From Thermococcus gammatolerans EJ3 (lineage in GTDB: Archaea > Methanobacteriota_B > Thermococci > Thermococcales > Thermococcaceae): DNA of 64,000 bases. The notes beneath the pieces were generated by a model. That model did not search any database, had not been told where the DNA came from, and saw only the letters and a list, made by a program, of their open reading frames with translations. Shown here piece after piece: positions 1-64,000 of this stretch. The position numbers and the translations under genes were made by a program. Location of the stretch: positions 1,736,001 through 1,800,000 of the forward strand of contig NC_012804.1 of the NCBI RefSeq assembly GCF_000022365.1. The letters are read 5' to 3'. The stretch's first letter is position 1. Each line of letters opens with the position of its first letter.

Positions 1-1
1 G

Positions 2-538
2 AGCTACGTCGGGGAGCTCCTCAAGAAGAGGATGATAAAGTGGCGCCGTGAGCCCGTTGTCGTGAGGATTGAGAGGCCGACGAGGCTTGACCGCGCTCGT
101 TCGCTCGGCTACCAAGCCAAGCAGGGCTACGTCGTCGTTCGCGTTCGCGTCAGGCGCGGAGGAAGGAAGAGACCCAGGTGGAAGGGAGGAAGGAAGCCGA
201 GCAAGATGGGTATGGTCAAGTACTCGCCAAAGAAGAGCCTTCAATGGATAGCCGAGGAGAAGGCAGCTAGAAAGTTCCCGAACCTTGAGGTTCTCAACTC
301 CTACTGGGTCGGCGAGGACGGGATGTACAAGTGGTTTGAGGTCATAATGGTCGACCCGCACCACCCGGTCATAAAGAGCGACCCGAAGATAGCCTGGATC
401 ACAGGTAAGGCCCACAAGGGTAGAGTATTTAGAGGTCTCACCAGCGCCGGCAAGAAGGGTCGCGGCCTGAGGAACAAGGGTAAAGGAGCGGAGAAGGTCA
501 GGCCCAGCGTTAGAGCTAATAAGGGCAAGACCAAGTGA
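2..538 (+). CDS. rpl15e: 50S ribosomal protein L15e (5' end outside window)
   Basis: Large-subunit ribosomal protein of the archaeal/eukaryotic L15e family, which binds 23S rRNA. The reading frame is open from base 2, reading [18 protein letters not shown], so the ATG at 32 is internal and the true start lies just upstream of the window; about 179 of the usual ~194 residues are present. The protein is very basic, with the family's [15 protein letters not shown] stretch near the N-terminus and a Lys/Arg-rich tail ending RANKGKTK. It is followed by a T-rich stretch and by the convergent ecfT gene 15 bp away. The family call is secure; only the 5' end is missing. Confidence 0.97.
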
Positions 539-555
539 TTTTTCTCTCCCCTTTT
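539..555 (+). terminator. T-rich terminator after L15e
   Basis: Directly after the L15e stop are five T residues, then CTCTCCCC, then four T. Oligo-T stretches on the coding strand are the usual intrinsic termination signal in Thermococcales. The convergent ecfT gene ends at 554, so the tract sits at the junction of two facing genes. Assigned by pattern only. Confidence 0.45.
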
Positions 556-1150
556 AAATTAGGTTCACCGCCAAGAGAAGGACGGAGCCAGCCAGAATGA
601 GCGCTTCTTCGAGCCCGAACTTTCCCCTGTAGGGGAGTCTAAGATCCCCCTGGTAACCCCTTGCCTCGATTGCTTCTCCCAACTCGGTTCCAAGGAGAAC
701 CGTACCTATGAGCAGGGGAACGATACGAGCTTTAAGGGATGTGAAACTTCCTTTTACTCCCCGCGATGCCTGCGCTTCCGATATTTCACGATAGAGCCTC
801 TCAAGGTTCTGGAGACCGTTGACGACCAGACCCGCCGAGAGAGCAACGTCAGACGGCAGCCTGAGATTCAACAGGGCGCCGGTAAGCTCTCCTGCATCCA
901 TCGTCTCGGAGAAGAGGAGGCCCAGTTCCATGAGGGCAAGAAGGCGGAGAAAGTAATCAACGCCTCCCAGGAGACCCACGAGCGAGAACGTGAGAAAACC
1001 CGGCGTGAAGGCCTTCCGTTGCATTAGGGGGATGGTCAGGATGAATGCCATGAAAAGGGCTAATCCCCTCGAAGCGTGGAGCAGGGAGATTCCCACAATG
1101 AGGGTTGCGATGATCTTGACGCGGGCGTCGAGTTCATCAATGTCCCTCAA
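554..1150 (-). CDS. ecfT: ECF transporter transmembrane subunit EcfT (BioN-like)
   Basis: Integral membrane coupling subunit of an energy-coupling-factor (ECF) importer, about 198 residues with several hydrophobic helices. Both cytoplasmic coupling motifs typical of EcfT are visible: an Ala-Arg-Gly type motif in EAQASRG and a second in EARGYQG, which contact the ATPase. It overlaps the upstream ATPase gene by 14 bp, so the two are translationally coupled. With the divergent bioY gene as substrate-binding S component, the natural reading is a biotin importer (BioMNY). EcfT can also serve other S components in the cell, so substrate specificity is inferred from context. Confidence 0.88.
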   Translation of the reverse strand: MRDIDELDARVKIIATLIVGISLLHASRGLALFMAFILTIPLMQRKAFTPGFLTFSLVGLLGGVDYFLRLLALMELGLLFSETMDAGELTGALLNLRLPSDVALSAGLVVNGLQNLERLYREISEAQASRGVKGSFTSLKARIVPLLIGTVLLGTELGEAIEARGYQGDLRLPYRGKFGLEEALILAGSVLLLAVNLI

Positions 1151-1883
1151 TGAGACTCCTCCTCATGAGCTCTATCCAACGGGTCTCCCTTAGACCGTAT
1201 TCCCACAGGTTCAAGTTCAGTAGCCCCTCCGGTTTGCCTTCAAAGGCAATCCTGCCGTTGAACAGTACCACAACCCTGTCTGAAACTTCGAGGGCCAGCT
1301 CGACGTCGTGAGTTATCAGGAGAACGCCCTTTCCCTCTGCGCGAAGTCTTTTGACCAGCTCAACGACGGCCTTAAAACCTCTACCGTCGAGGTCGCTCGT
1401 CGGCTCATCAAGGATTACGTAGTCGGTGCCCATAGCTAAAACACACGCGATGGCGAGCTTCCTCATTTCACCACCGCTCAGGCTCAGCGGTTTTCTGTTC
1501 TCGTAGCCTTTGAGGCCAACCAGTGAGAGAGCCCATTCAACCCGTTCTTTTACCTCATTTTCGTCCATCCCAAGACTTCCAGGGCCGAAGGCAACTTCAT
1601 CGAAGACTCTGCCGGTGAAGAACATCCTCTCAAGCCTCTGAAAGACGTAGCCGACTTTTCTGCTCAGCTCCGCGACGCTTGACTTCCTCGTGTCGATTCC
1701 ATCGACGAGAACCCTACCCTTCGTGGGCTTCAGGAGGCCGTTGAGGTGCTTGGCCAAGGTTGTCTTGCCGGCGCCGTTGGGGCCGAGCAATGCTAAAACC
1801 TCTCCCCTGTCGAGGCTCATGTTGACGCCCCTCAAGACTTCTTTACCGTTCCTCGAGTGGTGGATGCTCTCAACAAGTATCAT
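1137..1883 (-). CDS. ecfA: ECF transporter ATPase EcfA (BioM-like)
   Basis: ABC ATPase of the ECF importer, about 248 residues. Visible motifs in order: Walker A GPNGAGKTT near residue 34, Q-loop in YVFQRLERMF, signature LSGGEMRKLAIA, Walker B YVILDEPTSDLD, and H-loop THD. It drives uptake with EcfT and the S component BioY. Only one ATPase gene is present, so it probably acts as a homodimer, as in BioMNY systems; a second EcfA elsewhere cannot be excluded. It overlaps the BirA-like gene by 14 bp upstream and ecfT by 14 bp downstream, in one minus-strand operon. Confidence 0.9.
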   Translation of the reverse strand: MILVESIHHSRNGKEVLRGVNMSLDRGEVLALLGPNGAGKTTLAKHLNGLLKPTKGRVLVDGIDTRKSSVAELSRKVGYVFQRLERMFFTGRVFDEVAFGPGSLGMDENEVKERVEWALSLVGLKGYENRKPLSLSGGEMRKLAIACVLAMGTDYVILDEPTSDLDGRGFKAVVELVKRLRAEGKGVLLITHDVELALEVSDRVVVLFNGRIAFEGKPEGLLNLNLWEYGLRETRWIELMRRSLIEGH

Positions 1884-2604
1884 AGCTCACCCCCTCAATG
1901 ACTGCCTTTGCAACGCGCAGGAGGCTCACTCTTTTACCGAGTTCCAGTGAGAGTGACGTCCCCCCTCTTGGGACGGGGTTATTGACGTTGACACCAACTC
2001 CCACGACCGCAAACCTGGCCAGCTCTGGCTCTCCAAAACCCTCGACGAGAACTCCCCCGAGCTTCCCGTTTTTTGTGAAGATACCGTTCTCGTTCACTTT
2101 AACATCCACACCGAAGTTTTTGATTGCCCCTGCGACTTCCTCCATAATCCTCAGCCTCAGGTCGGAGAGGTCTTCCATCGGAATACCTGGTGATAGCGCG
2201 AGTGAGAAGTAGAGACCACCGGGCATGGAAAGCCAGCTTCTCCCGAGCCTGCCCCGGCCAGAAGTCTGCTCACCAGCGATCACAAAGGTTCTAAGGGTTC
2301 CCCTCTCAGCGAGTGCTCTGGCAACTTCCATCGTTGAGGAAACCGCGTGAAAATAGATGGCTTTAACCTCAAGTTCCCAGGGACATGGGATTTTCGCTTC
2401 CTTCTCCAGGCAGTACCCCTTCCCAGTCGCTCTTATCGAGTATCCAAGGGAGTTTAGCTCCTTGATATGTTTCCAGACTGCCACACGAGAAATTCCCAGC
2501 TTTCTTGCGAGCTCCGTTCCGCTGGCCGGGCCTTTTCTAAGCCTCCTGAGAATAAACCTTTTTGTCTCGCTTTCCCTTAAAGCGCCGCGTAGATGAACTT
2601 TCAT
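1870..2604 (-). CDS. BirA-like HTH/biotin-ligase-fold regulator, truncated and probably non-ligase
   Basis: An N-terminal winged helix-turn-helix (LARKLGISRVAVWKHIKEL) is fused to a biotin protein ligase core. The biotinoyl-AMP loop GRGRLGRSW and the lysine before GGVLVEG are kept. However, the usual KWPND motif reads KVNEN, and the protein stops at residue 244, soon after the core strand GVGVNVNNPVP, without the C-terminal SH3-like domain of true ligases. I infer a biotin-responsive repressor rather than a working ligase. It heads the ecfA-ecfT operon and faces bioY across a 58-bp gap holding an inverted repeat. A full-length ligase should exist elsewhere in the genome. Confidence 0.8.
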   Translation of the reverse strand: MKVHLRGALRESETKRFILRRLRKGPASGTELARKLGISRVAVWKHIKELNSLGYSIRATGKGYCLEKEAKIPCPWELEVKAIYFHAVSSTMEVARALAERGTLRTFVIAGEQTSGRGRLGRSWLSMPGGLYFSLALSPGIPMEDLSDLRLRIMEEVAGAIKNFGVDVKVNENGIFTKNGKLGGVLVEGFGEPELARFAVVGVGVNVNNPVPRGGTSLSLELGKRVSLLRVAKAVIEGVSYDTC

Positions 2605-2611
2605 GTGCGTT

Positions 2612-2634
2612 CGTTAACCAAATTATTTTTAACG
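2612..2634. promoter_or_regulatory. Candidate BirA-type operator between birA-like gene and bioY
   Basis: Perfect inverted repeat CGTTAA, 11 bp, TTAACG in the intergenic region shared by the BirA-like regulator and bioY. The half-sites TTAACC and GTTTAC also resemble the known BirA box half-sites GTTAACC/GGTTTAC, although the spacing is about 13 bp rather than the usual 14-15. It lies 8 bp from the regulator start codon and 29 bp before bioY, so binding would cover both promoters. The repeat is seen; its function is inferred. Confidence 0.55.
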
Positions 2635-2662
2635 TTTACTCGCTTCCCGGTGTGGTGGTTGA

Positions 2663-3175
2663 ATGAGACCAAGAGACATCGGCTTAATTTCCACTTTCAC
2701 AGCGTTTACAGCCTTAGGTGCCCAGGTTGCGATACCAATTGGCCCTGTTCCGATAACCCTGCAGGTGCTCTTCGTTCTTCTCTCAGGCCTCGTTCTTGGG
2801 GCACGGCTCGGTTTTCTGAGTCAGACGCTCTACCTCCTACTCGGGCTGCTTGGCTTTCCAGTCTTCGCCCACCTAGGTTCTGGTTTTGCCGTTCTCTACG
2901 GCCCGACTGGAGGTTACCTCCTAGCGTTTCCCCTCGCTTCCTTCCTAGCCGGCATGATGTCAGGAAGGGGAAAAGCCATCGAAATGGCCGGGGCTCTGCT
3001 TGCGATAGGTGCAATCTATCTCCTCGGTTGGGCAAGGCTCTCGCTTCTAATCGGCCCTGAGAAGGCCTTCTACCTCGGCGTCCTGCCCTTCGTAGGTGTT
3101 GACGTTGCTAAAGCGGTTGTAGCGGTTCTTGTGGCGAATGCCGTTAGGGAGGCCCTACCGGAGGGCAGGTTTTAA
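2663..3175 (+). CDS. bioY: Biotin transporter S component BioY
   Basis: Membrane-embedded biotin-binding S component of an ECF transporter, 170 residues and about six hydrophobic helices. Family features are clear: early GPVPITLQ, followed by LVLGARLGFLSQTLYLLLGLLGFPVF and GPTGGYLLAFPLASFL. It is transcribed divergently from the BirA-like regulator, EcfA and EcfT genes, completing a biotin uptake locus. A GTGG motif precedes the ATG at 2663. Regulation by biotin through the inverted repeat at 2612-2634 is plausible. Assignment is firm. Confidence 0.94.
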   Translation: MRPRDIGLISTFTAFTALGAQVAIPIGPVPITLQVLFVLLSGLVLGARLGFLSQTLYLLLGLLGFPVFAHLGSGFAVLYGPTGGYLLAFPLASFLAGMMSGRGKAIEMAGALLAIGAIYLLGWARLSLLIGPEKAFYLGVLPFVGVDVAKAVVAVLVANAVREALPEGRF

Positions 3176-3210
3176 AACCTCCATCTCCAACTCTTTCTCA
3201 GGTGGGGGAC

Positions 3211-3669
3211 ATGACGCTCAGGGCGCACCACGTCAGGCTTACAACATTCATTCAGGCCACAGAGGATGAGGACAAAGTTCTTGAGGCGATAGGAACCTTC
3301 ATTCCCGAGGATATAGACGATGAGGACGTTTACTTCGAGGTTCTCGAAACTGAAGGCTTCTTCGGTAACCCGATTAAGGTCGTGAACGTTGAGATAAAGA
3401 GGAGTAAAGCCGTGAGAGCGTTCCTCAGGCACTTCAAGGAGCTCCTCGACGAGAGCGCAAGGCGCTACATTCTGGAAAACCTCGACGAGAAGGTGGATGA
3501 GGAAGGAACACTCTACGTCCGCTTCAATAAGCAGAAGGCCTACCTCGGTGAGGTAGAGGTTGACGAGGGAGGCGACACGATTCAGGTCAAGATCAAAGTC
3601 AAAGCCTTCCCGATGAGGAAAGAGGCCGTCGTGAAGGCCGTGAGGGAGTGGCTGGAGGAGAAGGAATGA
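3211..3669 (+). CDS. Exosome-associated RNA-binding protein (COG1325 family)
   Basis: About 152 residues, acidic, resembling the archaeal RNA-binding 'exosome subunit' family COG1325 (DUF54) in its opening RAHHVRLTTFIQATEDEDKVLEAI and overall length. I chose the ATG at 3211 because GGTGGG lies 4 nt upstream; a GTG at 3202 would overlap this site. The stop overlaps the start of the Rpp30 gene (ATGA), which supports coupling of two RNA-processing proteins. The biochemical role is not established from sequence; the family assignment rests on recognition and this recurrent neighbourhood. Confidence 0.75.
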   Translation: MTLRAHHVRLTTFIQATEDEDKVLEAIGTFIPEDIDDEDVYFEVLETEGFFGNPIKVVNVEIKRSKAVRAFLRHFKELLDESARRYILENLDEKVDEEGTLYVRFNKQKAYLGEVEVDEGGDTIQVKIKVKAFPMRKEAVVKAVREWLEEKE

Positions 3670-4310
3670 GCGAGAGGGAATACTTCGTCGAGATGGACGT
3701 CAGGAGCGTGGAGGCCTACGAGCTAGCTAAGGAGTGGTTCGACGAGGTAGTCTTCACCAAAAAGCTCATCCTCGATACCGAGCCAGACTGGGACTCGCTG
3801 AAGGAGGAGCTTCGGGAGCTGAGGAGGACCTACGGGAAGGTCGCGGTTCTGCTCGTAACGAGAAAGCCGAGCCTGATACGGACCTTTAAAGCGAGAAACC
3901 TAAAGGCCCTGCTCTACGTTCAGGGAGGCGACATGAGGGTCAACAGGATGGCCATCGAGGCAAAGGTTGACGCGCTGATAAGTCCCTGGCTCGGGAGGAA
4001 GGATTACGGCTTCGACCACACCCTTGCTGGAATGGCGGGCAGGAGGGGCGTTGCAATCGGCTTCTCGCTCTCACCGCTCTTAAGGGCGAACCCCTACGAG
4101 AGGGCCTTAACGCTCCGCTTCATGGCCAAGGTCTGGGAGCTAGTAAGGAAGTATCGCGTCCCTCGCTTCATCACAAGCTCCGCCGAAAGTAAATGGGAGG
4201 TTCGCGGGCCGAGGGACTTGATGAGCCTCGGGATAAACATCGGGATGGAGATTCCAGAGGCGAGGGCAAGCCTGAACTTCCACCCGCGCTCACTTCTCTC
4301 GCGCCTTTGA
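3666..4310 (+). CDS. rnp3: RNase P protein component 3 (Rpp30)
   Basis: Archaeal homologue of Rpp30, a protein subunit of RNase P, which removes 5' leaders from pre-tRNA. It is 214 residues from the ATG at 3666, matching the family (about 210-215), with a TIM-barrel-type pattern: FVEMDVRS at the start, KLILDTEPDWDSL, LLYVQGGDMRVNRMAIEAKVDALISPW and a C-terminal FITSSAESKWEVRGPRDL. The start overlaps the preceding stop codon as ATGA, so I reject an upstream in-frame ATG at 3648. It is probably co-transcribed with the RNA-binding protein before it. Confidence 0.93.
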   Translation: MSEREYFVEMDVRSVEAYELAKEWFDEVVFTKKLILDTEPDWDSLKEELRELRRTYGKVAVLLVTRKPSLIRTFKARNLKALLYVQGGDMRVNRMAIEAKVDALISPWLGRKDYGFDHTLAGMAGRRGVAIGFSLSPLLRANPYERALTLRFMAKVWELVRKYRVPRFITSSAESKWEVRGPRDLMSLGINIGMEIPEARASLNFHPRSLLSRL

Positions 4311-4433
4311 TGCTTTTTGACCAATCTTAGCATTCTGTCAGTTGTCCACATAAGTTGTTGTATTCCCCACAGATTTCCAAATTTACAGGTATTTTTAGCG
4401 AAATTTTGTCACTTAGATGAGCTTTCTTTCGAA

Positions 4434-4446
4434 AGGCTTATATTCA
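4434..4446 (+). promoter_or_regulatory. BRE/TATA promoter of the threonine operon
   Basis: A purine-rich BRE (CGAAAGG) followed by CTTATATTC. The TATA centre near 4441 predicts transcription from about 4467, giving a short leader that begins at the GGTGGT ribosome binding site (4467-4472) before the GTG start at 4482. The 171 bp between the Rpp30 stop and this start is otherwise featureless and AT-rich. Confidence 0.65.
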
Positions 4447-4481
4447 TCAAAAGGTGCGCTAAAGCGGGTGGTCACCCATCG

Positions 4482-5537
4482 GTGGTCGAGAAACTCTCAG
4501 TTGTCAAGTTCGGTGGAAGCTCGGTAAGGGACTCGTTCTGGAGTGCACTAGAGCTGGTTGACTACCTACTCGAGGGAAGCAGGTTAGTGGTTGTCGTTTC
4601 TGCCCTCAGGGGCGTCACGGAGAAGCTTTTAGAGCTCTCGGAGCGGCCAGAGTGGGAACTCTTTGAGAGCATTGCCTTGGAGCACTCGAGAATAGCCGAT
4701 AAGCTCGGTGCAGAGGTAAAGCCCCTGCTCGACGAACTCGAAAAAGCCATCAAGGAGAACCGCCACGATCCCGAGTGGAAGGACTACATCCTCTCCTTCG
4801 GGGAGAGATTCTCCGCGGTTCTCTTCGCCAAGGCCCTTGAAAACGAGGGCATTCCAACGATTCCCATAGACGCGAGGGAAATCCTAACCCTTCGCGGGAG
4901 CTTTGGGAACGCGGAAATAGATTTTTCAGCCAGCCTGCCCCGCGTTCGGAAACTCGGAGAGCTGGCAGAAAAAGCGGTTCCAGTAGTTACAGGCTTCATA
5001 GGAAACCTCAACGGAAAAACGGCAACCCTCGGCAGGGGTGGCAGTGATTACACGGCCTCGGCCCTCGGAGCGATGCTCGATGCGAAGGGCGTTCTCATAA
5101 TGAGCGACGTGAAGGGGATATACACCGCCGACCCGAGGCTCGTTCCGGAAGCCAGGCTGATACACTTCCTATCGCGCGAGAGGGCCCTTTTGGCGGCGAA
5201 GCTCGGGATGAAGGCACTCCACCCAAGAACCATCGAACCCCTCGGAAGTATTCCGCTGATACTCGGCAGAACCGAGGACTGGCGCCTTGGAACCCTTGTG
5301 TCAGACTTCGGCGACGACTGGCCGATAATTGTCCACCGGGTCGAGGGAGAGAGGGCGAGGATATCAATTGTAGGTGTTGAAGAGCTTCCCGGCTGGAAGG
5401 GAGTGAAGGGGAACGGGTACTTCTCAATAGCGGTCGAGAGGGAGGAGCTCGTGCCGGCTTTGAGGGAGATACACGGGGTGGTCTTCGATGAAGATCCGCG
5501 TTCATGCCACCATAGCGAACTTTGGGCCCGGGTTTGA
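4482..5537 (+). CDS. lysC: Aspartate kinase
   Basis: Phosphorylates aspartate, the first step toward threonine and methionine. It is 351 residues from the GTG at 4482; GGTGGT lies 9 nt upstream and residues before this point (from an in-frame ATG at 4317) are not family-like. Motifs: KFGGSSVRD at the start, GRGGSDYTASALGAML near residue 195, SDVKGIYTADPR, and a short C-terminal ACT-like segment. The C-terminus overlaps thrB by 50 bp, an unusually long overlap. First gene of a tight operon with thrB, thrC and asd; homoserine dehydrogenase is not in the window. Confidence 0.93.
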   Translation: MVEKLSVVKFGGSSVRDSFWSALELVDYLLEGSRLVVVVSALRGVTEKLLELSERPEWELFESIALEHSRIADKLGAEVKPLLDELEKAIKENRHDPEWKDYILSFGERFSAVLFAKALENEGIPTIPIDAREILTLRGSFGNAEIDFSASLPRVRKLGELAEKAVPVVTGFIGNLNGKTATLGRGGSDYTASALGAMLDAKGVLIMSDVKGIYTADPRLVPEARLIHFLSRERALLAAKLGMKALHPRTIEPLGSIPLILGRTEDWRLGTLVSDFGDDWPIIVHRVEGERARISIVGVEELPGWKGVKGNGYFSIAVEREELVPALREIHGVVFDEDPRSCHHSELWARV

Positions 5538-6366
5538 CGTCTTCGGCGTCGGCATAGGCGAGCCCTACGACGAGCTGTCCTTCAGGGAATCGAGCGAGTG
5601 GGAGATACGCGTGAAGGGGCACGACGTGCCAGCCGATGTGCGAAACACGGCGGTCGTTGCGGCCAGAGCTCTCGCCGAGATGGCTGGGGAAGAGGTTGCG
5701 CTGAGGATGAAGCTGAGGAAGGGGATAAGGCCGAGGAGCGGGCTCGGCAGTTCGGGCGCTTCATCCCTCGCGGGGGCGCTCGCGATGGCGAGGGTTCTCG
5801 GGGTTGAGGATGAGAGGCTAATACTCCGGGCCGCGATGGAGGGCGAGAGGGCCGCTTCCGGCAGTGCTCACGGCGACAACGTTGTTCCTGCCTACTACGG
5901 AGACTTCACTATCCTAGAGTCCTACGAGCCCCTGAGGGTCCGGAGGATCCCGGTGGACTTTGATGTTGTTGCCGTTTTACCAGCCGTCGAGATTCCAACG
6001 AGCGAGGCGAGGCGCGTCCTCCCGCCAAAGATACCGCTGAAAGACGCCGTCAGAAACATCGCGCTCGCATCTTCCCTGGTTCTCGCGCTGAAGGAAAACG
6101 ACCTTAAGGCAGTCGGAAGGCTCCTCGACGACAGAATAGCCCTGCCTTACAGGAAGAGGCTCATGCCCTGGTACGATAGGGCAAGAAAGGCCGCCCTTGA
6201 GGCGGGCGCTTACGGCTTTTCGGTTTCCGGCTCGGGTCCGGCCGTGTTTGCGGTGGGTGGGGACGTGGCTCAAATAGGGAAGGCCGTTGCGGAGGCCTTC
6301 GAGGGGTTCGGAATCGAGGTTGATGTCTACGTCACAAAAGCCGGAAGGGGTGCCTTATGGTTTTGA
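5488..6366 (+). CDS. thrB: Homoserine kinase
   Basis: GHMP-family kinase converting L-homoserine to O-phosphohomoserine with ATP. It is 292 residues, a typical length. The ATP-binding GHMP motif PRSGLGSSGASS is at about residues 82-93; other family features are the N-terminal ATIANFGPGFDVFGVG and the C-terminal GAYGFSVSGSGPAVFAV. The start lies inside the 3' end of the aspartate kinase gene and its end overlaps thrC by 10 bp, so translation of the operon is likely coupled. Confidence 0.96.
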   Translation: MKIRVHATIANFGPGFDVFGVGIGEPYDELSFRESSEWEIRVKGHDVPADVRNTAVVAARALAEMAGEEVALRMKLRKGIRPRSGLGSSGASSLAGALAMARVLGVEDERLILRAAMEGERAASGSAHGDNVVPAYYGDFTILESYEPLRVRRIPVDFDVVAVLPAVEIPTSEARRVLPPKIPLKDAVRNIALASSLVLALKENDLKAVGRLLDDRIALPYRKRLMPWYDRARKAALEAGAYGFSVSGSGPAVFAVGGDVAQIGKAVAEAFEGFGIEVDVYVTKAGRGALWF

Positions 6367-7535
6367 GGTGTATCGAATGCGGTAGGGAATACGATGAAAA
6401 CGAGCTCCGCTATAGATGCGACTGCGGTGGCCTACTTGAGGTTGTTACCGACCTTGAGAGGGCCGAGGACGTTTTCGATGGAAAGAACGTGACGCTGTGG
6501 AAGTACGAGAGCTGGCTTCCCGTGAGGAAGAGGGTTTCGCTGAACGAGGGTGGAACGCCCCTCTACAGGCTCAGCAACCTCGAGAGGGAACTCGGCGTTG
6601 AGCTCTACGCCAAGAACGAGGGAGCCAACCCAACAGGCTCCTTCAAGGACAGGGGCATGACGGTTGGAGTATCCAAGGCCCTCGAACTCGGCATGGACAA
6701 GGTGATATGCGCTTCAACGGGCAACACTTCGGCTTCCCTCGCGGCCTACGCGGCCAAGGCGGGAATAAAGGCCTACGTCTTGGTGCCGAGCGGTAAGATA
6801 GCCCTCGGAAAGCTTGCGCAGGCGATAATCTACGGGGCGAGGGTCGTTCCAGTTAAGGGCAACTTTGACGACGCCCTCAGGGTCGTTGTTGAGGCGAGCG
6901 CAAAGCTCGGCGTCTACATGCTCAACTCGATAAATCCATTCCGCCTCGAGGGTCAGAAGACGATAGCGCTCGAAATCTACGACCAGCTCGGCTTCGTGCC
7001 GGACAACGTCGTCCTTCCGGTTGGAAACGCGGGAAACATCTCGGCGATATGGAAGGGCTTCAAGGAGCTCTACGAGAAGGGGATAACCGATGAGCTCCCC
7101 CGCATGATAGGGATACAGGCCGAGGGCGCGGCACCGCTCGCGAGGGCCTGGAAGGCCAAAAAGCCGTTCGAGCCCGTTGAAAACCCCGAGACGGTTGCCA
7201 CCGCCATAAGGATAGGCAACCCCGCCAACTGGCCCAAGGCCTGGCGCGCGGTTGAGGAATCTGGGGGCCTCTTTGAGAGCGTGAGCGACGGGGAGATACT
7301 TAGGGCTCAGGAACTGCTCGCGAGCAGGGAGGGCCTCTTCGTCGAGCCCGCCTCCGCGGCTCCCCTGGCGGGCCTCATGAAGCTCCTCGAAAGCGGGGAG
7401 CTTGACAGGGGCGAAAGCTACGTCCTCGTAACGACGGGGCACGGGCTTAAGGACCCGAACGTCGTCGTAAACCGCTTCACCCTTCCCAAGCCAATAGAGC
7501 CGACGCTCGAAGCCTTCAGGGAGGTGATGAAATGA
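6357..7535 (+). CDS. thrC: Threonine synthase
   Basis: PLP enzyme turning O-phosphohomoserine into threonine, 392 residues. An N-terminal zinc-ribbon-like segment carries C5, C8, C21 and C23, as in archaeal ThrC. The PLP-binding lysine is in NPTGSFKDRGM (K97), and the phosphate-binding glycine-rich loop reads PVGNAGNISA. It overlaps thrB by 10 bp and its stop overlaps the asd start as ATGA, so the order thrB-thrC-asd is translationally coupled. Assignment is firm. Confidence 0.97.
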   Translation: MVLRCIECGREYDENELRYRCDCGGLLEVVTDLERAEDVFDGKNVTLWKYESWLPVRKRVSLNEGGTPLYRLSNLERELGVELYAKNEGANPTGSFKDRGMTVGVSKALELGMDKVICASTGNTSASLAAYAAKAGIKAYVLVPSGKIALGKLAQAIIYGARVVPVKGNFDDALRVVVEASAKLGVYMLNSINPFRLEGQKTIALEIYDQLGFVPDNVVLPVGNAGNISAIWKGFKELYEKGITDELPRMIGIQAEGAAPLARAWKAKKPFEPVENPETVATAIRIGNPANWPKAWRAVEESGGLFESVSDGEILRAQELLASREGLFVEPASAAPLAGLMKLLESGELDRGESYVLVTTGHGLKDPNVVVNRFTLPKPIEPTLEAFREVMK

Positions 7536-8536
7536 GGGTCGCCGTTCTCGGTGCAACTGGCCTCGTCGGGAGAACCTTCGTGAGGCTCCTCCAAGGCCAT
7601 CCGTGGTTCAAAGTTGAAGCCCTCGTCGCCTCCGAGCGCTCAGCAGGGAGGCGTTACGGCGAGCTCGTCGAGGACGCACCGGAGGAGTTCGGGGACATCG
7701 AGGTCGTCTCGCTCGGCGAGTTTTTGAGGGATGTGGACGTTGACATTGCCTTCAACGCCCTCCCGGCTTCAATCTCGCGAGAAGTCGAGGAAAAGCTCGC
7801 CGAGCAAATCCCAGTCTTCACCAACGCTAGGTCTCACCGCTACGACGATGACGTGCCGATACTCGTCCCCGAGGTTAATCCGGAGCACATGAAGCTCATA
7901 GAGGTTCAGCGCGAAAGGAGGAACTGGAACGGCTTCATAGTGACAAATCCGAACTGCTCCACCGCGATTTTGACGGTTTCCCTCGCCCCCCTGAGGGAGT
8001 TTGGGATTAAACGAATTCATGTGGCCACGATGCAGGCCATAAGCGGAGCCGGCTTCTCGGGCCTTTCTGCCTTCGCCATTCAGGACAACGTGATTCCGCT
8101 CATCGAGGGCGAGGAGTGGAAGATTGAGAACGAAACAAGGAAAATCCTCGGGAGCTTGGAGGGGGACAAAATAAAGCCGGCGCCCTTCGAGATCTCTGCC
8201 ATAGCCACGCGCGTTCCGGTTCTTCACGGGCACACGGAGGCGGTATTCATTGAGCTCGAGCGCGGGAGCGTGGAGGATATAAGGGAAGCCTTTCGCTCCT
8301 TCGACCCGCTGAGAAAGCTCGACCTGCCGAGCTACGAGAGGCCCCTCGTTTACACAGACGTTCCCCAGCCGAGGCTCCACAGGGACAGGGGAAGGGGGCT
8401 GACTGTCACGGTTGGAAGGCTCGAGGAGAGCAGTTCAACATTCAAGTACGTAGTTACAGGCCACAACCTCGTCCGCGGCGCGGCTGGAGGTTCAATCCTC
8501 AACGCTGAGCTCGCGAAAAGGCTTGGCCACATTTAA
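7532..8536 (+). CDS. asd: Aspartate-semialdehyde dehydrogenase
   Basis: NADPH-dependent reduction of aspartyl phosphate to aspartate semialdehyde, the second step of the pathway. 334 residues. The Rossmann motif GATGLVG is at residues 8-14, the catalytic cysteine in NPNCST (C142), and the substrate/catalytic region HGHTEAVFIE near residue 232. It belongs to the archaeal/fungal-type Asd subgroup. Last gene of the operon, starting in the ATGA overlap with thrC; it converges with trpB2, 11 bp apart. Confidence 0.96.
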   Translation: MRVAVLGATGLVGRTFVRLLQGHPWFKVEALVASERSAGRRYGELVEDAPEEFGDIEVVSLGEFLRDVDVDIAFNALPASISREVEEKLAEQIPVFTNARSHRYDDDVPILVPEVNPEHMKLIEVQRERRNWNGFIVTNPNCSTAILTVSLAPLREFGIKRIHVATMQAISGAGFSGLSAFAIQDNVIPLIEGEEWKIENETRKILGSLEGDKIKPAPFEISAIATRVPVLHGHTEAVFIELERGSVEDIREAFRSFDPLRKLDLPSYERPLVYTDVPQPRLHRDRGRGLTVTVGRLEESSSTFKYVVTGHNLVRGAAGGSILNAELAKRLGHI

Positions 8537-8547
8537 AAAAGAAAGGT

Positions 8548-9870
8548 TCAGCCGAGGGCCGGGAAGTAGTCCGGCTCATAATCTTCGAGCTTGCCGTCCA
8601 GGTAATCCTCGTAGCCCTTCAGGTCGAGGAGACCGTGACCGCTCAGGTTGAAGAGTATGACCTCCTCCCTTCCTTCTTCCTTCGCTTTCAACGCCCTGTC
8701 TATTACGCCCTTTATCGCGTGGGCGCTCTCCGGGGCTGGGATTATACCCTCCGTCTTCGCGAACAGCTCGGCAGCTTGGAAGACCTCGGTCTGGTGGTAA
8801 GCGACTGGCTTGACTATTCCGTGGTTTATGAGTATACTCAGCGTTGGAGCCAAGCCGTGGTAACGAAGGCCACCTGCGTGAATCGGCGGGACGTAGTAGG
8901 TGTGGCCGAGTGTGTGCATCTTCATCTTTGGGGTGTAACCGCCGGAATCGCCAAAGTCGTACTTGTAAACCCCGCGCGTCATGCTCGGGGCGGCCTTCGG
9001 CTCGACCGCTATGAACTCGTAGTCGGCCTTTCCACTCAGAACGTCCCTAACGAACGGGTATGCCAATCCCGCGAAGTTGCTTCCACCGCCGACGCAGCCG
9101 ATTATAACGTCCGGCTCTTCGAACTCCTTCATCTGCTCCTGGGCTTCGAGGCCTATAACAGTCTGGTGCATGAGCACATGATTGAGGACGCTTCCGAGGG
9201 CGTAGCGGGCTTTTTCGTCCTTTAAAACGTCTTCAATCGCCTCGCTTATCGCTATTCCCAGCCCTCCAGGGTGGTTGGGGTCCTCGCTCAGGAACTTCCG
9301 TCCAATTTCCGTTCTGTCGCTCGGACTGGGGTAGATTTCGGCCCCGTAGAGGCGCATTATCGTCTTCCTGTAGGGCTTCTGCTGGTAGCTCGCGCGCGCC
9401 ATGTAGACCCTGATTTTAAGGCCGAGCAGAGCTCCCGCTAAGCTCAAAGCCGTTCCCCACTGTCCCGCCCCAGTCTCGGTAACGAGCCTCTCTATTCCCT
9501 GTTCCTTCGCGTAGTAGGCCTGAGCTAAGGCGGTGTTTATCTTGTGGCTTCCCGTTACGGTTGCCCCCTCGTACTTGAAGTAAATTCTAGCGGGCGTGCC
9601 GAGGGCCTTTTCGAGATTTGTGGCGCGGAAAAGTGGCGTCGGACGACCTATCTTGGCGTAGAGTTCACGAACTTTCTTTGGAATCTCGATGTACCTTTCC
9701 GTGCTCATCTCCTGCTTCACGAGCTCCTCCGCGAAAATCCTCAACAGCTTCTCCGGCTCTATTGGCTCATCCGTTTCTGGGTCGAGGGGCGGTGCCAGGG
9801 GCTCCGGGAGGTCGGGTAGTATGTTGTACCACCTCTTCGGTATCTTCGAATCGGGCAGAACGGCTTTCAT
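8548..9870 (-). CDS. trpB2: Tryptophan synthase beta chain type 2 (TrpB2)
   Basis: PLP-dependent TrpB2 subgroup: 440 residues, with the subgroup's N-terminal extension [23 protein letters not shown] that TrpB1 lacks. The PLP lysine is in GSHKIN (K110) and the catalytic glutamate in TETGAGQWG (E132). Stand-alone gene, not beside trpA, as is usual for TrpB2, which condenses indole with serine (or phosphoserine in some archaea). GGTGGT lies 3 nt before the ATG. A classical TrpB1 in a trp operon elsewhere is expected but not seen here. Confidence 0.93.
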
Positions 9871-10196
9871 TCTACCACCTCCGCCGGTTTTAGGGTTTTG
9901 AGAAGTCCCAAAGGGTGAGGGAATAAGAGCGTGAGAACTAAACAGGAGCGTTTAAGTGGCAGAACGGCGCGGCCAAAAGCAACCCCTCCTCAGCTCAGCG
10001 CCAAAAACAATCCCGCCCAGAAGTTTTTGGACTAACACTCATCTCGAAGGAGAGCCCCTCAAAGCCAAAAACAATCACTCCTGGCAATCATGGTGCATCG
10101 ACACTCAGAATGGATCCTCGCTTAAATAAGTTTCGGCGCAAAATTGGAATTTACGACGATTTTTTCCCAGAAAGGGGTACAAAGATTGTCATTGAT
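9871..10196. other. Intergenic region with repeated CCAAAAAC motif
   Basis: These 326 bp lie upstream of trpB2 and downstream of the next minus-strand gene and hold no convincing gene. GCCAAAAACAATC occurs at 10000 and again at 10064, with a weaker copy (GCCAAAAGCAACC) at 9972. The copy at 10001-10008 pairs with GTTTTTGG at 10023-10030, a perfect 8-bp inverted repeat with a 14-bp spacer. The part nearest trpB2 should carry its promoter; candidates are CTTAAACG near 9953 and CTCTTATTC near 9930 (minus strand). Not CRISPR-like: three copies, uneven spacing. Confidence 0.5.
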
Positions 10197-10619
10197 CTAA
10201 GCTGGTTCTGTCTGATCGTAGGGGGAGGCTCCCCTCCTGTGCCTCATCAGCAGGTCGTAGACGAATTCCTTGACATCGGGGCTCATCTCATCGTAGAGTA
10301 TAACTGGCTCTTCGAGGTTTTCAGCGTCGAGAGCCTTTATTAGCTCTTTGACCGCTGGAACAGCTCTCCTGAGAAGCTCTTCAACGAGTTCAGGGTATTC
10401 GTCTTCATCTATTTCCTCCGGGCTCTCGAAGGCGAGGTACACGAGGGCGTTTCCGATGTGGAGTTGAAGAACGAGCTCGTTCTCCGTTATGTCGAAGAGC
10501 GAGAAGTTATAGCTCCTCCTGTTGGATCTGGCCACGAGTATACCCACAAGATGGGGTTCGCTGTTCTCCCCGCTGAACAGTGAGACGAGGTCCACTGTGG
10601 CCTTTTGTACCCGTTCCAT
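10197..10619 (-). CDS. Hypothetical acidic protein
   Basis: 140 residues from the ATG at 10619, chosen because GGAGGGGAGG lies just upstream; a GTG at 10637 would put the ribosome site inside the gene. The protein is soluble and acidic with a helical middle (EEIDEDEYPELVEELLRR). The C-terminus ends ASPYDQTEPA. I do not recognise a domain; no catalytic motif is visible. It stands alone on the minus strand between trpB2 and a divergent membrane protein gene. Confidence 0.75.
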   Translation of the reverse strand: MERVQKATVDLVSLFSGENSEPHLVGILVARSNRRSYNFSLFDITENELVLQLHIGNALVYLAFESPEEIDEDEYPELVEELLRRAVPAVKELIKALDAENLEEPVILYDEMSPDVKEFVYDLLMRHRRGASPYDQTEPA

Positions 10620-10801
10620 TTCCCTCCCCTCCTTCACTTTTCACCGGAGGATAAAAGGGTTTTGACCGAGCCGTGAAAAAGTTCGTGGGAAATTGACCGT
10701 TTTAAAACTCAACAATAGAGTACGCTGGATTATATGGTTAGAGTAATTCTGGGCCGAAAAACTCATAAAAGAAGTCATTGGAGTGGTCTCGGGTGTAAAA
10801 A

Positions 10802-11263
10802 GTGAGACCAATCCCATTCCTGGCCGCACTCTTGGTTCTCGTGGCAATGGGTATGCCCTGGTTCACATCCCAGCATACCTCAGAGGGAGTTGTGGCCCAC
10901 GCCGTCGCCATTGACAACGGCAGCTCACCCTCAAATCGATTCCTCAGCTTCCTGGACGTTGTGAAGGGCCTGTACCTCAACGAGAAGGAGATAAGGAATT
11001 ACCTCCACCTCAAGGCGAAGGAAAAATCCATCAGCGAGCTTCTCTCGATAATCTCAGTTCCTCTAATCCTGCTTGGCGCCGTAATTGGACTCTTTAACGG
11101 AAAACTTGGTCACGGGGTTGGGCTTGCTGGAATGATCCTCCTGACAGTTGGTCTGGTTCCGTGGGGAAGTGGAGGGGGCACCCTCAGCGTAGGGGTAGGT
11201 TACCTGCTGGCATGGGTTGGCTTCTCGGTGGGTTTCGTCTCCTCCGCACTGTCAAAAAAGTAA
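10802..11263 (+). CDS. Hypothetical membrane protein with N-terminal anchor
   Basis: 153 residues starting at a GTG (10802) with GGGTG about 6 nt upstream. An N-terminal hydrophobic helix (PFLAALLVLVAMGMPWF) is followed by an extracytoplasmic loop of about 60 residues and then three further hydrophobic segments (LLSIISVPLILLGAVIGLF, GVGLAGMILLTVGLVPW, VGYLLAWVGFSVGFVSSAL). No family recognised. It converges with the uracil-DNA glycosylase gene with 1 bp between stops. Confidence 0.72.
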   Translation: MRPIPFLAALLVLVAMGMPWFTSQHTSEGVVAHAVAIDNGSSPSNRFLSFLDVVKGLYLNEKEIRNYLHLKAKEKSISELLSIISVPLILLGAVIGLFNGKLGHGVGLAGMILLTVGLVPWGSGGGTLSVGVGYLLAWVGFSVGFVSSALSKK

Positions 11264-11264
11264 G

Positions 11265-11849
11265 TTAAAGCTCGTTCAGGATCTTTCTCAGCTTTTCAAA
11301 GTCCTTCCTCAGCTCTTCCCTGAGGGGAGGCTTGTAGAGAGCGGCTGCGGGATGGTACATGGGCATGATGATGATCCTTCCGAAGAGAGTGTTCGCCCTG
11401 AAAACCTTCCCGTGGATCTTGCTTATCGGCTCGGGTTCAAACCCGAATTTCCTCAGGAGGTATCCCATCGAGTGCCTCCCGAGGGGAACGATCACCTTGG
11501 GTCTGATGATATCAATCTGCATGTCCAGGTAGGGGGAGCAGGCCCTGATTTCCTCCTCGGTTGGATCGCGGTTTTCTGGCGGCCTGCACTTGACTATGTT
11601 CGTTATGTACACATCATCCCTACTGAGCCCTATTCCTTCCAAAAGTTCGTCGAGAACCTTTCCAGCCCTGCCAACGAAGGGCAAGCCTTTCTGATCCTCC
11701 CAGTAGCCCGGGGCCTCGCCCACGAACATAACCTTGGCATCGTAGCTCCCAGAGCCGGGAACGGCGTTGGTTCTGAGCTGTCCAAGGGGACACTTCCGGC
11801 AGTTCCGGATTTTCTCCTCGAGCTTCCTCATCAGCTCTTCCTTTCCCAT
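11265..11849 (-). CDS. udg: Type 4 uracil-DNA glycosylase
   Basis: Removes uracil from DNA, a base-excision repair role important at high temperature because cytosine deaminates fast. 194 residues from the ATG at 11849. The four cysteines of the 4Fe-4S cluster are visible at C17, C20 (NCRKCPL), C88 (KCRPPENRDP) and C104. Family 4 motif A is GEAPG (residues 44-48) and the C-terminal motif reads MYHPAAALY. I prefer the ATG at 11849 (GTGAT four nt upstream) over GTG/ATG codons at 11858 and 11855, which overlap the upstream gene's stop. Confidence 0.95.
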   Translation of the reverse strand: MGKEELMRKLEEKIRNCRKCPLGQLRTNAVPGSGSYDAKVMFVGEAPGYWEDQKGLPFVGRAGKVLDELLEGIGLSRDDVYITNIVKCRPPENRDPTEEEIRACSPYLDMQIDIIRPKVIVPLGRHSMGYLLRKFGFEPEPISKIHGKVFRANTLFGRIIIMPMYHPAAALYKPPLREELRKDFEKLRKILNEL

Positions 11850-11854
11850 AGGCA

Positions 11855-12205
11855 TCACGCGAGGGTTTTCTGACTCAGGTAGGCCTTCAGAAACTCGACC
11901 CAGGCCGTGAAATAGCCCCTCTCGTACTCGTCTCTAAACTCCTGTCTGAGGATCCTCTCAAAGCGTTCCAGCACTTCCTCTGCCTTCTTTCGATCGTGCT
12001 CTTTGAGGAGCTGGACGACAAGGGAATCCGGGTCGTTGTCCTGAATGGCACTCAGGAATCCGATGACGGCTTTAGAATAGCCCCTGCCCCATTCGTCGTT
12101 CCCCGCTATCTTCTGGAGCTTTTCCATGTGTCCCTTTGCCCTTGAGAAGTCCCTCCTGAGGAGTGCCCTGAGGAACATTTCCATCCTCATCTCTCTCGCT
12201 GGCAT
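11855..12205 (-). CDS. Hypothetical helical protein in operon with uracil-DNA glycosylase
   Basis: 116 residues, almost all predicted helix with many charged residues, for example HMEKLQKIAGNDEWGRGYSK and KAEEVLERFERILRQEF, suggesting two or more tetratricopeptide-like helical hairpins. GGTGGT lies 3 nt before the ATG. It abuts the uracil-DNA glycosylase gene, so the pair is likely co-transcribed; a link to DNA repair is only suggested by that. No family recognised. Confidence 0.75.
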   Translation of the reverse strand: MPAREMRMEMFLRALLRRDFSRAKGHMEKLQKIAGNDEWGRGYSKAVIGFLSAIQDNDPDSLVVQLLKEHDRKKAEEVLERFERILRQEFRDEYERGYFTAWVEFLKAYLSQKTLA

Positions 12206-12305
12206 TCGACCACCTTATTGGCATCACAAAGAAGTGCTTTTAACCTTAGTGACTTCACACATCTGTGTCATACCTATGCAGGGAAATCTTCATATTTACG
12301 CAAAA

Positions 12306-12316
12306 GCTTTTATACT
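12306..12316 (+). promoter_or_regulatory. TATA box for the Tes-like radical SAM gene
   Basis: GCTTTTATACT with centre near 12312 predicts transcription from about 12338, giving a leader of about 27 nt that contains GGTGAT before the ATG at 12365. This places the start well downstream of an in-frame ATG at 12218, which lies upstream of the promoter. Confidence 0.6.
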
Positions 12317-12364
12317 CTTAGATTGAACATCCGCCAGAGGGAGGAGTTGTTAAAGGTGATGCGT

Positions 12365-14137
12365 ATGGCTGAAAGTTTGGGTGAAATTCCCAGTGGGGAG
12401 AAGGAGTTTGCGGAGTCAACCAAGAGAATACGGGACATAGTTGAATTTCCGGAAATCAGTGAGGATGAATTCTATGAGATGTTGAAAACCGCGAGCAGGG
12501 GTTACGGTGGAGATCTGCCTCACAGGACTTATTCTCTCTGTCCCGAGACGAGGCGCGTCGTTCCGGCATTGGTATGGGAGAAGGACGGGAAGGTCTGGAT
12601 AACCAAGAAGTGCCCCGAGGGCATGATAACCGACCTCTACTACGAGAGCGTTGAAACCTACAACCGCTTTAGGAAGTGGCTCTGGAGCAGAAAGGAACTT
12701 TACAGTACAAACGTTGAAAATAGTGGTGTCAACTGTCCCTTTGACTGTGGAATGTGTGCCAGGCACCGCTCCCACACGAACCTGCTCAACATCGTTCTGA
12801 CAAACCGCTGCAACCTGTCGTGCTGGTACTGCTTCTTCTACGCCAGGGAGGGCCAGCCGATTTACGAGCCAACGCTTGAGCAGATTAGGATGATGCTCCG
12901 CAACGCGAAGAAGGAGTATCCCATCGGAGCGAACGCCGTTCAGTTCACGGGCGGCGAGCCGACCCTTCGCGACGACCTGATTGAAATCATCAAAATCGCT
13001 AAGGAGGAAGGCTACGACCACGTCCAGCTAAACACCGACGGAATAAGGCTCGCCTTCGAGCCAGAGCTCGTGAAGAAAATCCGCGAGGCCGGAACGAACA
13101 CCCTCTACCTGAGCTACGACGGAATGACGCCCCAGACCAACTGGAAGAATCACTGGGAGATTCCGCTCATCTTCGAGAACGTGAGGAAGGCCGGTGGGCC
13201 GGGGATAGTCCTCGTGCCCACAACGATTAGGAACGTCAACGACCACGAGCTTGGGGCCATAATCAACTTCGGCCTCAACCACCTCGACATCGTTCGCGGT
13301 GTGAACTTTCAGCCGCTTTCTCAGGTCGGCAGGGTTCCCAAGAAGGAGCGCCAGCGCTTTAGGATAACTATTCCTGGAGCTATAAAGCGCATCGAGGAGC
13401 AGACCAACGGCGTCATAGCTATGGAGGACTGGTATCCTATCCCGATAGCAGGTCACATAGCGCGCTTCTTTGAGGCCTTTACAGGCTCACGCTACTACAT
13501 GACCAGCCACTTCGCCTGCGGTGCAGCGACTTACGTCTTCCTCGACCGCGAGAACAAGCGCGTCGTTCCGATAAGCAGGTTCCTCGACGTCGAGGGCTTC
13601 GTTGAGTTCCTCGAAGAGAAGGCCGAGGAGATAGAGCAGTGGAAGAAGCTGGGCAAGCTCCAGAAGCTCAAGCTCGGGGCGGAGATATTCCTCAAGTTCA
13701 AGAGCTTCTACGACGAGAAGTACGCACCGAAGGGACTCAGCGTGCTCGAACTCATAAAGAACGCCTTCATGCACGGCAACTACGATGCCCTCGGCAAGTT
13801 CCACGAGAACGCGCTCTTCATCGGAATGATGCACTTCATGGACGAGTACAACTACGACGTTGAGAGAGTTGAGCGCTGCGTCATTCACTACGCCATGCCC
13901 GACGGCAGGATAGTGCCGTTCTGTACTTTCAACGTGATCCCCGAAATCTACCGCGACAAGGTTCAGGCGCAGTTCAGCTACACCTGGGAGGAGTGGAAGA
14001 GGCTTCACCCCGACTGGGACTACAAGAAGGACAAGTACTTCAGGAGCAAGGAGTTCGTCGAGAAGATGAAGAAGAGCGAGCTTTACAGGAAGACCTACAT
14101 AGACATCGAGGACTACTTTGGCGTTAAGGAGGTGTGA
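12365..14137 (+). CDS. Radical SAM protein of COG1964, tetraether lipid synthase (Tes)-like
   Basis: 590 residues from the ATG at 12365 (GGTGAT, 4 nt spacer). The radical SAM cluster motif is C149-X3-C153-X2-C156 (NRCNLSCWYC), followed by FTGGEPTLRDDL. Extra cysteines match the COG1964 family: NCPFDCGMC at C124, C128 and C131, and later CGAATYVF and FCTFNVIPE. This family includes Tes, which joins two archaeol lipids into the membrane-spanning tetraether. The N-terminal pair normally written SLCPxC...CPEHG is here SLCPET and KKCPEG, so one cysteine of the expected mononuclear iron site is absent. It could be Tes or a paralogue with another lipid-bridging role. Confidence 0.75.
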   Translation: MAESLGEIPSGEKEFAESTKRIRDIVEFPEISEDEFYEMLKTASRGYGGDLPHRTYSLCPETRRVVPALVWEKDGKVWITKKCPEGMITDLYYESVETYNRFRKWLWSRKELYSTNVENSGVNCPFDCGMCARHRSHTNLLNIVLTNRCNLSCWYCFFYAREGQPIYEPTLEQIRMMLRNAKKEYPIGANAVQFTGGEPTLRDDLIEIIKIAKEEGYDHVQLNTDGIRLAFEPELVKKIREAGTNTLYLSYDGMTPQTNWKNHWEIPLIFENVRKAGGPGIVLVPTTIRNVNDHELGAIINFGLNHLDIVRGVNFQPLSQVGRVPKKERQRFRITIPGAIKRIEEQTNGVIAMEDWYPIPIAGHIARFFEAFTGSRYYMTSHFACGAATYVFLDRENKRVVPISRFLDVEGFVEFLEEKAEEIEQWKKLGKLQKLKLGAEIFLKFKSFYDEKYAPKGLSVLELIKNAFMHGNYDALGKFHENALFIGMMHFMDEYNYDVERVERCVIHYAMPDGRIVPFCTFNVIPEIYRDKVQAQFSYTWEEWKRLHPDWDYKKDKYFRSKEFVEKMKKSELYRKTYIDIEDYFGVKEV

Positions 14138-14139
14138 AG

Positions 14140-14448
14140 ATGAGTGAGGGTATGCTCAACAGGAAGCTCGTGAGGCTCAACCTGAGGTTTGGCGATATAG
14201 ACTGGGAAAGGGCCACCGTAAAGCAGTATGAGCTCGAGAAGGAGGAGGCAATCTGGAGGGTCTTCCTGAACGGCTATGCCAAGAACGGTTTCGTCGTGTT
14301 CGACCCGTCTTCCATTCCCGAGGAGAAGGTTCTCGAAGCCCTCGGGGAGCTGAAGCCAGAGGTTAGATCCAGGGAAGAACTAACGGTCGAGGAGCTCATC
14401 GAGAAGAGCATGAGCTGGAACAACATAATGAAAAACGCAAGGGCTTAA
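14140..14448 (+). CDS. Hypothetical protein paired with Tes-like enzyme
   Basis: 102 residues from the ATG at 14140, 2 bp after the radical SAM gene's stop; the ribosome site AAGGAGGTG lies within that gene's last codons. Charged and soluble; the first half looks like a small alpha/beta unit (LVRLNLRFGDIDWERATVKQ, then WRVFLNGYAKNGFVVFDPSS), the end like helices. No family recognised. Strict adjacency suggests a partner or accessory for the radical SAM enzyme, but the sequence gives no mechanism. It converges with the next gene, overlapping its 3' end by 4 bp. Confidence 0.72.
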   Translation: MSEGMLNRKLVRLNLRFGDIDWERATVKQYELEKEEAIWRVFLNGYAKNGFVVFDPSSIPEEKVLEALGELKPEVRSREELTVEELIEKSMSWNNIMKNARA

Positions 14449-15884
14449 CGCAGGTCTATTTTTATTCTTCCTTCCCCATCGCTTTTCTCAAGCTCAAAGC
14501 TCACTAGTCCACTGAAGGCGCTCAGATCGATGACGTTCCTGCCGGGTTCCAGCTCGAAGGTCTCCTCAGCCGCTCCTGTTGAGGGGAGGGAGAGGTCGTA
14601 CTCGCATATCTTTATCCTGTTGTCCCTCCGCAGGTGCAGGATCATCCTCGGCTCGCGATAGCCGTCGAGGGGAATTCCGCCCAATGGCCGTTCTCCAAGG
14701 GCCGGAAGCAGAAAGCTGACTGCAGGTGGCCGTTCCCTGATTATCCCTTCATCGAAGAGAACAAGATCTCTCGTTCCGGTGTCGAAGGGAGTTGCTTCAG
14801 TTGATCCGGTGTTCGGAGCGCTGTTGGTCGCCACGAGCAGTTTGCCTCCGAGCTTCTCGATGCTGGTGACCCTGGCCCCGAAGGCGCCAACGATCTTCAC
14901 CACGGGAGGGGCGATGTAAAGGAGAACGCTCGGGCCGACGATTGTGTTAGTTGCCTCCCATTCAAACTCGTTTCCTGGTCCCCTGGAGTAAATCGCGTCG
15001 TGGTGGGCATTGAAGGCCGTTAGAATGCCCCCACCAACGTTGATCGCGTTCACCCTGAAGGGAGCGTAAAAGGTCGGGAAGTCAAAGAGGCGGTAGAAGG
15101 TTAGATCCTCTCCCATCAGGGGATTTCCAGCTATTATCCCACCCCTCACAAAGGCAAAGACACGGTTGTAGGCCGAGGCCATCGCTCCCAGCTCGGGCCT
15201 AACAACAGATCCGCCGTCTGCGCTTTGAGCCACCCCAAAGAACTCCCATCGGCCATCTATCATGTCAAGGGCACCAACCTTACGCATTCCCCCGGTGAAA
15301 TTGTTGCCAATGCCAAAGAAGGCCGTGTCGTGGACTCGGACACCCTTCGGTGAGGGCTCGTCAAGGAGTCTTTTGGCCTTTCCACCTTTCCTATCGAGGG
15401 AGTACACACCGAGGTTGGCGTGGCCGTCCTCCCTCGCGAGGAGGAGCCTATCGTTGTACGGATCGTAGAGTATCTCGCTCACTTCCCCTGCCCAGTCCGT
15501 CTCGTGGTGGATTGACTCCCTCCACAGCAACCTGACCTCGCCTTCCTCCGTGTCGTAGGCGTGGACGTGCGAGTACTTATTGGTAAAGAGTATCCTTCGG
15601 TCTTCCCGGTAGAGGGCGGGAGCGTGGACCCAGCCCCCGAAGTAGATGAACTCGTCCACTGTTTCAACCGCGTTATAGGTGTCTCCTCCGCTCGTCGGCC
15701 CCGGGCCAACCAGCGTGAAGTCGTAGACCTTTTCTTCTTCGCTCTTCACGTCGATAAAATGTGCCTCTCCTTCGAATGCAAGGGTGAAGTACAGGACGCC
15801 GTTGTAGTATCTAAGGCCGAAGATTCCACCGCTGCCCCACTCAGGCCCGTACCTCCCAGGAAAACGATAGTTTGGCAGGAGCAT
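14445..15884 (-). CDS. Archaeal propeller-like protein (DUF2139-like)
   Basis: 479 residues with no signal peptide. The sequence alternates short beta-strand blocks with Gly/Asp turns (YYNGVLYFTLAFEGEAHFIDV, EFIYFGGWVHAPALY, YDPYNDRLLLAREDGHANLGVY), as expected for a multi-bladed beta-propeller, with a beta-sandwich-like C-terminus. I believe it belongs to the archaeal DUF2139 family, from memory of its features; function is unknown. GGTGGT lies 3 nt before the ATG at 15884. It is divergent from lrgA. Confidence 0.65.
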   Translation of the reverse strand: MLLPNYRFPGRYGPEWGSGGIFGLRYYNGVLYFTLAFEGEAHFIDVKSEEEKVYDFTLVGPGPTSGGDTYNAVETVDEFIYFGGWVHAPALYREDRRILFTNKYSHVHAYDTEEGEVRLLWRESIHHETDWAGEVSEILYDPYNDRLLLAREDGHANLGVYSLDRKGGKAKRLLDEPSPKGVRVHDTAFFGIGNNFTGGMRKVGALDMIDGRWEFFGVAQSADGGSVVRPELGAMASAYNRVFAFVRGGIIAGNPLMGEDLTFYRLFDFPTFYAPFRVNAINVGGGILTAFNAHHDAIYSRGPGNEFEWEATNTIVGPSVLLYIAPPVVKIVGAFGARVTSIEKLGGKLLVATNSAPNTGSTEATPFDTGTRDLVLFDEGIIRERPPAVSFLLPALGERPLGGIPLDGYREPRMILHLRRDNRIKICEYDLSLPSTGAAEETFELEPGRNVIDLSAFSGLVSFELEKSDGEGRIKIDLR

Positions 15885-15964
15885 ATCACCACCTGTGACC
15901 CTACAGTGTAGGCCTTTATAGATTTCTCGAAGGTTTTAAAGGGAGAAACGAATAACCTCCTGTT

Positions 15965-16303
15965 ATGAGACCTTACCGAGGACTCACGGTTATCTTCGGC
16001 TTCTACGCGCTCGGTGAGATAGTCAGCTCTGGCCTTCACCTTCCCGTTCCGGGCAGCGTTCTCGGAATGCTCTTCCTCCTCTTTGCTCTCCTGAGCGGTG
16101 CCGTAAAGCTCGAGTGGGTGGAAAACGAGGCCGAGTTTCTGGTTAAGAACATGAGCGTCCTATTCATTCCGCCGGGAGTTGGCATAATCCTCTACCTCGG
16201 CCTGATAAGGGCCCAGCTCGTTCCGGTATCCGTTGCGCTGGTTCTCAGCTTCGTAATCACGCTCTTCGTTACTGCAAAGACCGTCGAGGTGCTGAGGCGA
16301 TGA
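15965..16303 (+). CDS. lrgA: LrgA/CidA family membrane protein
   Basis: 112 residues, four hydrophobic helices, with the family's LPVPGSVLGMLFLLFALLSG and LVKNMSVLFIPPGVGI. LrgA/CidA proteins are holin-like in bacteria; archaeal and plastid relatives are linked to metabolite (glycolate/pyruvate) transport together with LrgB. No Shine-Dalgarno is visible. A TATA-like TTTTAAAG near 15937 would start the transcript at about 15963, so the mRNA may be leaderless. Its stop overlaps the lrgB start as ATGA. Confidence 0.88.
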   Translation: MRPYRGLTVIFGFYALGEIVSSGLHLPVPGSVLGMLFLLFALLSGAVKLEWVENEAEFLVKNMSVLFIPPGVGIILYLGLIRAQLVPVSVALVLSFVITLFVTAKTVEVLRR

Positions 16304-16971
16304 ACCCCTACGGCATAACCCTCACCCTGGTAGTCTTCTACATCTTCTCCGAGCTCCACCGGAGGAAAAAGGCAGTCTACACGAACCCGGTTCTGCTCTC
16401 GATAGTTGCCATTTCACTGCTCCTGAAGCTCGGCGGGTTTTCCTACGGTTCATATATGGAGAGCGCGGTCTTCCTGAAGTTCCTCCTCGGGCCCGCCGTC
16501 GTGAGCCTGGCTGTTCCCGTTTACAAGAATACGGGTTTAATAGCGAGGTACTCGAGGGAGATTGCCGCTGGAATCATCGTTGGCGGAACCACCGCGATGC
16601 TCACCGCCTACTGGATAGCCAAGCTTCTCGGGGCGAGCGGAACCGTTCTGAGGAGCATAGCTCCGAAAAGCGTCACAACGGCAATAGCGATAGGAATAAG
16701 CACCAAAATCGGAGGAATACCGGCTTTAACGGCCGTTCTCGTTATAACGACCGGACTACTAGGCAATGCCTTCGCCCCAGAACTGCTGAACCTCTTTCGG
16801 GTAAGGGACAGAATAGCGAGGGGTTTGGCAACTGGCGTTAGCTCCCACGGCCTCGGGACGGCGAGGATAATAATCGAGGACGAGCTTGCCGGTGCCGTCA
16901 GCGGTCTCGGCATGGCTCTGAATGGAGTCTTCACGGCTTTAGTCCTTCCTTATCTCATCGAAGTCCTCTAG
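16300..16971 (+). CDS. lrgB: LrgB family membrane protein
   Basis: 223 residues, about seven hydrophobic helices, with typical LrgB features: NPVLLSI, LGPAVVSLAVPVYKN, LRSIAPKSVTTAIAIGIS and GVSSHGLGTARIIIEDE. It overlaps lrgA by 4 bp, so the pair is coupled. The 3' end overlaps the convergent Tfx gene by 33 bp. Substrate is unknown here; glycolate or pyruvate are known for relatives. Confidence 0.92.
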   Translation: MNPYGITLTLVVFYIFSELHRRKKAVYTNPVLLSIVAISLLLKLGGFSYGSYMESAVFLKFLLGPAVVSLAVPVYKNTGLIARYSREIAAGIIVGGTTAMLTAYWIAKLLGASGTVLRSIAPKSVTTAIAIGISTKIGGIPALTAVLVITTGLLGNAFAPELLNLFRVRDRIARGLATGVSSHGLGTARIIIEDELAGAVSGLGMALNGVFTALVLPYLIEVL

Positions 16972-17379
16972 AATGCACTCACTGACGCGTAGCCTGTCGC
17001 TTGAATCTAGAAAGAGTGTAAAGTCCCTCTTCGCGAGCCTATCCTCGACGGGAGCATGCTCAACGAGAAATGCTATTATTTCAGCGGTGCTGTACGGAAC
17101 CTTCACTCCAATCTCGTCAGCCTTCCTGAAGAGCCTCTCGGGGATTTCAAAGATATCATCGCCCCTCCTTACTTCAACGCTTACCTTTGAGTTGATCTGT
17201 TCCCAGAGGAGGAGTGTGTTCCTGGCTTTCTCGATTTTTTCGAGTGCCCGCCTCTCAAGTATACTCACGTTGGCCCTGCTGGTGCCTAAAAGCTCGGCGA
17301 TCTCGCTCTGTCTCAATCCCATCGCCCTCAATCGAAGTATTTTAATCTGCTGATCAGTGAGGAAGCTCTTGGATGGCAT
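16939..17379 (-). CDS. Tfx family DNA-binding protein
   Basis: 146 residues with an N-terminal helix-turn-helix (LTDQQIKILRLRAMGLRQSEIAELLGTSRANVSILERRA) typical of the Tfx family (COG1356), first described as a regulator of molybdenum formylmethanofuran dehydrogenase in methanogens. In Thermococcales the target is unknown. The C-terminal domain may sense a ligand. I start it at the ATG at 17379 (GGTGTT, 4 nt spacer) rather than a GTG at 17388. Its 3' end overlaps lrgB by 33 bp, so transcription of the two could interfere. Confidence 0.88.
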   Translation of the reverse strand: MPSKSFLTDQQIKILRLRAMGLRQSEIAELLGTSRANVSILERRALEKIEKARNTLLLWEQINSKVSVEVRRGDDIFEIPERLFRKADEIGVKVPYSTAEIIAFLVEHAPVEDRLAKRDFTLFLDSSDRLRVSECILEDFDEIRKD

Positions 17380-17437
17380 CTTAAACACCGAAGTTTAACA
17401 AAACGTCAAACATTAAAAGACTTTCGGGAAACGAAAG

Positions 17438-17447
17438 GTTTATAATT
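17438..17447 (+). promoter_or_regulatory. TATA box for tRNA-Thr / sRNA transcript
   Basis: CGAAAGG (BRE) followed by TTTATAAT at 17439-17446. The predicted start at about 17469 matches the tRNA 5' end at 17471. Because no promoter is visible between the tRNA and the C/D RNA candidate 6 nt after it, this promoter probably drives both. Confidence 0.75.
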
Positions 17448-17470
17448 TTCGGCCTTTCCTTTAGATTGGT

Positions 17471-17547
17471 GCCCCGGTAGCCTAGCCTGGCGGGGCGGCG
17501 GACTTGTAATCCGCCGGTCGCGGGTTCAAATCCCGCCCGGGGCTCCA
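17471..17547 (+). tRNA. tRNA-Thr (anticodon TGT)
   Basis: Complete cloverleaf. The 7-bp acceptor stem GCCCCGG pairs with CCGGGGC, the anticodon stem GCGGA/TCCGC encloses the loop CTTGTAA with anticodon TGT at 17505-17507, and the T arm contains GGTTCAAATCC. The 3' CCA is encoded (17545-17547). It reads the ACA threonine codon. Confidence 0.98.
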
Positions 17548-17552
17548 TATTC

Positions 17553-17615
17553 TGGTCCGATGATTGGAAAGAGAGTGAGCTGACGGGATGATGACCGACT
17601 TCTCGCTGAGGACCA
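17553..17615 (+). ncRNA. C/D box sRNA candidate, tandem with tRNA-Thr
   Basis: A 6-bp terminal stem TGGTCC (17553-17558) / GGACCA (17610-17615) closes an ordered set: degenerate box C ATGATTG (17560-17566), box D' CTGA (17580-17583), box C' ATGATGA (17588-17594), box D CTGA (17606-17609). The guide spacers are 13 and 11 nt and the D'-C' gap is 4 nt, all near the archaeal norm for 2'-O-methylation guides. By the N+5 rule the D guide would direct an Am in CGAGAAGTCGG. It starts 6 nt after the tRNA-Thr CCA, so it is likely processed from a tRNA-sRNA precursor. The weak box C is the main doubt. Confidence 0.7.
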
Positions 17616-17789
17616 AAGTTAGTTCATTTTTCATACCTCAGTGGCCTTTAGTGTTCTTCAATGTATATAAAATCCTCGATGTACATTCCCCCATTCGACC
17701 AGATCTTTGATCTAATGGGGCCATTAAATCAAAAATTTTCGTAGTAAACTTTTTGTTTTGAACGGACTGTTTTCCGGCCTTTTTTCGAA

Positions 17790-17801
17790 AGGTTTATATA
17801 C
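17790..17801 (+). promoter_or_regulatory. Strong BRE/TATA promoter of glutamate dehydrogenase
   Basis: CGAAAGG followed by TTTATATA (17793-17800), a near-ideal Thermococcales promoter. Predicted start near 17823, giving a leader of about 30 nt with GAGGTGG ending 5 nt before the ATG at 17853. The 174 bp between the C/D RNA candidate and this promoter holds nothing I recognise. Confidence 0.85.
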
Positions 17802-17852
17802 GCAAATGCCTAAGAGCCTATCGCAAATTACCGAGAAACAGAGGTGGTATGG

Positions 17853-19111
17853 ATGGTCGAGATTGACCCGTTTGAGATGGCCGTTAAGCAGCTCGAGAGG
17901 GCTGCCCAGTACATGGACATAAGTGAGGAGGCCCTCGAGTGGCTCAAGAGGCCCATGAGGATTGTTGAGGTTAGCGTCCCCATCGAGATGGACGACGGTT
18001 CTGTTAAGGTTTTCACCGGTTTCCGCGTTCAGCACAACTGGGCCCGCGGTCCCACTAAGGGTGGCATTCGCTGGCACCCCGAGGAGACCCTCAGCACCGT
18101 TAAGGCTCTCGCCACTTGGATGACTTGGAAGGTTGCAGTCGTTGACCTTCCGTACGGTGGAGGTAAGGGTGGCATCATCGTTGACCCAAAGAAGCTCAGC
18201 GAGAGAGAAAAGGAGAGGCTCGCCCGCGCTTACATAAGGGCCATTTACGATGTCATTGGCCCGTGGACTGACATTCCCGCTCCCGACGTCTACACCAACC
18301 CCAAGATAATGGGCTGGATGATGGACGAGTACGAGACCATAATGAGAAGGAAGGGCCCGGCTTCGGTGTCATCACCGGAAAGCCGCTCAGCATTGGAGGT
18401 TCACTCGGCAGGGGAACAGCTACCGCACAGGGTGCCATATTCACCATCAGAGAGGCCGCTAAGGCCCTTGGCATTGACCTCAAGGGTAAGACCATCGCCG
18501 TTCAGGGTTACGGTAACGCCGGTTTCTACACCGCCAAGCTCGCCAAGGAGCAGCTCGGCATGAAGGTCGTGGCTGTAAGCGACAGCAAGGGTGGCATCTA
18601 CAACCCGGACGGCCTCGATCCGGACGAGGTCCTCAAGTGGAAGAGGGAGCACGGTAGCGTTAAGGACTTCCCAGGCGCGACCAACATCACCAACGAGGAG
18701 CTCCTCGAGCTCGAGGTTGACGTCCTCGCTCCTGCAGCAATCGAGGAGGTCATCACCGAGAAGAACGCCGACAACATCAAGGCCAAGATTGTCGCCGAGG
18801 TTGCCAACGGTCCGGTCACCCCGGAGGCCGACGACATACTCCGCGAGAAGGGCATCCTCCAGATTCCGGACTTCCTCTGTAACGCCGGTGGTGTCACCGT
18901 CAGCTACTTCGAGTGGGTCCAGAACATCAACGGCTACTACTGGACCGAGGAGGAGGTCAGAGAGAAGCTCGACAAGAAGATGACCAAGGCCTTCTGGGAG
19001 GTCTACAACACCGCCAAGGAGAAGAACATCCACATGCGCGACGGTGCCTACGTCGTCGCCGTCCAGAGGGTCTACCAGGCCATGCTCGACCGCGGATGGG
19101 TCAAGAAGTGA
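17853..19111 (+). pseudogene. gdhA: Glutamate dehydrogenase, interrupted by a single-base frameshift
   Basis: NAD(P)-dependent glutamate dehydrogenase, normally one of the most abundant Thermococcales enzymes. The N-terminal part (from the ATG at 17853) includes the catalytic-domain PYGGGKGGI and reads to RRKGP, then loses frame. From 18362 the expected sequence [16 protein letters not shown] resumes in another frame and runs to the normal C-terminus at 19111. Restoring one base after 18361 (CCG GC- TTC) gives 419 residues, exactly the family length. Both halves look fully conserved, so this is either a very recent mutation or a sequence error. Alternatively annotated as two partial genes. 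Confidence 0.93.
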
Positions 19112-19130
19112 TCTCTTCTCCCTTTTTAAT
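19112..19130 (+). terminator. T-rich terminator after glutamate dehydrogenase
   Basis: The stop is followed by TCTCTTCTCCC and five T residues (19123-19127), a pyrimidine-rich oligo-T signal typical of the order. Assigned by pattern only. Confidence 0.45.
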
Positions 19131-19202
19131 TCCTTGAGCGAAGTGTCCATAGCAAAGTTTAAATTGGGAGTTTCTCTTCTCAAACGATCGGCTGGTGATC
19201 AC

Positions 19203-19790
19203 ATGGAGCAAAGGTCACTTGGGATCTATATCTCGGTCGTTCTAATCTCGTTTCTCATACTTGCGGGGGCTTACACATTTTCCCACAGTACACTGGATCG
19301 GAGTCAACCGCAGACCCACGTATATTTGGGGAACGATTCCCAAAAAGTTTTGGTCTACGTCACCCGTGTCGTCGATGGGGATACCGCCTGGGTTCGCTTT
19401 CCAAACGGCACAGAAGAAAAAGTGAGGTTCCTTGGAGTGGATACCCCTGAGACGGAAGAGGACAGAAACAGGCCCAACGAGTACGACCACATAACGGATC
19501 TTAGATGTCTAACGATATGGGGTTTAAAGGCCGAGCAGTTCACGAAAGAGATAATCGAGCATAAGCAGGTCTATCTTGTTTTCGATCCGATCTCCCCGAG
19601 GAGGGGCTACTACGGGAGGCTCTTGGCATACATCTATCTCACGAACGGCACCGATTTCACTGCCGAACTCGTGAAAGAGGGCTATGCGCGGGTCTACGTT
19701 GAGGGGACCTTTGAGAAAAAGGAGGCGTACCTGGAGTATCAAAAGGAGGCTATGAAGAAGGGGTTGGGGCTCTGGGGAGCCTGCGGTTAG
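19203..19790 (+). CDS. Membrane-anchored staphylococcal-nuclease-like (thermonuclease) protein
   Basis: 195 residues from the ATG at 19203, which follows GGTGATCAC. An N-terminal hydrophobic helix (residues 8-25) acts as signal or anchor; the SNase domain follows on the outer face. Active-site elements match micrococcal nuclease: VVDGDTAWVRF, then VRFLGVDTPETE (Arg, Asp and Glu) and the downstream arginine in GYYGRLLAYIYL. Role may be extracellular DNA degradation or nutrient scavenging. Its last 4 bp overlap the 3' end of the next, convergent gene. Confidence 0.9.
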   Translation: MEQRSLGIYISVVLISFLILAGAYTFSHSTLDRSQPQTHVYLGNDSQKVLVYVTRVVDGDTAWVRFPNGTEEKVRFLGVDTPETEEDRNRPNEYDHITDLRCLTIWGLKAEQFTKEIIEHKQVYLVFDPISPRRGYYGRLLAYIYLTNGTDFTAELVKEGYARVYVEGTFEKKEAYLEYQKEAMKKGLGLWGACG

Positions 19791-20953
19791 ACCTTCGCCC
19801 AGTAGTCCTTCTCATCCACCATCGCCCTTATCATCTCGTCCTCGTCCCTGAACATCGTTCTTCTCGATGGGTTCTGCATGCCGTAGAACTCCATGAACGG
19901 GCTCGGACGCCTCTTGAAAGGGTAGTAAAGGTATATCGCCGCAAGCGTCCTGTAAGCTTCTGCCATCTCGCTTATAACGCCCGCCGAAACGCCCTCTGCG
20001 TAGTGATAGACAGCTATCGCCCTGCTGACATCGACGAGGTTGAAATCTCTCTCGACGAGCTGTCTCCTAAGTATTTCAGTCGCCTGCTCTATGTCTTCCC
20101 TCTCCAGTTCATCGACCTCGTTCCCGTCGAGGAGGTGCTTTATCCTGATCCTCCTCACGTCCGGGTTCTTGGCGACTTGGTTGTCGTATTCAGCGACGAC
20201 CCACCAGTCGTCGAGAGCCCCGGGGTCGAGAACCGTGAAGTGCTCGCTCAGCTTGTCGTAGAATCCCCTGACGCGGTGGTAGTACTCCTCCTCATGACCG
20301 GTCATCGGGTAGCTGAGGTAAACGAGTGGCTTCTCCTTCTCCCGGAAGATTAAGTCAAGGAAGACCTCAGGGGGATGCCTTATGCCGAACTGTAGAACGT
20401 AGCGAACGTTTACCCCCTCCTTCTTGAGCTCGTGGACGAGGGTCTTCACGTGGTTTATCGCGTCTTCGCGCCACATGACGAGGGTTGTAAGCTTTATGTT
20501 GTCGGGATCGTTGCCGAAGCGCTCGAACCACTCAGGGTCGTTGATTATCCTCCTCCTGACCGAGAGCACGTCGTCGAGGACTATTATCACCCGGTCAGGT
20601 TTGAGGAGCTTGAGGTTGCTGAGGGTGAAGCCTATGACGCTCCCGCTTCCCCACCGGAAGAGGCTCGGCGTTGATACGAGATGGAACTTCCTATCGCTTC
20701 CGTCTATCTCCTTCCGTATCCTCTCGAAGGCCTCATCGCGAATCTCGTTCATAAGATCCTGATGGTTTATCGCGAAGTCGAGGACGTTCTTCCGGGTTAT
20801 CTTCACCCCGCGTTCCTTTCCGACCTCACGCAGGTATTCAAAGACGTGGTAATAGGCGTAGCTCTCCCCGCTGGCCTTTTCAAGGGCCTCACTGAGGTAT
20901 TCATCGCGCCCGTTTAGTGGCGGGCCGGTTAGGAGTATTACCTCCCCCTCCAC
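19787..20953 (-). CDS. Adenylate-kinase-like / nucleoside deoxyribosyltransferase-like fusion protein
   Basis: 388 residues. The N-terminal half resembles archaeal adenylate-kinase-type P-loop proteins ([20 protein letters not shown], later [16 protein letters not shown]), but the P-loop lacks the usual GKS/T lysine, so ATP binding may be altered. The C-terminal half, from about residue 215 ([20 protein letters not shown]), looks like the nucleoside 2-deoxyribosyltransferase fold, ending with [23 protein letters not shown], where the family keeps a Ser-Gly-Glu motif. No known pathway can be assigned. Domain calls are by eye; the gene itself is well supported. Confidence 0.68.
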
Positions 20954-21023
20954 GATTTCACCCCCAGAACCCTATTCCCGAAAACCTATTAACGTTTCCC
21001 CCCTTTCTTCATCGGTGGTGGTT

Positions 21024-22142
21024 GTGGAACAGGCCGATAGAGAAGAGCTCACCATCATCCGGAAGTTCGAGCACATAGAGCACTGCCTGAAGCGGAACGT
21101 TCAGGCCCACGTGAGCAACGGTTTTGAGGATGTGCACTTCGTCCACATGAGCCTGCCCGAGATTGACAAGGATGAAATTGACTTAAGCGTCGAATTCCTT
21201 GGGAGAAAGTTCGACTATCCGATTTTTATAGCGGGAATGACCGGCGGGACCAAGGGCTCCCAGCTGGCCGGAAGGATAAACAAGACCTTAGCTAAAGCCG
21301 CGCAGGAGCTCAACATACCGATGGGCGTCGGCAGTCAGAGGGCAATGATAAGGAAGCCGGAAACCTGGGAGAGCTACTACGTCCGCGACGTTGCGCCCGA
21401 CGTATTCCTCGTCGGCAACCTTGGGGCACCGCAGTTCTCCGAAACTATCCCGGAGCGCTACGGCATAGAAGAGGCATTGAAGGCCGTTGAAACGATTCAG
21501 GCGGACGCTTTGGCCATACACATGAATCCCCTGCAGGAGAGCGTCCAGCCCGAGGGTGACACTCAGTACAGGGGCGTTCTGAAGGCCCTGGCGGAGCTCA
21601 AGGCAGAGTTTCCCTATCCGATAATAGCGAAGGAGACCGGAGCGGGGGTTTCCAAGGAGGTCGCGGTCAGGCTTGAGAGCATCGGAATTGATGCGATAGA
21701 CGTGGGCGGCCTCGGTGGGACTAGCTGGAGTGCCGTCGAATACTACCGTGCGAAGGACGAGATGGGCAGGAACCTAGCGCTCCGCTTCTGGGACTGGGGG
21801 ATTAAGACCGCCATAAGCGTCGCTGAGGTTAGATATTCGACCGAGCTGCCGATTATAGCAACGGGTGGAATGCGCGACGGGATAACGATGGCCAAAGCTC
21901 TTGCGATGGGCGCGACCTTCGCTGGTGTTGCTTTACCCCTTCTAAAGCCTGCAGTAAAGGGCGATGTTGAGGGCGTCATTAAGATACTGAGGCGCTACAT
22001 CGAGGAGATAAGGAATGCCATGTTCCTCGTCGGTGCCAAAAACGTCGAGGAGCTGAGGAGGGTTCCTCTTGTCATAACAGGCTTCACGAGGGAGTGGCTG
22101 GAGCAAAGAATTGATTTGAGGGAGTATCTAAGGAGCAGGTGA
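21024..22142 (+). CDS. fni: Isopentenyl-diphosphate delta-isomerase type 2
   Basis: FMN-dependent type 2 IPP isomerase, which interconverts IPP and DMAPP for archaeal lipid synthesis. 372 residues from the GTG at 21024; the GGTGGT before it leaves a 4-nt spacer, whereas GTG codons at 21015 and 21018 lie inside the ribosome site. Family motifs: [27 protein letters not shown], and the FMN phosphate region IATGGMRDG. First gene of the archaeal lipid cluster isomerase - RNase J - polyprenyl synthase. Confidence 0.95.
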
Positions 22143-22147
22143 TTTTT
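22143..22147 (+). terminator. Oligo-T terminator after IPP isomerase
   Basis: Five T residues follow the stop, then CCTTCTCC. Consistent with termination before the separate promoter of the RNase J gene at 22166. Pattern only. Confidence 0.4.
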
Positions 22148-22163
22148 CCTTCTCCAATGCACA

Positions 22164-22174
22164 CCTTTTTAAAC
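22164..22174 (+). promoter_or_regulatory. TATA box of the RNase J gene
   Basis: CACC followed by TTTTTAAAC, centre near 22170, predicting a transcript start at about 22196. It gives RNase J its own leader of about 46 nt, most of which is the hairpin at 22202-22227. Confidence 0.55.
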
Positions 22175-22201
22175 CCCTGCCCGCAACTGAGAACAACGCA
22201 G

Positions 22202-22227
22202 CCCCGTGCCTCATGAGAGGCTCGGGG
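22202..22227 (+). promoter_or_regulatory. Strong hairpin at the 5' end of the RNase J mRNA
   Basis: CCCCG pairs with CGGGG and GCCTC with GAGGC, separated by one T-T mismatch and closed by the tetraloop ATGA. The stem begins about 5 nt from the predicted transcript start and ends 15 nt before the ATG at 22243, just ahead of the GGGAGGCGG ribosome site. An ATG in the loop (22213) is in frame with the gene but has no ribosome site. A base-paired 5' end could block the 5'-3' exonuclease this mRNA encodes. Confidence 0.6.
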
Positions 22228-22242
22228 ACGGGAGGCGGAAAC

Positions 22243-23577
22243 ATGATACGGATTTATACCATCAGCGGCTACGAGGAAGTAGGTAAAAATATGACCGCCG
22301 TCGGCTACTCCGATGGCAAAAAGGAAGAGATCGTTATAATCGACGTTGGAATAAGACTCGACCGCGTTCTCATCCATGAGGACGTTAACATCCAGGAGTT
22401 CCCCACCAAAGAGCTCCAGAGGCTTGGGGCGATTCCCGACGATTCTATTATACGGAACAAGCGCGTCGTTGCCATAGCCTTAACTCACGGACACTTGGAT
22501 CACATCGGGGCGATAGGGAAGATAGCGCCCCACTACCCTGACGTTCCCGTTTACGGAACCCCCTACACGATAAAGCTTGCCAAGAGCGAAGTTAAGAGCG
22601 AGAAGTATTTCGACGTAAAAAATCCCATGTACGAGACGGAATTCGGTGAAATAGTGCAGGTAAGCGAGAACCTCGCGATAGAGTTCGTCCGCTCAACTCA
22701 TTCAATCCCTCAGGCGGCTATGGTGGTCGTTCACACGCCGGACGGTGCCGTCGTCCACACCGGCGACTTCAAGTTCGATAACAACAACCCCCTGGGTGAG
22801 AGACCCGACTACAAGCGCCTTAAAGAACTTGGCAAAGAGGGCGTTAAAGTCCTCATACCTGAATCAACTCGCGTTGGAGAGCCGACGAAGACTCCAAGCG
22901 AGGCAGTTGCACAGATGCTCCTTGAGGACTTCTTCCTCTACGAGGGGATGGAAGCTGATGGGCTCATAGCGACGACTTTCGCAAGTCACATCGCCCGACT
23001 TCAGGAGCTAATCTGGATAGCCAACAGGATGGGCAGGCAGGCCGTCTTCATAGGTCGCTCCCTGGCCAAGTACACAGGGATAGCGAAGCAGCTCGGACTT
23101 ATAAAGATGAAGGGATCCAGGGTTCTCAGGAGCCCCACTGCAATAAAGAAGGTTCTCGCAGAGGTCTCGCAGGCGAGGGAGAACTACCTACTCATCGTCA
23201 CCGGCCATCAGGGCGAACCGGGAGCTGTGCTAACGCGGATGGCAAACGGAGAGCTCTACGACATTGGAAAGCGCGACACGGTAGTGTTTTCGGCCGGAAC
23301 GATACCGAATCCCCTCAACAGGGCCCAGCGTTACATCCTCGAAACCAAACTCCGGATGAAGGGCGTGAGAATGATCAAGGACATGCACGTTTCAGGCCAC
23401 GCGAGCAGGGAGGATCACCGCTACCTCATAAGGATGCTTAACCCGGAGAACATCGTTCCTGCCCACGGCGAGTTTCAGATGCTCACACAGTACGCGGAGC
23501 TGGCCGAAGAGGAGGGCTACCTCATTGGCAGGGACGTCTTCGTTTCGAGGAACGGCTACACCGTCGAGATTGAATGA
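22243..23577 (+). CDS. rnj: Archaeal RNase J (beta-CASP ribonuclease)
   Basis: Metallo-beta-lactamase/beta-CASP 5'-3' exoribonuclease, 444 residues from the ATG at 22243 (GGGAGGCGG upstream). Zinc motif 2 is LTHGHLDHIG; other ligands are in TGDFKFD and the C-terminal VPAHGEFQ. The beta-CASP region carries STRVGEP and HVSGHASREDH. I reject the in-frame ATG at 22213, which adds a Gly/Ser-rich stretch from the leader hairpin. Between IPP isomerase and IdsA, a gene order common in archaea though functionally unexplained. Confidence 0.94.
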   Translation: MIRIYTISGYEEVGKNMTAVGYSDGKKEEIVIIDVGIRLDRVLIHEDVNIQEFPTKELQRLGAIPDDSIIRNKRVVAIALTHGHLDHIGAIGKIAPHYPDVPVYGTPYTIKLAKSEVKSEKYFDVKNPMYETEFGEIVQVSENLAIEFVRSTHSIPQAAMVVVHTPDGAVVHTGDFKFDNNNPLGERPDYKRLKELGKEGVKVLIPESTRVGEPTKTPSEAVAQMLLEDFFLYEGMEADGLIATTFASHIARLQELIWIANRMGRQAVFIGRSLAKYTGIAKQLGLIKMKGSRVLRSPTAIKKVLAEVSQARENYLLIVTGHQGEPGAVLTRMANGELYDIGKRDTVVFSAGTIPNPLNRAQRYILETKLRMKGVRMIKDMHVSGHASREDHRYLIRMLNPENIVPAHGEFQMLTQYAELAEEEGYLIGRDVFVSRNGYTVEIE

Positions 23578-23646
23578 AAGGCCAAAAAACTGATAAAGGT
23601 TTTCGTCCTTTTTCCCTTCAGCTTTAGATTCAGGTGGGGTGGTAAC

Positions 23647-24678
23647 ATGACTGACTACAATGAACTCTTCACGCGGATCAGAAAACTAGCAGGGGATGTC
23701 GATAAAATTATCCTCGAACTCGTTCCCGAAAAAGAACCAAAGACCCTTTACGATGCCGCCAGGCACTATCCCCTCGCCGGTGGCAAGAGGGTTCGCCCCT
23801 TCGTCGTTCTGCGGGCAACGGAGGCCGTCGGTGGCGACCCAGAGAAAGCCCTATACCCAGCGGCCGCCGTCGAGTTCATCCACAACTATTCGCTGGTTCA
23901 CGACGACATAATGGATATGGACGAACTTCGCAGGGGAAGGCCAACCGTCCACAAGGTTTGGGGAATTAACATGGCCATCTTGGCTGGCGACTTACTGTTC
24001 TCAAAGGCCTTCGAGGCGGTAGCTAAGGCCAAAGTAGACCCAGATAAGAAGGCGAGAATCCTTGAGGTTCTCGTGAAGACCTCCAATGAGCTCTGCGAGG
24101 GTCAGGCTTTGGACATAGAGTTTGAGACGAGGGACGAGGTAACGGTTGACGAGTACCTCAAGATGATTAGCGGAAAGACAGGGGCGCTCTTCGACGGCTC
24201 GGCAACGATAGGTGCAATCGTCGGGACTGACAATGAGGAGTACATCCAAGCCCTCTCGAAGTGGGGAAGGAACGTGGGAATCGCCTTCCAGATATGGGAC
24301 GACGTGCTCGATTTAATAGCCGACGAGAAGAAGCTCGGAAAGCCCGTCGGGAGCGACATAAGGAAGGGCAAGAAGACGCTCATAGTCAGCCACTTCTTCC
24401 AGAACGCAAGCGAGGATGATAAGGCCGAATTCCTCAAAGTCTTCGGCAAATATGCAGGAGACGCCAAGGGCGACGCGCTCATTCACGACGAGAGGGTAAA
24501 GGAAGAAGTCGAGAGAGCCATCGAGCTTCTGAAGAAGTACGGCAGCATCGACTACGCCGCTCAGTACGCCAAGGACCTCGTGAAGGAAGCCAATGAGGCG
24601 TTAAAGGTTCTCCCTGAGAGCGAGGCTAGGAGAGATTTGGAGCTTCTGGCTGAGTTCTTAGTTGAGAGGGAGTTCTGA
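23647..24678 (+). CDS. idsA: Polyprenyl diphosphate synthase (GGPP/FPP synthase IdsA)
   Basis: Elongates DMAPP with IPP to farnesyl and geranylgeranyl diphosphate, the lipid side-chain precursors. 343 residues. First Asp-rich motif DDIMDMDELRRGRPT, preceded by YSLVHD; second DDVLDLIADEKKLGKPVGSD. GGTGGT lies 3 nt before the ATG. It completes the isoprenoid cluster with IPP isomerase. The residues before the first Asp-rich motif (EFIHNYSLVHDD) suggest a bifunctional short-chain enzyme, but chain length cannot be fixed from sequence alone. Confidence 0.95.
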   Translation: MTDYNELFTRIRKLAGDVDKIILELVPEKEPKTLYDAARHYPLAGGKRVRPFVVLRATEAVGGDPEKALYPAAAVEFIHNYSLVHDDIMDMDELRRGRPTVHKVWGINMAILAGDLLFSKAFEAVAKAKVDPDKKARILEVLVKTSNELCEGQALDIEFETRDEVTVDEYLKMISGKTGALFDGSATIGAIVGTDNEEYIQALSKWGRNVGIAFQIWDDVLDLIADEKKLGKPVGSDIRKGKKTLIVSHFFQNASEDDKAEFLKVFGKYAGDAKGDALIHDERVKEEVERAIELLKKYGSIDYAAQYAKDLVKEANEALKVLPESEARRDLELLAEFLVEREF

Positions 24679-24809
24679 TCTTGTCCTTATTTTTGTACTG
24701 GAGTTAATGGACGAGTGAGAGTGCCCTTCAGCTTCTTCTCGGGTAGTGGGATACGATCAAGTCCCGGTTTCTCTTCGCTGGTTTACTGTGGTTACTATGT
24801 ATAAGAAAA

Positions 24810-24819
24810 ATTTATAAAC
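24810..24819 (+). promoter_or_regulatory. TATA box of the exported protein gene
   Basis: An A-rich stretch (AAGAAAAA) then TTTATAAAC, centre near 24814, predicts transcription at about 24840, 25 nt before the ATG at 24865, which is preceded by GGGGGTGA. The flanking 180 bp are AT-rich. Confidence 0.7.
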
Positions 24820-24864
24820 ACTTAAACCAGTGGTTCAACGTAAAACAATATTGGGGGTGAGCCT

Positions 24865-26055
24865 ATGAACTGGAAGTTTTTAATTGCAATCTCTTTGGGG
24901 TTGTTGATAATAGGATTAGGCCACGCTGGTGCGCTGAGTTCCCCCGATTCTAAACCAGCTCCGTCACTTCCACCGCACAAGGAAAAGCCCAGTCCAACTC
25001 CTCCTAGGATAGGGGGAGGAATCGTAGTAAAAACATTCACCGGTTCCTCTAGCATAGCCCAGGCCAAGAGCTTTCTGAACCAGTATTGGGGCAAGCTAAC
25101 CCTCCGGCTGAACCTCAACGAGTTTCAGAACGTTACTTTTGTTGGGATAGCACTGCGCCCCCTGCCCTCAGGAGCGTATGCGCCGCTGTACTACTTCGGA
25201 CGGGTAGGGGAGTGCCCCGCTGACCTTCTCAAGAGGGCCTTTTACACAGAGCTCAGCGCCTTTGAGAACATCCCCCTTGAGGTTAAGGGATCCCTCGCTG
25301 ACGAACCCGGGAGGAACTGGAAGTACATAGGTGCCGTCAGGTCGATAAGGACATCTAGGGAGATAAGAGTAACAACGAGCATATGGACCGAGGAAAAAGC
25401 CACCGTTTACAACGAGTTCGGGGCCGAGTTTTGGGTGACCTATGGAACCAGCGGGCAGTACGTTTACTACGCCTACCTGAGCCATGAGGGTAAGGTCCCC
25501 ACGAAAGCATCTGGAAATCTTAAGGTTGCGGTGAAGAATGTTACAGAGAGCGTAAAGGTGCTCAACTCGAAGGATGCGTTCATTGGAGTCGGAAGTTTCA
25601 GGCCAGAGGGTAGCGGCTCAACATCTCACTCCACTGTTACTTGGGGTCTGAACGTTGGCTTTGGGGTTGATAGCACTGGGAGGCCCCTGCCAAACGCCCA
25701 GGCAGGCTTTACCGAGAGCCACTCCACGGCCCTGAGCTTCAAATGGTACACCGACGATGTGGATCCAAACTCGGAGGTGCATTTCAACTTCTACGATCTT
25801 GAGGAGAGAGGATTTATATTCAGCCATCCGGCATGGGGGAAGATATTCATTGCCCATCCCGCGGTTGTGGTTCACGTTGATCCGGGAGTTACGTTCCACT
25901 TGGCGAAATTGAAACTCAAGGCAGAGGCCCTCTTCCACTATGGGGCAGTCATCGATTCCCCCTTCAGCGGAACCTACATAACGAGGCATGACGTCGAGGC
26001 TCCGCCAATTGAGTTTACGGTTGAGATGTACCCATGGTTCATAAACGAACCTTGA
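24865..26055 (+). CDS. Exported protein of unknown function
   Basis: 396 residues. A signal peptide (FLIAISLGLLIIGLGHAGA) is followed by a Pro-rich linker (SKPAPSLPPHKEKPSPTPPR) and a beta-rich ectodomain of about 340 residues with several N-glycosylation sequons (NVT). It ends in a hydrophobic-aromatic segment, EMYPWFINEP, without a transmembrane anchor. No family recognised. It is monocistronic with its own TATA box and faces the broken gene at 26067-26433. Confidence 0.75.
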   Translation: MNWKFLIAISLGLLIIGLGHAGALSSPDSKPAPSLPPHKEKPSPTPPRIGGGIVVKTFTGSSSIAQAKSFLNQYWGKLTLRLNLNEFQNVTFVGIALRPLPSGAYAPLYYFGRVGECPADLLKRAFYTELSAFENIPLEVKGSLADEPGRNWKYIGAVRSIRTSREIRVTTSIWTEEKATVYNEFGAEFWVTYGTSGQYVYYAYLSHEGKVPTKASGNLKVAVKNVTESVKVLNSKDAFIGVGSFRPEGSGSTSHSTVTWGLNVGFGVDSTGRPLPNAQAGFTESHSTALSFKWYTDDVDPNSEVHFNFYDLEERGFIFSHPAWGKIFIAHPAVVVHVDPGVTFHLAKLKLKAEALFHYGAVIDSPFSGTYITRHDVEAPPIEFTVEMYPWFINEP

Positions 26056-26066
26056 GCTCAGCAAGC

Positions 26067-26433
26067 TCAGCGCTTTGCACTCAGCCATCCCACTGGGGGA
26101 TGCTCTGCCCCTATCTTCCACTTTTCGTAGACTTCATCCCACTTCCTCAAAAGCTCGGCGCGCTTTTCCTCGTCCTCTATCCGTGCCACGTACTCGCGAG
26201 GAATATATGCGAGGTAGTGTGGCAACTTAGGCTCGAAGGTCCCGCTCCTGATTATTCTACCACCGGCCCGCTCAACGAGCGCCTTGAGCTTCTCAATCGT
26301 CGGGTAATGAAGGTCGGACGCGGAAGCGTTCGAGCATTTCAACGTGGAGCCCATCAGAAGGTAAGGGTGGTTCGTTCCGGCGCGGGATTTTTGAAAGGAC
26401 GTCTTTTTTGAAAGTTTCCTCGCTAACGGGCAT
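26067..26433 (-). pseudogene. Hypothetical small gene with apparent frameshift
   Basis: A gene with a proper start (ATG at 26433, GGTGTT 4 nt upstream) and a TATA-like CTTATAAG near 26490 on this strand reads MPVSEETFKKDVLSKIPRRNE and on to a stop near 26295. A second frame, open from before this point to 26067, continues with well-formed protein (EKLKALVERAGGRIIRSGTFEP, then IPREYVARIEDEEKRAELL). The two frames differ by one inserted or two deleted bases between about 26295 and 26330. Joined, they would encode about 121 residues. Product unknown. Alternative: the gene is only the 95-residue frame from 26354, without a ribosome site. Confidence 0.55.
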
Positions 26434-26539
26434 GGAAAACACCAAAAAAGGCCTTCTATTTAAGGTGTTTTCGGAGAAAAGGTCTTATAAGTTGGGGAAA
26501 AATTAATGGTAGATTTGAAAACTTTGTATTTTGCGGTAT

Positions 26540-27091
26540 TTATATCCACCACAGCAATATTGCTACTACAATTGCTTCTAAGAGGAATATTCCCTCGAGA
26601 ACAAAAATGAACTTGCGACCTTGTCCATAGAATGTTGGTGGATCTCTACGCTTGATTATTCCCTCTACGAATTCACAATGGTCTTTTTTCAGTCCATCGT
26701 AGTACCGGGGAGGATATAACTTTAAATCCTCGTTACTGAGACCCAATCTTACTCTAAGCCTGTTCATCGTATACGCTTTATCTAAGAACCTTCTGTAACG
26801 ATATTCGAATATATGGACAGTGTAGTAAGTTATAGGGATGCTTAGAATTGGTATTAAAAGAGAAACAAATACTATAATCATCTTGGGCAGAACGGCATTT
26901 CCTGAGTCATGCTGGAGGTATGGAATTGAGAATTGATAAACTAAGTAGTTGTATGCTATTAACAAGAACCCCATAACCGTTAAGTACATTCTTATCGTTT
27001 CCCATTGCCAGTCTATGTTAGCTAGCATCTCCCTAGAAGTGACGTCCCATTCTTTTAGAAGTATCTCCTGGCTAGGTACCCTTTCATCCAT
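26540..27091 (-). CDS. Membrane protein with three helices, leaderless
   Basis: 183 residues from the ATG at 27091. Hydrophobic helices lie at about MYLTVMGFLLIAYNYLVYQF, MIIVFVSLLIPILSIPITYY and at the C-terminus (FVLEGIFLLEAIVVAILLWWI). The soluble part is rich in Arg/Tyr. There is no Shine-Dalgarno. A TATA-like GGTTATAAAAAT centred near 27117 predicts transcription starting at about 27091, so the mRNA is probably leaderless. The gene is more AT-rich than its neighbours, suggesting accessory origin. No family recognised. Confidence 0.68.
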   Translation of the reverse strand: MDERVPSQEILLKEWDVTSREMLANIDWQWETIRMYLTVMGFLLIAYNYLVYQFSIPYLQHDSGNAVLPKMIIVFVSLLIPILSIPITYYTVHIFEYRYRRFLDKAYTMNRLRVRLGLSNEDLKLYPPRYYDGLKKDHCEFVEGIIKRRDPPTFYGQGRKFIFVLEGIFLLEAIVVAILLWWI

Positions 27092-27111
27092 AAACACACA
27101 TTGAGTGAAAA

Positions 27112-27122
27112 TTTTTATAACC
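27112..27122 (-). promoter_or_regulatory. TATA box of a leaderless gene
   Basis: GGTTATAAAAAT on the minus strand, centre near 27117, which is 26 bp from the ATG at 27091. Supports the leaderless start chosen for the membrane protein. Confidence 0.55.
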
Positions 27123-27191
27123 TTTTCGTTGGCATGTTATGGAGTTACAAGAAAGAGTTGTGAAAAAGGTAAGAGAAGATTTAACTAGCTC

Positions 27192-30092
27192 TCACTCCAC
27201 AAACACAGCAGGCTTCAGCGGCATCGCCTGCCTCTTCTTTCCTCCCTTATCTTCTTCGGGGTTGATTATCAGCTCGACGCCGAGCTCCTTCTCTATGAAG
27301 TCCTTGGCTTCCCTCAGCGCCTTCTCTTCGTCTATGCGCTTGACCTCGAAGGCCCTCTCCTTTATAAGGCGCTGTATCAGCTTGCTTATCTCCTTGCCGT
27401 GCTCCCTCATCTCCGGGTCCTTCATCAGCTCTGCCATCGCCGACTTGAAATCCCTCTTCTCGGCAACGACCTCAACGACCTTCCACTTCCACTCAGGGGC
27501 TGTATAAACGTAGACCCTCTCCGCCTTCTCTATCTTAGCAACGCGGATTATCTCCTTGACGTCCTCGATGAAGGCCTTGACGAACTCTTCCTCCGCTTCA
27601 ACAGTCTCGTCCCACCACTCGGGGACTGGCTCTGGCCACTTCGCCAGGCTCACGAAGCTCTCTCCGCCCAGCTTCTCCCAGAGCTCCTCGCTGATGTGTG
27701 GCGTGAAGGGCGCCATGAGCCTGACCCAGACGTCGGCGAGCTTTCTAAGGACGAAGCGCTTTGCCTCGTCGTTCCTGCCCTCGGTTCTGCGCATGTACCA
27801 GCGCAGGTCGTTGAGAACGGTGTAGAACGCCCACTGGACGGCGGTCCTCGTCCTGAACTCCTCAAGGGCCTTGGTGGTTCCCTCGATGGCCTTGTTGAGC
27901 CTGTGGAGCATCCAGCGGTCAATGGCTTTGAGCTCGACGCCCTCTTTGGCTTCATAGCTTGAGAACTCACTTATCAGCTCGTAGAAGCGCTCGACCTGCC
28001 TGCGGAGCTTTCCGACCTCCTTCCTGCGCCAGTCGAAGTCGCTGTCGTGCTCAGCAAGGCCCATTATGTAGAGCCTCACAACATCCGCCCCGTTCTCCTC
28101 GATTGCATCTATGAAGTTCAGCACGTTGCCCTTGCTCTTGCTCATCTTCTGACCCTCGAGCGTTCCAAAGCCGTTCACAGCTATGCCCTTGGGCCAGTGT
28201 TCGCGCCTGAATATCGCCACGTGGTTGAAGATGAAGAACGTCAGGTGGTTCGGGATGAGGTCTTTGGCTGAACAGCGCCAGTCGAGCGGATACCAGTACT
28301 CGAACTCCTCCTTCATCTCGTGGATTATCTCGGCTGGAATCCCAGTCTTCTCGGCAAGCTCTTTCTCCTTCTCCTCGCTGAAGTCCTCACGGAAGATGTA
28401 GTCGAAGAACTCCCTCGTGAGCTTCTCGGGGTCGAGTCTGCCCTCCTCGCGGAGCTTATTTATGTGCCTGCTTATCGTGTAGTAGGCCATGTAGATTGTC
28501 GAGTCGCTCAGGCTCTCGATGACCCACTCCGGGTCCCAGGGCAGGGGCGTTCCAAGGCCGACCTTCCTCGCGCAGGCCTTCTTGTCGAGCCAGTCTATTA
28601 CAGCCTCGAACTGCGCGCGCCTGCTCTCGGGATAAATCGTCATTCTGGCGAGCGCTTCCCTCGCCTTCTCCTTCCACTCGGGGTTACCATAGTCTATGAA
28701 CCACTGGTCGTGGATTATCTTGATGACGGCCTGGTTGCCGAAGCGCGAGATAACGGGCTTCTCCGCGAACTCGTACATTATCTCCGCTATTCCCTTCTCC
28801 TGGAGCTCCTTGGCTATGAGCTCTTTGACCTCCTGGACGGGCTTGCCTTTGTAGGGCTCAACCTTGAAGATTCCCTTGTGGTACTCTGCCTTGTAGATGT
28901 TCTTGGTGGCCTCTTCGAGCTTTTCCCTGTCCCTCTGGCTCTTCACGCCAAGCCTCTCTGCTTCCTCAACTGCCGGGAACTCGCCGTAGCCCTCAAGCTC
29001 TATCAGCGAGATGTAGGTGATGTCCTCTAAGACGCGCGGGTCTATGTCGAACTTGAGGAGCAGTTCGGTTTCCTTCTTCAGGTCTTCGAGGGCTATGTGG
29101 TCAAAGGGAGCATGCGCTGGAACGCTCATGACTACTCCCGTCGCGTTGTCCGGGTCAACGAACTCCGCGGGCAGGATAATGACCTCGTCGCCCGTTACTG
29201 GGTTCTTCACGTATTTTCCTATGAGCTTCTCGCCCTTGAACTCCTCGATGACCTCTATCTCTCTGTCCTGGAAGGAGAGCTTGTAGGCCGCTTCTTTGCT
29301 GATTATCCAGGTCTCTTCCCTATTCCCGCGCTTGACCTTTGCCTTGACGTAGGTAGCGTTGGGGTTGAGCCACATGTTGGTTACTCCATAGACGGTCTCC
29401 GGTCTGAGCGTCGCCGCCGGAAGGTAGATTTTCTCGCCGTTCTCTTCTAAGATGAACTTGATGATGACGTACTCAAGAATCTGGACGTCTTCGCCTTCCA
29501 TTATGTCGTGGTCGCCGAGGGGAGTTCCTACTACCGGGTCCCAGCGGACGCGGTGGGCACCCTTAACGACTAGCCCCATGTCCTTGAGCGTCCAGAACTG
29601 CCACTCCACGAACTTGCTGAAGGGCGGGAAGAGACTGGTAGTGTGGAACTCGCGCGTCCAGTCAACTGAAAAACCTGCCCTGATGAACGTCTCCTTCGCG
29701 GCCTTCATGAAGTACTTGACGATTTCCTTCGGGTCCTCGAACTTCCAGAGAATATCCTCGGGCACCTTGTAGACGTCGCGGTAGATGTGTATGGTTTTGG
29801 GGTCGCGGTTCTTTATGCGCTCTGCTATGCCCACTATCGGAGCCCCTGTGATGTGCCAGGCCATTGGAAACAGCACGTTGTAGCCCTGCATGCGCTTAAA
29901 GCGCGCTATGACGTCGGGAATCGTGTAGGTTCTCGCGTGGCCGACGTGGAGGTGGCCTGAAAGGTACGGGAAGGCGACGGTGATGTAGAACTTCTTCTCC
30001 TTGGGCTTCGCCTTCCTGTCGGGCTCGAAAACCCTCTCCTCAAGCCAGCGCTTCTGCCACTTCTCCTCAATGGCCTTGAAGTCTACTTTCAT
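27192..30092 (-). CDS. leuS: Leucyl-tRNA synthetase
   Basis: Class I synthetase charging tRNA-Leu, 966 residues, archaeal/eukaryotic type. The HIGH motif appears as [10 protein letters not shown] near residue 45 and KMSKS as [10 protein letters not shown] near 640. The CP1 editing domain lies between. I start at the ATG at 30092, after GAGGAGGTTT; a TTG two codons upstream is possible but has no better site. The ribosome site is held in a perfect 6-bp hairpin and the leader is strongly structured (see separate entries). Confidence 0.97.
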
Positions 30093-30096
30093 GTCC

Positions 30097-30113
30097 AAAC
30101 CTCCTCAAGGTTT
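30097..30113 (-). promoter_or_regulatory. Shine-Dalgarno-sequestering hairpin of leuS
   Basis: On the minus strand AAACCT pairs with AGGTTT around a 5-nt loop TGAGG. The ribosome site GAGGAGGTTT is split between loop and 3' arm, so folding would hide part of it. The hairpin ends 4 nt before the start codon. Structure seen; control of translation inferred. Confidence 0.5.
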
Positions 30114-30138
30114 TTCCAAAAGAGCGGGAGTCCAGAAT

Positions 30139-30199
30139 AGGGGGGTTATCGGTAAAATCAGACACCGATGTGATTCCAGCGGAGAAGACACTCCCCCCT
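30139..30199 (-). promoter_or_regulatory. Structured leader of leuS
   Basis: In the predicted leuS leader (transcript start near 30208), AGGGGGG (30199-30193) can pair with CCCCCCT (30145-30139) as a 7-bp outer helix, enclosing a hairpin ATCGGT/ACCGAT (30169-30164 with 30153-30148, 10-nt loop). The hairpin's 5' arm, CATCGGTG, also matches CACCGATG at 30213-30206, which straddles the transcript start and forms a DNA-level inverted repeat. The arrangement looks like a cis-regulatory element; no known riboswitch class is recognised. Confidence 0.5.
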
Positions 30200-30230
30200 C
30201 ATCGGCATCGGTGCGAGTAACGGCTTTGGG

Positions 30231-30238
30231 TATTTAAG
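30231..30238 (-). promoter_or_regulatory. TATA box of leuS
   Basis: CCAAAAAC (BRE-like) followed by CTTAAATA on the minus strand. Centre near 30234 predicts transcription from about 30208 and a leader of about 115 nt, long for this organism. Confidence 0.6.
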
Positions 30239-30261
30239 GTTTTTGGAGAAAAAAGAGAAAA

Positions 30262-31437
30262 TCAGAGGTTCCTGACTATGAAATCCTCAACCTCGTGGAG
30301 CAGCTTGAGGCCGAGCTCTATGTGAACCTTTGCGCTTGGGTCTCTTCTCTTGGCCAATTCAAAACCAGCTCTGAATTCCTGAGCTGCCGCCTTTAGCTTG
30401 ATCTCAGCTCCTCTTGTATTGATGCCTTTACGCTTGAGTTTTTCCAGGCCCTTGGTTGCCTCTTTGAGCCGCTCCCGAATTTCCTTCCCAAACGCCCTGA
30501 GATCTTTGAGCTTTTCCTTGATTTTCTTCTCCCTGGCTTTCTTTAGGACATGTTTAACGGTAATTTGAAACTCCCTGATGGTCTTCCTCTCCTCGAACAG
30601 GAGTGTCACTGCCCCAGTGTAGTTGCCTGCCTCGCTCATCTCCTTGACTCTGTCGTAGAGCTCCTCGAAGTTTGATAGCCTTTCCTGGAGTAGTGTCACG
30701 TTGTGGGCAGTGCCGTTGATGTGGGCGAGTACGTTTTCCATGAAGGTAATGGCCTTCTGGCCCCTCTTCAGGAACCCGTTTACTATCTTTTCGGCGTTCG
30801 TGTAGGCCAGACCTTCCCTGAGCTGTTTAAGCTCTTCGTCAAGTTTCATCCTGAGATCCTTTGCCGCTTTGAGATCTTCCTCGGCCTTTGTAAAATTCCT
30901 CTCCTTAAGATCCAGCATCACGAGTTTGTATGCCTCCCTGGTCTCGTTGAAAAGCTCCCAAGCGGGAGTGGTGTTCATTCCTGCCTGATCACACTTGATT
31001 ATTATCCTCCTCGCGTTCCTGAGGTAATCCTCTACGCGCTCAACTGAAACCCTGACCCGCTCCCTGAACTGCCTCATGCTCCGGAGAACAATCTTATACT
31101 GGTGCATCGCCAATATTCCTTCCGTAACTGCTTCGGGGTAGTCCCCACTCCTGTAAGCTTCCTCCATTCTTACCCGGTATTCCTCGGCGAGCCGGTACCT
31201 CTCCATTATGTTTGCGTTTTCGGGCAGGCTCATGTTCTCCAACACGGACGTCATGTTGTGGAGGCGCTCAACTATCGAAACTATCCTATGGGCCAGCTCC
31301 TCTTCTGGCGTTGTGTTCGTTGGGCTCTGTTCTGTTATCGCTGGGGTAGGGGAGGTGGTGCTTGCCGAGCCAAGCCCTAAGGGCACTATAGACAGTACCA
31401 ACACCACCGAGAGGAGGAGGGCCGTCCACCGTCTCAT
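30262..31437 (-). CDS. Exported helical (coiled-coil-like) protein
   Basis: 391 residues from the ATG at 31437 (GGTGAT, 4-nt spacer; GTG and ATG at 31446/31443 lie in the ribosome site). A signal peptide (WTALLLSVVLVLSIVPLGLGSA) precedes a Ser/Thr/Pro linker and about 340 residues of charged amphipathic helices with several N-glycosylation sequons (NMT, NMS, NVT). No C-terminal anchor. Likely an extracytoplasmic structural or binding protein; no family recognised. Confidence 0.78.
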   Translation of the reverse strand: MRRWTALLLSVVLVLSIVPLGLGSASTTSPTPAITEQSPTNTTPEEELAHRIVSIVERLHNMTSVLENMSLPENANIMERYRLAEEYRVRMEEAYRSGDYPEAVTEGILAMHQYKIVLRSMRQFRERVRVSVERVEDYLRNARRIIIKCDQAGMNTTPAWELFNETREAYKLVMLDLKERNFTKAEEDLKAAKDLRMKLDEELKQLREGLAYTNAEKIVNGFLKRGQKAITFMENVLAHINGTAHNVTLLQERLSNFEELYDRVKEMSEAGNYTGAVTLLFEERKTIREFQITVKHVLKKAREKKIKEKLKDLRAFGKEIRERLKEATKGLEKLKRKGINTRGAEIKLKAAAQEFRAGFELAKRRDPSAKVHIELGLKLLHEVEDFIVRNL

Positions 31438-31476
31438 GGGCATCACCGTTGAGAACTGCGTTGAACTCCTATTTTA

Positions 31477-31511
31477 GGAACCCGGTGGAGAACGTTTGAA
31501 ACGAGGGTTCC
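31477..31511. repeat. Inverted repeats upstream of the exported helical protein
   Basis: GGAACCC (31477-31483) and GGGTTCC (31505-31511) form a perfect 7-bp inverted repeat, with an 11-bp palindrome CGTTTGAAACG (31493-31503) between the arms. They lie just upstream of a TATA-like CTAAAATAG (near 31473) for the gene starting at 31437. The inner palindrome fits the SurR half-site pattern GTT-N3-AAC, which is short enough to occur by chance. Confidence 0.5.
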
Positions 31512-31607
31512 AAAACATTAAAGACCCGTGAGAGGGATTTTCTAGTTTTGAGAGGAATATCCTGGCGATCTTGAAAATAGGAACTTTAAGAAACGGATAA
31601 GACGGAA

Positions 31608-32684
31608 TCAAAGAAGGATAAGCTCCCTGTCGGATCTGGTCAACCTCCGGCCCCTGCCGTCCACAACGGCCACGTCATCCTCTATTCTAACGCCTCCCAG
31701 CCCTGGAACGTAGATGCCCGGTTCGATCGTAAAAGTCATACCCTCTCCGAGCACAACGTCGCCATCAGGGCCTATGTACGGCTCCTCGTGCACCTCAAGG
31801 CCAAGTCCATGACCGGTTCTGTGGGGAAAGTATTCACCGTAACCAGCTTTGCTGATCGCTTCTCTCGCCGCAGAGTCAACTTCCCTTGCCATTACTCCCT
31901 CCCTGACGGTTCGGAACGCCTTTTCCTGGGCTTCCCTAACGGTCTCGTATATCTCGACGAGCCTTTCATTGGGTTTGCCGATGGCTATCGTTCTCGTTAT
32001 GTCAGAGCAGTAACCCCTCCATCTGGCCCCGTAGTCGAGTATCACCATATCGCCTTTTCTCAGCTTCCTCTCCCCCGGCTCATGGTGAGGATTTGCGGCA
32101 TTCTCACCGCTCGCCACTATTGGTTCGAAGGAAATCCCGTCCGACAGCTCCCTTATCCTCAGCTCGATCTTTAAGGCAAGCTCCCTCTCACTTATCCCGA
32201 GTAGGTCCCAAGTTAAGAGCTCATCGAAAACCCTGTCCACGACCTTTGCGGCGTGCTCCATTAGTTTGATTTCCTTCTCATCCTTCCTCATTCTGAGCTC
32301 CCTAATGACCTGACTCAGCGGATGTAGCTCAAAGCGGCCGTTCCCCAGCTTGAGAATGTTTATCAACCAGTCTGCCCTCATGGTGTTTTCAACGAGCAAC
32401 CTGCCGCCAGAAAGTTTCAGCTCGCCGAATATCCACGAAAGCTTGTGATATGGGTTTTCCCCATCACTCCAGAAAGTGACTGGGAAGTTCGAGATCTGGT
32501 TCCTGTACATGGCCGGGGCGAGGAGGTGGTAGGCACCGTCCGAACTGATGACGAGGAGTGTCGGTCTCTCACCAGTTTCGTGAAGGTTGAAGCCAGTCAG
32601 ATAGTAAAAGTTCGCCCCCGGGCTTACTATTGCCCCATCGAACCCGGCATTTTCCATTTCTAAGATGAATCTCTCAAGTCTCAA
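31608..32684 (-). CDS. pepQ: Xaa-Pro dipeptidase / M24 peptidase
   Basis: Metal-dependent M24 peptidase of the prolidase/aminopeptidase P type, about 358 residues. The five metal ligands are in DYGARWRGYCSDITRT (two Asp), HRTGHGLGLEVHEEP (His), TIEPGIYV (Glu) and the final VRIEDDV (Glu). It acts in cytoplasmic peptide recycling. GGTGAT sits 4 nt before a TTG at 32684, the spacing used elsewhere here, so I prefer that start; an ATG at 32690 within the same frame is the alternative. Confidence 0.93.
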   Translation of the reverse strand: MRLERFILEMENAGFDGAIVSPGANFYYLTGFNLHETGERPTLLVISSDGAYHLLAPAMYRNQISNFPVTFWSDGENPYHKLSWIFGELKLSGGRLLVENTMRADWLINILKLGNGRFELHPLSQVIRELRMRKDEKEIKLMEHAAKVVDRVFDELLTWDLLGISERELALKIELRIRELSDGISFEPIVASGENAANPHHEPGERKLRKGDMVILDYGARWRGYCSDITRTIAIGKPNERLVEIYETVREAQEKAFRTVREGVMAREVDSAAREAISKAGYGEYFPHRTGHGLGLEVHEEPYIGPDGDVVLGEGMTFTIEPGIYVPGLGGVRIEDDVAVVDGRGRRLTRSDRELILL

Positions 32685-32715
32685 AGTCATCACCGGAGGG
32701 GGTAGCCGCCTGGAA

Positions 32716-33387
32716 TTAAAAACGTTCCGCGAGCCTGTGCACGATGTAACCGAGGATTATCCCTGTGAGCGCGTCCCAAACCCAGTGCTCAGCCAGAAGA
32801 ACTGTGGAAACTGGAGTCAACACAGGAATTAAAGCCAGCAGCATAGAGAGTTTATCCTTTCTCCTCACGAGTGCCAAGAAGCTCAAGGTATCGATAGTGC
32901 AGTGGGGAGATGGGAGAACGAACTCTGGCCTCGCTTGCCATCCCGGAGGTGGGTACTCCCTAGGCAAGTCAGTATAAACAAGGTGGGGCGGATAGACGTG
33001 TGCTATAACGAATATAACACTCATGATCAGAAACGCCAGAAGGTAGCCCTTCCCGAGTTTTTCCGCTTCCCCAGGGTCACGGATGAGAAGGTAGAGGGCC
33101 GTTCCAAGCATGATCCCAGTGAAACCCATCCTGTATAAGGTGTCCATCAGGAGATAAAGTGCTCCGTGGGACTCAGTCCAGAGAAGCAGCTTGAGGACGA
33201 AGTCGTGAGAAGTTCCGGGAAGCTTCAGCAACAGATCAGTGTAGTTGACGCTCCAGCGGCCAAGCGCCGGATAGATCAAACTGTAGAGATTCCAGTAGGC
33301 GTAAGCAAGAATGATGAGGAACATCGCCCTGAGTCTCGGGGTGCCCTTTTTGTTGAGGAAAGTTTCCTTCCCGAACATGTTTTTCAC
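32716..33387 (-). CDS. PAP2-like (inositol phosphorylceramide synthase-type) membrane phosphatase
   Basis: 223 residues with about six hydrophobic helices. The PAP2 catalytic motifs are present in diverged form: PSPHCTIDTLSF (the PSxH motif with its His) and EHWVWDALTGIILG (the HxxxD motif). Such enzymes hydrolyse or transfer lipid phosphate groups, for example undecaprenyl/dolichyl or inositol lipids; the substrate here is unknown. The start is taken as the GTG at 33387, which coincides with the transcription start predicted from the palindromic TATA box at 33408-33417 (leaderless). An ATG at 33378 is an alternative. Confidence 0.8.
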   Translation of the reverse strand: MKNMFGKETFLNKKGTPRLRAMFLIILAYAYWNLYSLIYPALGRWSVNYTDLLLKLPGTSHDFVLKLLLWTESHGALYLLMDTLYRMGFTGIMLGTALYLLIRDPGEAEKLGKGYLLAFLIMSVIFVIAHVYPPHLVYTDLPREYPPPGWQARPEFVLPSPHCTIDTLSFLALVRRKDKLSMLLALIPVLTPVSTVLLAEHWVWDALTGIILGYIVHRLAERF

Positions 33388-33407
33388 AGCTGTGAAGAGA
33401 CCGCAAG

Positions 33408-33417
33408 ATTTATAAAT
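33408..33417. promoter_or_regulatory. Palindromic bidirectional TATA box
   Basis: ATTTATAAAT is a perfect 10-bp palindrome. Centre 33412.5 predicts a plus-strand start near 33438, 8 nt before tRNA-Asn, and a minus-strand start near 33386, exactly at the GTG of the PAP2 gene. One TATA element could thus serve both genes. Confidence 0.65.
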
Positions 33418-33420
33418 TCA

Positions 33421-33441
33421 CCCAATGTTCCCTACATTGGG
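33421..33441. repeat. Perfect inverted repeat at the tRNA-Asn start site
   Basis: Arms CCCAATG and CATTGGG separated by 7 bp, placed between the TATA box and the tRNA-Asn 5' end (33446), covering the predicted transcript start. Its location suits a repressor operator; only a remnant would be transcribed. Confidence 0.6.
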
Positions 33442-33445
33442 TCGA

Positions 33446-33521
33446 GCCGCCGTAGCTTAGTTGGTAGAGCGCCGGACTGTTAATCCGGCGGTCCCCGGTT
33501 CGAATCCGGGCGGCGGCGCCA
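33446..33521 (+). tRNA. tRNA-Asn (anticodon GTT)
   Basis: Complete cloverleaf: acceptor GCCGCCG pairs with CGGCGGC, anticodon stem CCGGA/TCCGG with loop CTGTTAA and anticodon GTT at 33479-33481, T arm GGTTCGAATCC, discriminator G and encoded CCA (33519-33521). Six bases separate it from the next tRNA, so both should be co-transcribed. Confidence 0.98.
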
Positions 33522-33526
33522 TCAGT

Positions 33527-33604
33527 GGGCCCGTAGCTCAGCCTGGTCAGAGCGCGCGGCTCATAACCGCGTGGTCGGGGGTTCAAAGCCCCCCGGGCCC
33601 ACCA
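33527..33604 (+). tRNA. tRNA with CAT anticodon (elongator Met or Ile2)
   Basis: Complete cloverleaf: acceptor GGGCCCG pairs with CGGGCCC, anticodon stem GCGGC/ACCGC region with loop CTCATAA and anticodon CAT at 33562-33564, T arm GGTTCAAAGCC, discriminator A and encoded CCA (33602-33604). The G1-C72 pair argues against the initiator, which in archaea has A1-U72. Elongator Met and Ile2 (whose C34 is modified to agmatidine) cannot be told apart safely by eye. Confidence 0.93.
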
Positions 33605-33696
33605 GTACAAACTTTTCTCGATGAGAAATTTGATCAAAATGGCATAGCCTTTAAAACAGCTATCCTTGGTTTTGGTTGCTCTTAATTGGCTTGTTT

Positions 33697-33737
33697 CACT
33701 ATTTTCACTATTGAGATTAAACCCCGAGATTAAACCC
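33697..33737. repeat. Two short tandem duplications
   Basis: CACTATTTT/CACTATTGA (33697-33714) is followed by GAGATTAAACCC repeated with a 13-bp period (33713-33737). The second block covers the stop codon of the gene at 33730. This looks like replication slippage at a gene end. Confidence 0.6.
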
Positions 33738-34074
33738 TGCCGAGAATCTCCCCTTCAACCTCCGAATCACTCAGGAGAACAAGAACGAGAGCAGAGAGGA
33801 AGAAAAGAGCAGCACCTTGGGGCAGAACACCGAGCATCATCCAGAGTATCGAGAAAATGAGATCGACAAAGGATAAATACTTTCCCAACCCTATGCTCCA
33901 TTCCTTCCCGCTGTAAATCCCCCACCCGAGGAGGGCGTGGATCCCACCAACGAAAACAGCCCCGACCAACTGCAGGGGATACTCCATTGAGAGAACCCCT
34001 ATTCCAACGAAGTAGAGGGCCATAAGAGAAAAAGACATCATGACGGCCGTTTTTGGCCGGGGGAGGAGCTTCAT
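33730..34074 (-). CDS. Hypothetical membrane protein
   Basis: 114 residues, about four hydrophobic segments (MMSFSLMALYFVGIGVL, LVGAVFVGGIHALLGWGIY, YLSFVDLIFSILWMMLGVL, ALFFLSALVLVLL). Basic N-terminus, acidic C-terminal tail. No family recognised. It follows the GDT1-like gene by 9 bp on the same strand and ends inside a short tandem duplication. Confidence 0.72.
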   Translation of the reverse strand: MKLLPRPKTAVMMSFSLMALYFVGIGVLSMEYPLQLVGAVFVGGIHALLGWGIYSGKEWSIGLGKYLSFVDLIFSILWMMLGVLPQGAALFFLSALVLVLLSDSEVEGEILGRV

Positions 34075-34083
34075 GGTATCACC

Positions 34084-34347
34084 TCACAGTTTCCCAGCCA
34101 TCATTAGAATGCCTACTAAGATGAAAAATGCCCCCGCCCCCTTGTGTATTACCTCCTGAGGCAGGAGTTCACCCAGCTTCTCACCCACAACGGCTCCGAG
34201 GAAATTGATCAGTGCCAGCCCTATTATCGCCCCGGCAAATGCCTTCCTCCACCCGTACTTGGTTGCAAAGGCCATAGTTGCCAGCTGGGTTTTATCTCCG
34301 AGCTCCGCCAGAAATACCATCACGGAAATGTAAATTAGAGGATCCAA
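34084..34347 (-). CDS. TMEM165/GDT1 family cation transporter (single-repeat)
   Basis: 87 residues from a TTG at 34347 (GGTGAG, 4-nt spacer). It contains the family signature ELGDKTQLATMAF and a GGAGAF-type glycine-rich second helix (HKGAGAFFILVGILMM), i.e. one half of the two-repeat eukaryotic protein, so it should dimerise. Homologues exchange Mn2+ or Ca2+; in bacteria related MneA exports manganese. Probably co-transcribed with the aminotransferase upstream, whose 3' end carries its ribosome site. Confidence 0.85.
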   Translation of the reverse strand: MDPLIYISVMVFLAELGDKTQLATMAFATKYGWRKAFAGAIIGLALINFLGAVVGEKLGELLPQEVIHKGAGAFFILVGILMMAGKL

Positions 34348-34357
34348 AGGGCTCACC

Positions 34358-35536
34358 TCACAGCTTTTCAAGGGCCCTTCTCATTCTCTCCATAGCCTCG
34401 ATCAGCTGTTCTTTTTTCGTTGCGTAGCTTATCCTGATCCATCCCTCGCCGTGTTTTCCAAATGCTGTTCCCGGGATTACCACGACGCCCGCGTTCTCAA
34501 GGAGCCACTCGGCAAAGTCCTCGCTGCTCATATCAAGCTCGGGATCTATCTTTGCCCACACATAAAAGGCTCCCTTTGGCCTGAAGGGCTCAATGTGCGG
34601 CATTTCGTTCAGGTAGCGAAGAGTCAGTTTCCTTCTCTCGGCGTATATCTTTCTCATGTTTTCGACTGCTTCCCAGCTCCTCTTGTCCCTCAGGGCTGTT
34701 ATGCCCGCGATCTGGATAAATGAGGTAACGTTTCCAATAATGTACGCATGAAGCTTTATCATATCCTTAATGACCTGTGGGGGAGCTATGGCGAAGCCCA
34801 GTCTCCATCCAGTCATAGCGAACGTCTTGGAAAAGCTGTTCGCAAGTATTGTGTTGTCCGGGGCATACTTTATCATCGGATAGTGCCGCGCCCCCTCATA
34901 GAGAAAGTGCTCATAGGGTTCGTCGCTGAGGATATAGATGTTGTAATCCTCCGCTATTTGAGCTATGGCCTTTGCAGTCTCCTTATCGAGGGTCGCACCA
35001 GTTGGGTTGTTTGGGTAGTTTATGACTATCATTCTTGTGCGCTTGGTTATCAGTTCAACGAGCTCGTCGGGGTCGATTCTAAAGCGGTTCTCCTCACGCA
35101 GGGGAATACGGATTATCCCAGCCTCCGATATCTTTGCGTCCTCAACGTAGCAAACGAAAGCGGGATCTGGAATTATGACATCGTCGCCCTCCTCGAGAAG
35201 GGATTCGAAGGCAAGATATGTCGCTTCGTAGGCGCCGGCGGTGACTAGAATACTATCAACATCGACGTCTATCTTGTAAAACTCGCGATAATACTCGGCT
35301 ATGGCCTCCCTGAACTCTGGGATACCTGCGTTGGGAGTATAGTGGGTATAACCCTCATCGAGAGCTCTTTTGGCGGCCTCCTTTATGACTTCGGGTGTGT
35401 CAAAATCGGGCTCGCCGATTCCGAGTGAGATAACGTTTTCCATCTTTCTTGCCTTTTCGAAGAGCTCCCTGATCTTCGATCTCTGTATGAGATTGATCCT
35501 GCCAGCCAGGAAGTATTTTCTTTTCTTGTATTTCAT
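34358..35536 (-). CDS. PLP-dependent class I aminotransferase
   Basis: Fold-type I aminotransferase, 392 residues, related to the Thermococcales aspartate/aromatic/alanine group. PLP lysine in NSFSKTFAMTGWRLG; other cofactor residues in NYPNNPTGA and LSDEPYEHFLY; C-terminal substrate arginine in GEGWIRISYA. The N-terminus carries the extension MKYKKRKYFLAGRINLIQRS. Exact amino donor and acceptor cannot be fixed by eye. GGTGAT lies 6 nt before the ATG. Confidence 0.92.
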   Translation of the reverse strand: MKYKKRKYFLAGRINLIQRSKIRELFEKARKMENVISLGIGEPDFDTPEVIKEAAKRALDEGYTHYTPNAGIPEFREAIAEYYREFYKIDVDVDSILVTAGAYEATYLAFESLLEEGDDVIIPDPAFVCYVEDAKISEAGIIRIPLREENRFRIDPDELVELITKRTRMIVINYPNNPTGATLDKETAKAIAQIAEDYNIYILSDEPYEHFLYEGARHYPMIKYAPDNTILANSFSKTFAMTGWRLGFAIAPPQVIKDMIKLHAYIIGNVTSFIQIAGITALRDKRSWEAVENMRKIYAERRKLTLRYLNEMPHIEPFRPKGAFYVWAKIDPELDMSSEDFAEWLLENAGVVVIPGTAFGKHGEGWIRISYATKKEQLIEAMERMRRALEKL

Positions 35537-35599
35537 GGAGATATCACCCCGGCATTCGAAGTCGAAACGGGCTCCTTATAAAGTTTAAGGGGTTTTGTT

Positions 35600-35992
35600 T
35601 CAGAGCGCTTCCACCAAGGCGGATTTCTCCATCAGGGGTTTCAGCTTCTCTGGATCGCAGTGAACTGGGTTTGCCTTTCTCAATCCCAGCTCCTTGAGTT
35701 TTAATTCGGGATCCCCTCCATCAAATATGACCAAGTAGTTGAGGCCCTCCTTTATTCCATTCTCTTTGATCGCGTCCTTTATCTGGAGCCTTCCCGAGAG
35801 CCTGAGCAACAACTCTCCCCCAAGGGTCTTTGCACGGTTCGTTCCCCTTTGAAAAGCTCTCAAAGCCAGTACAGCAGCGTGCACAACGGCCTCATAGCAG
35901 GGAGCGCTAACGATCTGCACGTCTCCTCCAATCTTGGGGACGATCTTTTCAGCCTCCCTCACTTTCACTGCTATTACCTCGAAACCCCCCAT
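35600..35992 (-). CDS. cgi121: KEOPS complex subunit Cgi121
   Basis: 130 residues. Archaeal Cgi121 is the tRNA-binding subunit of KEOPS, which makes t6A37 in ANN-decoding tRNAs. Family features: AVLALRAFQRGTNRAKTLGGELLLRLSGRLQIKDAI and ENGIKEGLNYLVIF. A TATA-like CGTTATAAG near 36029 predicts a short leader. It stands alone, divergent from the RHH-ftsZ genes. Assignment by family pattern and length. Confidence 0.88.
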   Translation of the reverse strand: MGGFEVIAVKVREAEKIVPKIGGDVQIVSAPCYEAVVHAAVLALRAFQRGTNRAKTLGGELLLRLSGRLQIKDAIKENGIKEGLNYLVIFDGGDPELKLKELGLRKANPVHCDPEKLKPLMEKSALVEAL

Positions 35993-36076
35993 TGTCCTCC
36001 CCCGCCATCCATACGGGGCTCCACTTATAACGGTTGTCGCCTCCAGCTGAGGGTATCCAAAATATTTATTGTATTT

Positions 36077-36098
36077 CTAAATTTTTTCTAAATTTTTT
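36077..36098. repeat. Tandem AT-rich 11-bp repeat upstream of RHH-ftsZ
   Basis: CTAAATTTTTT occurs twice in exact tandem within an AT-rich stretch (about 36056-36140) between cgi121 and the RHH gene. It could be a regulatory or segregation-related site, or simple promoter-region composition. Confidence 0.5.
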
Positions 36099-36145
36099 CG
36101 TGATTTTTAATATGTCAATATTATTAACAAGGCGCAAAGTATTTA

Positions 36146-36168
36146 ACTACTTAAAGCACTAACTAAAG
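36146..36168. promoter_or_regulatory. Candidate operator of the RHH gene
   Basis: ACTACTTAAAG (36146-36156) and ACTAACTAAAG (36158-36168) are imperfect direct repeats with a 12-bp period (9 of 11 identical), and CTACTT/AAGTAG also form an inverted repeat around them. They overlap the likely TATA and transcript start of the RHH gene. RHH proteins commonly bind such close repeats to repress their own operon. Confidence 0.45.
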
Positions 36169-36199
36169 TAGCGACCCACTGCCATGGGTGGTACAGCGT

Positions 36200-36388
36200 A
36201 TGACAAAGATGCGCATCATAAGCGTTCAAGTGCCCCAGAGTTTTGTTAACGCCATGGACCAGCTCGTCAGACGCGGTGTTTACCCCAACAGAAGCGAGGT
36301 TATCAGAGCCGCACTCAGGGAGTTCCTCAAAAAAGAAATGAGCACCGAGCTACAAGGGGACGAGGTTCCTGAATATATAATCAAATAA
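36200..36388 (+). CDS. Ribbon-helix-helix DNA-binding protein
   Basis: 62 residues from the ATG at 36200; a GTG at 36188 in frame overlaps the GGTGGT ribosome site. The ribbon-helix-helix fold is clear: strand MRIISVQVP, helix [14 protein letters not shown], then [18 protein letters not shown]. It lies 22 bp before ftsZ on the same strand, so it probably co-regulates the division gene and itself. CopG/NikR-type N-terminal only; no metal or ligand domain. Confidence 0.85.
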
Positions 36389-36410
36389 CTCCGGAGAGGG
36401 GGTAAGGAAT

Positions 36411-37664
36411 ATGGTGTTTAAGCTCCTGGAGCAGGCCGGAATAAAACTGGACCTTGATGAGGGCAAGGAAGTGGAGAAAAAAGCGGACTTTTTTGGCGAG
36501 GATTTTGACGACTTCATCAAAATAGCCATCGTTGGTGTTGGTGGTTCAGGTAACAACACTATAACCAGACTCTATGAGCTCGGAGTTGAGGGGGCCGAGC
36601 TTATAGCCATGAACACCGACGCCCAGCATTTGGCGAGGGTGAAGGCCCATAAAAAGCTCCTTCTTGGAAGGGAGATAACTCACGGAAAGGGTTCCGGCGG
36701 AGACCCAAGGATAGGATACAAAGCCGCCGAAGCAAGCGCCCACGAGATAGCAAAGACAGTTGGCGACGTGGATCTCGTCTTCATAACGGCTGGGATGGGT
36801 AACGGAACCGGTACCGGTGCTGCCCCTGTCGTGGCAAAGGTAATAAAGGAACACGCTAGGAACAGCGGGCGCTTCCGTGAGCCCTTGGTTGTAAGCGTTG
36901 TAACGTTTCCCTTCAAGACCGAGGGAACGGTTCGCCTCGAAAAGGCCCGCGCCGGGATTAAGGCTCTCCTCCAGTACTCGGACACTGTGATAATCATCGA
37001 GAACGACAAGCTCCTTAAACTCGTCCCCAACCTGCCGATAAGCGCAGCCTTCCGCTTCGCCGATGAGATAATAGCCAGAATGGTCAAAGGGATAACCGAA
37101 ACGATAAAGCTTCCGTCCATGGTGAACATTGATTTCGCCGACGTTTACAGCGTTATGAAGGACGGTGGGGCTGCACTCATAGGTATAGGGGAGAGCGACT
37201 CTAAGAAGAGGGCCGTTGAGGCCGTCAAGGCTGCCCTCGAGAACAAGATGCTCGATGTCAAGTTCGGTAGCGGTAACAAAGCACTTGTCCACTTTACCGT
37301 CGGTCCTGACGTGAACCTCGGTGAGATCAACGAGGCGATGGAAGTTGTGTACAACAACCTCGGAGCCAAGTCCGAGATCAAGTGGGGTGCCCGCGTCGAT
37401 GAGGACATGGGTAAAGTGGTCAGGGCAATGGTAATAATGACCGGCGTTGAAAGCCCACACATACTGGGTGGTGAGACTGCATTAATAGCAAAGTCGGACT
37501 CAGTTGTAATCCCCGAGCCTGAGCCGTTCCCCTTCGCGGAGAAATCGAAGTCCTCGAAAGACCTCTACGCCATAATCGCGGGCAAAGAGAAGCCCTCTGC
37601 CAAGATCGATGACGAGCGCAAGAAGATCATTGAAAAGATACTCTCCGGCATCGACGAGTTTTGA
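36411..37664 (+). CDS. ftsZ: Cell division GTPase FtsZ
   Basis: Tubulin-like GTPase forming the division ring. 417 residues. The GTP-binding signature [17 protein letters not shown] and the earlier [13 protein letters not shown] are complete; the T7 synergy loop is in the [11 protein letters not shown] region. The C-terminal tail is charged and ends [10 protein letters not shown], as in archaeal FtsZ. It sits between an RHH gene and a ParA-type ATPase gene, tying division to DNA regulation or segregation. Thermococcales usually have a second FtsZ elsewhere. Confidence 0.97.
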
Positions 37665-37747
37665 TCAATTCTTTTATTTAATTGCATAAGGTTTTTATCT
37701 TTTGAATTCCAAACCTGACCGGTTAAACTTAGAGAGCGGGTGGTAGT

Positions 37748-38521
37748 ATGGCCGTTGTAATCAGTGTGGCCAACCAGAAGGGAGGAGTTGGAAAGACGAC
37801 CCTCACCATGAACCTCGGCTACGGCCTCGCAAGGGCCGGTAAAAGGGTTCTTCTCATCGACGTTGATCCACAGTTCAACCTCACTTTCGGCCTTATCGGC
37901 ATGGACGTCCTCAAGTACGGGAACAACAACGTTGGAACCCTGATGAGCCGGGAGAGCAGCGTTGAAGATGCGATAGTCGAAGTGACTCCAAACCTGCATC
38001 TCATACCGAGCCACCTCAACCTCTCGGCCAAGGAAATCGAGATAATTAACGCCTACAACCGCGAAAGACGGCTTGTAAAGGCGATAGCGCCGGTTCTACC
38101 CGACTACGACTATGTTCTAATAGACAATCCTCCGAGCATGGGCATCTTTCTCGTGAACTCCCTCACAGCCTCTGACTACGTTCTCATTCCCCTCGAGCTC
38201 AGCTACTTTGGCGTCATTGGGATGCAGCTCATGTTCAACCTCATGGCAATGATAAGGGAGGAAACGAACGAAAACCTAACGCTAATGGGTCTAGTGCCCA
38301 ACAAGTTTACCCGCCAGACCAAGGTGCCCCAAATGAGGCTCAAGGAACTCAAGGAAGCCTATCCCGACGCGCCAATCCTCACAACGATCCCCAAAGCGAT
38401 AGCCCTCGAGAAAGCCCAAGGGGAGGGCCTTAGCATATTTGATTACGAACCAGACGGGCGTGCCGCCCGGGCCTTTGAGAAGCTGACCGAAGAGGTGATT
38501 TCAATTGCCGAGGGAGAGTAA
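37748..38521 (+). CDS. segA: ParA/SegA-type chromosome segregation ATPase
   Basis: 257 residues. The deviant Walker A motif KGGVGKTT (about residues 11-18), with a signature lysine at its start, the switch motif LIDVDPQFNLTFGL and DNPPSMGIF mark a ParA/Soj ATPase rather than MinD, since no C-terminal amphipathic membrane helix is visible. It overlaps the next small RHH gene by 17 bp, the arrangement of SegA-SegB in archaea. GGTGGT lies 3 nt before the ATG. Confidence 0.9.
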   Translation: MAVVISVANQKGGVGKTTLTMNLGYGLARAGKRVLLIDVDPQFNLTFGLIGMDVLKYGNNNVGTLMSRESSVEDAIVEVTPNLHLIPSHLNLSAKEIEIINAYNRERRLVKAIAPVLPDYDYVLIDNPPSMGIFLVNSLTASDYVLIPLELSYFGVIGMQLMFNLMAMIREETNENLTLMGLVPNKFTRQTKVPQMRLKELKEAYPDAPILTTIPKAIALEKAQGEGLSIFDYEPDGRAARAFEKLTEEVISIAEGE

Positions 38522-38837
38522 AATTCCCAAACTGTTTTCCGGTTCGGTTGATGACCTGACAAAACCTTCCAAGCCTAAAAAACAGAAGGAGAGGTCAGAT
38601 CTCAAATCCCAGAAAAAGCAGAAAACCCTCTACATAAGCCTTGACATAAATCGGAAGCTGATAGAGCTCTACGGGGAGGAAGGCAGGAGACAGAGCATAA
38701 TAGTTGAAGATGCCGTCAACCTCTACTACTACCTCCGCCTCGCCCTCGGAGAGAAGAAATTCGAAGAGCTCATGAGCGCCGTTAGAAGGGAGGATCCTGA
38801 CTTTCTCAGGGAGTACATGGAGAAGTTCCGGCTTTAA
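38505..38837 (+). CDS. segB: SegB-like RHH protein, ParA partner
   Basis: 110 residues from a TTG at 38505 (GGTGAT, 5-nt spacer), overlapping the ATPase gene by 17 bp. The first 45 residues are lysine-rich and low complexity (KPSKPKKQKERSDLKSQKKQ), hence likely disordered; the C-terminal part reads as a ribbon-helix-helix (TLYISLDINRKLIELY, then RRQSIIVEDAVNLYYYLRLAL). Length, architecture and overlap with a ParA gene all match SegB, the archaeal centromere-binding protein. Identity is by architecture, not by alignment. Confidence 0.75.
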   Translation: MPRESKIPKLFSGSVDDLTKPSKPKKQKERSDLKSQKKQKTLYISLDINRKLIELYGEEGRRQSIIVEDAVNLYYYLRLALGEKKFEELMSAVRREDPDFLREYMEKFRL

Positions 38838-39293
38838 TCACTCGCAGAACTCTTCGACTATTCTCCTTATTATTTTGGTGGTCTTTGCCCTGTCGCTTTT
38901 GTAGAGGTAAGGAACCCTTATCACCTCCGCCTCTATCCCGTGCCTCTTCAGCTCCTCCTTGAGCTTCTCGCAGTTGAAGTTCTGATCGGGGCCAATGGCT
39001 ATCACGTCTGGGTTTATGCGCCTGACGAGCTCAAAGTCTATCCCGCCCGGGGAGCCGATGTAAACCTCGTCTACGTATCTTATCGCCCTCAAAAGCTCGG
39101 CCCTGTCCTCAGCGGGGTTTATTGGATTCCTCCGCTTGTTCCTCCTAACAGTCTCATCGTGGGCAACTATGACTACCAGCTCGTCGCCAAGCTCTTTAGC
39201 CTGCTTCAAAAAGTGAACGTGACCGACGTGGAGGATGTCAAAGACGCCACCGACAAGAACGCGGATTTTCCTGCCCTTTGATGGCCCACTCAT
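38838..39293 (-). CDS. ribL: FAD synthetase RibL-like nucleotidyltransferase
   Basis: 151 residues. Cytidylyltransferase-type fold with the [15 protein letters not shown] signature (HxGH) near residue 15 and a second motif in [17 protein letters not shown]. Archaeal RibL transfers AMP to FMN to make FAD; related proteins use CTP and glycerol phosphate, so the substrate is inferred from the archaeal subgroup. First gene of a minus-strand group that also runs through the PUA, PyrF and DUF4443 genes upstream. Confidence 0.86.
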
Positions 39294-39294
39294 C

Positions 39295-39813
39295 TCATCC
39301 CACCGTGACGTTCCAGATTTTATCCTTGGCGTGGTGGATGTTCTTCACTGCCTTGCCCTTGGGCTTCTCCTTCATCGCCCTGCCGCCCATCAGGGCTATT
39401 CCGATGGCGAGGGGCCTTCCGTACTGCTCTTCAACGACGAAGACGAAGTCGCCCTCCTTGATGTTCTCATCGGCATCAACTATGCCCGCGGCCATGACGT
39501 CGGCGCCGTTGATGATGTAGGGAACCGCCCCCTCATCAACCACAACGCGTCTCGGCCACTTCCTCAAATCCTCTTCGTTGGAGAGCTCGTAGAGCGCTAT
39601 GACGAGCGGGAAGATCAGGCCCCTTCTCCGTATGAAGAAGGGCTTTCCGTTGACAAGGAGGATTTCTGTGGTCTTGTCGAATTCAGCGACTTCAACGCGG
39701 TCCTTCTTGCTCAGCATCTTCCCGGCTATCTCCTCGCCAAAAATCTCGGCCATCTCGCGGATTATGGCCTTTACCTCCTTCTTGCTGAGGGGGTGCTTGA
39801 CCTTCAGCTCCAC
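39295..39813 (-). CDS. PUA-domain RNA-binding protein
   Basis: 172 residues from a GTG at 39813 (GGTGAA, 3-nt spacer). The N-terminal half resembles the pre-PUA domain ([31 protein letters not shown]), and the C-terminal half is a PUA domain ([39 protein letters not shown]). This matches the archaeal family related to MCT-1 (COG2016), thought to act in ribosome or RNA metabolism. It overlaps pyrF by 10 bp. Confidence 0.86.
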
Positions 39814-40439
39814 GCTTTCACCTCCTCGTAAATTCGTCTCGCGCTTTCCCTCGGGTTATCGCTCGCGTAAATCGAACGACCCACAATGATGTAGTCCGCA
39901 CCCGCCTTTAAAACCTCGCCCACCTTTCCACCCTGAGCACCGACGCCGGGGGTTATTACCTTAATCCCCGGCTTCAGCTTTGAGCGGATGTAACTCACGC
40001 GCTCCGGCCTTGTTGCCGGGGCTATAACACCGAAGGGCTCAAGCTGGTTGGCTAACTCTATCAGGCCGTCAGTCACAGGTTGAATGAACTCTCTTGCCCC
40101 CGGATGGCTCATCTCGACGACGATTATCGTCTTCCCAAGCTCCATAACCGCCCTAACGCTGTCGCTCCCGACGAAGCCGTGCGCTATGATGTAGTCTGAG
40201 CCAGCCTCGAAGACTTTGGAAGCTATCAGTCTGTTGGTGTTGGGAATGTCGGCGAGCTTGAGGTCGGCTATAACCGGAAGGCCTGTCTCTTCTTTGAGTT
40301 CTGGGATTATGCCCAGCCCAGAACCGATGAGGAGGGGCCAGTTCACCTTAATCGCCCAGAGGTAATCAGCTGTCTCGCGGGCTATCTCAAGGGCTCTCTC
40401 GCGCTCGTAGACGTCCAGAGCAAGAATTAAACTGCTCAT
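39804..40439 (-). CDS. pyrF: Orotidine 5'-phosphate decarboxylase
   Basis: Last step of UMP synthesis. 211 residues. The catalytic Asp/Lys motif is DLKLADIPNTN; the N-terminal LALDVYER and the C-terminal phosphate loop ITPGVGAQGG complete the signature. GGTGAC lies 3 nt before the ATG. It lies in the minus-strand group between the PUA and DUF4443 genes. Confidence 0.96.
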   Translation of the reverse strand: MSSLILALDVYERERALEIARETADYLWAIKVNWPLLIGSGLGIIPELKEETGLPVIADLKLADIPNTNRLIASKVFEAGSDYIIAHGFVGSDSVRAVMELGKTIIVVEMSHPGAREFIQPVTDGLIELANQLEPFGVIAPATRPERVSYIRSKLKPGIKVITPGVGAQGGKVGEVLKAGADYIIVGRSIYASDNPRESARRIYEEVKAWS

Positions 40440-40443
40440 CCCG

Positions 40444-41043
40444 TCACCTCACGAGTCCCTTGAGCTGTTCTGGGATTAGATCCTCCTTGAGAAAGAGGGC
40501 AACGTGATAGGCGCTTTTCATCGCATCGGCTGGATTCTCAGCCCACGTGACGACGACCATGTCCCCCTCTTCCGGCTTGAGAGCCGAGAGTCTTTCTGCA
40601 AGCTCAGGCATAGTCTCCCTTAGAGGACGACCGTCCTCAGGGAAGACAACCTCTCCGTTTTTAACGACGAGTATCATGGCGCCCTTGGCGAAGAACCTTA
40701 TTGCCTCGTCCCTGAGTTCAATGCTTTTAAACTCCGGAGGATTCTTCACGATGATGGCGTAGGCGGGAAAGCCCTCGACTTTGCCCACCCTACAGACTTC
40801 AGAAAAGTGTTTCTCCAGCTCCTTCCCAAGTTCCCTGCCCCTCTCGCTCAGACTGTGTCCCCGCTGCGTTGATTGAATAAGTCCCAGTGATGAAAGTTTT
40901 CTCAGAATTGTTCTCACGCTTCCCTCCCCAAGACCGAGCAGCTCGGCCATGAACTTTCGTCCAACGGGTTCTTTCAAAAGGAACAGCGCGGCTATAATAT
41001 CCTCAAGGCTGAACTCAGGATACGCTCCCCTCTTCCAGCTCAT
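40444..41043 (-). CDS. Winged-helix protein, DUF4443-like
   Basis: 199 residues from the ATG at 41043 (GGGTGAGG upstream; GTG at 41049 rejected). The N-terminal winged helix (LEDIIAALFLLKEPVGRKFMAELLGLGEGSVRTILRKLSSLGLIQS) is followed by a sensing-type domain ending VALFLKEDLIPEQL. I think it is the archaeal DUF4443 family, from memory. It precedes pyrF by 4 bp, so it may regulate pyrimidine genes, but nothing in the sequence fixes this. Confidence 0.72.
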   Translation of the reverse strand: MSWKRGAYPEFSLEDIIAALFLLKEPVGRKFMAELLGLGEGSVRTILRKLSSLGLIQSTQRGHSLSERGRELGKELEKHFSEVCRVGKVEGFPAYAIIVKNPPEFKSIELRDEAIRFFAKGAMILVVKNGEVVFPEDGRPLRETMPELAERLSALKPEEGDMVVVTWAENPADAMKSAYHVALFLKEDLIPEQLKGLVR

Positions 41044-41089
41044 CCTCACCCACCGAGAAAAGTAGGAAAAGGGGGTTAAAAGTTTGCCG

Positions 41090-42238
41090 TCAGAGCCACC
41101 TCGGCTTCAGCCCGGCCCAGATGCGCATCTTCTCGTGGGCAATGATGCGCGGGATGTTGGGCATCTCCTTCGGTCCGGGGTTCTTCATGTAGAAGGCGTT
41201 GACCTCATAAACGGTTCCGAAGGCCTTCTTCTCGACGGCAATCTTTCCGAGCCTGACGAGGTCGACGAGCAGACCTGCCAAAGCAGGGCTGTCGTTTATC
41301 CTGCCTGTGATGACGAGTTCGTCGTGGGCGCCGTTGAATGAGACGTACTCGATGTGCATGGCGATGAACTTCTTGTCGCCGAGCGGCTCGAGGAAGCCGG
41401 TCGGCTTGATGTAGTGCGGGGCGTCGTAACCGAGGAGGTCCTTGACGATGGAGCTCTTGGTGAACTCCTTGCTCTTGTTGCGCTCCTTGTCGGTGAGAGC
41501 CAGGAAGTCCTGGTTTCCGCCGATGTTGAACTGAGCGATGTCGAGGACGTAGCGGTTCCTCTGGGCGAGGTGCGCGAGGACGTCGGCGGTAAGCGGGGTG
41601 GCACCGGTGGCACCGTCGTCGCCGAAGATAACGAGGTTGCTCTCCTTAGCGAGCTCGACGAAGGCCGGGTCGTTGGCTATAAGCGTTGGAATCGCGTTGA
41701 CGAATGCTGCACCACCGACCTCCTTGGCGTACTTGGCGGCGGCATAGACGTAGACCTGAGTGGCCGTAACCCTGTCCTTCCTGTCCTCGGCAATGGCCTT
41801 CTCGAGCTCCTCCTTCTTCTCGAAGGGGACGAAGGCCTCGGTGGTGCAGACGTTAACGAAGACGTCTGGCTTAAGCTCCTTCCACTCGCTGACGAGGTGC
41901 TCAACGGCCTCGCTGAGGGTCATTTCATCGTCAAGACCGGTAGCCTCGAGCGGGAGGTTCCTGAGGCTTCCAAGGTGTATTCCCTTCCTGACGGTGATTC
42001 CCTTGAGGCTCTCCGGGGCCTCGGGGTCATAGGCCTTGACGACCTCGTAGAGGTCCTTTCCGACCTTGGCCTTGTCAACGTCGTAGGAACCAACGATTTC
42101 GATGTCCTTAATCTTAATCGGGAGCTCGTCCGCCAGCGGGACGCCGTAGGGCTCCATCTTTCCAGCCTTTATCTTCTCAAGACCGCTCGCGAATACGCTT
42201 GCAACGTATCCCTGGCCGAGTATAACAACCCTGACCAT
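41090..42238 (-). CDS. ino1: Myo-inositol-1-phosphate synthase
   Basis: Converts glucose-6-phosphate to L-myo-inositol 1-phosphate with NAD+, the first step to di-myo-inositol phosphate, the heat-stress solute of hyperthermophiles. 382 residues from the ATG at 42238 (GGTGGG, 4-nt spacer). Motifs: NAD-binding GQGYVASVF, FGDDGATGATPLTADVLAHLAQRNR, NIGGNQDF and the catalytic-lysine regions KSSIVKDLLGYDAPHYI. Divergent from an ABC importer whose far end meets the IPCT/DIPPS gene. A TATA-like CTATTTAACC near 42285 could be its promoter. Confidence 0.95.
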   Translation of the reverse strand: MVRVVILGQGYVASVFASGLEKIKAGKMEPYGVPLADELPIKIKDIEIVGSYDVDKAKVGKDLYEVVKAYDPEAPESLKGITVRKGIHLGSLRNLPLEATGLDDEMTLSEAVEHLVSEWKELKPDVFVNVCTTEAFVPFEKKEELEKAIAEDRKDRVTATQVYVYAAAKYAKEVGGAAFVNAIPTLIANDPAFVELAKESNLVIFGDDGATGATPLTADVLAHLAQRNRYVLDIAQFNIGGNQDFLALTDKERNKSKEFTKSSIVKDLLGYDAPHYIKPTGFLEPLGDKKFIAMHIEYVSFNGAHDELVITGRINDSPALAGLLVDLVRLGKIAVEKKAFGTVYEVNAFYMKNPGPKEMPNIPRIIAHEKMRIWAGLKPRWL

Positions 42239-42355
42239 TTCACCCACCTCCTTTTTGCTGTTTCCAAAATATTTTATGGTGGTTAAATAGTTTTTGGTTG
42301 AAAATATACCACCTACTTTAAAGTCTAAGTGGGGAGCGCTTAATGTTCCCAAAGG

Positions 42356-42363
42356 TTTATAAG
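42356..42363 (+). promoter_or_regulatory. TATA box of the ABC importer operon
   Basis: CCAAAGG (BRE) followed by TTTATAAG, centre near 42360, predicting transcription from about 42386 and a leader of about 77 nt before the ATG at 42463. In that leader CCCTCC (42415-42420) can pair with GGAGGG (42449-42454), which overlaps the GGTGGT ribosome site, or instead AGCCC (42413-42417) with GGGCT (42429-42433). Confidence 0.7.
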
Positions 42364-42462
42364 AAGCTTGATTCTAAAACAACAATGCGGGGTTATTCCG
42401 CTTTCTAAAATAAGCCCTCCGGGCCTTTGGGCTCGCTTTTGAAACCTTGGAGGGTGGTAGCC

Positions 42463-44097
42463 ATGAGGGCAGGAGCACTGTGGTTGGTTGCACTGGTTAT
42501 CTTTGGAGTGGTCGCCAGCGGTTGCATAGGCGGCGAGGAAGCGAAAACTTCTCAGACCGAGGTTCAGCTTACGGGCGACTTCACCAAGGACGTTGTAGAA
42601 ATAGGGAAGGTTCTGGAGCAGAACGGTGTTAAAGAAGTCAAGTTCTCTGTCTGGGGTTCCGGTGATCCTAACAGCGTCATGAGGGTTTATGGAATAGTGG
42701 AGGCCGCAAGGAGAATAAACAAAATCTGGGCCGACAACGGAATCAACGTCAAGGTAGTGATAACCGACACCCACTACGTCGCCTCCTTCCAGGATGCCTA
42801 CAAGGAGTACCTCAGCAAGCAGCCCCTCGGGCAGGCCGGGGACTTCTTCGTGAACAGTTACGCCTTCCTGCCGACGCTGGCGGACGAGGGCTACATACTC
42901 GACATAACCGACTACGCCAAAGCCTATCAGAGCGTTATCGACGACTTCTATCCGTCCCTGATTGAGGCCTCCAAGTTCAACGGAAAACTCTACGGCCTAC
43001 CGCAGGACACGGAGGCGAGGCCACTCTACATAAGGAAGGACGTGGCCCAGAAGATAGGGTTTGACCTCAACGGCCTCGATGAGAAGGTGAAGAACGGCGA
43101 GTTCACCTGGAGCGACGTCTATTACTGGGCCAAGAAGGCCAAAGACGAGGGCGCCGCCGAGTGGGGCCTCATCCACAGGAAGGGCTCGGCTCACCCCGAC
43201 CTGATACAGTTCATCTTCGCCTTCGGTGGAAAGCTCTACGACCCAAACACCGGAAAGCTGGTTCTCGACGTTCCCGCTGTATATAAGTGGCTCTACGTTG
43301 AGTGGAAGTTTGCCCGCGATGGCCTCCTTCCTGAGGACATAATGAGTTGGGACTGGGCCAAGCAGATACACCCGACGGTCGTCGAGGGCAGAACCCTATT
43401 CGATATAGGCGGAACCTGGTACTGGACAGAGTGGCAGACCAAGCAGTACTACGCCAAGGAGGGAACACCGAGGGGCCTGAAACCAGAGGAGGTAAAGGAC
43501 TGGTTCTACTACACCCTCTTCCCCGCTGGAGAGAAGGGTAAGGAGCCGGTAACCCTCAGCCAGCCCTTCGTCTGGATGATAAACTCCAAGGCCGGCCAGC
43601 AGAACCCCAAGTACGACGAGCTCAAAGACGTTTACCACAAGCTCGCCTTCCTGATGCTCATCAAGGCCAGCGACCCTGATATAAACGCCATACACAGCGT
43701 CATCTCCGCCCACCTGCCAGTGAGAAAGGATGCTGCTAAGCTGATCAAGGACGAGAAGTGGCTCAACGATCTGAAGAACCTTAACCTTGACCTCGATCAA
43801 AAGGTTAAGGACAACATCCGGGACATCGTGAAGGCAACGGTCAATCCGATAAACGCCCAGTTCCTGGCGGACGTCAGTTACATGCTCGAATACACCCACT
43901 TCGCTCCGGCCCATCCGAAGTACCCAGCACTGGCAGATATCTTCAAGGAAGCGGTGGACAAGGCCATTCGTGGCGAGATGACTCCGGAGGAGGCTGTCAA
44001 TTACATAATCCAGAAGGTCAAGGCCGATCCCGAGCTCGCCCAGAACGTCGAGATCAAGGGTGAAATACCCAAGGACTGGAAGTTCCCGCAGGAATGA
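42463..44097 (+). CDS. ABC transporter solute-binding lipoprotein (sugar/inositol-type)
   Basis: 544 residues from the ATG at 42463 (GGTGGT, 4-nt spacer). A lipobox (VASGC) ends the signal peptide, leaving a cysteine-anchored binding protein of the family 1 extracellular solute type: NAKLYGLPQDTEARPLYIRKD-like core, DIGGTWYWTEWQ and a C-terminal EMTPEEAVNYIIQKV. It is not beside maltose or trehalose metabolism genes; instead the operon is flanked by inositol-phosphate synthase and IPCT/DIPPS. I infer inositol or a DIP-related compatible solute as substrate; ordinary sugars remain possible. Confidence 0.88.
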   Translation: MRAGALWLVALVIFGVVASGCIGGEEAKTSQTEVQLTGDFTKDVVEIGKVLEQNGVKEVKFSVWGSGDPNSVMRVYGIVEAARRINKIWADNGINVKVVITDTHYVASFQDAYKEYLSKQPLGQAGDFFVNSYAFLPTLADEGYILDITDYAKAYQSVIDDFYPSLIEASKFNGKLYGLPQDTEARPLYIRKDVAQKIGFDLNGLDEKVKNGEFTWSDVYYWAKKAKDEGAAEWGLIHRKGSAHPDLIQFIFAFGGKLYDPNTGKLVLDVPAVYKWLYVEWKFARDGLLPEDIMSWDWAKQIHPTVVEGRTLFDIGGTWYWTEWQTKQYYAKEGTPRGLKPEEVKDWFYYTLFPAGEKGKEPVTLSQPFVWMINSKAGQQNPKYDELKDVYHKLAFLMLIKASDPDINAIHSVISAHLPVRKDAAKLIKDEKWLNDLKNLNLDLDQKVKDNIRDIVKATVNPINAQFLADVSYMLEYTHFAPAHPKYPALADIFKEAVDKAIRGEMTPEEAVNYIIQKVKADPELAQNVEIKGEIPKDWKFPQE

Positions 44098-44106
44098 GGT
44101 GGTGAC

Positions 44107-45045
44107 ATGGACAGGCGCAAGCTCAGGGAGCTTTCCTTCTTTCTTTCTCCAATGCTTCTGATGGTGTTCCTGTTCTATCTGATTCCCCTAGTTATGACCG
44201 TTTACATAAGCATGACGCGCATGAGGAACTGGAACGTTGAGAGGTATCTCACTGACTTTGTGGGCCTTTACAATTACCACAGGCTCTTCTATATGTTCCA
44301 GCACGATCCGACCTTTAAGGCTGTAATCATGACAACGGTCGTGTTCGTTGGAATCACGCTCTTGATAAACGTTTTCGGGGGTTTACTCCTTTCTCTCGCC
44401 ATATTTTTCATAGAGGAAAGACCGGCCTCCTTCTATAGACTTCTCTGGCTCCTCCCCAGGATGTCGCCGATAGCAGTGTACAGCCTCGTCTGGTACTACT
44501 TCTTCCACGGCAGCGAGATTGGAACGTTGAACTCATTCCTCATGCACCTCGGGTTAATCTCTCAGCCCATTCCCTGGGGCCAGATTATCCCTTGGGGGGC
44601 TTGGAGTGTAATAATATTCGTGAACGGTTTGGTGGGTGTGAGTTTTGGAATGATCGTCTTCACCTCGGCCTTGAATCAGATACCCAGGGAACTTATTATA
44701 GCCGCGAGGGTCGATGGTGCTTCCTCTTGGCAGATATCGAGGAAAATCCTAATCCCCATGATGAGATGGCACCTCCTCTATGTTTTCACGTGGCAGTTCC
44801 TTAGCCTGCTGACGACGTACCCCCACCTTTTCCTGCTCGTTGAGTGGGACCTTGTCAACAGGGACTACGGAACAACCTTAGCGCTCTACGTCTTCAACAC
44901 CGCCTTTGGCATGGGCGAGCAGGATCAGGGGCTTGCGGCCGCCGCCGCGGTAATACTATCGATAATCGGGATCCTCGGCGGTCTCGTGACGCTAAAGGTT
45001 CTCAAGTTCGAGAGGATGATGAAGAAACCAAGGGGTGATTTCTGA
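44107..45045 (+). CDS. ABC sugar-type permease (MalF-like)
   Basis: 312 residues, about six transmembrane helices. The conserved EAA-type coupling loop is AARVDGASSWQISRKILIPMM (near residue 200), which contacts the ATPase. It starts 9 bp after the binding protein gene (GGTGGT, 3-nt spacer) and its stop overlaps the next permease start. Lacks the large extra loop of E. coli MalF. Confidence 0.92.
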   Translation: MDRRKLRELSFFLSPMLLMVFLFYLIPLVMTVYISMTRMRNWNVERYLTDFVGLYNYHRLFYMFQHDPTFKAVIMTTVVFVGITLLINVFGGLLLSLAIFFIEERPASFYRLLWLLPRMSPIAVYSLVWYYFFHGSEIGTLNSFLMHLGLISQPIPWGQIIPWGAWSVIIFVNGLVGVSFGMIVFTSALNQIPRELIIAARVDGASSWQISRKILIPMMRWHLLYVFTWQFLSLLTTYPHLFLLVEWDLVNRDYGTTLALYVFNTAFGMGEQDQGLAAAAAVILSIIGILGGLVTLKVLKFERMMKKPRGDF

Positions 45046-45914
45046 TGAAAGACGTTGAGACGAGACCCAGAAGGTACGGGCTGGTTATAGTGCTCGCCCT
45101 CCTGCTCGCGAGCCTGCCACTTCTCGGCGCCTTCTCCCTGCTCGTCCTTTCGAGCTTTAGTAATCAAATGGTCACAGACCTAAGTCCTGGTTCATTTCAT
45201 CCAACGCTGGAGAACTGGATAAACCTCTTTCACGGTAAAATCGCAACGACCGGTGGAATAAGGGTCAACATATGGCGCATAGCCCTCAACACCCTCATCG
45301 TCGCTATGGGTGTTTCCCTCGTCGTGACGGGGATTAGCGCCCTCGCCGGTTACTCCCTCTCAAGGATGGACTTCAGGGGGAGGAAGACCATGATGGTTCT
45401 CCTCCTCCTTTTGCACGCCTTCCCGGGCGTGGCCCTGATCGTGGGCGTTTACCTGCTCTATCGCCTGACTTTCCCAGCTAGCACGACCGCAGTGGGGCTG
45501 TACTCATTCGTTTACGTTATACTGGCCCGGGCTGCCCTTGAGGTTCCCATGTCCACATGGCTCATGAAGGGCTTCTTTGACACTATTCCCTGGGAGTTCG
45601 AGTGGTCCGGGATAATCGACGGGGCTTCGAGGATAACCGTCTGGAGGAAGATAATGCTCCCCCTGATCAAGCCGGGTATCCTGGCAGTTGCTCTCTTCGC
45701 GTTCTTGGCCGGCTGGCAGGACATAATCTACGTAAGAACCTTCCTCATCGACCCCACACTGGCGACGTTCATAGAGTCCAACATAGAGGCCGAGTACTCC
45801 CACATGCCCCTCATAGCGGCCGCCGGGACGTTCTACCTCCTCCCCACGATAATATTCTTCATAACCGCCCAGCAGCTCCTCCTCCAGGGCTACTCGGGTG
45901 GAATAAAGGGCTGA
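45045..45914 (+). CDS. ABC sugar-type permease (MalG-like)
   Basis: 289 residues, six predicted helices. The EAA loop reads IDGASRITVWRKIMLPLIKPG (near residue 195). Overlaps the MalF-like gene by one base at the stop/start (TGATG), so the two permeases are made as a pair. They form the channel for the importer. Confidence 0.93.
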   Translation: MKDVETRPRRYGLVIVLALLLASLPLLGAFSLLVLSSFSNQMVTDLSPGSFHPTLENWINLFHGKIATTGGIRVNIWRIALNTLIVAMGVSLVVTGISALAGYSLSRMDFRGRKTMMVLLLLLHAFPGVALIVGVYLLYRLTFPASTTAVGLYSFVYVILARAALEVPMSTWLMKGFFDTIPWEFEWSGIIDGASRITVWRKIMLPLIKPGILAVALFAFLAGWQDIIYVRTFLIDPTLATFIESNIEAEYSHMPLIAAAGTFYLLPTIIFFITAQQLLLQGYSGGIKG

Positions 45915-45924
45915 GGTGGTTGAA

Positions 45925-47013
45925 ATGGTTAAGGTCACCCTGGATAACATCACGAAGAGGTTCGGCGACTTTGAGGCCCTCAAGCGGGTAAGCCTTGAGA
46001 TAGCCGACAAGGAGTTTATGGCGCTCCTCGGCCCCTCGGGAAGCGGGAAATCCACTCTCCTCTACACAATAGCGGGAATTTACAAGCCGACAAGCGGGAG
46101 GATATACTTCGACGACAGGGACGTTACGGATGTCCCTCCAAAGGACAGGAACGTTGGACTGGTCTTCCAGAACTGGGCGCTCTATCCCCATATGAAGGTC
46201 TTCGACAACATAGCCTTCCCCCTTGAGCTGAGGAAAGTTCCAAAGGATGAGATATCCAAAAAGGTCAAAAAAGTCGCGGAGATGCTCCACATAGAGAACC
46301 TTCTTGACCGCTACCCCTGGCAGCTCTCCGGGGGCCAGCAGCAGCGTGTCGCAATTGCGAGGGCCCTTGTGAAAGAGCCGGACGTTTTGCTCCTCGACGA
46401 GCCGCTCAGCAACCTCGACGCACTCCTTAGGCTTGAGGTAAGGGCAGAGCTCAAGAGGCTTCAGAAGGAGCTCGGAATCACAGCAGTTTACGTCACCCAT
46501 GATCAAGCCGAGGCCCTTGCAATGGCCGACAGGATAGCCGTGATAAGGGGAGGCGAGATACTCCAGGTCGGAGATCCGGATGAAGTCTATTACAAGCCCA
46601 AGTACCGCTTCGTTGGTGGCTTTCTAGGAAGCCCGCCGATGAACTTCGTTGAGGCAGAAGTCCAGGACTCCTACCTCGACGTCTATGGCAACAAGATTCC
46701 AATCCCGCCCCAGTACCGCGAGCTGGTGAAGAAACTCGGCATTAGGGAAGTTATCCTTGGCTTCAGGCCACACGATGCCGAGGTCGTGAAAGGAAAGGCA
46801 GAGGGGCTCTTCGGGACTGTTTATTCCTTTGAACCCCTCGGTAGAGAGCAGATAATTACGGTCTCAGTCAACGGAGCGTCCGTTAAAGTCTTTGCTCCAG
46901 AGGGAGAGCACTTCACATTCGGCGAGCAAGTTACTGTGAAACTCAGGGAGGACAGGATAATCCTCTTCGACAAGAAAACGGAAAAGGCTCTTGAGTTCCT
47001 GCTGGAGGAGTGA
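45925..47013 (+). CDS. ABC transporter ATPase (MalK/UgpC-like)
   Basis: 362 residues from the ATG at 45925 (GGTGGT, 4-nt spacer). Walker A GPSGSGKST, Q-loop VFQNWALYPHM, signature LSGGQQQRVAIARAL, Walker B LLLDEPLSNLDA, H-loop THD, plus a C-terminal regulatory OB-fold (about residues 240-362) as in MalK. It energises the importer. It converges with the IPCT/DIPPS gene, 2 bp between stops. Confidence 0.93.
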   Translation: MVKVTLDNITKRFGDFEALKRVSLEIADKEFMALLGPSGSGKSTLLYTIAGIYKPTSGRIYFDDRDVTDVPPKDRNVGLVFQNWALYPHMKVFDNIAFPLELRKVPKDEISKKVKKVAEMLHIENLLDRYPWQLSGGQQQRVAIARALVKEPDVLLLDEPLSNLDALLRLEVRAELKRLQKELGITAVYVTHDQAEALAMADRIAVIRGGEILQVGDPDEVYYKPKYRFVGGFLGSPPMNFVEAEVQDSYLDVYGNKIPIPPQYRELVKKLGIREVILGFRPHDAEVVKGKAEGLFGTVYSFEPLGREQIITVSVNGASVKVFAPEGEHFTFGEQVTVKLREDRIILFDKKTEKALEFLLEE

Positions 47014-47015
47014 GC

Positions 47016-48299
47016 TCATCTTTTCTTTCTTCCAACCATCCACACAGTCAGTGCCACCCTTATGTTCGTGAGTACTGCAAGCAGGAGAAACAGCGCTTTG
47101 ACTAAAGCCTCCATTGGATACAGCAGGAACAGCATCGTAAGGAAGATTCTCTCGTCTCTCTTGCCCGGGAGCTTTCTGAGGGCAGGAACTTCCCGATAGG
47201 CGTCCCTGCAGAAGGCTCCCTTAAAGCGCTCCGTTGAGTAGCTCACCATGACCGAACCGAGCAAAGCTAAGAGCGCGACCAGATACCAGAGGGGTTCCTT
47301 CAACGTCGAGTAGGCCAAGAGGGCTAAGAAAGTCCCATCAACGTAGCGGTCGAGGATTGAATCTACGTAGCCACCGAGCCTGCTCGTCCTCAGCTGGGCC
47401 CTCGCAAGCTCGCCGTCAACGCCGTCGAGGATTGAGCTCAGCTGGTAGAGGATTCCCGCTAGGGGCAGGCTGATGAGCGTTAGGAAAGCCGAGAGCACGC
47501 CGAGGGCGAAAGCGACGACCGTCATCTGGTTTGGAGTGACCTTTTCAACGAGGAGGTAGCTGATTCTCGTCGAGATTTTCCTGTTGAGGTGTCTGCTGAT
47601 GAACCCGTCGCCGGTCCCCTTGACGGCCGTGAAGACGAGCATCTTTCTCGCCCTCTTGAGCTCCTCCGGCGTGTCCACGTCGGTCCAGCCGAGGCCGTCG
47701 ACGAAGGTAACGGGAAGCTTAGCCCGCTCGACGACCTCGCTGAGTGAGTAATCACCGTTCCTCTCGTTTTCAAGCACCTCCGTTACCCTGAAAATCCCGT
47801 CGTCGAGGACGAAGAAGCCTGTATCAACCGCGTCCCAGTCCTTAAGACCCTTTCCGATTCGCTCAACCCGGCCGTCCTTTACCTTAACCTTCGTCGCCTC
47901 TTCAACGTCAATCCATCTCGGCTCTCTGTCCGCTATGAGGCCGTTTCCCCTTATTGCCTCCGCAACGAAGGACTCGTTGTAGACGTGGTCGCTCATGACG
48001 AGGACGAACCGCCCGGAGACATGACTTTTAGCGAGGTGGAGCGAGTGGCCGTTGCCCTTCTCGGGCTCGGGGTTTATCACGAGCTCGGCGTTAAAGCCGT
48101 GCCTTTCAACGAACTCGCGGTAGAGGGGAGCGTACCGCTCGTTGGTGACGATTACAAACCTCTTAACGCCATTCCTCTGGAGGAGGTGCATCGTTCGGTA
48201 CAGAATCTCCCTCCCTGCAACTTTGAGGAGTCCCTTGGGCCTTCCGCCCATCCTCGTCCCAAGGCCGGCCGCGAGAATCACTGCCGTTTTTGGGGTCAT
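47016..48299 (-). CDS. Bifunctional IPCT/DIPPS (CDP-inositol and DIP-phosphate synthase)
   Basis: 427 residues from the ATG at 48299 (GGTGAT, 4-nt spacer). Residues 1-~230 form a sugar-nucleotidyltransferase ([23 protein letters not shown]), matching inositol-1-phosphate cytidylyltransferase. The C-terminal half is a membrane CDP-alcohol phosphotransferase with [19 protein letters not shown] and [11 protein letters not shown]. Together they make CDP-inositol and join it to inositol phosphate, giving di-myo-inositol phosphate phosphate, the precursor of DIP. The pairing of these domains is diagnostic. A DIPP phosphatase is not obvious in the window. Confidence 0.94.
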
Positions 48300-48391
48300 C
48301 GGCATCACCTTTTTAAGGCCCTCGAAGAGGCCCCACCAGGAGAACCGAGATTAAATTAACCATAGGTAATTTAAAGCTTTCGGTGGTGGAA

Positions 48392-49117
48392 ATGCGAGTG
48401 GCGGTGCTGTATTCCGGCGGAAAGGACTCGAATTACGCCCTCTACTGGGCACTGGAGCAGGGTTTTGAGGTTAAATACCTCGTCTCGATGGTGAGCGAGA
48501 GGGAAGACAGCTACATGTACCACGTGCCGAACATTCACCTCACGGAACTGCAGGCGAGGGCAATAGGGATTCCCCTCGTCAAGGGCTTCACCAGCGGCGA
48601 GAAGGAGAAAGAGGTAGAGGACATGAAGGCCGTCCTTGAGGGCCTGAAGATTGACGGCGTCGTTGCAGGAGCCTTAGCCAGCGAGTACCAGAAGAAGCGC
48701 GTTGATAAAGTGGCGAGGGAGCTCGGCATAGAGAGCTTCGCGCCCGCTTGGCACCGCGACCCAATCGAATATATGCGCGAGCTGATTGGGATTTTCGACA
48801 TCGTAATGATCGGCGTCTCAGCCTACGGGCTGGATGAGAGCTGGCTTGGCAGAAGGATTGACGAAAAGGCTCTGGAGGAGCTTGTGAAGCTCCACGAGAA
48901 ATACGGAATCCACGTAGCTGGAGAGGGGGGTGAGTTCGAGACCTTCGTCAGGGATGCGCCCTTCTTCAAAGCCAGGATAGTCTTCGACGAGGTGGAAAAG
49001 AAATGGGACGGGTTTAATTATTCCGGAGTGCTTGAGGTCAAAAGGGCCCACCTTGAGAGAAAGAGTAAAAACAAAAACAGAAATGGCCCCATCGGTGGGG
49101 CACAAATGAAATCATAA
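48392..49117 (+). CDS. dph6: Diphthine-ammonia ligase Dph6
   Basis: Last step of diphthamide synthesis on elongation factor 2: ATP-dependent amidation of diphthine. 241 residues from the ATG at 48392 (GGTGGT, 4-nt spacer). PP-loop motif [15 protein letters not shown] at the N-terminus, [20 protein letters not shown] and the C-terminal [18 protein letters not shown] are family signatures. It ends 6 bp inside the convergent permease gene. Confidence 0.94.
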
Positions 49118-51337
49118 AAACCATCTCCTGAGCCAGGAGCGCCTTCCGAGGTCCTTTTTGACGAGGAATACCGTCTTTTCGCATTCCTTCGCCACCTCAA
49201 CGGGCAGTTCTCCAAACAGGCTTCTGGCGAAGAGCGAGCTCTCCGAGGCGCCCATTATAACGAGGTCGTGGTCGCGACACTCGGAAAGTATTGTCCTCTT
49301 GGGGTCGTCGGACCGGACAACCTTCAAAGTGCCCCTAGCCCCGTTCAGAATCCTCATAACCGGCTCAAGGCGGCGCTCTATCCTCTTTCTCTCAATACCC
49401 TCCCTGTCAACGTAGAGTACTGTAACGCTCGCACCCTTTTCAAGGGCAAATATTCTCGCTATTTCCGCCGCTAGAAGGCTGTGAGGACCGCCAGCCGTTG
49501 GAAAGAGTATTCTCTTGACTTCTTCACCCCTTCCTGGCTTCACGAGCAAAACGTCACACGGGGCCTCCACGAGTCTGTCGAGGTTGCTGCCAAAGATGTA
49601 CCCCAGCCTCGAACGCCCCCTCCAGCCGAGCACGAGGAGGTCTGCCTTCTTGTTCTTTATGGCGCTCAGTATTCCCCTGTAAACGCTGTGGGCATAGTAG
49701 AGTACACCCCTCACGTTCACATCCCCGCCGAGCCCTTCCCTCACCCTCCTGAGCAGCTCCAAAGCGGGGCCTGCAAAGCGGTGCGCCTCCTCAAGTGGCG
49801 TCTGCTCCGGAACTGTCACTACACTTACGAGGGCCAGCTCCCCCTTTCTGGCCCGGGCTATTGTCTCACCTACCCTGGCGAGGTATGGGGCATTTCTCGG
49901 ATTTGAGATGGCCACGAGAACCTTGTAGCCTTCGGGCAACCACTCACCGAAAACAACCTCCCTCCTGAGTGCCTCCTTCGCTTCCCTCGCCCCCTTGTAG
50001 CGGGAGCTCAGTGCCAGGCCCAGGATCACCCACCCGAGCGTTACGAACCACGCCGTCGGGCTCACGTCGAATATCCATATGGAGAGAACCCCCTGCAGGG
50101 CTATGGCGATGAGGGGTATGAATGGGAAGTATGGCATCAGGAAGCCGTAATCCAGCTCATCCCCCCTCTCGCGCCGTATCTTTATGACGGCCGCGTTGAC
50201 GAGCAGGAATATCAGCAGGAAAACTATGTCCGCGCTCGCCGCAACGTCCTCTATCGGCAGGGCCAGGGCAACGGTTACTATGATGATTGAAGAGAGGGCG
50301 AGTGCTATGTGGGGAACCCTCCTCACCGGGTGAATCTTCGATATGAAGCGCGGGAGCTTCCCATCGCGACTTATTGCAAAGAGAACCCTCGTTGATGAGT
50401 ATATGGTGGCGTTGAGAGCTGAAGTCGAGGAGAAAATCGCCGCGAGCGTTATCAAGAGCCCCCCGTAGGGCATTAAATCCTTTATTGCCTCACCCATGCC
50501 AACGGCCCCGTGGAAGGCGAACCACGCCGTCAGGTTCTCGGGCGAAACGTCGGCCCCGACTATCGCCGCGAAGGCGAAGAGGAGGTAGGTTGTCGTTACG
50601 GCCACGACCGAGTAGAGGATTGCCTTGGGTATGCTCTCCTTCGGGTCAAAGGCCTCCTCGCCGGCGTGCGCTATAACCTCGTAGCCCTCAAAGCCAACGT
50701 AGGTAAAGCCCATAGCCGCTAAAACCTTGCCCCAGCCGTTGGGAACGAAGTTGCTGAAGTGGGAGAGCCTCTCGGGATGGAGGATGGTGTAGAACACCGC
50801 AAAGGCACCGATGAAGAGAAGAGTTGACATCTGGCCGATGGTAATCAGGTTCTCGATGTTGCCCGTCTCTGAAACACCGATGTAGTTGATGACCACGAAG
50901 ACGGCTATTATCAGGAGCGCGAGGGCCTTTATCACGAGCCCGCTCTCAACGCCGAGGGACGAGAACCACTTCGTCCCCTCAAGGAGAAAAACCGTGTATG
51001 TCGCGAAGGTTATGGCGTAGAGGCTTCCCGCAACGGTAAGGGCGAACCAGTTGAGCCAGCCCGAGATGAAGCCGATTAGGCCCTTAAACGCCTCGTCTAT
51101 GTAGGTGTAGGCACCTCCGGCGGTGGGAAGTGCGGAAGCCAGCTCCGCAAAGGACATCGCCGAGAAGAGGGCCACGAGACCGTTGAGGGCAAAGGCCACG
51201 AGAACCCCGCCGGGACCGGCGAAGCCTATCGAGATTCCGGTGGCGACAAACACGCCCGCCCCAATCATCATGCCCATGCCCATCATCATGAGGTGCCACA
51301 TTGATAATCCCCGCGAGAGCCCGATTTCCTCCTCCAT
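49112..51337 (-). CDS. APC-family amino acid permease fused to two universal stress protein domains
   Basis: 741 residues. The first ~450 are an APC transporter of about 12 helices with the signature [12 protein letters not shown] in helix 1 and [22 protein letters not shown]. Then come two cytoplasmic Usp domains (about residues 465-600 and 610-740), each with an ATP-binding-type glycine-rich motif ([21 protein letters not shown] and [17 protein letters not shown]). Usp domains probably gate transport by nucleotide or stress state. It follows a 61-residue membrane gene by 1 bp. Confidence 0.93.
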
Positions 51338-51338
51338 G

Positions 51339-51524
51339 CTACCGCCTCCTCCTGATTACAACGTTTCTCACGGAGTTGACTTTCTGCTTTATCCTGCGCC
51401 TCATCTGGGCCTCTCTCATGGTCTTCAGCTCTTCGATGATTTTTCTCGACTTGTACAGGAGAAAAAGCATAAGGGAGTAGGCACCGGTTATTATTCCAAC
51501 CCCAATTACCTGAGGGCCGTTCAA
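51339..51524 (-). CDS. Small membrane protein upstream of the APC-Usp permease
   Basis: 61 residues starting at a TTG (51524) preceded by GGGGGAG. One hydrophobic helix (VIGVGIITGAYSLMLFLLY) followed by a strongly basic tail (RRRIKQKVNSVRNVVIRRRR), so the tail should lie in the cytoplasm. It ends 1 bp before the permease start, so it is translated with it and may be a small regulatory subunit. No family recognised; TTG starts make the gene less certain. Confidence 0.6.
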   Translation of the reverse strand: MNGPQVIGVGIITGAYSLMLFLLYKSRKIIEELKTMREAQMRRRIKQKVNSVRNVVIRRRR

Positions 51525-51650
51525 CTATCTCCCCCCATCTTCCTATTTGATGCTTGATGTCCATGAGTTGGGAGTGATGAATTAAAAAAGTTGGCTCTCA
51601 TCTGGGGCAGGGTTCCAGGTGAGACGAAGGTGGAAAAGGTAAAAGAGGAA

Positions 51651-54200
51651 TTAGGGCTTCACCCTGACCCAGAACCACGCCTTCGAGCAACCGCCCGAAA
51701 CGCCGCAGCTCGGGAACTCGAGGCTCCACTCCTTCGTCGGAATCGCGGAGTTCGGCTCCCAGTCGAAGTAGTCGTCGTCGAGGAGGAGCGTTATCGCCAC
51801 CTGTCCCATCGGGTCGTCGTCGTTGCCCCATTTTCCAGCGTCCTCTTCCCAGCCGTCGTATTCGAGGTAGAGGAACGGCACATCGGCCCTCGTGTGGCCT
51901 ATGATCAGCATCTGGGGACTTGATGTAAACCTGTTGCCCGAAAGAACTCCCGACTTCGGATACCTATTGACGGGCTGAACCGGGACCATCGCGGTGGTTT
52001 GCTCCCGCGTTATGTCGGGCACATCGGCTACCTCCTCTGGCTTGAAGGAGATGAATCCGCTCGCATAGAGGTAGTACTCGTCGTCGCCGAGTTCAGTGTC
52101 CTTCGTGAACTGGACTGTGTCAAGGTAAGCCTGAAGGGTGTCGTAGCGGAGTGTCCTCGGGACCTCAACTTCCTGAACGAGGTAGGTCACCCTCATGTTG
52201 CCGTCGGCGGACCACACCTCAACGAGAACACCGTCGCGGTAGTTGCCGTTCGTGTCTATCGCGTAGCCGTTGTAGCCGACCGGATCGGGGTCTCCGCCGA
52301 GGTCCCTGACTATCGTTGAGCCCCACCATTCGGCCGCACCCTGGCCGGTGACGAGCTGGTTGATGAACATGACGCCGTTGTATCCGTACTTTATGGCCGT
52401 TCCTATTTCTCCGGTGGCGAGGCCCAAGGCGGCGTCAACCAGAAAGCCAGTCCCGAGTGTGATGTATTCGCCGGGGTCGTCCAAGTCCCAGCCGGCCGTG
52501 TGGACGTAGATTTTCCTGTATTTTTTGACCTCCTCGAGGGGCATGGCAAATATCGGATAGCCGTTGATGAAGGGATAGCTCACGCTTATCGCCCTCTCGT
52601 CGTGGTATAAAAGCCGGCTGTGGTCGTTCGCCTCGACCCAGCGCTTGGCCGGATAGCCGACGGCATAGATCGGCCCGTACTCCCAGTCGAGGTCGTTCTC
52701 GTGCTCCCAGTAGACCGGGAAGGCCCATGAGACGAGCTGAATCTCCCCCTCCGCGCTGTCCTTGTTGCCCTTTATGTAAACGTCCTCGACGACGATGACG
52801 AGGTAACGGTCAACGTCCTTGTCCATGCTAAGCCCGTTGGTGGCGTTCACCCAGATGTTGCTGTGGGCAGGGAAGCGGGGCTTTAGCGAGGGTGCGTAAA
52901 CCTGGCCCGCGAACCAGAGGCGGAAGTAGCGCCAGGGAACGAGTGAGAAGAAGTTCTCGATGGTGAACTCGACGACGTGCCGGTCGTTTTCGATGTATGT
53001 ACTCACCTTTCCCTCGCGGTAGACGCTCCCGTACGCGTCCCTCAGCTTAAAGGAGTCCTCGTCGACGTAGGCAATCCAGTCGGCCTCGCCGCTGTCGCTG
53101 CTGTCGAAGAAGGCCTTCATCGGCATCATGTCGCGGTACTTGCGGTCGTCGAGGTACAGCTTAATCATCAGGTCGTAGCCCCTCGCCTCCATGTATAACT
53201 TGCCCTCCGGCGTGAAGAAGCTGGCCGGCGAGTAATAGTCAATCCAACCCTTCCCGGCCTCGATTACGAAGCTACCGGTGTAGGGGTAGGTGAGACTGGG
53301 GCTTTTATCGGTCATCGTGCTCCCGTAGATTCTGAGATAAACTCTCTCAGGGAATATCTCCGAGAAGTTCTCGATTGTGAAGCTCACCCGCCTTCCGTCG
53401 AGCGTAACGCTTCCCTCCTGGAGTTCAACGGAGCCGTTCCCGGTCAGCTCGTAGAGGGTGAAACCTGTAGAATAAAGGTGAAGCTCCCATATTCTCCCAA
53501 ACTCCTCACCCTCATCGAACCTTAAGACCGTCGGCTCGTAGACGTACTTTTTGCCGCTAAACATGTCTATGAAAACCGGAATGTGGACGTAGGCGTTGGC
53601 TAAACTCTCGTTCTCGAAGGTTATCGTGAACTTGACGTTCTTTCCAGGGTCTGTCGAGGCCGTTATAATCGAGACTTTCTCTATCTTCTCCCCGTTGGGC
53701 TCGAAGGTGTCGCTTCCAATCGGGCCAGCGTATGTGAAGTTTGCCGTTAGTCTGTAAACTGGAATTATGACCGGCTGAAATGTGACGTTAAGAAGCCCTA
53801 TCGCGAAGCCCGGCCCCGTTCCGTTGTCGTTGGTTTCCCCGGCTTCGCAGCCGAGATCCGGGTCGGCGCCGCCCCCACATACCACATTGCCGTCCTCGTC
53901 GTACTGAATGCTCTCGTTCGATACGGGAGTCTCTGTCGATGTCTCAGTCTGGGTTTTGGTTTGCGTTTCAGTCAGTGTTTCAGTCGTGGTTGACGTCTGG
54001 GTCTCCGTTGTTGTCTCCACGGGGGTTGGGCTTGAGGTAGTTGCGGAGGTTGTGGAGGTCGCTGATTCGTGCGTTCCGGTTTCGGAGGGAGTGCTTTTCG
54101 TGGTTTCTCCCCCTGTTCCGGATTCTGGCCCAACGCATCCGCTGATGAGCACTAACCCGGTCAGGAGAAGGAAAAAGAGAAGCCGCAAACGTTTTCTCAT
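51651..54200 (-). CDS. Large exported lipoprotein with Thr/Ser-rich linker
   Basis: 849 residues. Signal peptide with lipobox (LISGC) gives a membrane-anchored lipoprotein. A low-complexity linker of about 75 residues with TETQT-type repeats follows, as in many archaeal surface proteins. The rest is beta-rich with repeated modules of strands around FTIENFSEIFPERVYLRIYG and FTIENFFSLVPWRYFRLWFAG, suggesting two or more related domains of about 150 residues. No enzyme motif is visible. GGTGCC lies 3 nt before the ATG. It is divergent from an ABC transporter. Confidence 0.78.
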   Translation of the reverse strand: MRKRLRLLFFLLLTGLVLISGCVGPESGTGGETTKSTPSETGTHESATSTTSATTSSPTPVETTTETQTSTTTETLTETQTKTQTETSTETPVSNESIQYDEDGNVVCGGGADPDLGCEAGETNDNGTGPGFAIGLLNVTFQPVIIPVYRLTANFTYAGPIGSDTFEPNGEKIEKVSIITASTDPGKNVKFTITFENESLANAYVHIPVFIDMFSGKKYVYEPTVLRFDEGEEFGRIWELHLYSTGFTLYELTGNGSVELQEGSVTLDGRRVSFTIENFSEIFPERVYLRIYGSTMTDKSPSLTYPYTGSFVIEAGKGWIDYYSPASFFTPEGKLYMEARGYDLMIKLYLDDRKYRDMMPMKAFFDSSDSGEADWIAYVDEDSFKLRDAYGSVYREGKVSTYIENDRHVVEFTIENFFSLVPWRYFRLWFAGQVYAPSLKPRFPAHSNIWVNATNGLSMDKDVDRYLVIVVEDVYIKGNKDSAEGEIQLVSWAFPVYWEHENDLDWEYGPIYAVGYPAKRWVEANDHSRLLYHDERAISVSYPFINGYPIFAMPLEEVKKYRKIYVHTAGWDLDDPGEYITLGTGFLVDAALGLATGEIGTAIKYGYNGVMFINQLVTGQGAAEWWGSTIVRDLGGDPDPVGYNGYAIDTNGNYRDGVLVEVWSADGNMRVTYLVQEVEVPRTLRYDTLQAYLDTVQFTKDTELGDDEYYLYASGFISFKPEEVADVPDITREQTTAMVPVQPVNRYPKSGVLSGNRFTSSPQMLIIGHTRADVPFLYLEYDGWEEDAGKWGNDDDPMGQVAITLLLDDDYFDWEPNSAIPTKEWSLEFPSCGVSGGCSKAWFWVRVKP

Positions 54201-54356
54201 AGGGGCACCTCCGGGCCCAAACCCCGGCAGAAAAAGAAAGCCGTGCAGGTTTGGACTACAGATGGTAGGGCGCCATTCTATTTAGGGCTTTTCATGAATG
54301 TCAATTCACGCAGAAAGCTTATTAAAGAAAGTGCAAGAGTTACCCCGGGTGGTGGT

Positions 54357-55118
54357 GTGATAGAGGTTGAGAACCTCGTCAAGCGCTTCGGCGGGAAGGT
54401 TGCTCTCAAGGGGATTTCCTTCACAGTCTATGACGGCGAGATCTACGGCCTTTTGGGCCCAAACGGGAGCGGTAAGAGCACCACGATGAGGATTCTGGCT
54501 GGGATTATCCCGCCGACCGATGGAAAAGTTGTGGTCGAGGGGATAGACGTCGCCGAGAATCCGATTGAGGTCAAGAGAATAGTTGGCTACATACCCGAGA
54601 CGCCGGTTCTCTACGAGAGCCTAACCCCGATGGAGTTCTTTTCCTTCGTGGGGAGCATAAGGGGGATTCCAAGGACAGACTTAGAGGAGCGCGTCGAGAG
54701 GCTCGGGAGGGCCTTTGGAATCGAGGAGTACCTCGGCGAGCTGATAGGGACGCTCAGCTTCGGAACCCAGCAGAAGGTTTCGATAATAGCCGGTTTGCTC
54801 CACGACCCAAAGGCCCTAATCCTCGACGAGGCCATCAACGGCCTCGACCCCAAGAGCGCACGCATAATGAAGGAGCTCCTCAACGGCTTCAAGGAAGAGG
54901 GGAGGAGCATCGTCTTCTCAACGCACATCCTGGCAATAGCAGAGGCAATTTGCGACAGGATAGGCATAATCTACAACGGCGAGCTAATAGCGGAGGGAAC
55001 TCCCGAGGAGCTCAAGCGCTTCGCCCACGAGGAGAGCCTTGAGGACGTTTTCCTCAAGCTGACCGAGAGCCAGGAGGAGGTAAGCTCCCTCGTCAGGGCC
55101 CTAAGGGAGGCCTTCTGA
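54357..55118 (+). CDS. ABC transporter ATPase (ABC-2 exporter type)
   Basis: 253 residues from a GTG at 54357 (GGGTGG, 4-nt spacer); codons further upstream are not protein-like. Walker A GPNGSGKSTTMRIL, signature LSFGTQQKVSIIAGLL (variant of LSGGQ), Walker B LILDEAINGLDP, H-loop STH. A TATA-like CTTATTAAAG near 54321 predicts a leader of about 10 nt. The last base of its stop is the first base of the permease ATG (TGATG). Likely drives export of an unknown compound. Confidence 0.9.
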   Translation: MIEVENLVKRFGGKVALKGISFTVYDGEIYGLLGPNGSGKSTTMRILAGIIPPTDGKVVVEGIDVAENPIEVKRIVGYIPETPVLYESLTPMEFFSFVGSIRGIPRTDLEERVERLGRAFGIEEYLGELIGTLSFGTQQKVSIIAGLLHDPKALILDEAINGLDPKSARIMKELLNGFKEEGRSIVFSTHILAIAEAICDRIGIIYNGELIAEGTPEELKRFAHEESLEDVFLKLTESQEEVSSLVRALREAF

Positions 55119-56569
55119 TGGAGCGGGAAATCGTAAACGTCCTCTACCGCGAGATGACCTACAAAAGGCTGAAGGCCAATCCACAGCTATCAGCGGACTG
55201 GAATAAGTTCCTCAAAACCTTCAAGAGGAGCGGAAGCCTCAAGAGAACCCTACTGAGCCAGTCAATCCTCTTCAGTTTTCTCGGCCTCATACTGCTCCCC
55301 TCCGTCTACTACGTCAAAACTGATGGCTCGGCGGTAGTTTACGCGAGCTACTGCATGCTCCCTCTGATTGTTGCACTCTACGGAACGGCCGTTACTGCAC
55401 AGTATGCGGTCTCTCTTGGCCTCTTTGAGCCACTCCTCTCACTCCCGGTTCGTGTTGGAGGGAAGTACCTAAGTGCCCTGCTCCTCATAACGGAACTGCC
55501 CTCTACCCTCCTCCTCTTCCCACCAGCGATTGCCCTATCCCTGAAGCTCGGGCCCGTTGCTGGAACCCTCGGCTTCGCTTGGGCGCTGATGGGAGCTTTT
55601 ATAGGCCACACCCTGGGCTTGCTCATCTACGACCGCCTCGGAAAGACCTCCGGTGGAAGGTTTTCGGGCCTAAAGACGGCCTTTAAAGCCTTTGGGATAA
55701 TCCTCGTGATGTCCCTCTTCTACGGCATGAACTACATCCAGCGCTACGTCTCAAGCCATTATGAAGCCCTCAGGGGAGTTTTCGAGAAGTACTCCATAGC
55801 CTATCCCTTCTCCGTCGTCACCGTCGAGAAGCCCCTCCTCTCGCTCGGCCTCCTAGCCGTTTACGGCCTTGTGATTGGAGCGGTCTACGTTTCAACCGTC
55901 AGAAGGCTCTGGAGAAGGATAAGCGAGGGGACAACGGTTGAGAGAAGGGGAGGAAAAGCCAAACTCTCGCTCCACAGCCCGGCCTTGGCGCTGGCGCTCA
56001 AGGACTTCAAGATAGCCTCGCGGAATACGTCACTGCTGACGGGACTGTTGATGCCGGTCGTGGTCATAATCCCATCCCTCGCCGGTGCGTTGAAGTCGGG
56101 AAGCGAGGGCTCTGCCCTCGGCTTTGTTTTAGCGATTGGCTGGACGTCTTCGATAGCGATAGACGCGGTTTTAAAGATAGATGGGAGGGCCTTTGAAGTC
56201 CTTCACTCGCTCCCGCTGAGCCCGAGGACGTTTCTGCGGGGCAAGCTTGTGACGATGACGGTTGTTCCCGTGACGGCGGGCCTGGGTGCTGTTTTGGGAC
56301 TCTCGCTGGGGAACCCGAGTGTGGTGAAGGTTCTACCCATAGCCCTCCTCCTGCCGGTCGCGACCGCTGGAACGACTCTGACGGTCTTTTACTGGGGAAT
56401 TCGCGAGGTTGCACTGCCGGAGACGAGATGGGAAAAGATGCTCCTTGTCCTGCTTGCGAACGGTATAATAATCGGAGTTACAGCTGGACTGTGGTACGTT
56501 GAGTGCTTCCTCTCGATTCCCTTCGTTGCCATCGTTGACGCACTGTTGCTCTGGCACCTCAGCAGGTGA
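55118..56569 (+). CDS. ABC-2-type membrane permease
   Basis: 483 residues with about 10-12 hydrophobic helices in two groups separated by a soluble stretch near residues 265-300. No signature motif beyond ABC-2-like composition (for example VTAGLGAVLGLSLG). Its ATG shares one base with the ATPase stop codon, so the two form a two-gene exporter. The 3' end overlaps the convergent Mth938-like gene by 11 bp. Substrate unknown. Confidence 0.85.
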   Translation: MEREIVNVLYREMTYKRLKANPQLSADWNKFLKTFKRSGSLKRTLLSQSILFSFLGLILLPSVYYVKTDGSAVVYASYCMLPLIVALYGTAVTAQYAVSLGLFEPLLSLPVRVGGKYLSALLLITELPSTLLLFPPAIALSLKLGPVAGTLGFAWALMGAFIGHTLGLLIYDRLGKTSGGRFSGLKTAFKAFGIILVMSLFYGMNYIQRYVSSHYEALRGVFEKYSIAYPFSVVTVEKPLLSLGLLAVYGLVIGAVYVSTVRRLWRRISEGTTVERRGGKAKLSLHSPALALALKDFKIASRNTSLLTGLLMPVVVIIPSLAGALKSGSEGSALGFVLAIGWTSSIAIDAVLKIDGRAFEVLHSLPLSPRTFLRGKLVTMTVVPVTAGLGAVLGLSLGNPSVVKVLPIALLLPVATAGTTLTVFYWGIREVALPETRWEKMLLVLLANGIIIGVTAGLWYVECFLSIPFVAIVDALLLWHLSR

Positions 56570-56915
56570 CGTGGAAGATTCCGAGAACCTTTCTCTTTCC
56601 GCTTAGTTCGTTGAAGAACTCCACTGCCTCTCCCGTAGGGAGCTCATACACTTCTTTGTCCCTGACCAGCTCCCTGGTCTCGGGGAGAAGCGAGAGATAG
56701 CCGTAGTAGCCGGTGCCGACGATTAGAACCTCAAAGTCCTCCGTCAAGTACTCCCTCAGCTCGTCGGGGTCGAGTTTGTGGCTCGTTCCGTGCTTGGACT
56801 TGCTCAGCCACTTCTTCCTCTTCTCGACCCTTCCGCTCGGATAAACGACTACATCGTGCTCGTATGTTTTGCCATCGACGATGATCTTCCCAAAGGAGGG
56901 GTATTCGAGTTTCAT
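56559..56915 (-). CDS. Mth938-domain protein
   Basis: 118 residues from the ATG at 56915 (GGTGAG, 4-nt spacer), in the small Mth938/NDUFAF3-like family (DUF498): SFGKIIVDGKTYEHDVVVYPSGRVEKRKKW, then DFEVLIVGTGYYGYLSLLPE. Structural family without enzymatic assignment. It starts just inside the 3' end of the Nudix gene, in a minus-strand pair. Confidence 0.83.
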   Translation of the reverse strand: MKLEYPSFGKIIVDGKTYEHDVVVYPSGRVEKRKKWLSKSKHGTSHKLDPDELREYLTEDFEVLIVGTGYYGYLSLLPETRELVRDKEVYELPTGEAVEFFNELSGKRKVLGIFHVTC

Positions 56916-56920
56916 AGCGC

Positions 56921-57433
56921 TCACCAGCAATCCTTTGGGTGGAGCGCGTCCCTCAAAATCTTTGCGTGGTCAAAGGCCAGCGGAAGCTTCTCTGCCTCTT
57001 CAATCGGGACGACATGGACTTCCTTCGCATCGTCGCCTGCCTTCAGCTCTCCCTCGCCGATGCAGAGAAAGGCGACGGAAACGGTGTGTCCTCTTGGGTC
57101 GCGGTTTGGGTCGGAGTAAACGCCAACGAGCTTAAGGATTCTAACGTCCAAGCCCGTCTCCTCCTTCATCTCCCTCTTCAACGCCTCCTCGACGGTCTCG
57201 CCGTACTCGACAAAGCCACCAGGCAGGGCAAAATGGTCCTTAAAGGGTTCGTTCTTTCGCTTTATGAGGACAAGGCCGTTGTTGTAGATTATCACTCCGT
57301 CTACGGTTAGGCCTATGCACCTGTGGAGCTCGGCCTTGAGACCGTGTTTTTCTGCGAGGGACTTGACTTCCTCGCGGAACTCGCTTATGTCTTTACCCCT
57401 CGGGGCCTTGACGAGCAGAACGTAACGGTCCAT
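56921..57433 (-). CDS. Nudix hydrolase (ADP-ribose pyrophosphatase-like)
   Basis: 170 residues from the ATG at 57433 (GGTGAA, 4-nt spacer). The Nudix box G-X5-E-X7-REUXEEXGU is complete: GGFVEYGETVEEALKREMKEETGLDV. An N-terminal extension of about 60 residues (MDRYVLLVKAPRGKDISEF) precedes it. Substrate not fixed; ADP-ribose or a nucleotide sugar is likely. Its leader is a C/D box RNA whose box D directly precedes the ribosome site, so its expression may be tied to sRNA assembly. Confidence 0.93.
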   Translation of the reverse strand: MDRYVLLVKAPRGKDISEFREEVKSLAEKHGLKAELHRCIGLTVDGVIIYNNGLVLIKRKNEPFKDHFALPGGFVEYGETVEEALKREMKEETGLDVRILKLVGVYSDPNRDPRGHTVSVAFLCIGEGELKAGDDAKEVHVVPIEEAEKLPLAFDHAKILRDALHPKDCW

Positions 57434-57439
57434 CTTTTT

Positions 57440-57497
57440 CACCTCAGGGAAGTCCCTTCTCATCAGCGTTCAGCGTGCTGACGTTTCATCATCGGTC
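57440..57497 (-). ncRNA. C/D box sRNA in the leader of the Nudix gene
   Basis: Canonical archaeal C/D box guide RNA, read on the minus strand: box C ATGATGA (57492-57486), 12-nt guide AACGTCAGCACG, box D' CTGA (57473-57470), 4-nt gap, box C' TGATGA (57465-57460), 12-nt guide GAAGGGACTTCC, box D CTGA (57447-57444), with a short terminal stem ACC/GGT. By the N+5 rule the guides would direct Cm in CGTGCTGACGTT and Gm in GGAAGTCCCTTC. A TATA box at 57519-57525 predicts transcription at its 5' end. The 3' stem arm GGT is part of the Nudix Shine-Dalgarno. Confidence 0.88.
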
Positions 57498-57515
57498 GTT
57501 CACAGTTTGCACAAA

Positions 57516-57527
57516 GCGTTTATATCG
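57516..57527. promoter_or_regulatory. Bidirectional TATA box for the sRNA-Nudix transcript and DUF998 gene
   Basis: The element TTTATAT (plus) / ATATAAA (minus) is centred near 57522. It predicts a minus-strand start near 57496, the 5' end of the C/D RNA, and a plus-strand start near 57548, 7 nt before the DUF998 ATG at 57555. Plus-strand BRE-like ACAAAG precedes it. Confidence 0.6.
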
Positions 57528-57554
57528 TTGATGCCTAGAATTCACGGTGGGAAC

Positions 57555-58121
57555 ATGGAGAGAAGCCAACTAATAGCGGGCATTCTTTCCCCCATTGTTG
57601 GGCCTGGTGGAGTTTTCGCCGCGATTTTGATCCACAGGTCGTGGTGGAGGGTCACTGAAAATGCAATCAGCGATCTCGGAAAGATTGGTCTGAGCTATAA
57701 CTGGGTGATGAACCTGGGCCTAATAATCTCAGCTTCCCTCGGCCTTTATTACATAAGCGGCCTGTGGAAAGAACTTAAAGGTGCCCTCCAGCGGATGGGG
57801 GTAGTAGTATTTGCGATCGGTCTCATATTCCTTGCAGGGATAGGCCTGTTTCCCGAGGGCACGGGCCCGCACTACTACGTGAGCTGGGGCTTTTTCGTGG
57901 CCTGCAGCATTGGGATGCTCCTCATCGGAATCGGTCTCTACTTCCAGGGCGAGAAAACCCTTGGTCTTCTTGCGTTTGCAATATTCACAGTCGGGTGGAT
58001 TCTCGCACTCTGGGCCAAGTCTCACTTCAGGGGTGTGGCGGTGGCCGAGTTTGTGGGTGTTTTTGGAATCGTTATCTGGCACTACGCGCTACTCAAGAGG
58101 TTCCTCCTCCCAAAGGCTTAG
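57555..58121 (+). CDS. DUF998 family membrane protein
   Basis: 188 residues, about six hydrophobic helices, from the ATG at 57555 (GGTGGG, 3-nt spacer). DUF998 features: HRSWWRVTENAISDLGKIGLSYNWVMN and GLFPEGTGPHYYVSWGFF. Unknown function; possibly lipid or solute related. It overlaps the 3' end of the convergent PPC gene by 33 bp. Confidence 0.85.
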   Translation: MERSQLIAGILSPIVGPGGVFAAILIHRSWWRVTENAISDLGKIGLSYNWVMNLGLIISASLGLYYISGLWKELKGALQRMGVVVFAIGLIFLAGIGLFPEGTGPHYYVSWGFFVACSIGMLLIGIGLYFQGEKTLGLLAFAIFTVGWILALWAKSHFRGVAVAEFVGVFGIVIWHYALLKRFLLPKA

Positions 58122-58514
58122 CCCGTTTTCCCTCTCCTTTCTCTCGAGTGGGCTACCCTTAAGCTCCTGGATAAAAACTTCCGCGACGAAGACTTTTCCC
58201 TCGAAGAGATGCCCGCCGTAAAGCCTACCCTCCCCATCCCCAAGGGCAACGTGAATGTGCGCGAAGGGCTTTTCATTCCTGAGGCTCACGTTCCCCACCA
58301 GTGAAACCATCTCAAACGTTCCCTCCAGTTCAATAATTCGGTAGTCGTTGATATCCTCGTCAAAATAACCTATTTTTGGATCTTTCAAGCTTCCAATTGC
58401 ACTCACAACGCCGGTTTTTATCTCCTTGGCCTCTGCAAAGCGGTTCACGAATTCAAGGAGATCCTCCCCCTCTGGCACGCGAAACAGAAAGGTCCTTCCC
58501 CCGGAGAACTCCAT
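58089..58514 (-). CDS. PPC/DUF296 domain protein
   Basis: 141 residues from the ATG at 58514 (GGTGAG, 4-nt spacer). PPC (DUF296) domain: FLFRVPEGEDLLEFVNRFAEAKEIKTGVVSAIGSLKDPKIGYF, LEGTFEMVSLVGNVSLRN and the conserved HIHVALGDGEGRLYGGHLFEG. The metal-binding-like histidines in the last motif are intact. In plants this domain accompanies AT-hooks; the archaeal single-domain form has no hook, so DNA binding is uncertain. Confidence 0.88.
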   Translation of the reverse strand: MEFSGGRTFLFRVPEGEDLLEFVNRFAEAKEIKTGVVSAIGSLKDPKIGYFDEDINDYRIIELEGTFEMVSLVGNVSLRNEKPFAHIHVALGDGEGRLYGGHLFEGKVFVAEVFIQELKGSPLERKERENGLSLWEEEPLE

Positions 58515-58574
58515 GAGGCTCACCCAAACCCTAATAAGCCGTCCGACCCTTTAACCCTTTGGGTGTGGGAAGTG

Positions 58575-59126
58575 CAGGCGAAGAACGCTGTAATGGCAGT
58601 GCTTCCAGAACTTGTGGAGCTTGAGGACGTCGATTTCTCCAGGTATTCGAGCCAGTACCTAAGCCTGGCAGTTTCGTTCGCTGAAAGCGGCGGGAGAGGC
58701 CTGAGGGAGTTCGAGGAGTTTGTTGCAGCGAGGGGGCTGGGGAAAGCTGTCGTTGGAAACTTTCTGCTGTCGGTCTTTCAGTACCTGATGATCAGATACC
58801 GGCGGTACGGGGACAGAGATGTAATTAAACCCGCGATCAAGCTTTTCCTCACCCTTAAGGGCTGGCTCAACGAAAACGGTTTTGAAAACCAGTGGAAGCT
58901 GCTCCTTCACAACTTCGTGGGTTACATTGTGGACATGGCCAGAGTGATCTCAGAAGAGGAGGACTGTGAGCTCGCCCTCGCCTACCTTACGCTAATTAAC
59001 CGGCTCGCAGAGGAGGCGGCGGGGACGTTTCCAGAGGGGTACTTCAAGGATCTGACCGAAAAAAGTAGTGAGATGCTGAAGAAAATCAGGGATCGCTGTT
59101 CCGGAAGGGTTAGCGTTCAAGGATGA
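58575..59126 (+). CDS. Hypothetical helical protein
   Basis: 183 residues from a GTG at 58575 (GGGTG upstream; GTG at 58563 is within the ribosome site). The whole chain reads as amphipathic helices (YSSQYLSLAVSFAESGGRGLREFEEFVA, NQWKLLLHNFVGYIVDMARVISEEEDCELALAYLTLINRLAEEAA), like a helical-repeat or DUF-type bundle. No family recognised. It converges with the QueD-like gene, overlapping by 17 bp. Confidence 0.72.
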   Translation, partial: QAKNAVMAVLPELVELEDVDFSRYSSQYLSLAVSFAESGGRGLREFEEFVAARGLGKAVVGNFLLSVFQYLMIRYRRYGDRDVIKPAIKLFLTLKGWLNENGFENQWKLLLHNFVGYIVDMARVISEEEDCELALAYLTLINRLAEEAAGTFPEGYFKDLTEKSSEMLKKIRDRCSGRVSVQG

Positions 59127-59568
59127 TCTCCGCATAACTCCTCGGATCCTCCCAGATCCGCACGAGGATCCGTTTTACGTTCTTTCCTGCTTTCTCAGCT
59201 ATCCTCTCGGCGAACCACTCCGCTATGTACTCCGCGGTGACGTTAGGTTTGTTCAGGATCACTACCTCTCCCTCTGGCAGTTCGAGTCTCTTGCCGTTCT
59301 TCTCAACGATGACAACTCCTCCGTCCATCCCGACAACCCACGCCTCGCTCACCAGAATCCTGTGGTCAAGCTCCTTGACAAGATTGCTCAGGTGGTTGAA
59401 ATCGAAGATCATACCGTTCTCGTTCAGCCCGCCCCAGATCTCAACGTCCACGTTGTATGTGTGACCGTGGATCCTGAGGCACTTGCTGTCATAGGGCAAA
59501 GCCAGAAAGTGTGAGCTGTCGAAGTCCTTGTGCCAGCCTATCTTTCTCTCACCGACCTTGAAGTCCAT
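59110..59568 (-). CDS. queD: 6-pyruvoyl-tetrahydropterin synthase / QueD family
   Basis: 152 residues from the ATG at 59568 (GGTGAT, 4-nt spacer). The zinc histidines are seen in DSSHFLALPYDSKCLRIHGHTYNVDVEIWG, with a conserved cysteine before HGH, and LDHRILV later. In archaea this family makes 6-carboxytetrahydropterin (archaeosine/queuosine precursor) or a pterin; the cysteine favours a QueD-type catalytic set. It lies next to PfkB kinase on the same strand. Confidence 0.86.
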   Translation of the reverse strand: MDFKVGERKIGWHKDFDSSHFLALPYDSKCLRIHGHTYNVDVEIWGGLNENGMIFDFNHLSNLVKELDHRILVSEAWVVGMDGGVVIVEKNGKRLELPEGEVVILNKPNVTAEYIAEWFAERIAEKAGKNVKRILVRIWEDPRSYAEIILER

Positions 59569-59599
59569 TCCCATCACCGGTTGAAGTTCTCCGGGACGG

Positions 59600-60439
59600 T
59601 TATAACCCTTGTGAGGGCAGTTTCTCCACGCTGACCTTCATGGCCATCTCCCCTATCTCCCCGTCTGTCGCATCGAAGTTCCTCCTCTCCAGGAACAGCG
59701 CGGTAAAGGCAATTGCCCTCTTTAGGGCCTGTACGAATGGACACCTCATGTGAAAGTAAGAGAAGGAGGCCAGGAAGACATCCCCCGCCCCTGTGGACTC
59801 AGGCACGTTCACCCTTACGGGCTTAAACCTGTACTTCTTCCCCATGAAGTACGCAATTCCCGGGTTTGGTCCATCGGAGAGCAGGAGAACCTCGACGTCC
59901 GAGGGGCTTAGTCCTTTGACGTACTCGAACTCGGTCAGGTCGGCATGAAGAACACGCACTCCCTTCAAAAACGCCCCATCGATCGGTTTCAGGCGCAGTG
60001 AACCCGGTGCAGGCTCGCGGATAAAACCCTGGACGTCGGCCGCGATGAAGCGCTTCCCGGCAAGCTCCGCGACCAGTTCAGGGGAAATCTCCCCGGCAAC
60101 GGGGTTCAGGAGTACCAGATCAAAGTTTCCTACTTTCAACTCCCTGATGGGTTCTGCCCGTGAGAGCAGGGTCAGTACCCTTCTGTTACCATCGATGTAG
60201 CGGAGTTCGTAGGACGTGCTCTCAACCGATGGAAGGATCTCTATTGAGATTCCCCTTTCCCTGAGCTCGTCGAGCCACTCCTGCGGGAAGTCACTTCCAA
60301 CGCTCGTTACGACTTTTACCCGACAGAACCGGGAGAGGGCCAGGGCCGAGTAGTACGCCCCGCCCCCCATCCTCGTCTCACTCCGACCTTTCCCCACTAT
60401 TTTATCTATGACGAGGTGACCAACAACAAGACACTTCAT
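59600..60439 (-). CDS. PfkB-family sugar kinase, probable myo-inositol 3-kinase
   Basis: 279 residues from the ATG at 60439 (GGTGAG, 4-nt spacer). Ribokinase-family signatures: MGGGAYYSALALSRF near the N-terminus and PESTGAGDVFLASF with the catalytic Asp near residue 232. I recall that a Thermococcus kodakarensis ribokinase-family member from the same chromosomal neighbourhood as its IPCT/DIPPS gene was shown to be a myo-inositol kinase. The 12-kb distance to IPCT/DIPPS here supports the same function: feeding inositol into DIP synthesis. It overlaps no other gene but lies 3 bp from glyoxylate reductase stop. Confidence 0.78.
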   Translation of the reverse strand: MKCLVVGHLVIDKIVGKGRSETRMGGGAYYSALALSRFCRVKVVTSVGSDFPQEWLDELRERGISIEILPSVESTSYELRYIDGNRRVLTLLSRAEPIRELKVGNFDLVLLNPVAGEISPELVAELAGKRFIAADVQGFIREPAPGSLRLKPIDGAFLKGVRVLHADLTEFEYVKGLSPSDVEVLLLSDGPNPGIAYFMGKKYRFKPVRVNVPESTGAGDVFLASFSYFHMRCPFVQALKRAIAFTALFLERRNFDATDGEIGEMAMKVSVEKLPSQGL

Positions 60440-60444
60440 AGCCC

Positions 60445-61449
60445 TCACCGGAAACCTGGCTTCTTGACCTTCACAACTTCCTTGTTCACGAGGGTCGGCG
60501 GGACTTCGCCGTTCTTGAAGGCTATCAGGTTCCTTGCAACGAGTTCGGCCATGCCCTCTCTGGCCCCAAAGGTCGCACTACCAATGTGTGGGGCCAGAAT
60601 CACGTTCTTTAGGCTGAAGAGTTCCTCATTGTAGTAGGGCTCCTCCTCGAAGACGTCCAGGCCGGCCCCGGCAATCCAGCCCTCTTTTAGGGCCTTGATG
60701 AGCGCCTCTGTGTCCACGACCTTTCCGCGCGCTATGTTCACGAGTATAGCAGTGGGCTTCATGAGTTTAAGCTCCCGCTCGCCTATCATGTGGTAGGTTT
60801 CCTTCGTCAGCGGAACGGCTAAAACTACGAAATCACTCTCCTTGAGCAGTTCCTCCAGCGGTTTGAACTCGGCTTTTAGTTCTTCCTCGGCCTCCGGCTT
60901 CCTCGTGCGGGAGTAGTAGAGTATCCTCATCCCAAAGCCCTTAGCTCTTCTCGCCACCGCCTGTCCGATTCTGCCAAAGCCTATGATTCCGATGGTTTTC
61001 CCGTAGACGTCGTGGCCCAGGAACATGAGCGGGTGCCAGGCAATACCTTTCCTTTTCCACTCGCCGGAGCGCGTGAAGCTGTCGGCCTCTATTAACCTTC
61101 TTGCCGTCGCAAGCAAAAGCGTCCATGCGAAGTCTGCCGTCGCGTTGGTGAGGACATCCGGGGTGTTCGTCACGTAGATTCCCCTCCTCGTAGCTTCTTC
61201 GACGTCTACGTTGTCGTAGCCAACCGCATAGTTCGCGACGATTCTTAATCGTGGCGCGTTGTCGAAGACTTCACCATCAATCCTCTCGCTGAGCATCGTG
61301 ACGAGGGCATCAACGTCGCGAACCTTCTCAAGAAGAACCTCCCTCGGGATTTCCCGCTCTTCTGGCCAGACCTCAACCTCAAAGTGCTCCCTCAGCATAT
61401 CGATACCGTTCTCCGGGATAGCGCGCGTGATGAAGACCTTTGGCTTCAC
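60445..61449 (-). CDS. gyaR: Glyoxylate reductase / D-2-hydroxyacid dehydrogenase
   Basis: 334 residues, from a GTG at 61449 (GGGGGT, 4-nt spacer). NAD(P)-binding [18 protein letters not shown]; catalytic Arg in NIARGKVVD, Glu in DVFEEEP, and His in [16 protein letters not shown]. Length and sequence match Thermococcus glyoxylate reductase. It reduces glyoxylate to glycolate and hydroxypyruvate to glycerate. Confidence 0.95.
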
Positions 61450-61508
61450 GTTTACCCCCTTCTAAGGATAGGCGCTGGCTATAAAAACCCTGACGGTGAG
61501 CCATAGCC

Positions 61509-62774
61509 ATGCGCATGGAAGGGAGGATAAGCTCTCTCAGCGACGACGGTCTTGGTGTTCTTCACACCGGAAGCAAAACCCTTCACGTTCCCTTCGCTTA
61601 CCCCGGCGACAGGATTATGGTTAAATCAATGAGAAGACGCTTCGGCAGACTAATCGCAAGGGACTTTGAGCTTCTGGAACCCTCTCCGCTGAGGGCCTTT
61701 CCAAGGTGCGGGCACTTCGGAAAATGTGGTGGCTGTCTCTGGCAGGGGCTGAAATACAAGGCCCAACTCAAACTGAAGGCGGAGCTCTTCGAGCGAATAA
61801 CAGGGATAAGCGCGCAGATTAAGGGCTCGCCCAAAATCTGGGGCTTTCGCAACGTGAGCAACTTCATCGTGACCTCTAACGGCATTGGCCTCAAGGAGTA
61901 CGGAAACCCCCTTGGCGTTGTGAACCTTTCCGAGTGCCCTGTCTTCTCGAAGCGAACTTCTGAGTATCTCAGCACCCTCCGGGACTTTCTGGCGGAAACT
62001 GGACTTAGGCCTTGGAGCCCAAAGCGGAAAACCGGCGACGTTCACTACCTCCAGATCAGGGAGGGCAAGTTCACTGGAGAGGTCATGGTGAACCTCATAA
62101 CGCACGTTGAGCCCTCTAAAGAAACCAGCGAGGCCTTCGGGGACTACTTCTTCTTCGCGGACTCGCTTTACTGGAGCCTAAAGACCGACTGGCGGGACGA
62201 CCCGCGCGGGGAACCCCTGCACGTTGCGGGGAGCCAGTTCATAAGGGAGCGGATTGAGGACGTGGTGTATCTCATACATCCCAACAGCTTCTTCCAGACC
62301 AACAGCTACGCCCTTGAGCTTCTCCTCAGGGCCGTTGAGAACTTCACCGACGGTGAGAGGGTTCTCGACCTCTACTCGGGCGTCGGCACATTCGGCGTTT
62401 ACCTCGCCAAGAGGGGCTTTACCGTTGAGGGGGTCGAGGTTAACCCCTTCGCGGTTGAAATGGCCAATCGAAATACCGAGATAAACGGAGTAAACGCTCA
62501 ATTCCGCGTTGGAAGGGCTGAGGAGACCCCGATAGGCGATTACGATACCGTGATAGTTGACCCGCCGAGGAAGGGCCTGAGGGAAACGGCTGAACTGCTG
62601 GTGAAGGGCGGGATTGAGAGGGTCGTTTACGTCTCCTGCAATCCAAAGGCGTTCAGGCTCGACTACAAGAACCACCTAAGAAAGGCATACAGGATCGAGG
62701 ATGCAGTTCTGGTAGACATGTTTCCTCACACGCCTCACGTCGAGGCAGTCGTAGAACTCGTGAGGCGACGTTAG
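61509..62774 (+). CDS. RNA m5U methyltransferase (RumA/TrmA-like)
   Basis: 421 residues. An N-terminal TRAM domain is followed by an iron-sulphur cysteine set (CGHFGKCGGCLWQ plus a later CPVF). SAM-binding DLYSGVGTFGVYLAKRGF, Asp in VDPPRKGL, and the nucleophilic Cys in YVSCNPKAF. The Thermococcales carry two paralogues, one for tRNA U54 and one for 23S rRNA; which this is cannot be settled by eye. I keep the ATG at 61509. Confidence 0.92.
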   Translation: MRMEGRISSLSDDGLGVLHTGSKTLHVPFAYPGDRIMVKSMRRRFGRLIARDFELLEPSPLRAFPRCGHFGKCGGCLWQGLKYKAQLKLKAELFERITGISAQIKGSPKIWGFRNVSNFIVTSNGIGLKEYGNPLGVVNLSECPVFSKRTSEYLSTLRDFLAETGLRPWSPKRKTGDVHYLQIREGKFTGEVMVNLITHVEPSKETSEAFGDYFFFADSLYWSLKTDWRDDPRGEPLHVAGSQFIRERIEDVVYLIHPNSFFQTNSYALELLLRAVENFTDGERVLDLYSGVGTFGVYLAKRGFTVEGVEVNPFAVEMANRNTEINGVNAQFRVGRAEETPIGDYDTVIVDPPRKGLRETAELLVKGGIERVVYVSCNPKAFRLDYKNHLRKAYRIEDAVLVDMFPHTPHVEAVVELVRRR

Positions 62775-62814
62775 GTTTTTCAAATCCCACTCACTACTCA
62801 CGCCGGTGAATTTC

Positions 62815-63603
62815 ATGGCCTTTGGCAGAAAGAAGAAGTTAAAATTCATAGATGGAATTCATCACGAGAGCCACCTCGATACCATCTGCATCTCCCAGAT
62901 GGTAGGATTAAATATTATTGAGGACGCCATCATCGGGAAGTATCCTGTTAAAAACGTCGAGTTCGAGAAGAAAAAGCTTCTCGGAAAGGAAAAGCTCTTC
63001 TATGAGGTCGTGGACGTTCCCCTTGCCCGGGGTCTGGGTATCAGAGTCGTAAAGCGCGACATGGAACCGGTCACAGCTTTTCCTGTTCTCGAAGGGGTAA
63101 CGGTTGAGCTCAAGGTTGAAGAAGTCCTCGAGTGGAAGAAGTGGCCCGAAGCTAACGTCTCGGGGGCGGTTTTAAACGAATACTCTCCCGCGGTTACCTT
63201 CTATGCAACCGACTACATCGAAAGGAAGAAAGCCTATCTAAACTCGGAGAAGCTCAACGTTAAGCTGGCCTTCTTTGTGTACACGGGAACGGCGGAGGAA
63301 CTCAAGAGGGAAACCACGAAACTGCCGGACGGTAAGGAGGTCGTCATTGACCTCAACGAGGCCGAGATACTCCTTCCGGCGACGGTGAACATTCAGGGTG
63401 CGTTCATAGACGACTATGTGATGACCGCCCATATCCTTGAGTTCGAAGAGGTTTCAACACCCTGCGGGGATGACTACGTAATGCTCCTCAGCAACGAGCC
63501 CCTCGGAAAGATTAAAGCGTTCGCGCTGAAGGGAAACCTGAAGGGAGAAATCGAGAAAGGCGCGAGCCTGAAGCTCGTCGGATGGCTTCAGGGCAGGCTT
63601 TGA
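62815..63603 (+). CDS. Hypothetical protein
   Basis: 262 residues from the ATG at 62815 (GGTGAA, 4-nt spacer; GTG at 62806 is within the ribosome site). N-terminus AFGRKKKLKFIDGIHHESHLDTICISQMVGLN suggests a small, structured domain, and the remainder is mixed alpha/beta with DLNEAEILLPATVNIQGAFIDDYVMTAH. No family recognised; likely a Thermococcales-specific protein. Monocistronic-looking, convergent with the zinc ribbon gene 9 bp away. Confidence 0.72.
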   Translation: MAFGRKKKLKFIDGIHHESHLDTICISQMVGLNIIEDAIIGKYPVKNVEFEKKKLLGKEKLFYEVVDVPLARGLGIRVVKRDMEPVTAFPVLEGVTVELKVEEVLEWKKWPEANVSGAVLNEYSPAVTFYATDYIERKKAYLNSEKLNVKLAFFVYTGTAEELKRETTKLPDGKEVVIDLNEAEILLPATVNIQGAFIDDYVMTAHILEFEEVSTPCGDDYVMLLSNEPLGKIKAFALKGNLKGEIEKGASLKLVGWLQGRL

Positions 63604-63612
63604 CTCTGCTTT

Positions 63613-63792
63613 TCAATCGAAGTCCCATATGGTCCTACCCTTGTAGAACAGCATCACGTAGCCGCAGTTTTTGCATATTACGATCTTAACCTTATGGGCC
63701 GTGAAGCCCCACTTGCTGTCGAGCTTTCCCTCCTCAACCTGGAAGTCAGTTCCACCACACAGGGGACACCTCAGCTGTCTCCGCTCCACAGG
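63613..63792 (-). CDS. Zinc-ribbon protein
   Basis: 59 residues from a GTG at 63792 (GGTGAT, 4-nt spacer). Two CxxC pairs, CPLCGG and CKNCG, with a spacing of about 28 residues form a zinc ribbon; the C-terminus ends GYVMLFYKGRTIWDFD. Function unknown; such proteins often act in transcription or RNA modification. It is the last gene before the partial CDS at the window edge. Confidence 0.8.
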   Translation of the reverse strand, partial: PVERRQLRCPLCGGTDFQVEEGKLDSKWGFTAHKVKIVICKNCGYVMLFYKGRTIWDFD

Positions 63793-63837
63793 AATCACCA
63801 CTCAAAATTGGAAGAAGAACATAAAAATTTAGTGGAA

Positions 63838-64000
63838 TCAAACCGCTTTCCAGAACGGATCCTCTTTGGCCTTAACCCTCGCCGTCATCTTGAGGGCCCT
63901 CAGATCGCTCTCGTCGAGCTCGTTCTTGAGCTGTTTGAGAAGTATTATGACGTCGTTCTTGGTTAGGTCAACGTAAAGGGTCTCCCCCGGATGTATGTGC
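63838..64000 (-). CDS. Partial CDS, C-terminal part only (start outside window)
   Basis: The minus strand is open from the right edge to a TGA at 63838-63840 and reads HIHPGETLYVDLTKNDVII, then a helical charged stretch ending KEDPFWKAV. About 53 residues are inside the window. The composition fits a real Thermococcales protein, but I do not recognise it. The start lies beyond base 64000. Confidence 0.65.
   Translation of the reverse strand, partial: HIHPGETLYVDLTKNDVIILLKQLKNELDESDLRALKMTARVKAKEDPFWKAV

What the first reader, a model, noticed from the sequence alone, without database searches (positions are those of the whole stretch)
30092..30238. LeuRS mRNA leader folds and hides its ribosome site
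A 115-nt leader, long for this organism, contains an outer 7-bp GC helix enclosing a 6-bp hairpin, and then a perfect 6-bp hairpin that takes in the Shine-Dalgarno (AAACCT/AGGTTT). An 8-bp inverted repeat (CACCGATG/CATCGGTG) flanks the transcript start. Leader-based control of a tRNA synthetase is common in bacteria (T-box, attenuation) but hardly known in archaea.
Basis: partly seen in the sequence, partly recalled or inferred. Interest (0 to 1): 0.6.

Follow-up and report, generated by a model that had tools for sequence, protein, structure and literature searches.

The report
Archaeal synthetase genes carry leader peptides
In heat-loving Thermococcales archaea, the genes that load leucine, isoleucine, valine and tryptophan onto their tRNAs are each preceded by a tiny gene, starting where the mRNA is predicted to begin and containing the matching codon, which looks like the amino-acid sensor (leader peptide) known from bacteria.

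Summary
It is a 14-16-codon upstream ORF (uORF), M(PM)RGECLLRWNHIGV*, whose start codon sits 23 nt after the TATA box, where transcription is predicted to start (leaderless). In every leuS leader collected from Thermococcaceae, codon 7 counted from MRG is Leu. The paralogous ileS uORF (MRGECFI...) has Ile there in all 46 leaders. valS has a different leaderless uORF with an invariant Val codon. trpS has M-x-GG-x-FW..* with Trp at codon 7 (two species seen). The leuS/ileS signature occurs almost exactly twice per genome in 90 of 94 Thermococcaceae and in none of 21 other genomes of the class. The 7-bp G-run/C-run helix is mostly kept in leuS but barely varies, so it shows no covariation. The inner hairpin and the Shine-Dalgarno hairpin are not conserved. 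Best explanation: translation of the uORF senses charged cognate tRNA and controls the synthetase (leader-peptide attenuation). Ribosome stalling, the direction of control and the switch itself are inferred, and formal coding tests are weak. I found no archaeal precedent in the open-access papers searched.

The parts
30232..30237 (-). TATA-box core TTAAAT of the leuS promoter
   Evidence: 22-26 nt lie between the TATA hexamer and the first start-like codon in all leuS, ileS and valS leaders tabulated
30206..30210 (-). predicted transcription start, at the first uORF codon (leaderless)
   Evidence: TATA is a median 23 bp upstream of mapped starts in T. kodakarensis (PMC4247193); here 23 nt separate TATA and ATG
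30158..30208 (-). uORF MPMRGECLLRWNHIGV* (second in-frame ATG at 30202); conserved core MRG[E/D]x[L/V]L
30182..30187 (-). Leu codons CTT CTC (codons 6-7 counted from MRG); codon 7 is Leu in 75 of 75 distinct leuS leaders and Ile in 46 of 46 ileS leaders
30193..30199 (-). 5' arm AGGGGGG inside the uORF, which a ribosome waiting at codon 7 would cover
   Evidence: the footprint is inference
30139..30145 (-). 3' arm CCCCCCT, pairs with the G-run
   Evidence: 96.7% of cells paired over 30 leuS leaders, no two-sided change
30116..30124 (-). conserved pyrimidine stretch CTCTTTTGG between the helix and the SD
30100..30104 (-). Shine-Dalgarno GGAGG of leuS
30097..30113 (-).
   Evidence: 66% of cells paired
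27192..30092 (-). leuS, archaeal leucyl-tRNA synthetase
   Evidence: NCBIfam TIGR00395 leuS_arch, 1202 bits against a cut-off of 648.5

Best explanation
The leader is a leader-peptide (uORF) control element that measures charging of the cognate tRNA. Transcription starts at or next to the first codon, so the ribosome loads on a leaderless mini-ORF and within seven codons reaches a cognate codon (Leu in leuS, Ile in ileS, Trp in trpS; Val at codon 5 in valS). When charged tRNA is scarce the ribosome waits there. A ribosome at that codon would cover the G-rich 5' arm of the message and keep it from pairing with the downstream arm (CCCCCCU in leuS, GGCACCACC followed by U5 in valS), so the downstream RNA stays permissive and the synthetase is made. 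When charged tRNA is plentiful the ribosome runs on to the stop codon, the 5' arm is freed, and expression is reduced by premature termination or poorer initiation. Shown here: conserved uORF, promoter spacing, matching codon in four genes, family-wide distribution, complementary arms in most leuS and valS leaders. Inferred: translation of the uORF, stalling, direction of regulation, and whether the switch acts on transcription or translation.
For: (1) A DNA search of the own genome with the leuS leader hit one other promoter-leader, that of ileS (identity). (2) uORF codon 7: Leu in 75/75 distinct leuS leaders (CTC 74, CTT 1), Ile in 46/46 ileS leaders (ATC 45, ATT 1); valS uORF codon 5: Val in 50/50. 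(3) trpS uORF MLGGCFWLW* here and MPGGRFWSR* in a second species: Trp at codon 7. (4) 22-26 nt between TATA and first start-like codon in all three large sets, against a published median TATA-to-start distance of 23 bp. (5) The leuS/ileS uORF pattern occurs twice in nearly every Thermococcaceae genome (90 of 94 with a match), in 0 of 21 other genomes of the class, and the control pattern is almost always 0; the valS uORF pattern is found in 79 of 94 genomes, almost always once, control 0. (6) A scan of 800 kb of another species for TATA + leaderless short ORF + separate downstream gene gave 7 candidates, two of them trpS and leuS; reversed-sequence control 0. (7) TyrRS, AlaRS, AspRS, SerRS, ThrRS, GlyRS, HisRS and CysRS of the own genome showed no such uORF on inspection. 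(8) T. kodakarensis has long mapped 5'-UTRs on 11 aminoacyl-tRNA genes (PMC4247193).
Against: Formal coding tests are weak: column permutation p = 0.26-0.29 (leuS), 0.17-0.19 (ileS), 0.06-0.07 (valS); third-position excess only in valS, p = 0.015; gaps in the uORF tails are not clearly multiples of three. The G-run never varies, even at synonymous sites, so a nucleotide constraint exists as well. Cognate codons are only one or two per uORF. The long-range helix is missing in ileS of one genus and in valS of another and shows at most one two-sided change. The uORF is missing or changed in some genomes (leuS in part of genus g3, valS in G002, G003, G093). The second trpS leader has only one Trp codon. 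No transcript, ribosome-profiling or expression data were available.
Confidence: 0.7

Rival explanations
1. The conserved 5' element is a non-coding RNA (or RNA-protein) element, for example a binding site for the synthetase or its tRNA, and the open frame is incidental.
For: Perfect nucleotide conservation of ATGAGGGGGGA including synonymous positions; weak coding statistics; a second shared stretch, UUCUNGG(Y)UUAG, downstream of the uORF in ileS, valS and trpS.
Against: The letters that differ between the paralogous leuS and ileS leaders change exactly the codons for the cognate amino acid, in all genera sampled; valS and trpS reach the same result with unrelated sequences; the start codon is held at the predicted transcription start; no Rfam match.
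Confidence: 0.14
2. The conserved +1 to +30 block is a DNA operator for a transcription factor that overlaps the transcription start.
For: Position at the start site; valS has a dyad CGGTGG-N10-CCACCG in many species.
Against: The valS dyad is broken in genus g4 (GGTGGTGCATATCGTCAATCG) while the Ile-Val codons are kept; the leuS/ileS, valS and trpS blocks share no operator sequence; an operator does not explain the cognate codons.
Confidence: 0.07
3. The uORF is a constitutive brake (or reinitiation device) that lowers synthetase translation without sensing tRNA charging.
For: Short ORFs ahead of an SD commonly do this (general knowledge); the helix and downstream elements vary among genera.
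Against: It does not explain why the invariant codon is the cognate one in four genes.
Confidence: 0.08
4. One reading: hairpins of the leader hide the ribosome site, or a T-box-like RNA binds uncharged tRNA directly.
For: SD predicted mostly paired in leuS leaders (mean unpaired probability 0.19); the hairpin exists in this genome.
Against: SD hairpin 66% and inner hairpin 54% of cells paired over species, no covariation beyond shuffles; fold no better than shuffles; no T-box match; a 6-bp hairpin rich in A-U and G-U pairs is unlikely to hold at the growth temperature of a hyperthermophile (inference).
Confidence: 0.04

Closest known systems
Bacterial leader-peptide attenuators of amino-acid operons and synthetase genes (trpL, leuL, ilvL type; pheST, from general knowledge)
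   Same: Short ORF with cognate codons directly upstream of the gene for the cognate amino acid; downstream arms able to pair with the uORF; in valS a G+C helix followed by U5.
   Different: Archaeal; leaderless uORF starting at the predicted transcription start; one or two cognate codons at a fixed early position instead of a run; paralogous modules on leuS and ileS; terminator/antiterminator pair not shown.
uORF of ilvBNC in Corynebacterium (PMC10272879)
   Same: Conserved uORF upstream of a branched-chain amino-acid gene, found by comparative genomics.
   Different: Bacterial, biosynthesis operon, not a synthetase; the archaeal uORF is predicted to be leaderless.
T-box riboswitches (Firmicutes, Actinobacteria)
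   Same: Biological role: tRNA charging controls synthetase genes through the leader.
   Different: No T-box match in Rfam; sensing would be by a translating ribosome, not by direct tRNA binding.
Long 5'-UTRs of aminoacyl-tRNA genes in Thermococcus kodakarensis (PMC4247193)
   Same: Mapped long leaders (50-300 nt) on 11 aminoacyl-tRNA genes, possibly including some of these genes.
   Different: The main text names no uORF and no mechanism for them; the gene list in the supplement could not be read here.

Membership tests
Leader-peptide attenuator | short ORF upstream of the regulated gene, conserved across species | tested here: met
   leuS and ileS in 90 of 94 Thermococcaceae genomes, valS uORF in 79 of 94, trpS in two species
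Leader-peptide attenuator | codon(s) for the cognate amino acid in the ORF | tested here: met
   codon 7 Leu 75/75, Ile 46/46; codon 5 Val 50/50; Trp codon 7 in 2/2
Leader-peptide attenuator | run of several cognate codons | tested here: not met
   one or two cognate codons only
Leader-peptide attenuator | ORF is translated (coding signature) | tested here: inconclusive
   permutation p 0.06-0.29, third-position excess p 0.015 in valS only
Leader-peptide attenuator | mutually exclusive RNA structures ending in a terminator or SD lock | tested here: inconclusive
   leuS helix 96.7% and valS helix 92.7% of cells paired, almost no two-sided changes; absent from ileS of g4 and valS of g3
Leader-peptide attenuator | starvation-dependent stalling and induction | not testable with these tools
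   needs wet-lab work
T-box riboswitch | match to the T-box covariance model | tested here: not met
   no Rfam hit over the leader in a scan of the whole window
SD-sequestering RNA switch | conserved helix that covers the SD | tested here: not met
   66% of cells paired, no covariation beyond shuffles
Leaderless mRNA | start codon within 8 nt of the transcript start | tested here: inconclusive
   predicted from TATA spacing; start not mapped here

The most novel reading that the evidence does not exclude
Thermococcales have a family of leaderless cognate-codon leader peptides that sense tRNA charging and control several aminoacyl-tRNA synthetase genes (Leu, Ile, Val, Trp, perhaps Asn): a ribosome-mediated attenuation system in Archaea, with a shared downstream RNA element UUCUNGG(Y)UUAG of unknown role.
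Probability: 0.65. Interest if true: 0.9.

Novelty: new variant of a known kind. Interest (0 to 1): 0.82.

Why it matters
How archaea adjust synthetase expression to tRNA charging is largely unknown, and the papers searched here describe no leader-peptide attenuator in an archaeon. If confirmed, ribosome-sensed attenuation exists outside Bacteria, uses leaderless initiation (which makes the sensor start at the mRNA 5' end), and gives a genetically tractable system (Thermococcus kodakarensis) to study transcription-translation coupling in Archaea, where FttA-dependent termination is proposed to police that coupling (PMC11616081). The prediction is sharp: swapping one codon should swap the amino acid that is sensed.

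Tried and rejected
SD hairpin and inner hairpin as conserved structures: rejected on pair counts. T-box or another known RNA family: no Rfam match. Related plasmid sequence: none. More copies of the MRGE uORF in this genome: only leuS and ileS; the other exact 11-mer starts a 475-aa protein. The third pattern hit in one genome (G018) starts a membrane protein and is chance. Column-permutation and indel-phase tests of coding: not decisive. Duplex-energy test against shuffles: significant at 5% in 18 of 44 valS but only 9 of 75 leuS and 3 of 46 ileS leaders, partly because a G-run pairs well with any C-rich shuffle. The downstream motif as a marker in the own genome: two hits, one in the valS leader, the other not recognised as a leader. 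Outside Thermococcaceae: no such uORF in the 21 other genomes of the class.

Full report
WHAT IS THERE. The window lies in a 2.05-Mb Thermococcales genome. leuS is on the minus strand with its ATG at 30092; NCBIfam calls it archaeal LeuRS. A TATA core lies at 30237-30232. The inverted repeats exist as written, but the leader as a whole does not fold better than shuffled sequence, and no Rfam family matches it.

THE CONSERVED CORE IS AN ORF AT THE 5' END. Searching the own genome with the leader found one other leader, that of ileS. Both begin with ATGAGGGGGGAGTGT. Read as codons, leuS gives ATG CCG ATG AGG GGG GAG TGT CTT CTC CGC TGG AAT CAC ATC GGT GTC TGA (MPMRGECLLRWNHIGV*) and ileS gives MRGECFILRFARFEA*. 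Across Thermococcaceae every collected leuS leader encodes MRG[E/D]x[L/V]L and every ileS leader MRG[E/D]xFI, with a variable tail and a stop (8 to 20 codons in the tabulated set; one 25-codon leuS example). Codon 7 is Leu in 75 of 75 distinct leuS leaders (one of them CTT, the rest CTC) and Ile in 46 of 46 ileS leaders (one ATT, the rest ATC), while codon 5 varies freely. The pattern occurs twice in nearly every Thermococcaceae genome (90 of 94 with a match), in none of 21 further genomes of the class, and its reversed control almost never.

OTHER SYNTHETASE GENES. valS has an unrelated uORF, GTG [G/A]TG CCT/CAT ATC GTC CAC CGT ..., with Ile-Val invariant in 50 of 50 leaders. Its pattern is found in 79 of 94 genomes, almost always once, control 0. 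Where an MFS transporter gene lies between promoter and valS, the uORF sits in front of the transporter. trpS of this genome is preceded by MLGGCFWLW* and that of a second species by MPGGRFWSR*: Trp at codon 7 (identity). The distance from TATA to the first start-like codon is 22-26 nt in all leuS, ileS and valS leaders tabulated, and 24 nt in trpS. So these uORFs are predicted to be leaderless. TyrRS, AlaRS, AspRS, SerRS, ThrRS, GlyRS, HisRS and CysRS of this genome looked ordinary on inspection. asnS has a candidate 22-codon leaderless uORF with one late Asn codon, seen in one species only. An unbiased scan of 800 kb of another species for TATA + leaderless short ORF + separate downstream gene gave 7 candidates, among them trpS and leuS; the reversed-sequence control gave none. 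If the four uORFs were dealt to the four genes at random, only one of 24 assignments gives every gene its cognate codon at the invariant position. The trpS case is the most telling, because Trp codons are rare.

STRUCTURE. In leuS the G-run (AGGGGGG, inside the uORF) is complementary to CCCCCCT downstream of the stop codon; 96.7% of cells pair in 30 leaders, but no pair changes on both sides, so this is conservation and not covariation. In valS GGTGGTGCC pairs with GGCACCACC in 92.7% of cells, with one two-sided change (L235), and is followed by a T5 tract that also resembles the TATA box of a proximal promoter. The long-range pairing is missing in ileS of genus g4 and in valS of genus g3, so the uORF, not the helix, is the constant part. 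A further stretch, UUCUNGG(Y)UUAG, follows the uORF in ileS, valS and trpS; its role is unknown.

HOW IT MOST LIKELY WORKS. A ribosome that starts on the 5'-terminal codon meets the cognate codon at once. With an empty A site there, it would cover nearly everything from the 5' end to about 12 nt beyond the P site, including the G-rich arm; a ribosome at the stop codon would release the arm while the C-run lies just ahead of it (in this leader the C-run begins 13 nt after the stop codon; footprint sizes are general knowledge). Stalling would thus prevent, and complete translation permit, the 5' arm:3' arm helix. I take the helix as the low-expression state, because synthetase genes are expected to be induced when charging falls and because in valS a U-tract follows it. 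Whether the output is premature termination or lower initiation cannot be decided here. What is shown: uORF conservation, matching codons, promoter spacing, distribution. What is inferred: translation, stalling, direction, output step.

WEAK POINTS. Substitution tests of coding are not decisive: leuS p = 0.26-0.29, ileS 0.17-0.19, valS 0.06-0.07 by column permutation, valS third-position excess p = 0.015; gap lengths in the tails are not clearly in phase. The G-run is invariant at synonymous sites, so the RNA or DNA is constrained as well. The trpS evidence rests on two species. No transcript or expression data were available; the main text of PMC4247193 reports long 5'-UTRs on 11 aminoacyl-tRNA genes of T. 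kodakarensis without naming them.

NOVELTY. Leader-peptide attenuation is a classic bacterial mechanism. Searches of open-access papers found no archaeal leader-peptide attenuator or archaeal synthetase uORF, but subscription papers and supplements were out of reach. I therefore rate it a new variant of a known kind, in a domain of life where it seems undescribed.

Noticed in passing
L354, L355, L357 (also L228, L230, L232, L236, L247): In several genomes an MFS transporter gene (PF07690) lies between the valS-type uORF and valS. Its open frame is +1 relative to the uORF, runs through the uORF without a stop, and no ATG/GTG/TTG precedes the first membrane segment in the three read in full; a frameshift from the uORF or a non-standard start codon is possible.
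   Followed up: partly
L227 and relatives, about 60-100 nt upstream of valS: valS has a second, proximal TATA (TTTTTAAG) right after the helix 3' arm; the same T-run could be a terminator U-tract. Genomes with the MFS gene keep only the proximal promoter next to valS.
   Followed up: partly
L364 (asnS of the own genome): Candidate leaderless 22-codon uORF MPRLVRIESRLRVLSLWLNRLF* followed by TTGGGTTAG, resembling the ileS/valS downstream element; one Asn codon near the end.
   Followed up: no
leaders of ileS, valS, trpS: Shared element UUCUNGG(Y)UUAG between uORF stop and SD; function unknown, no obvious pairing partner found.
   Followed up: partly
window 17471-17611: A tRNA gene directly followed by a C/D box RNA of family sR58 (Rfam).
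   Followed up: no
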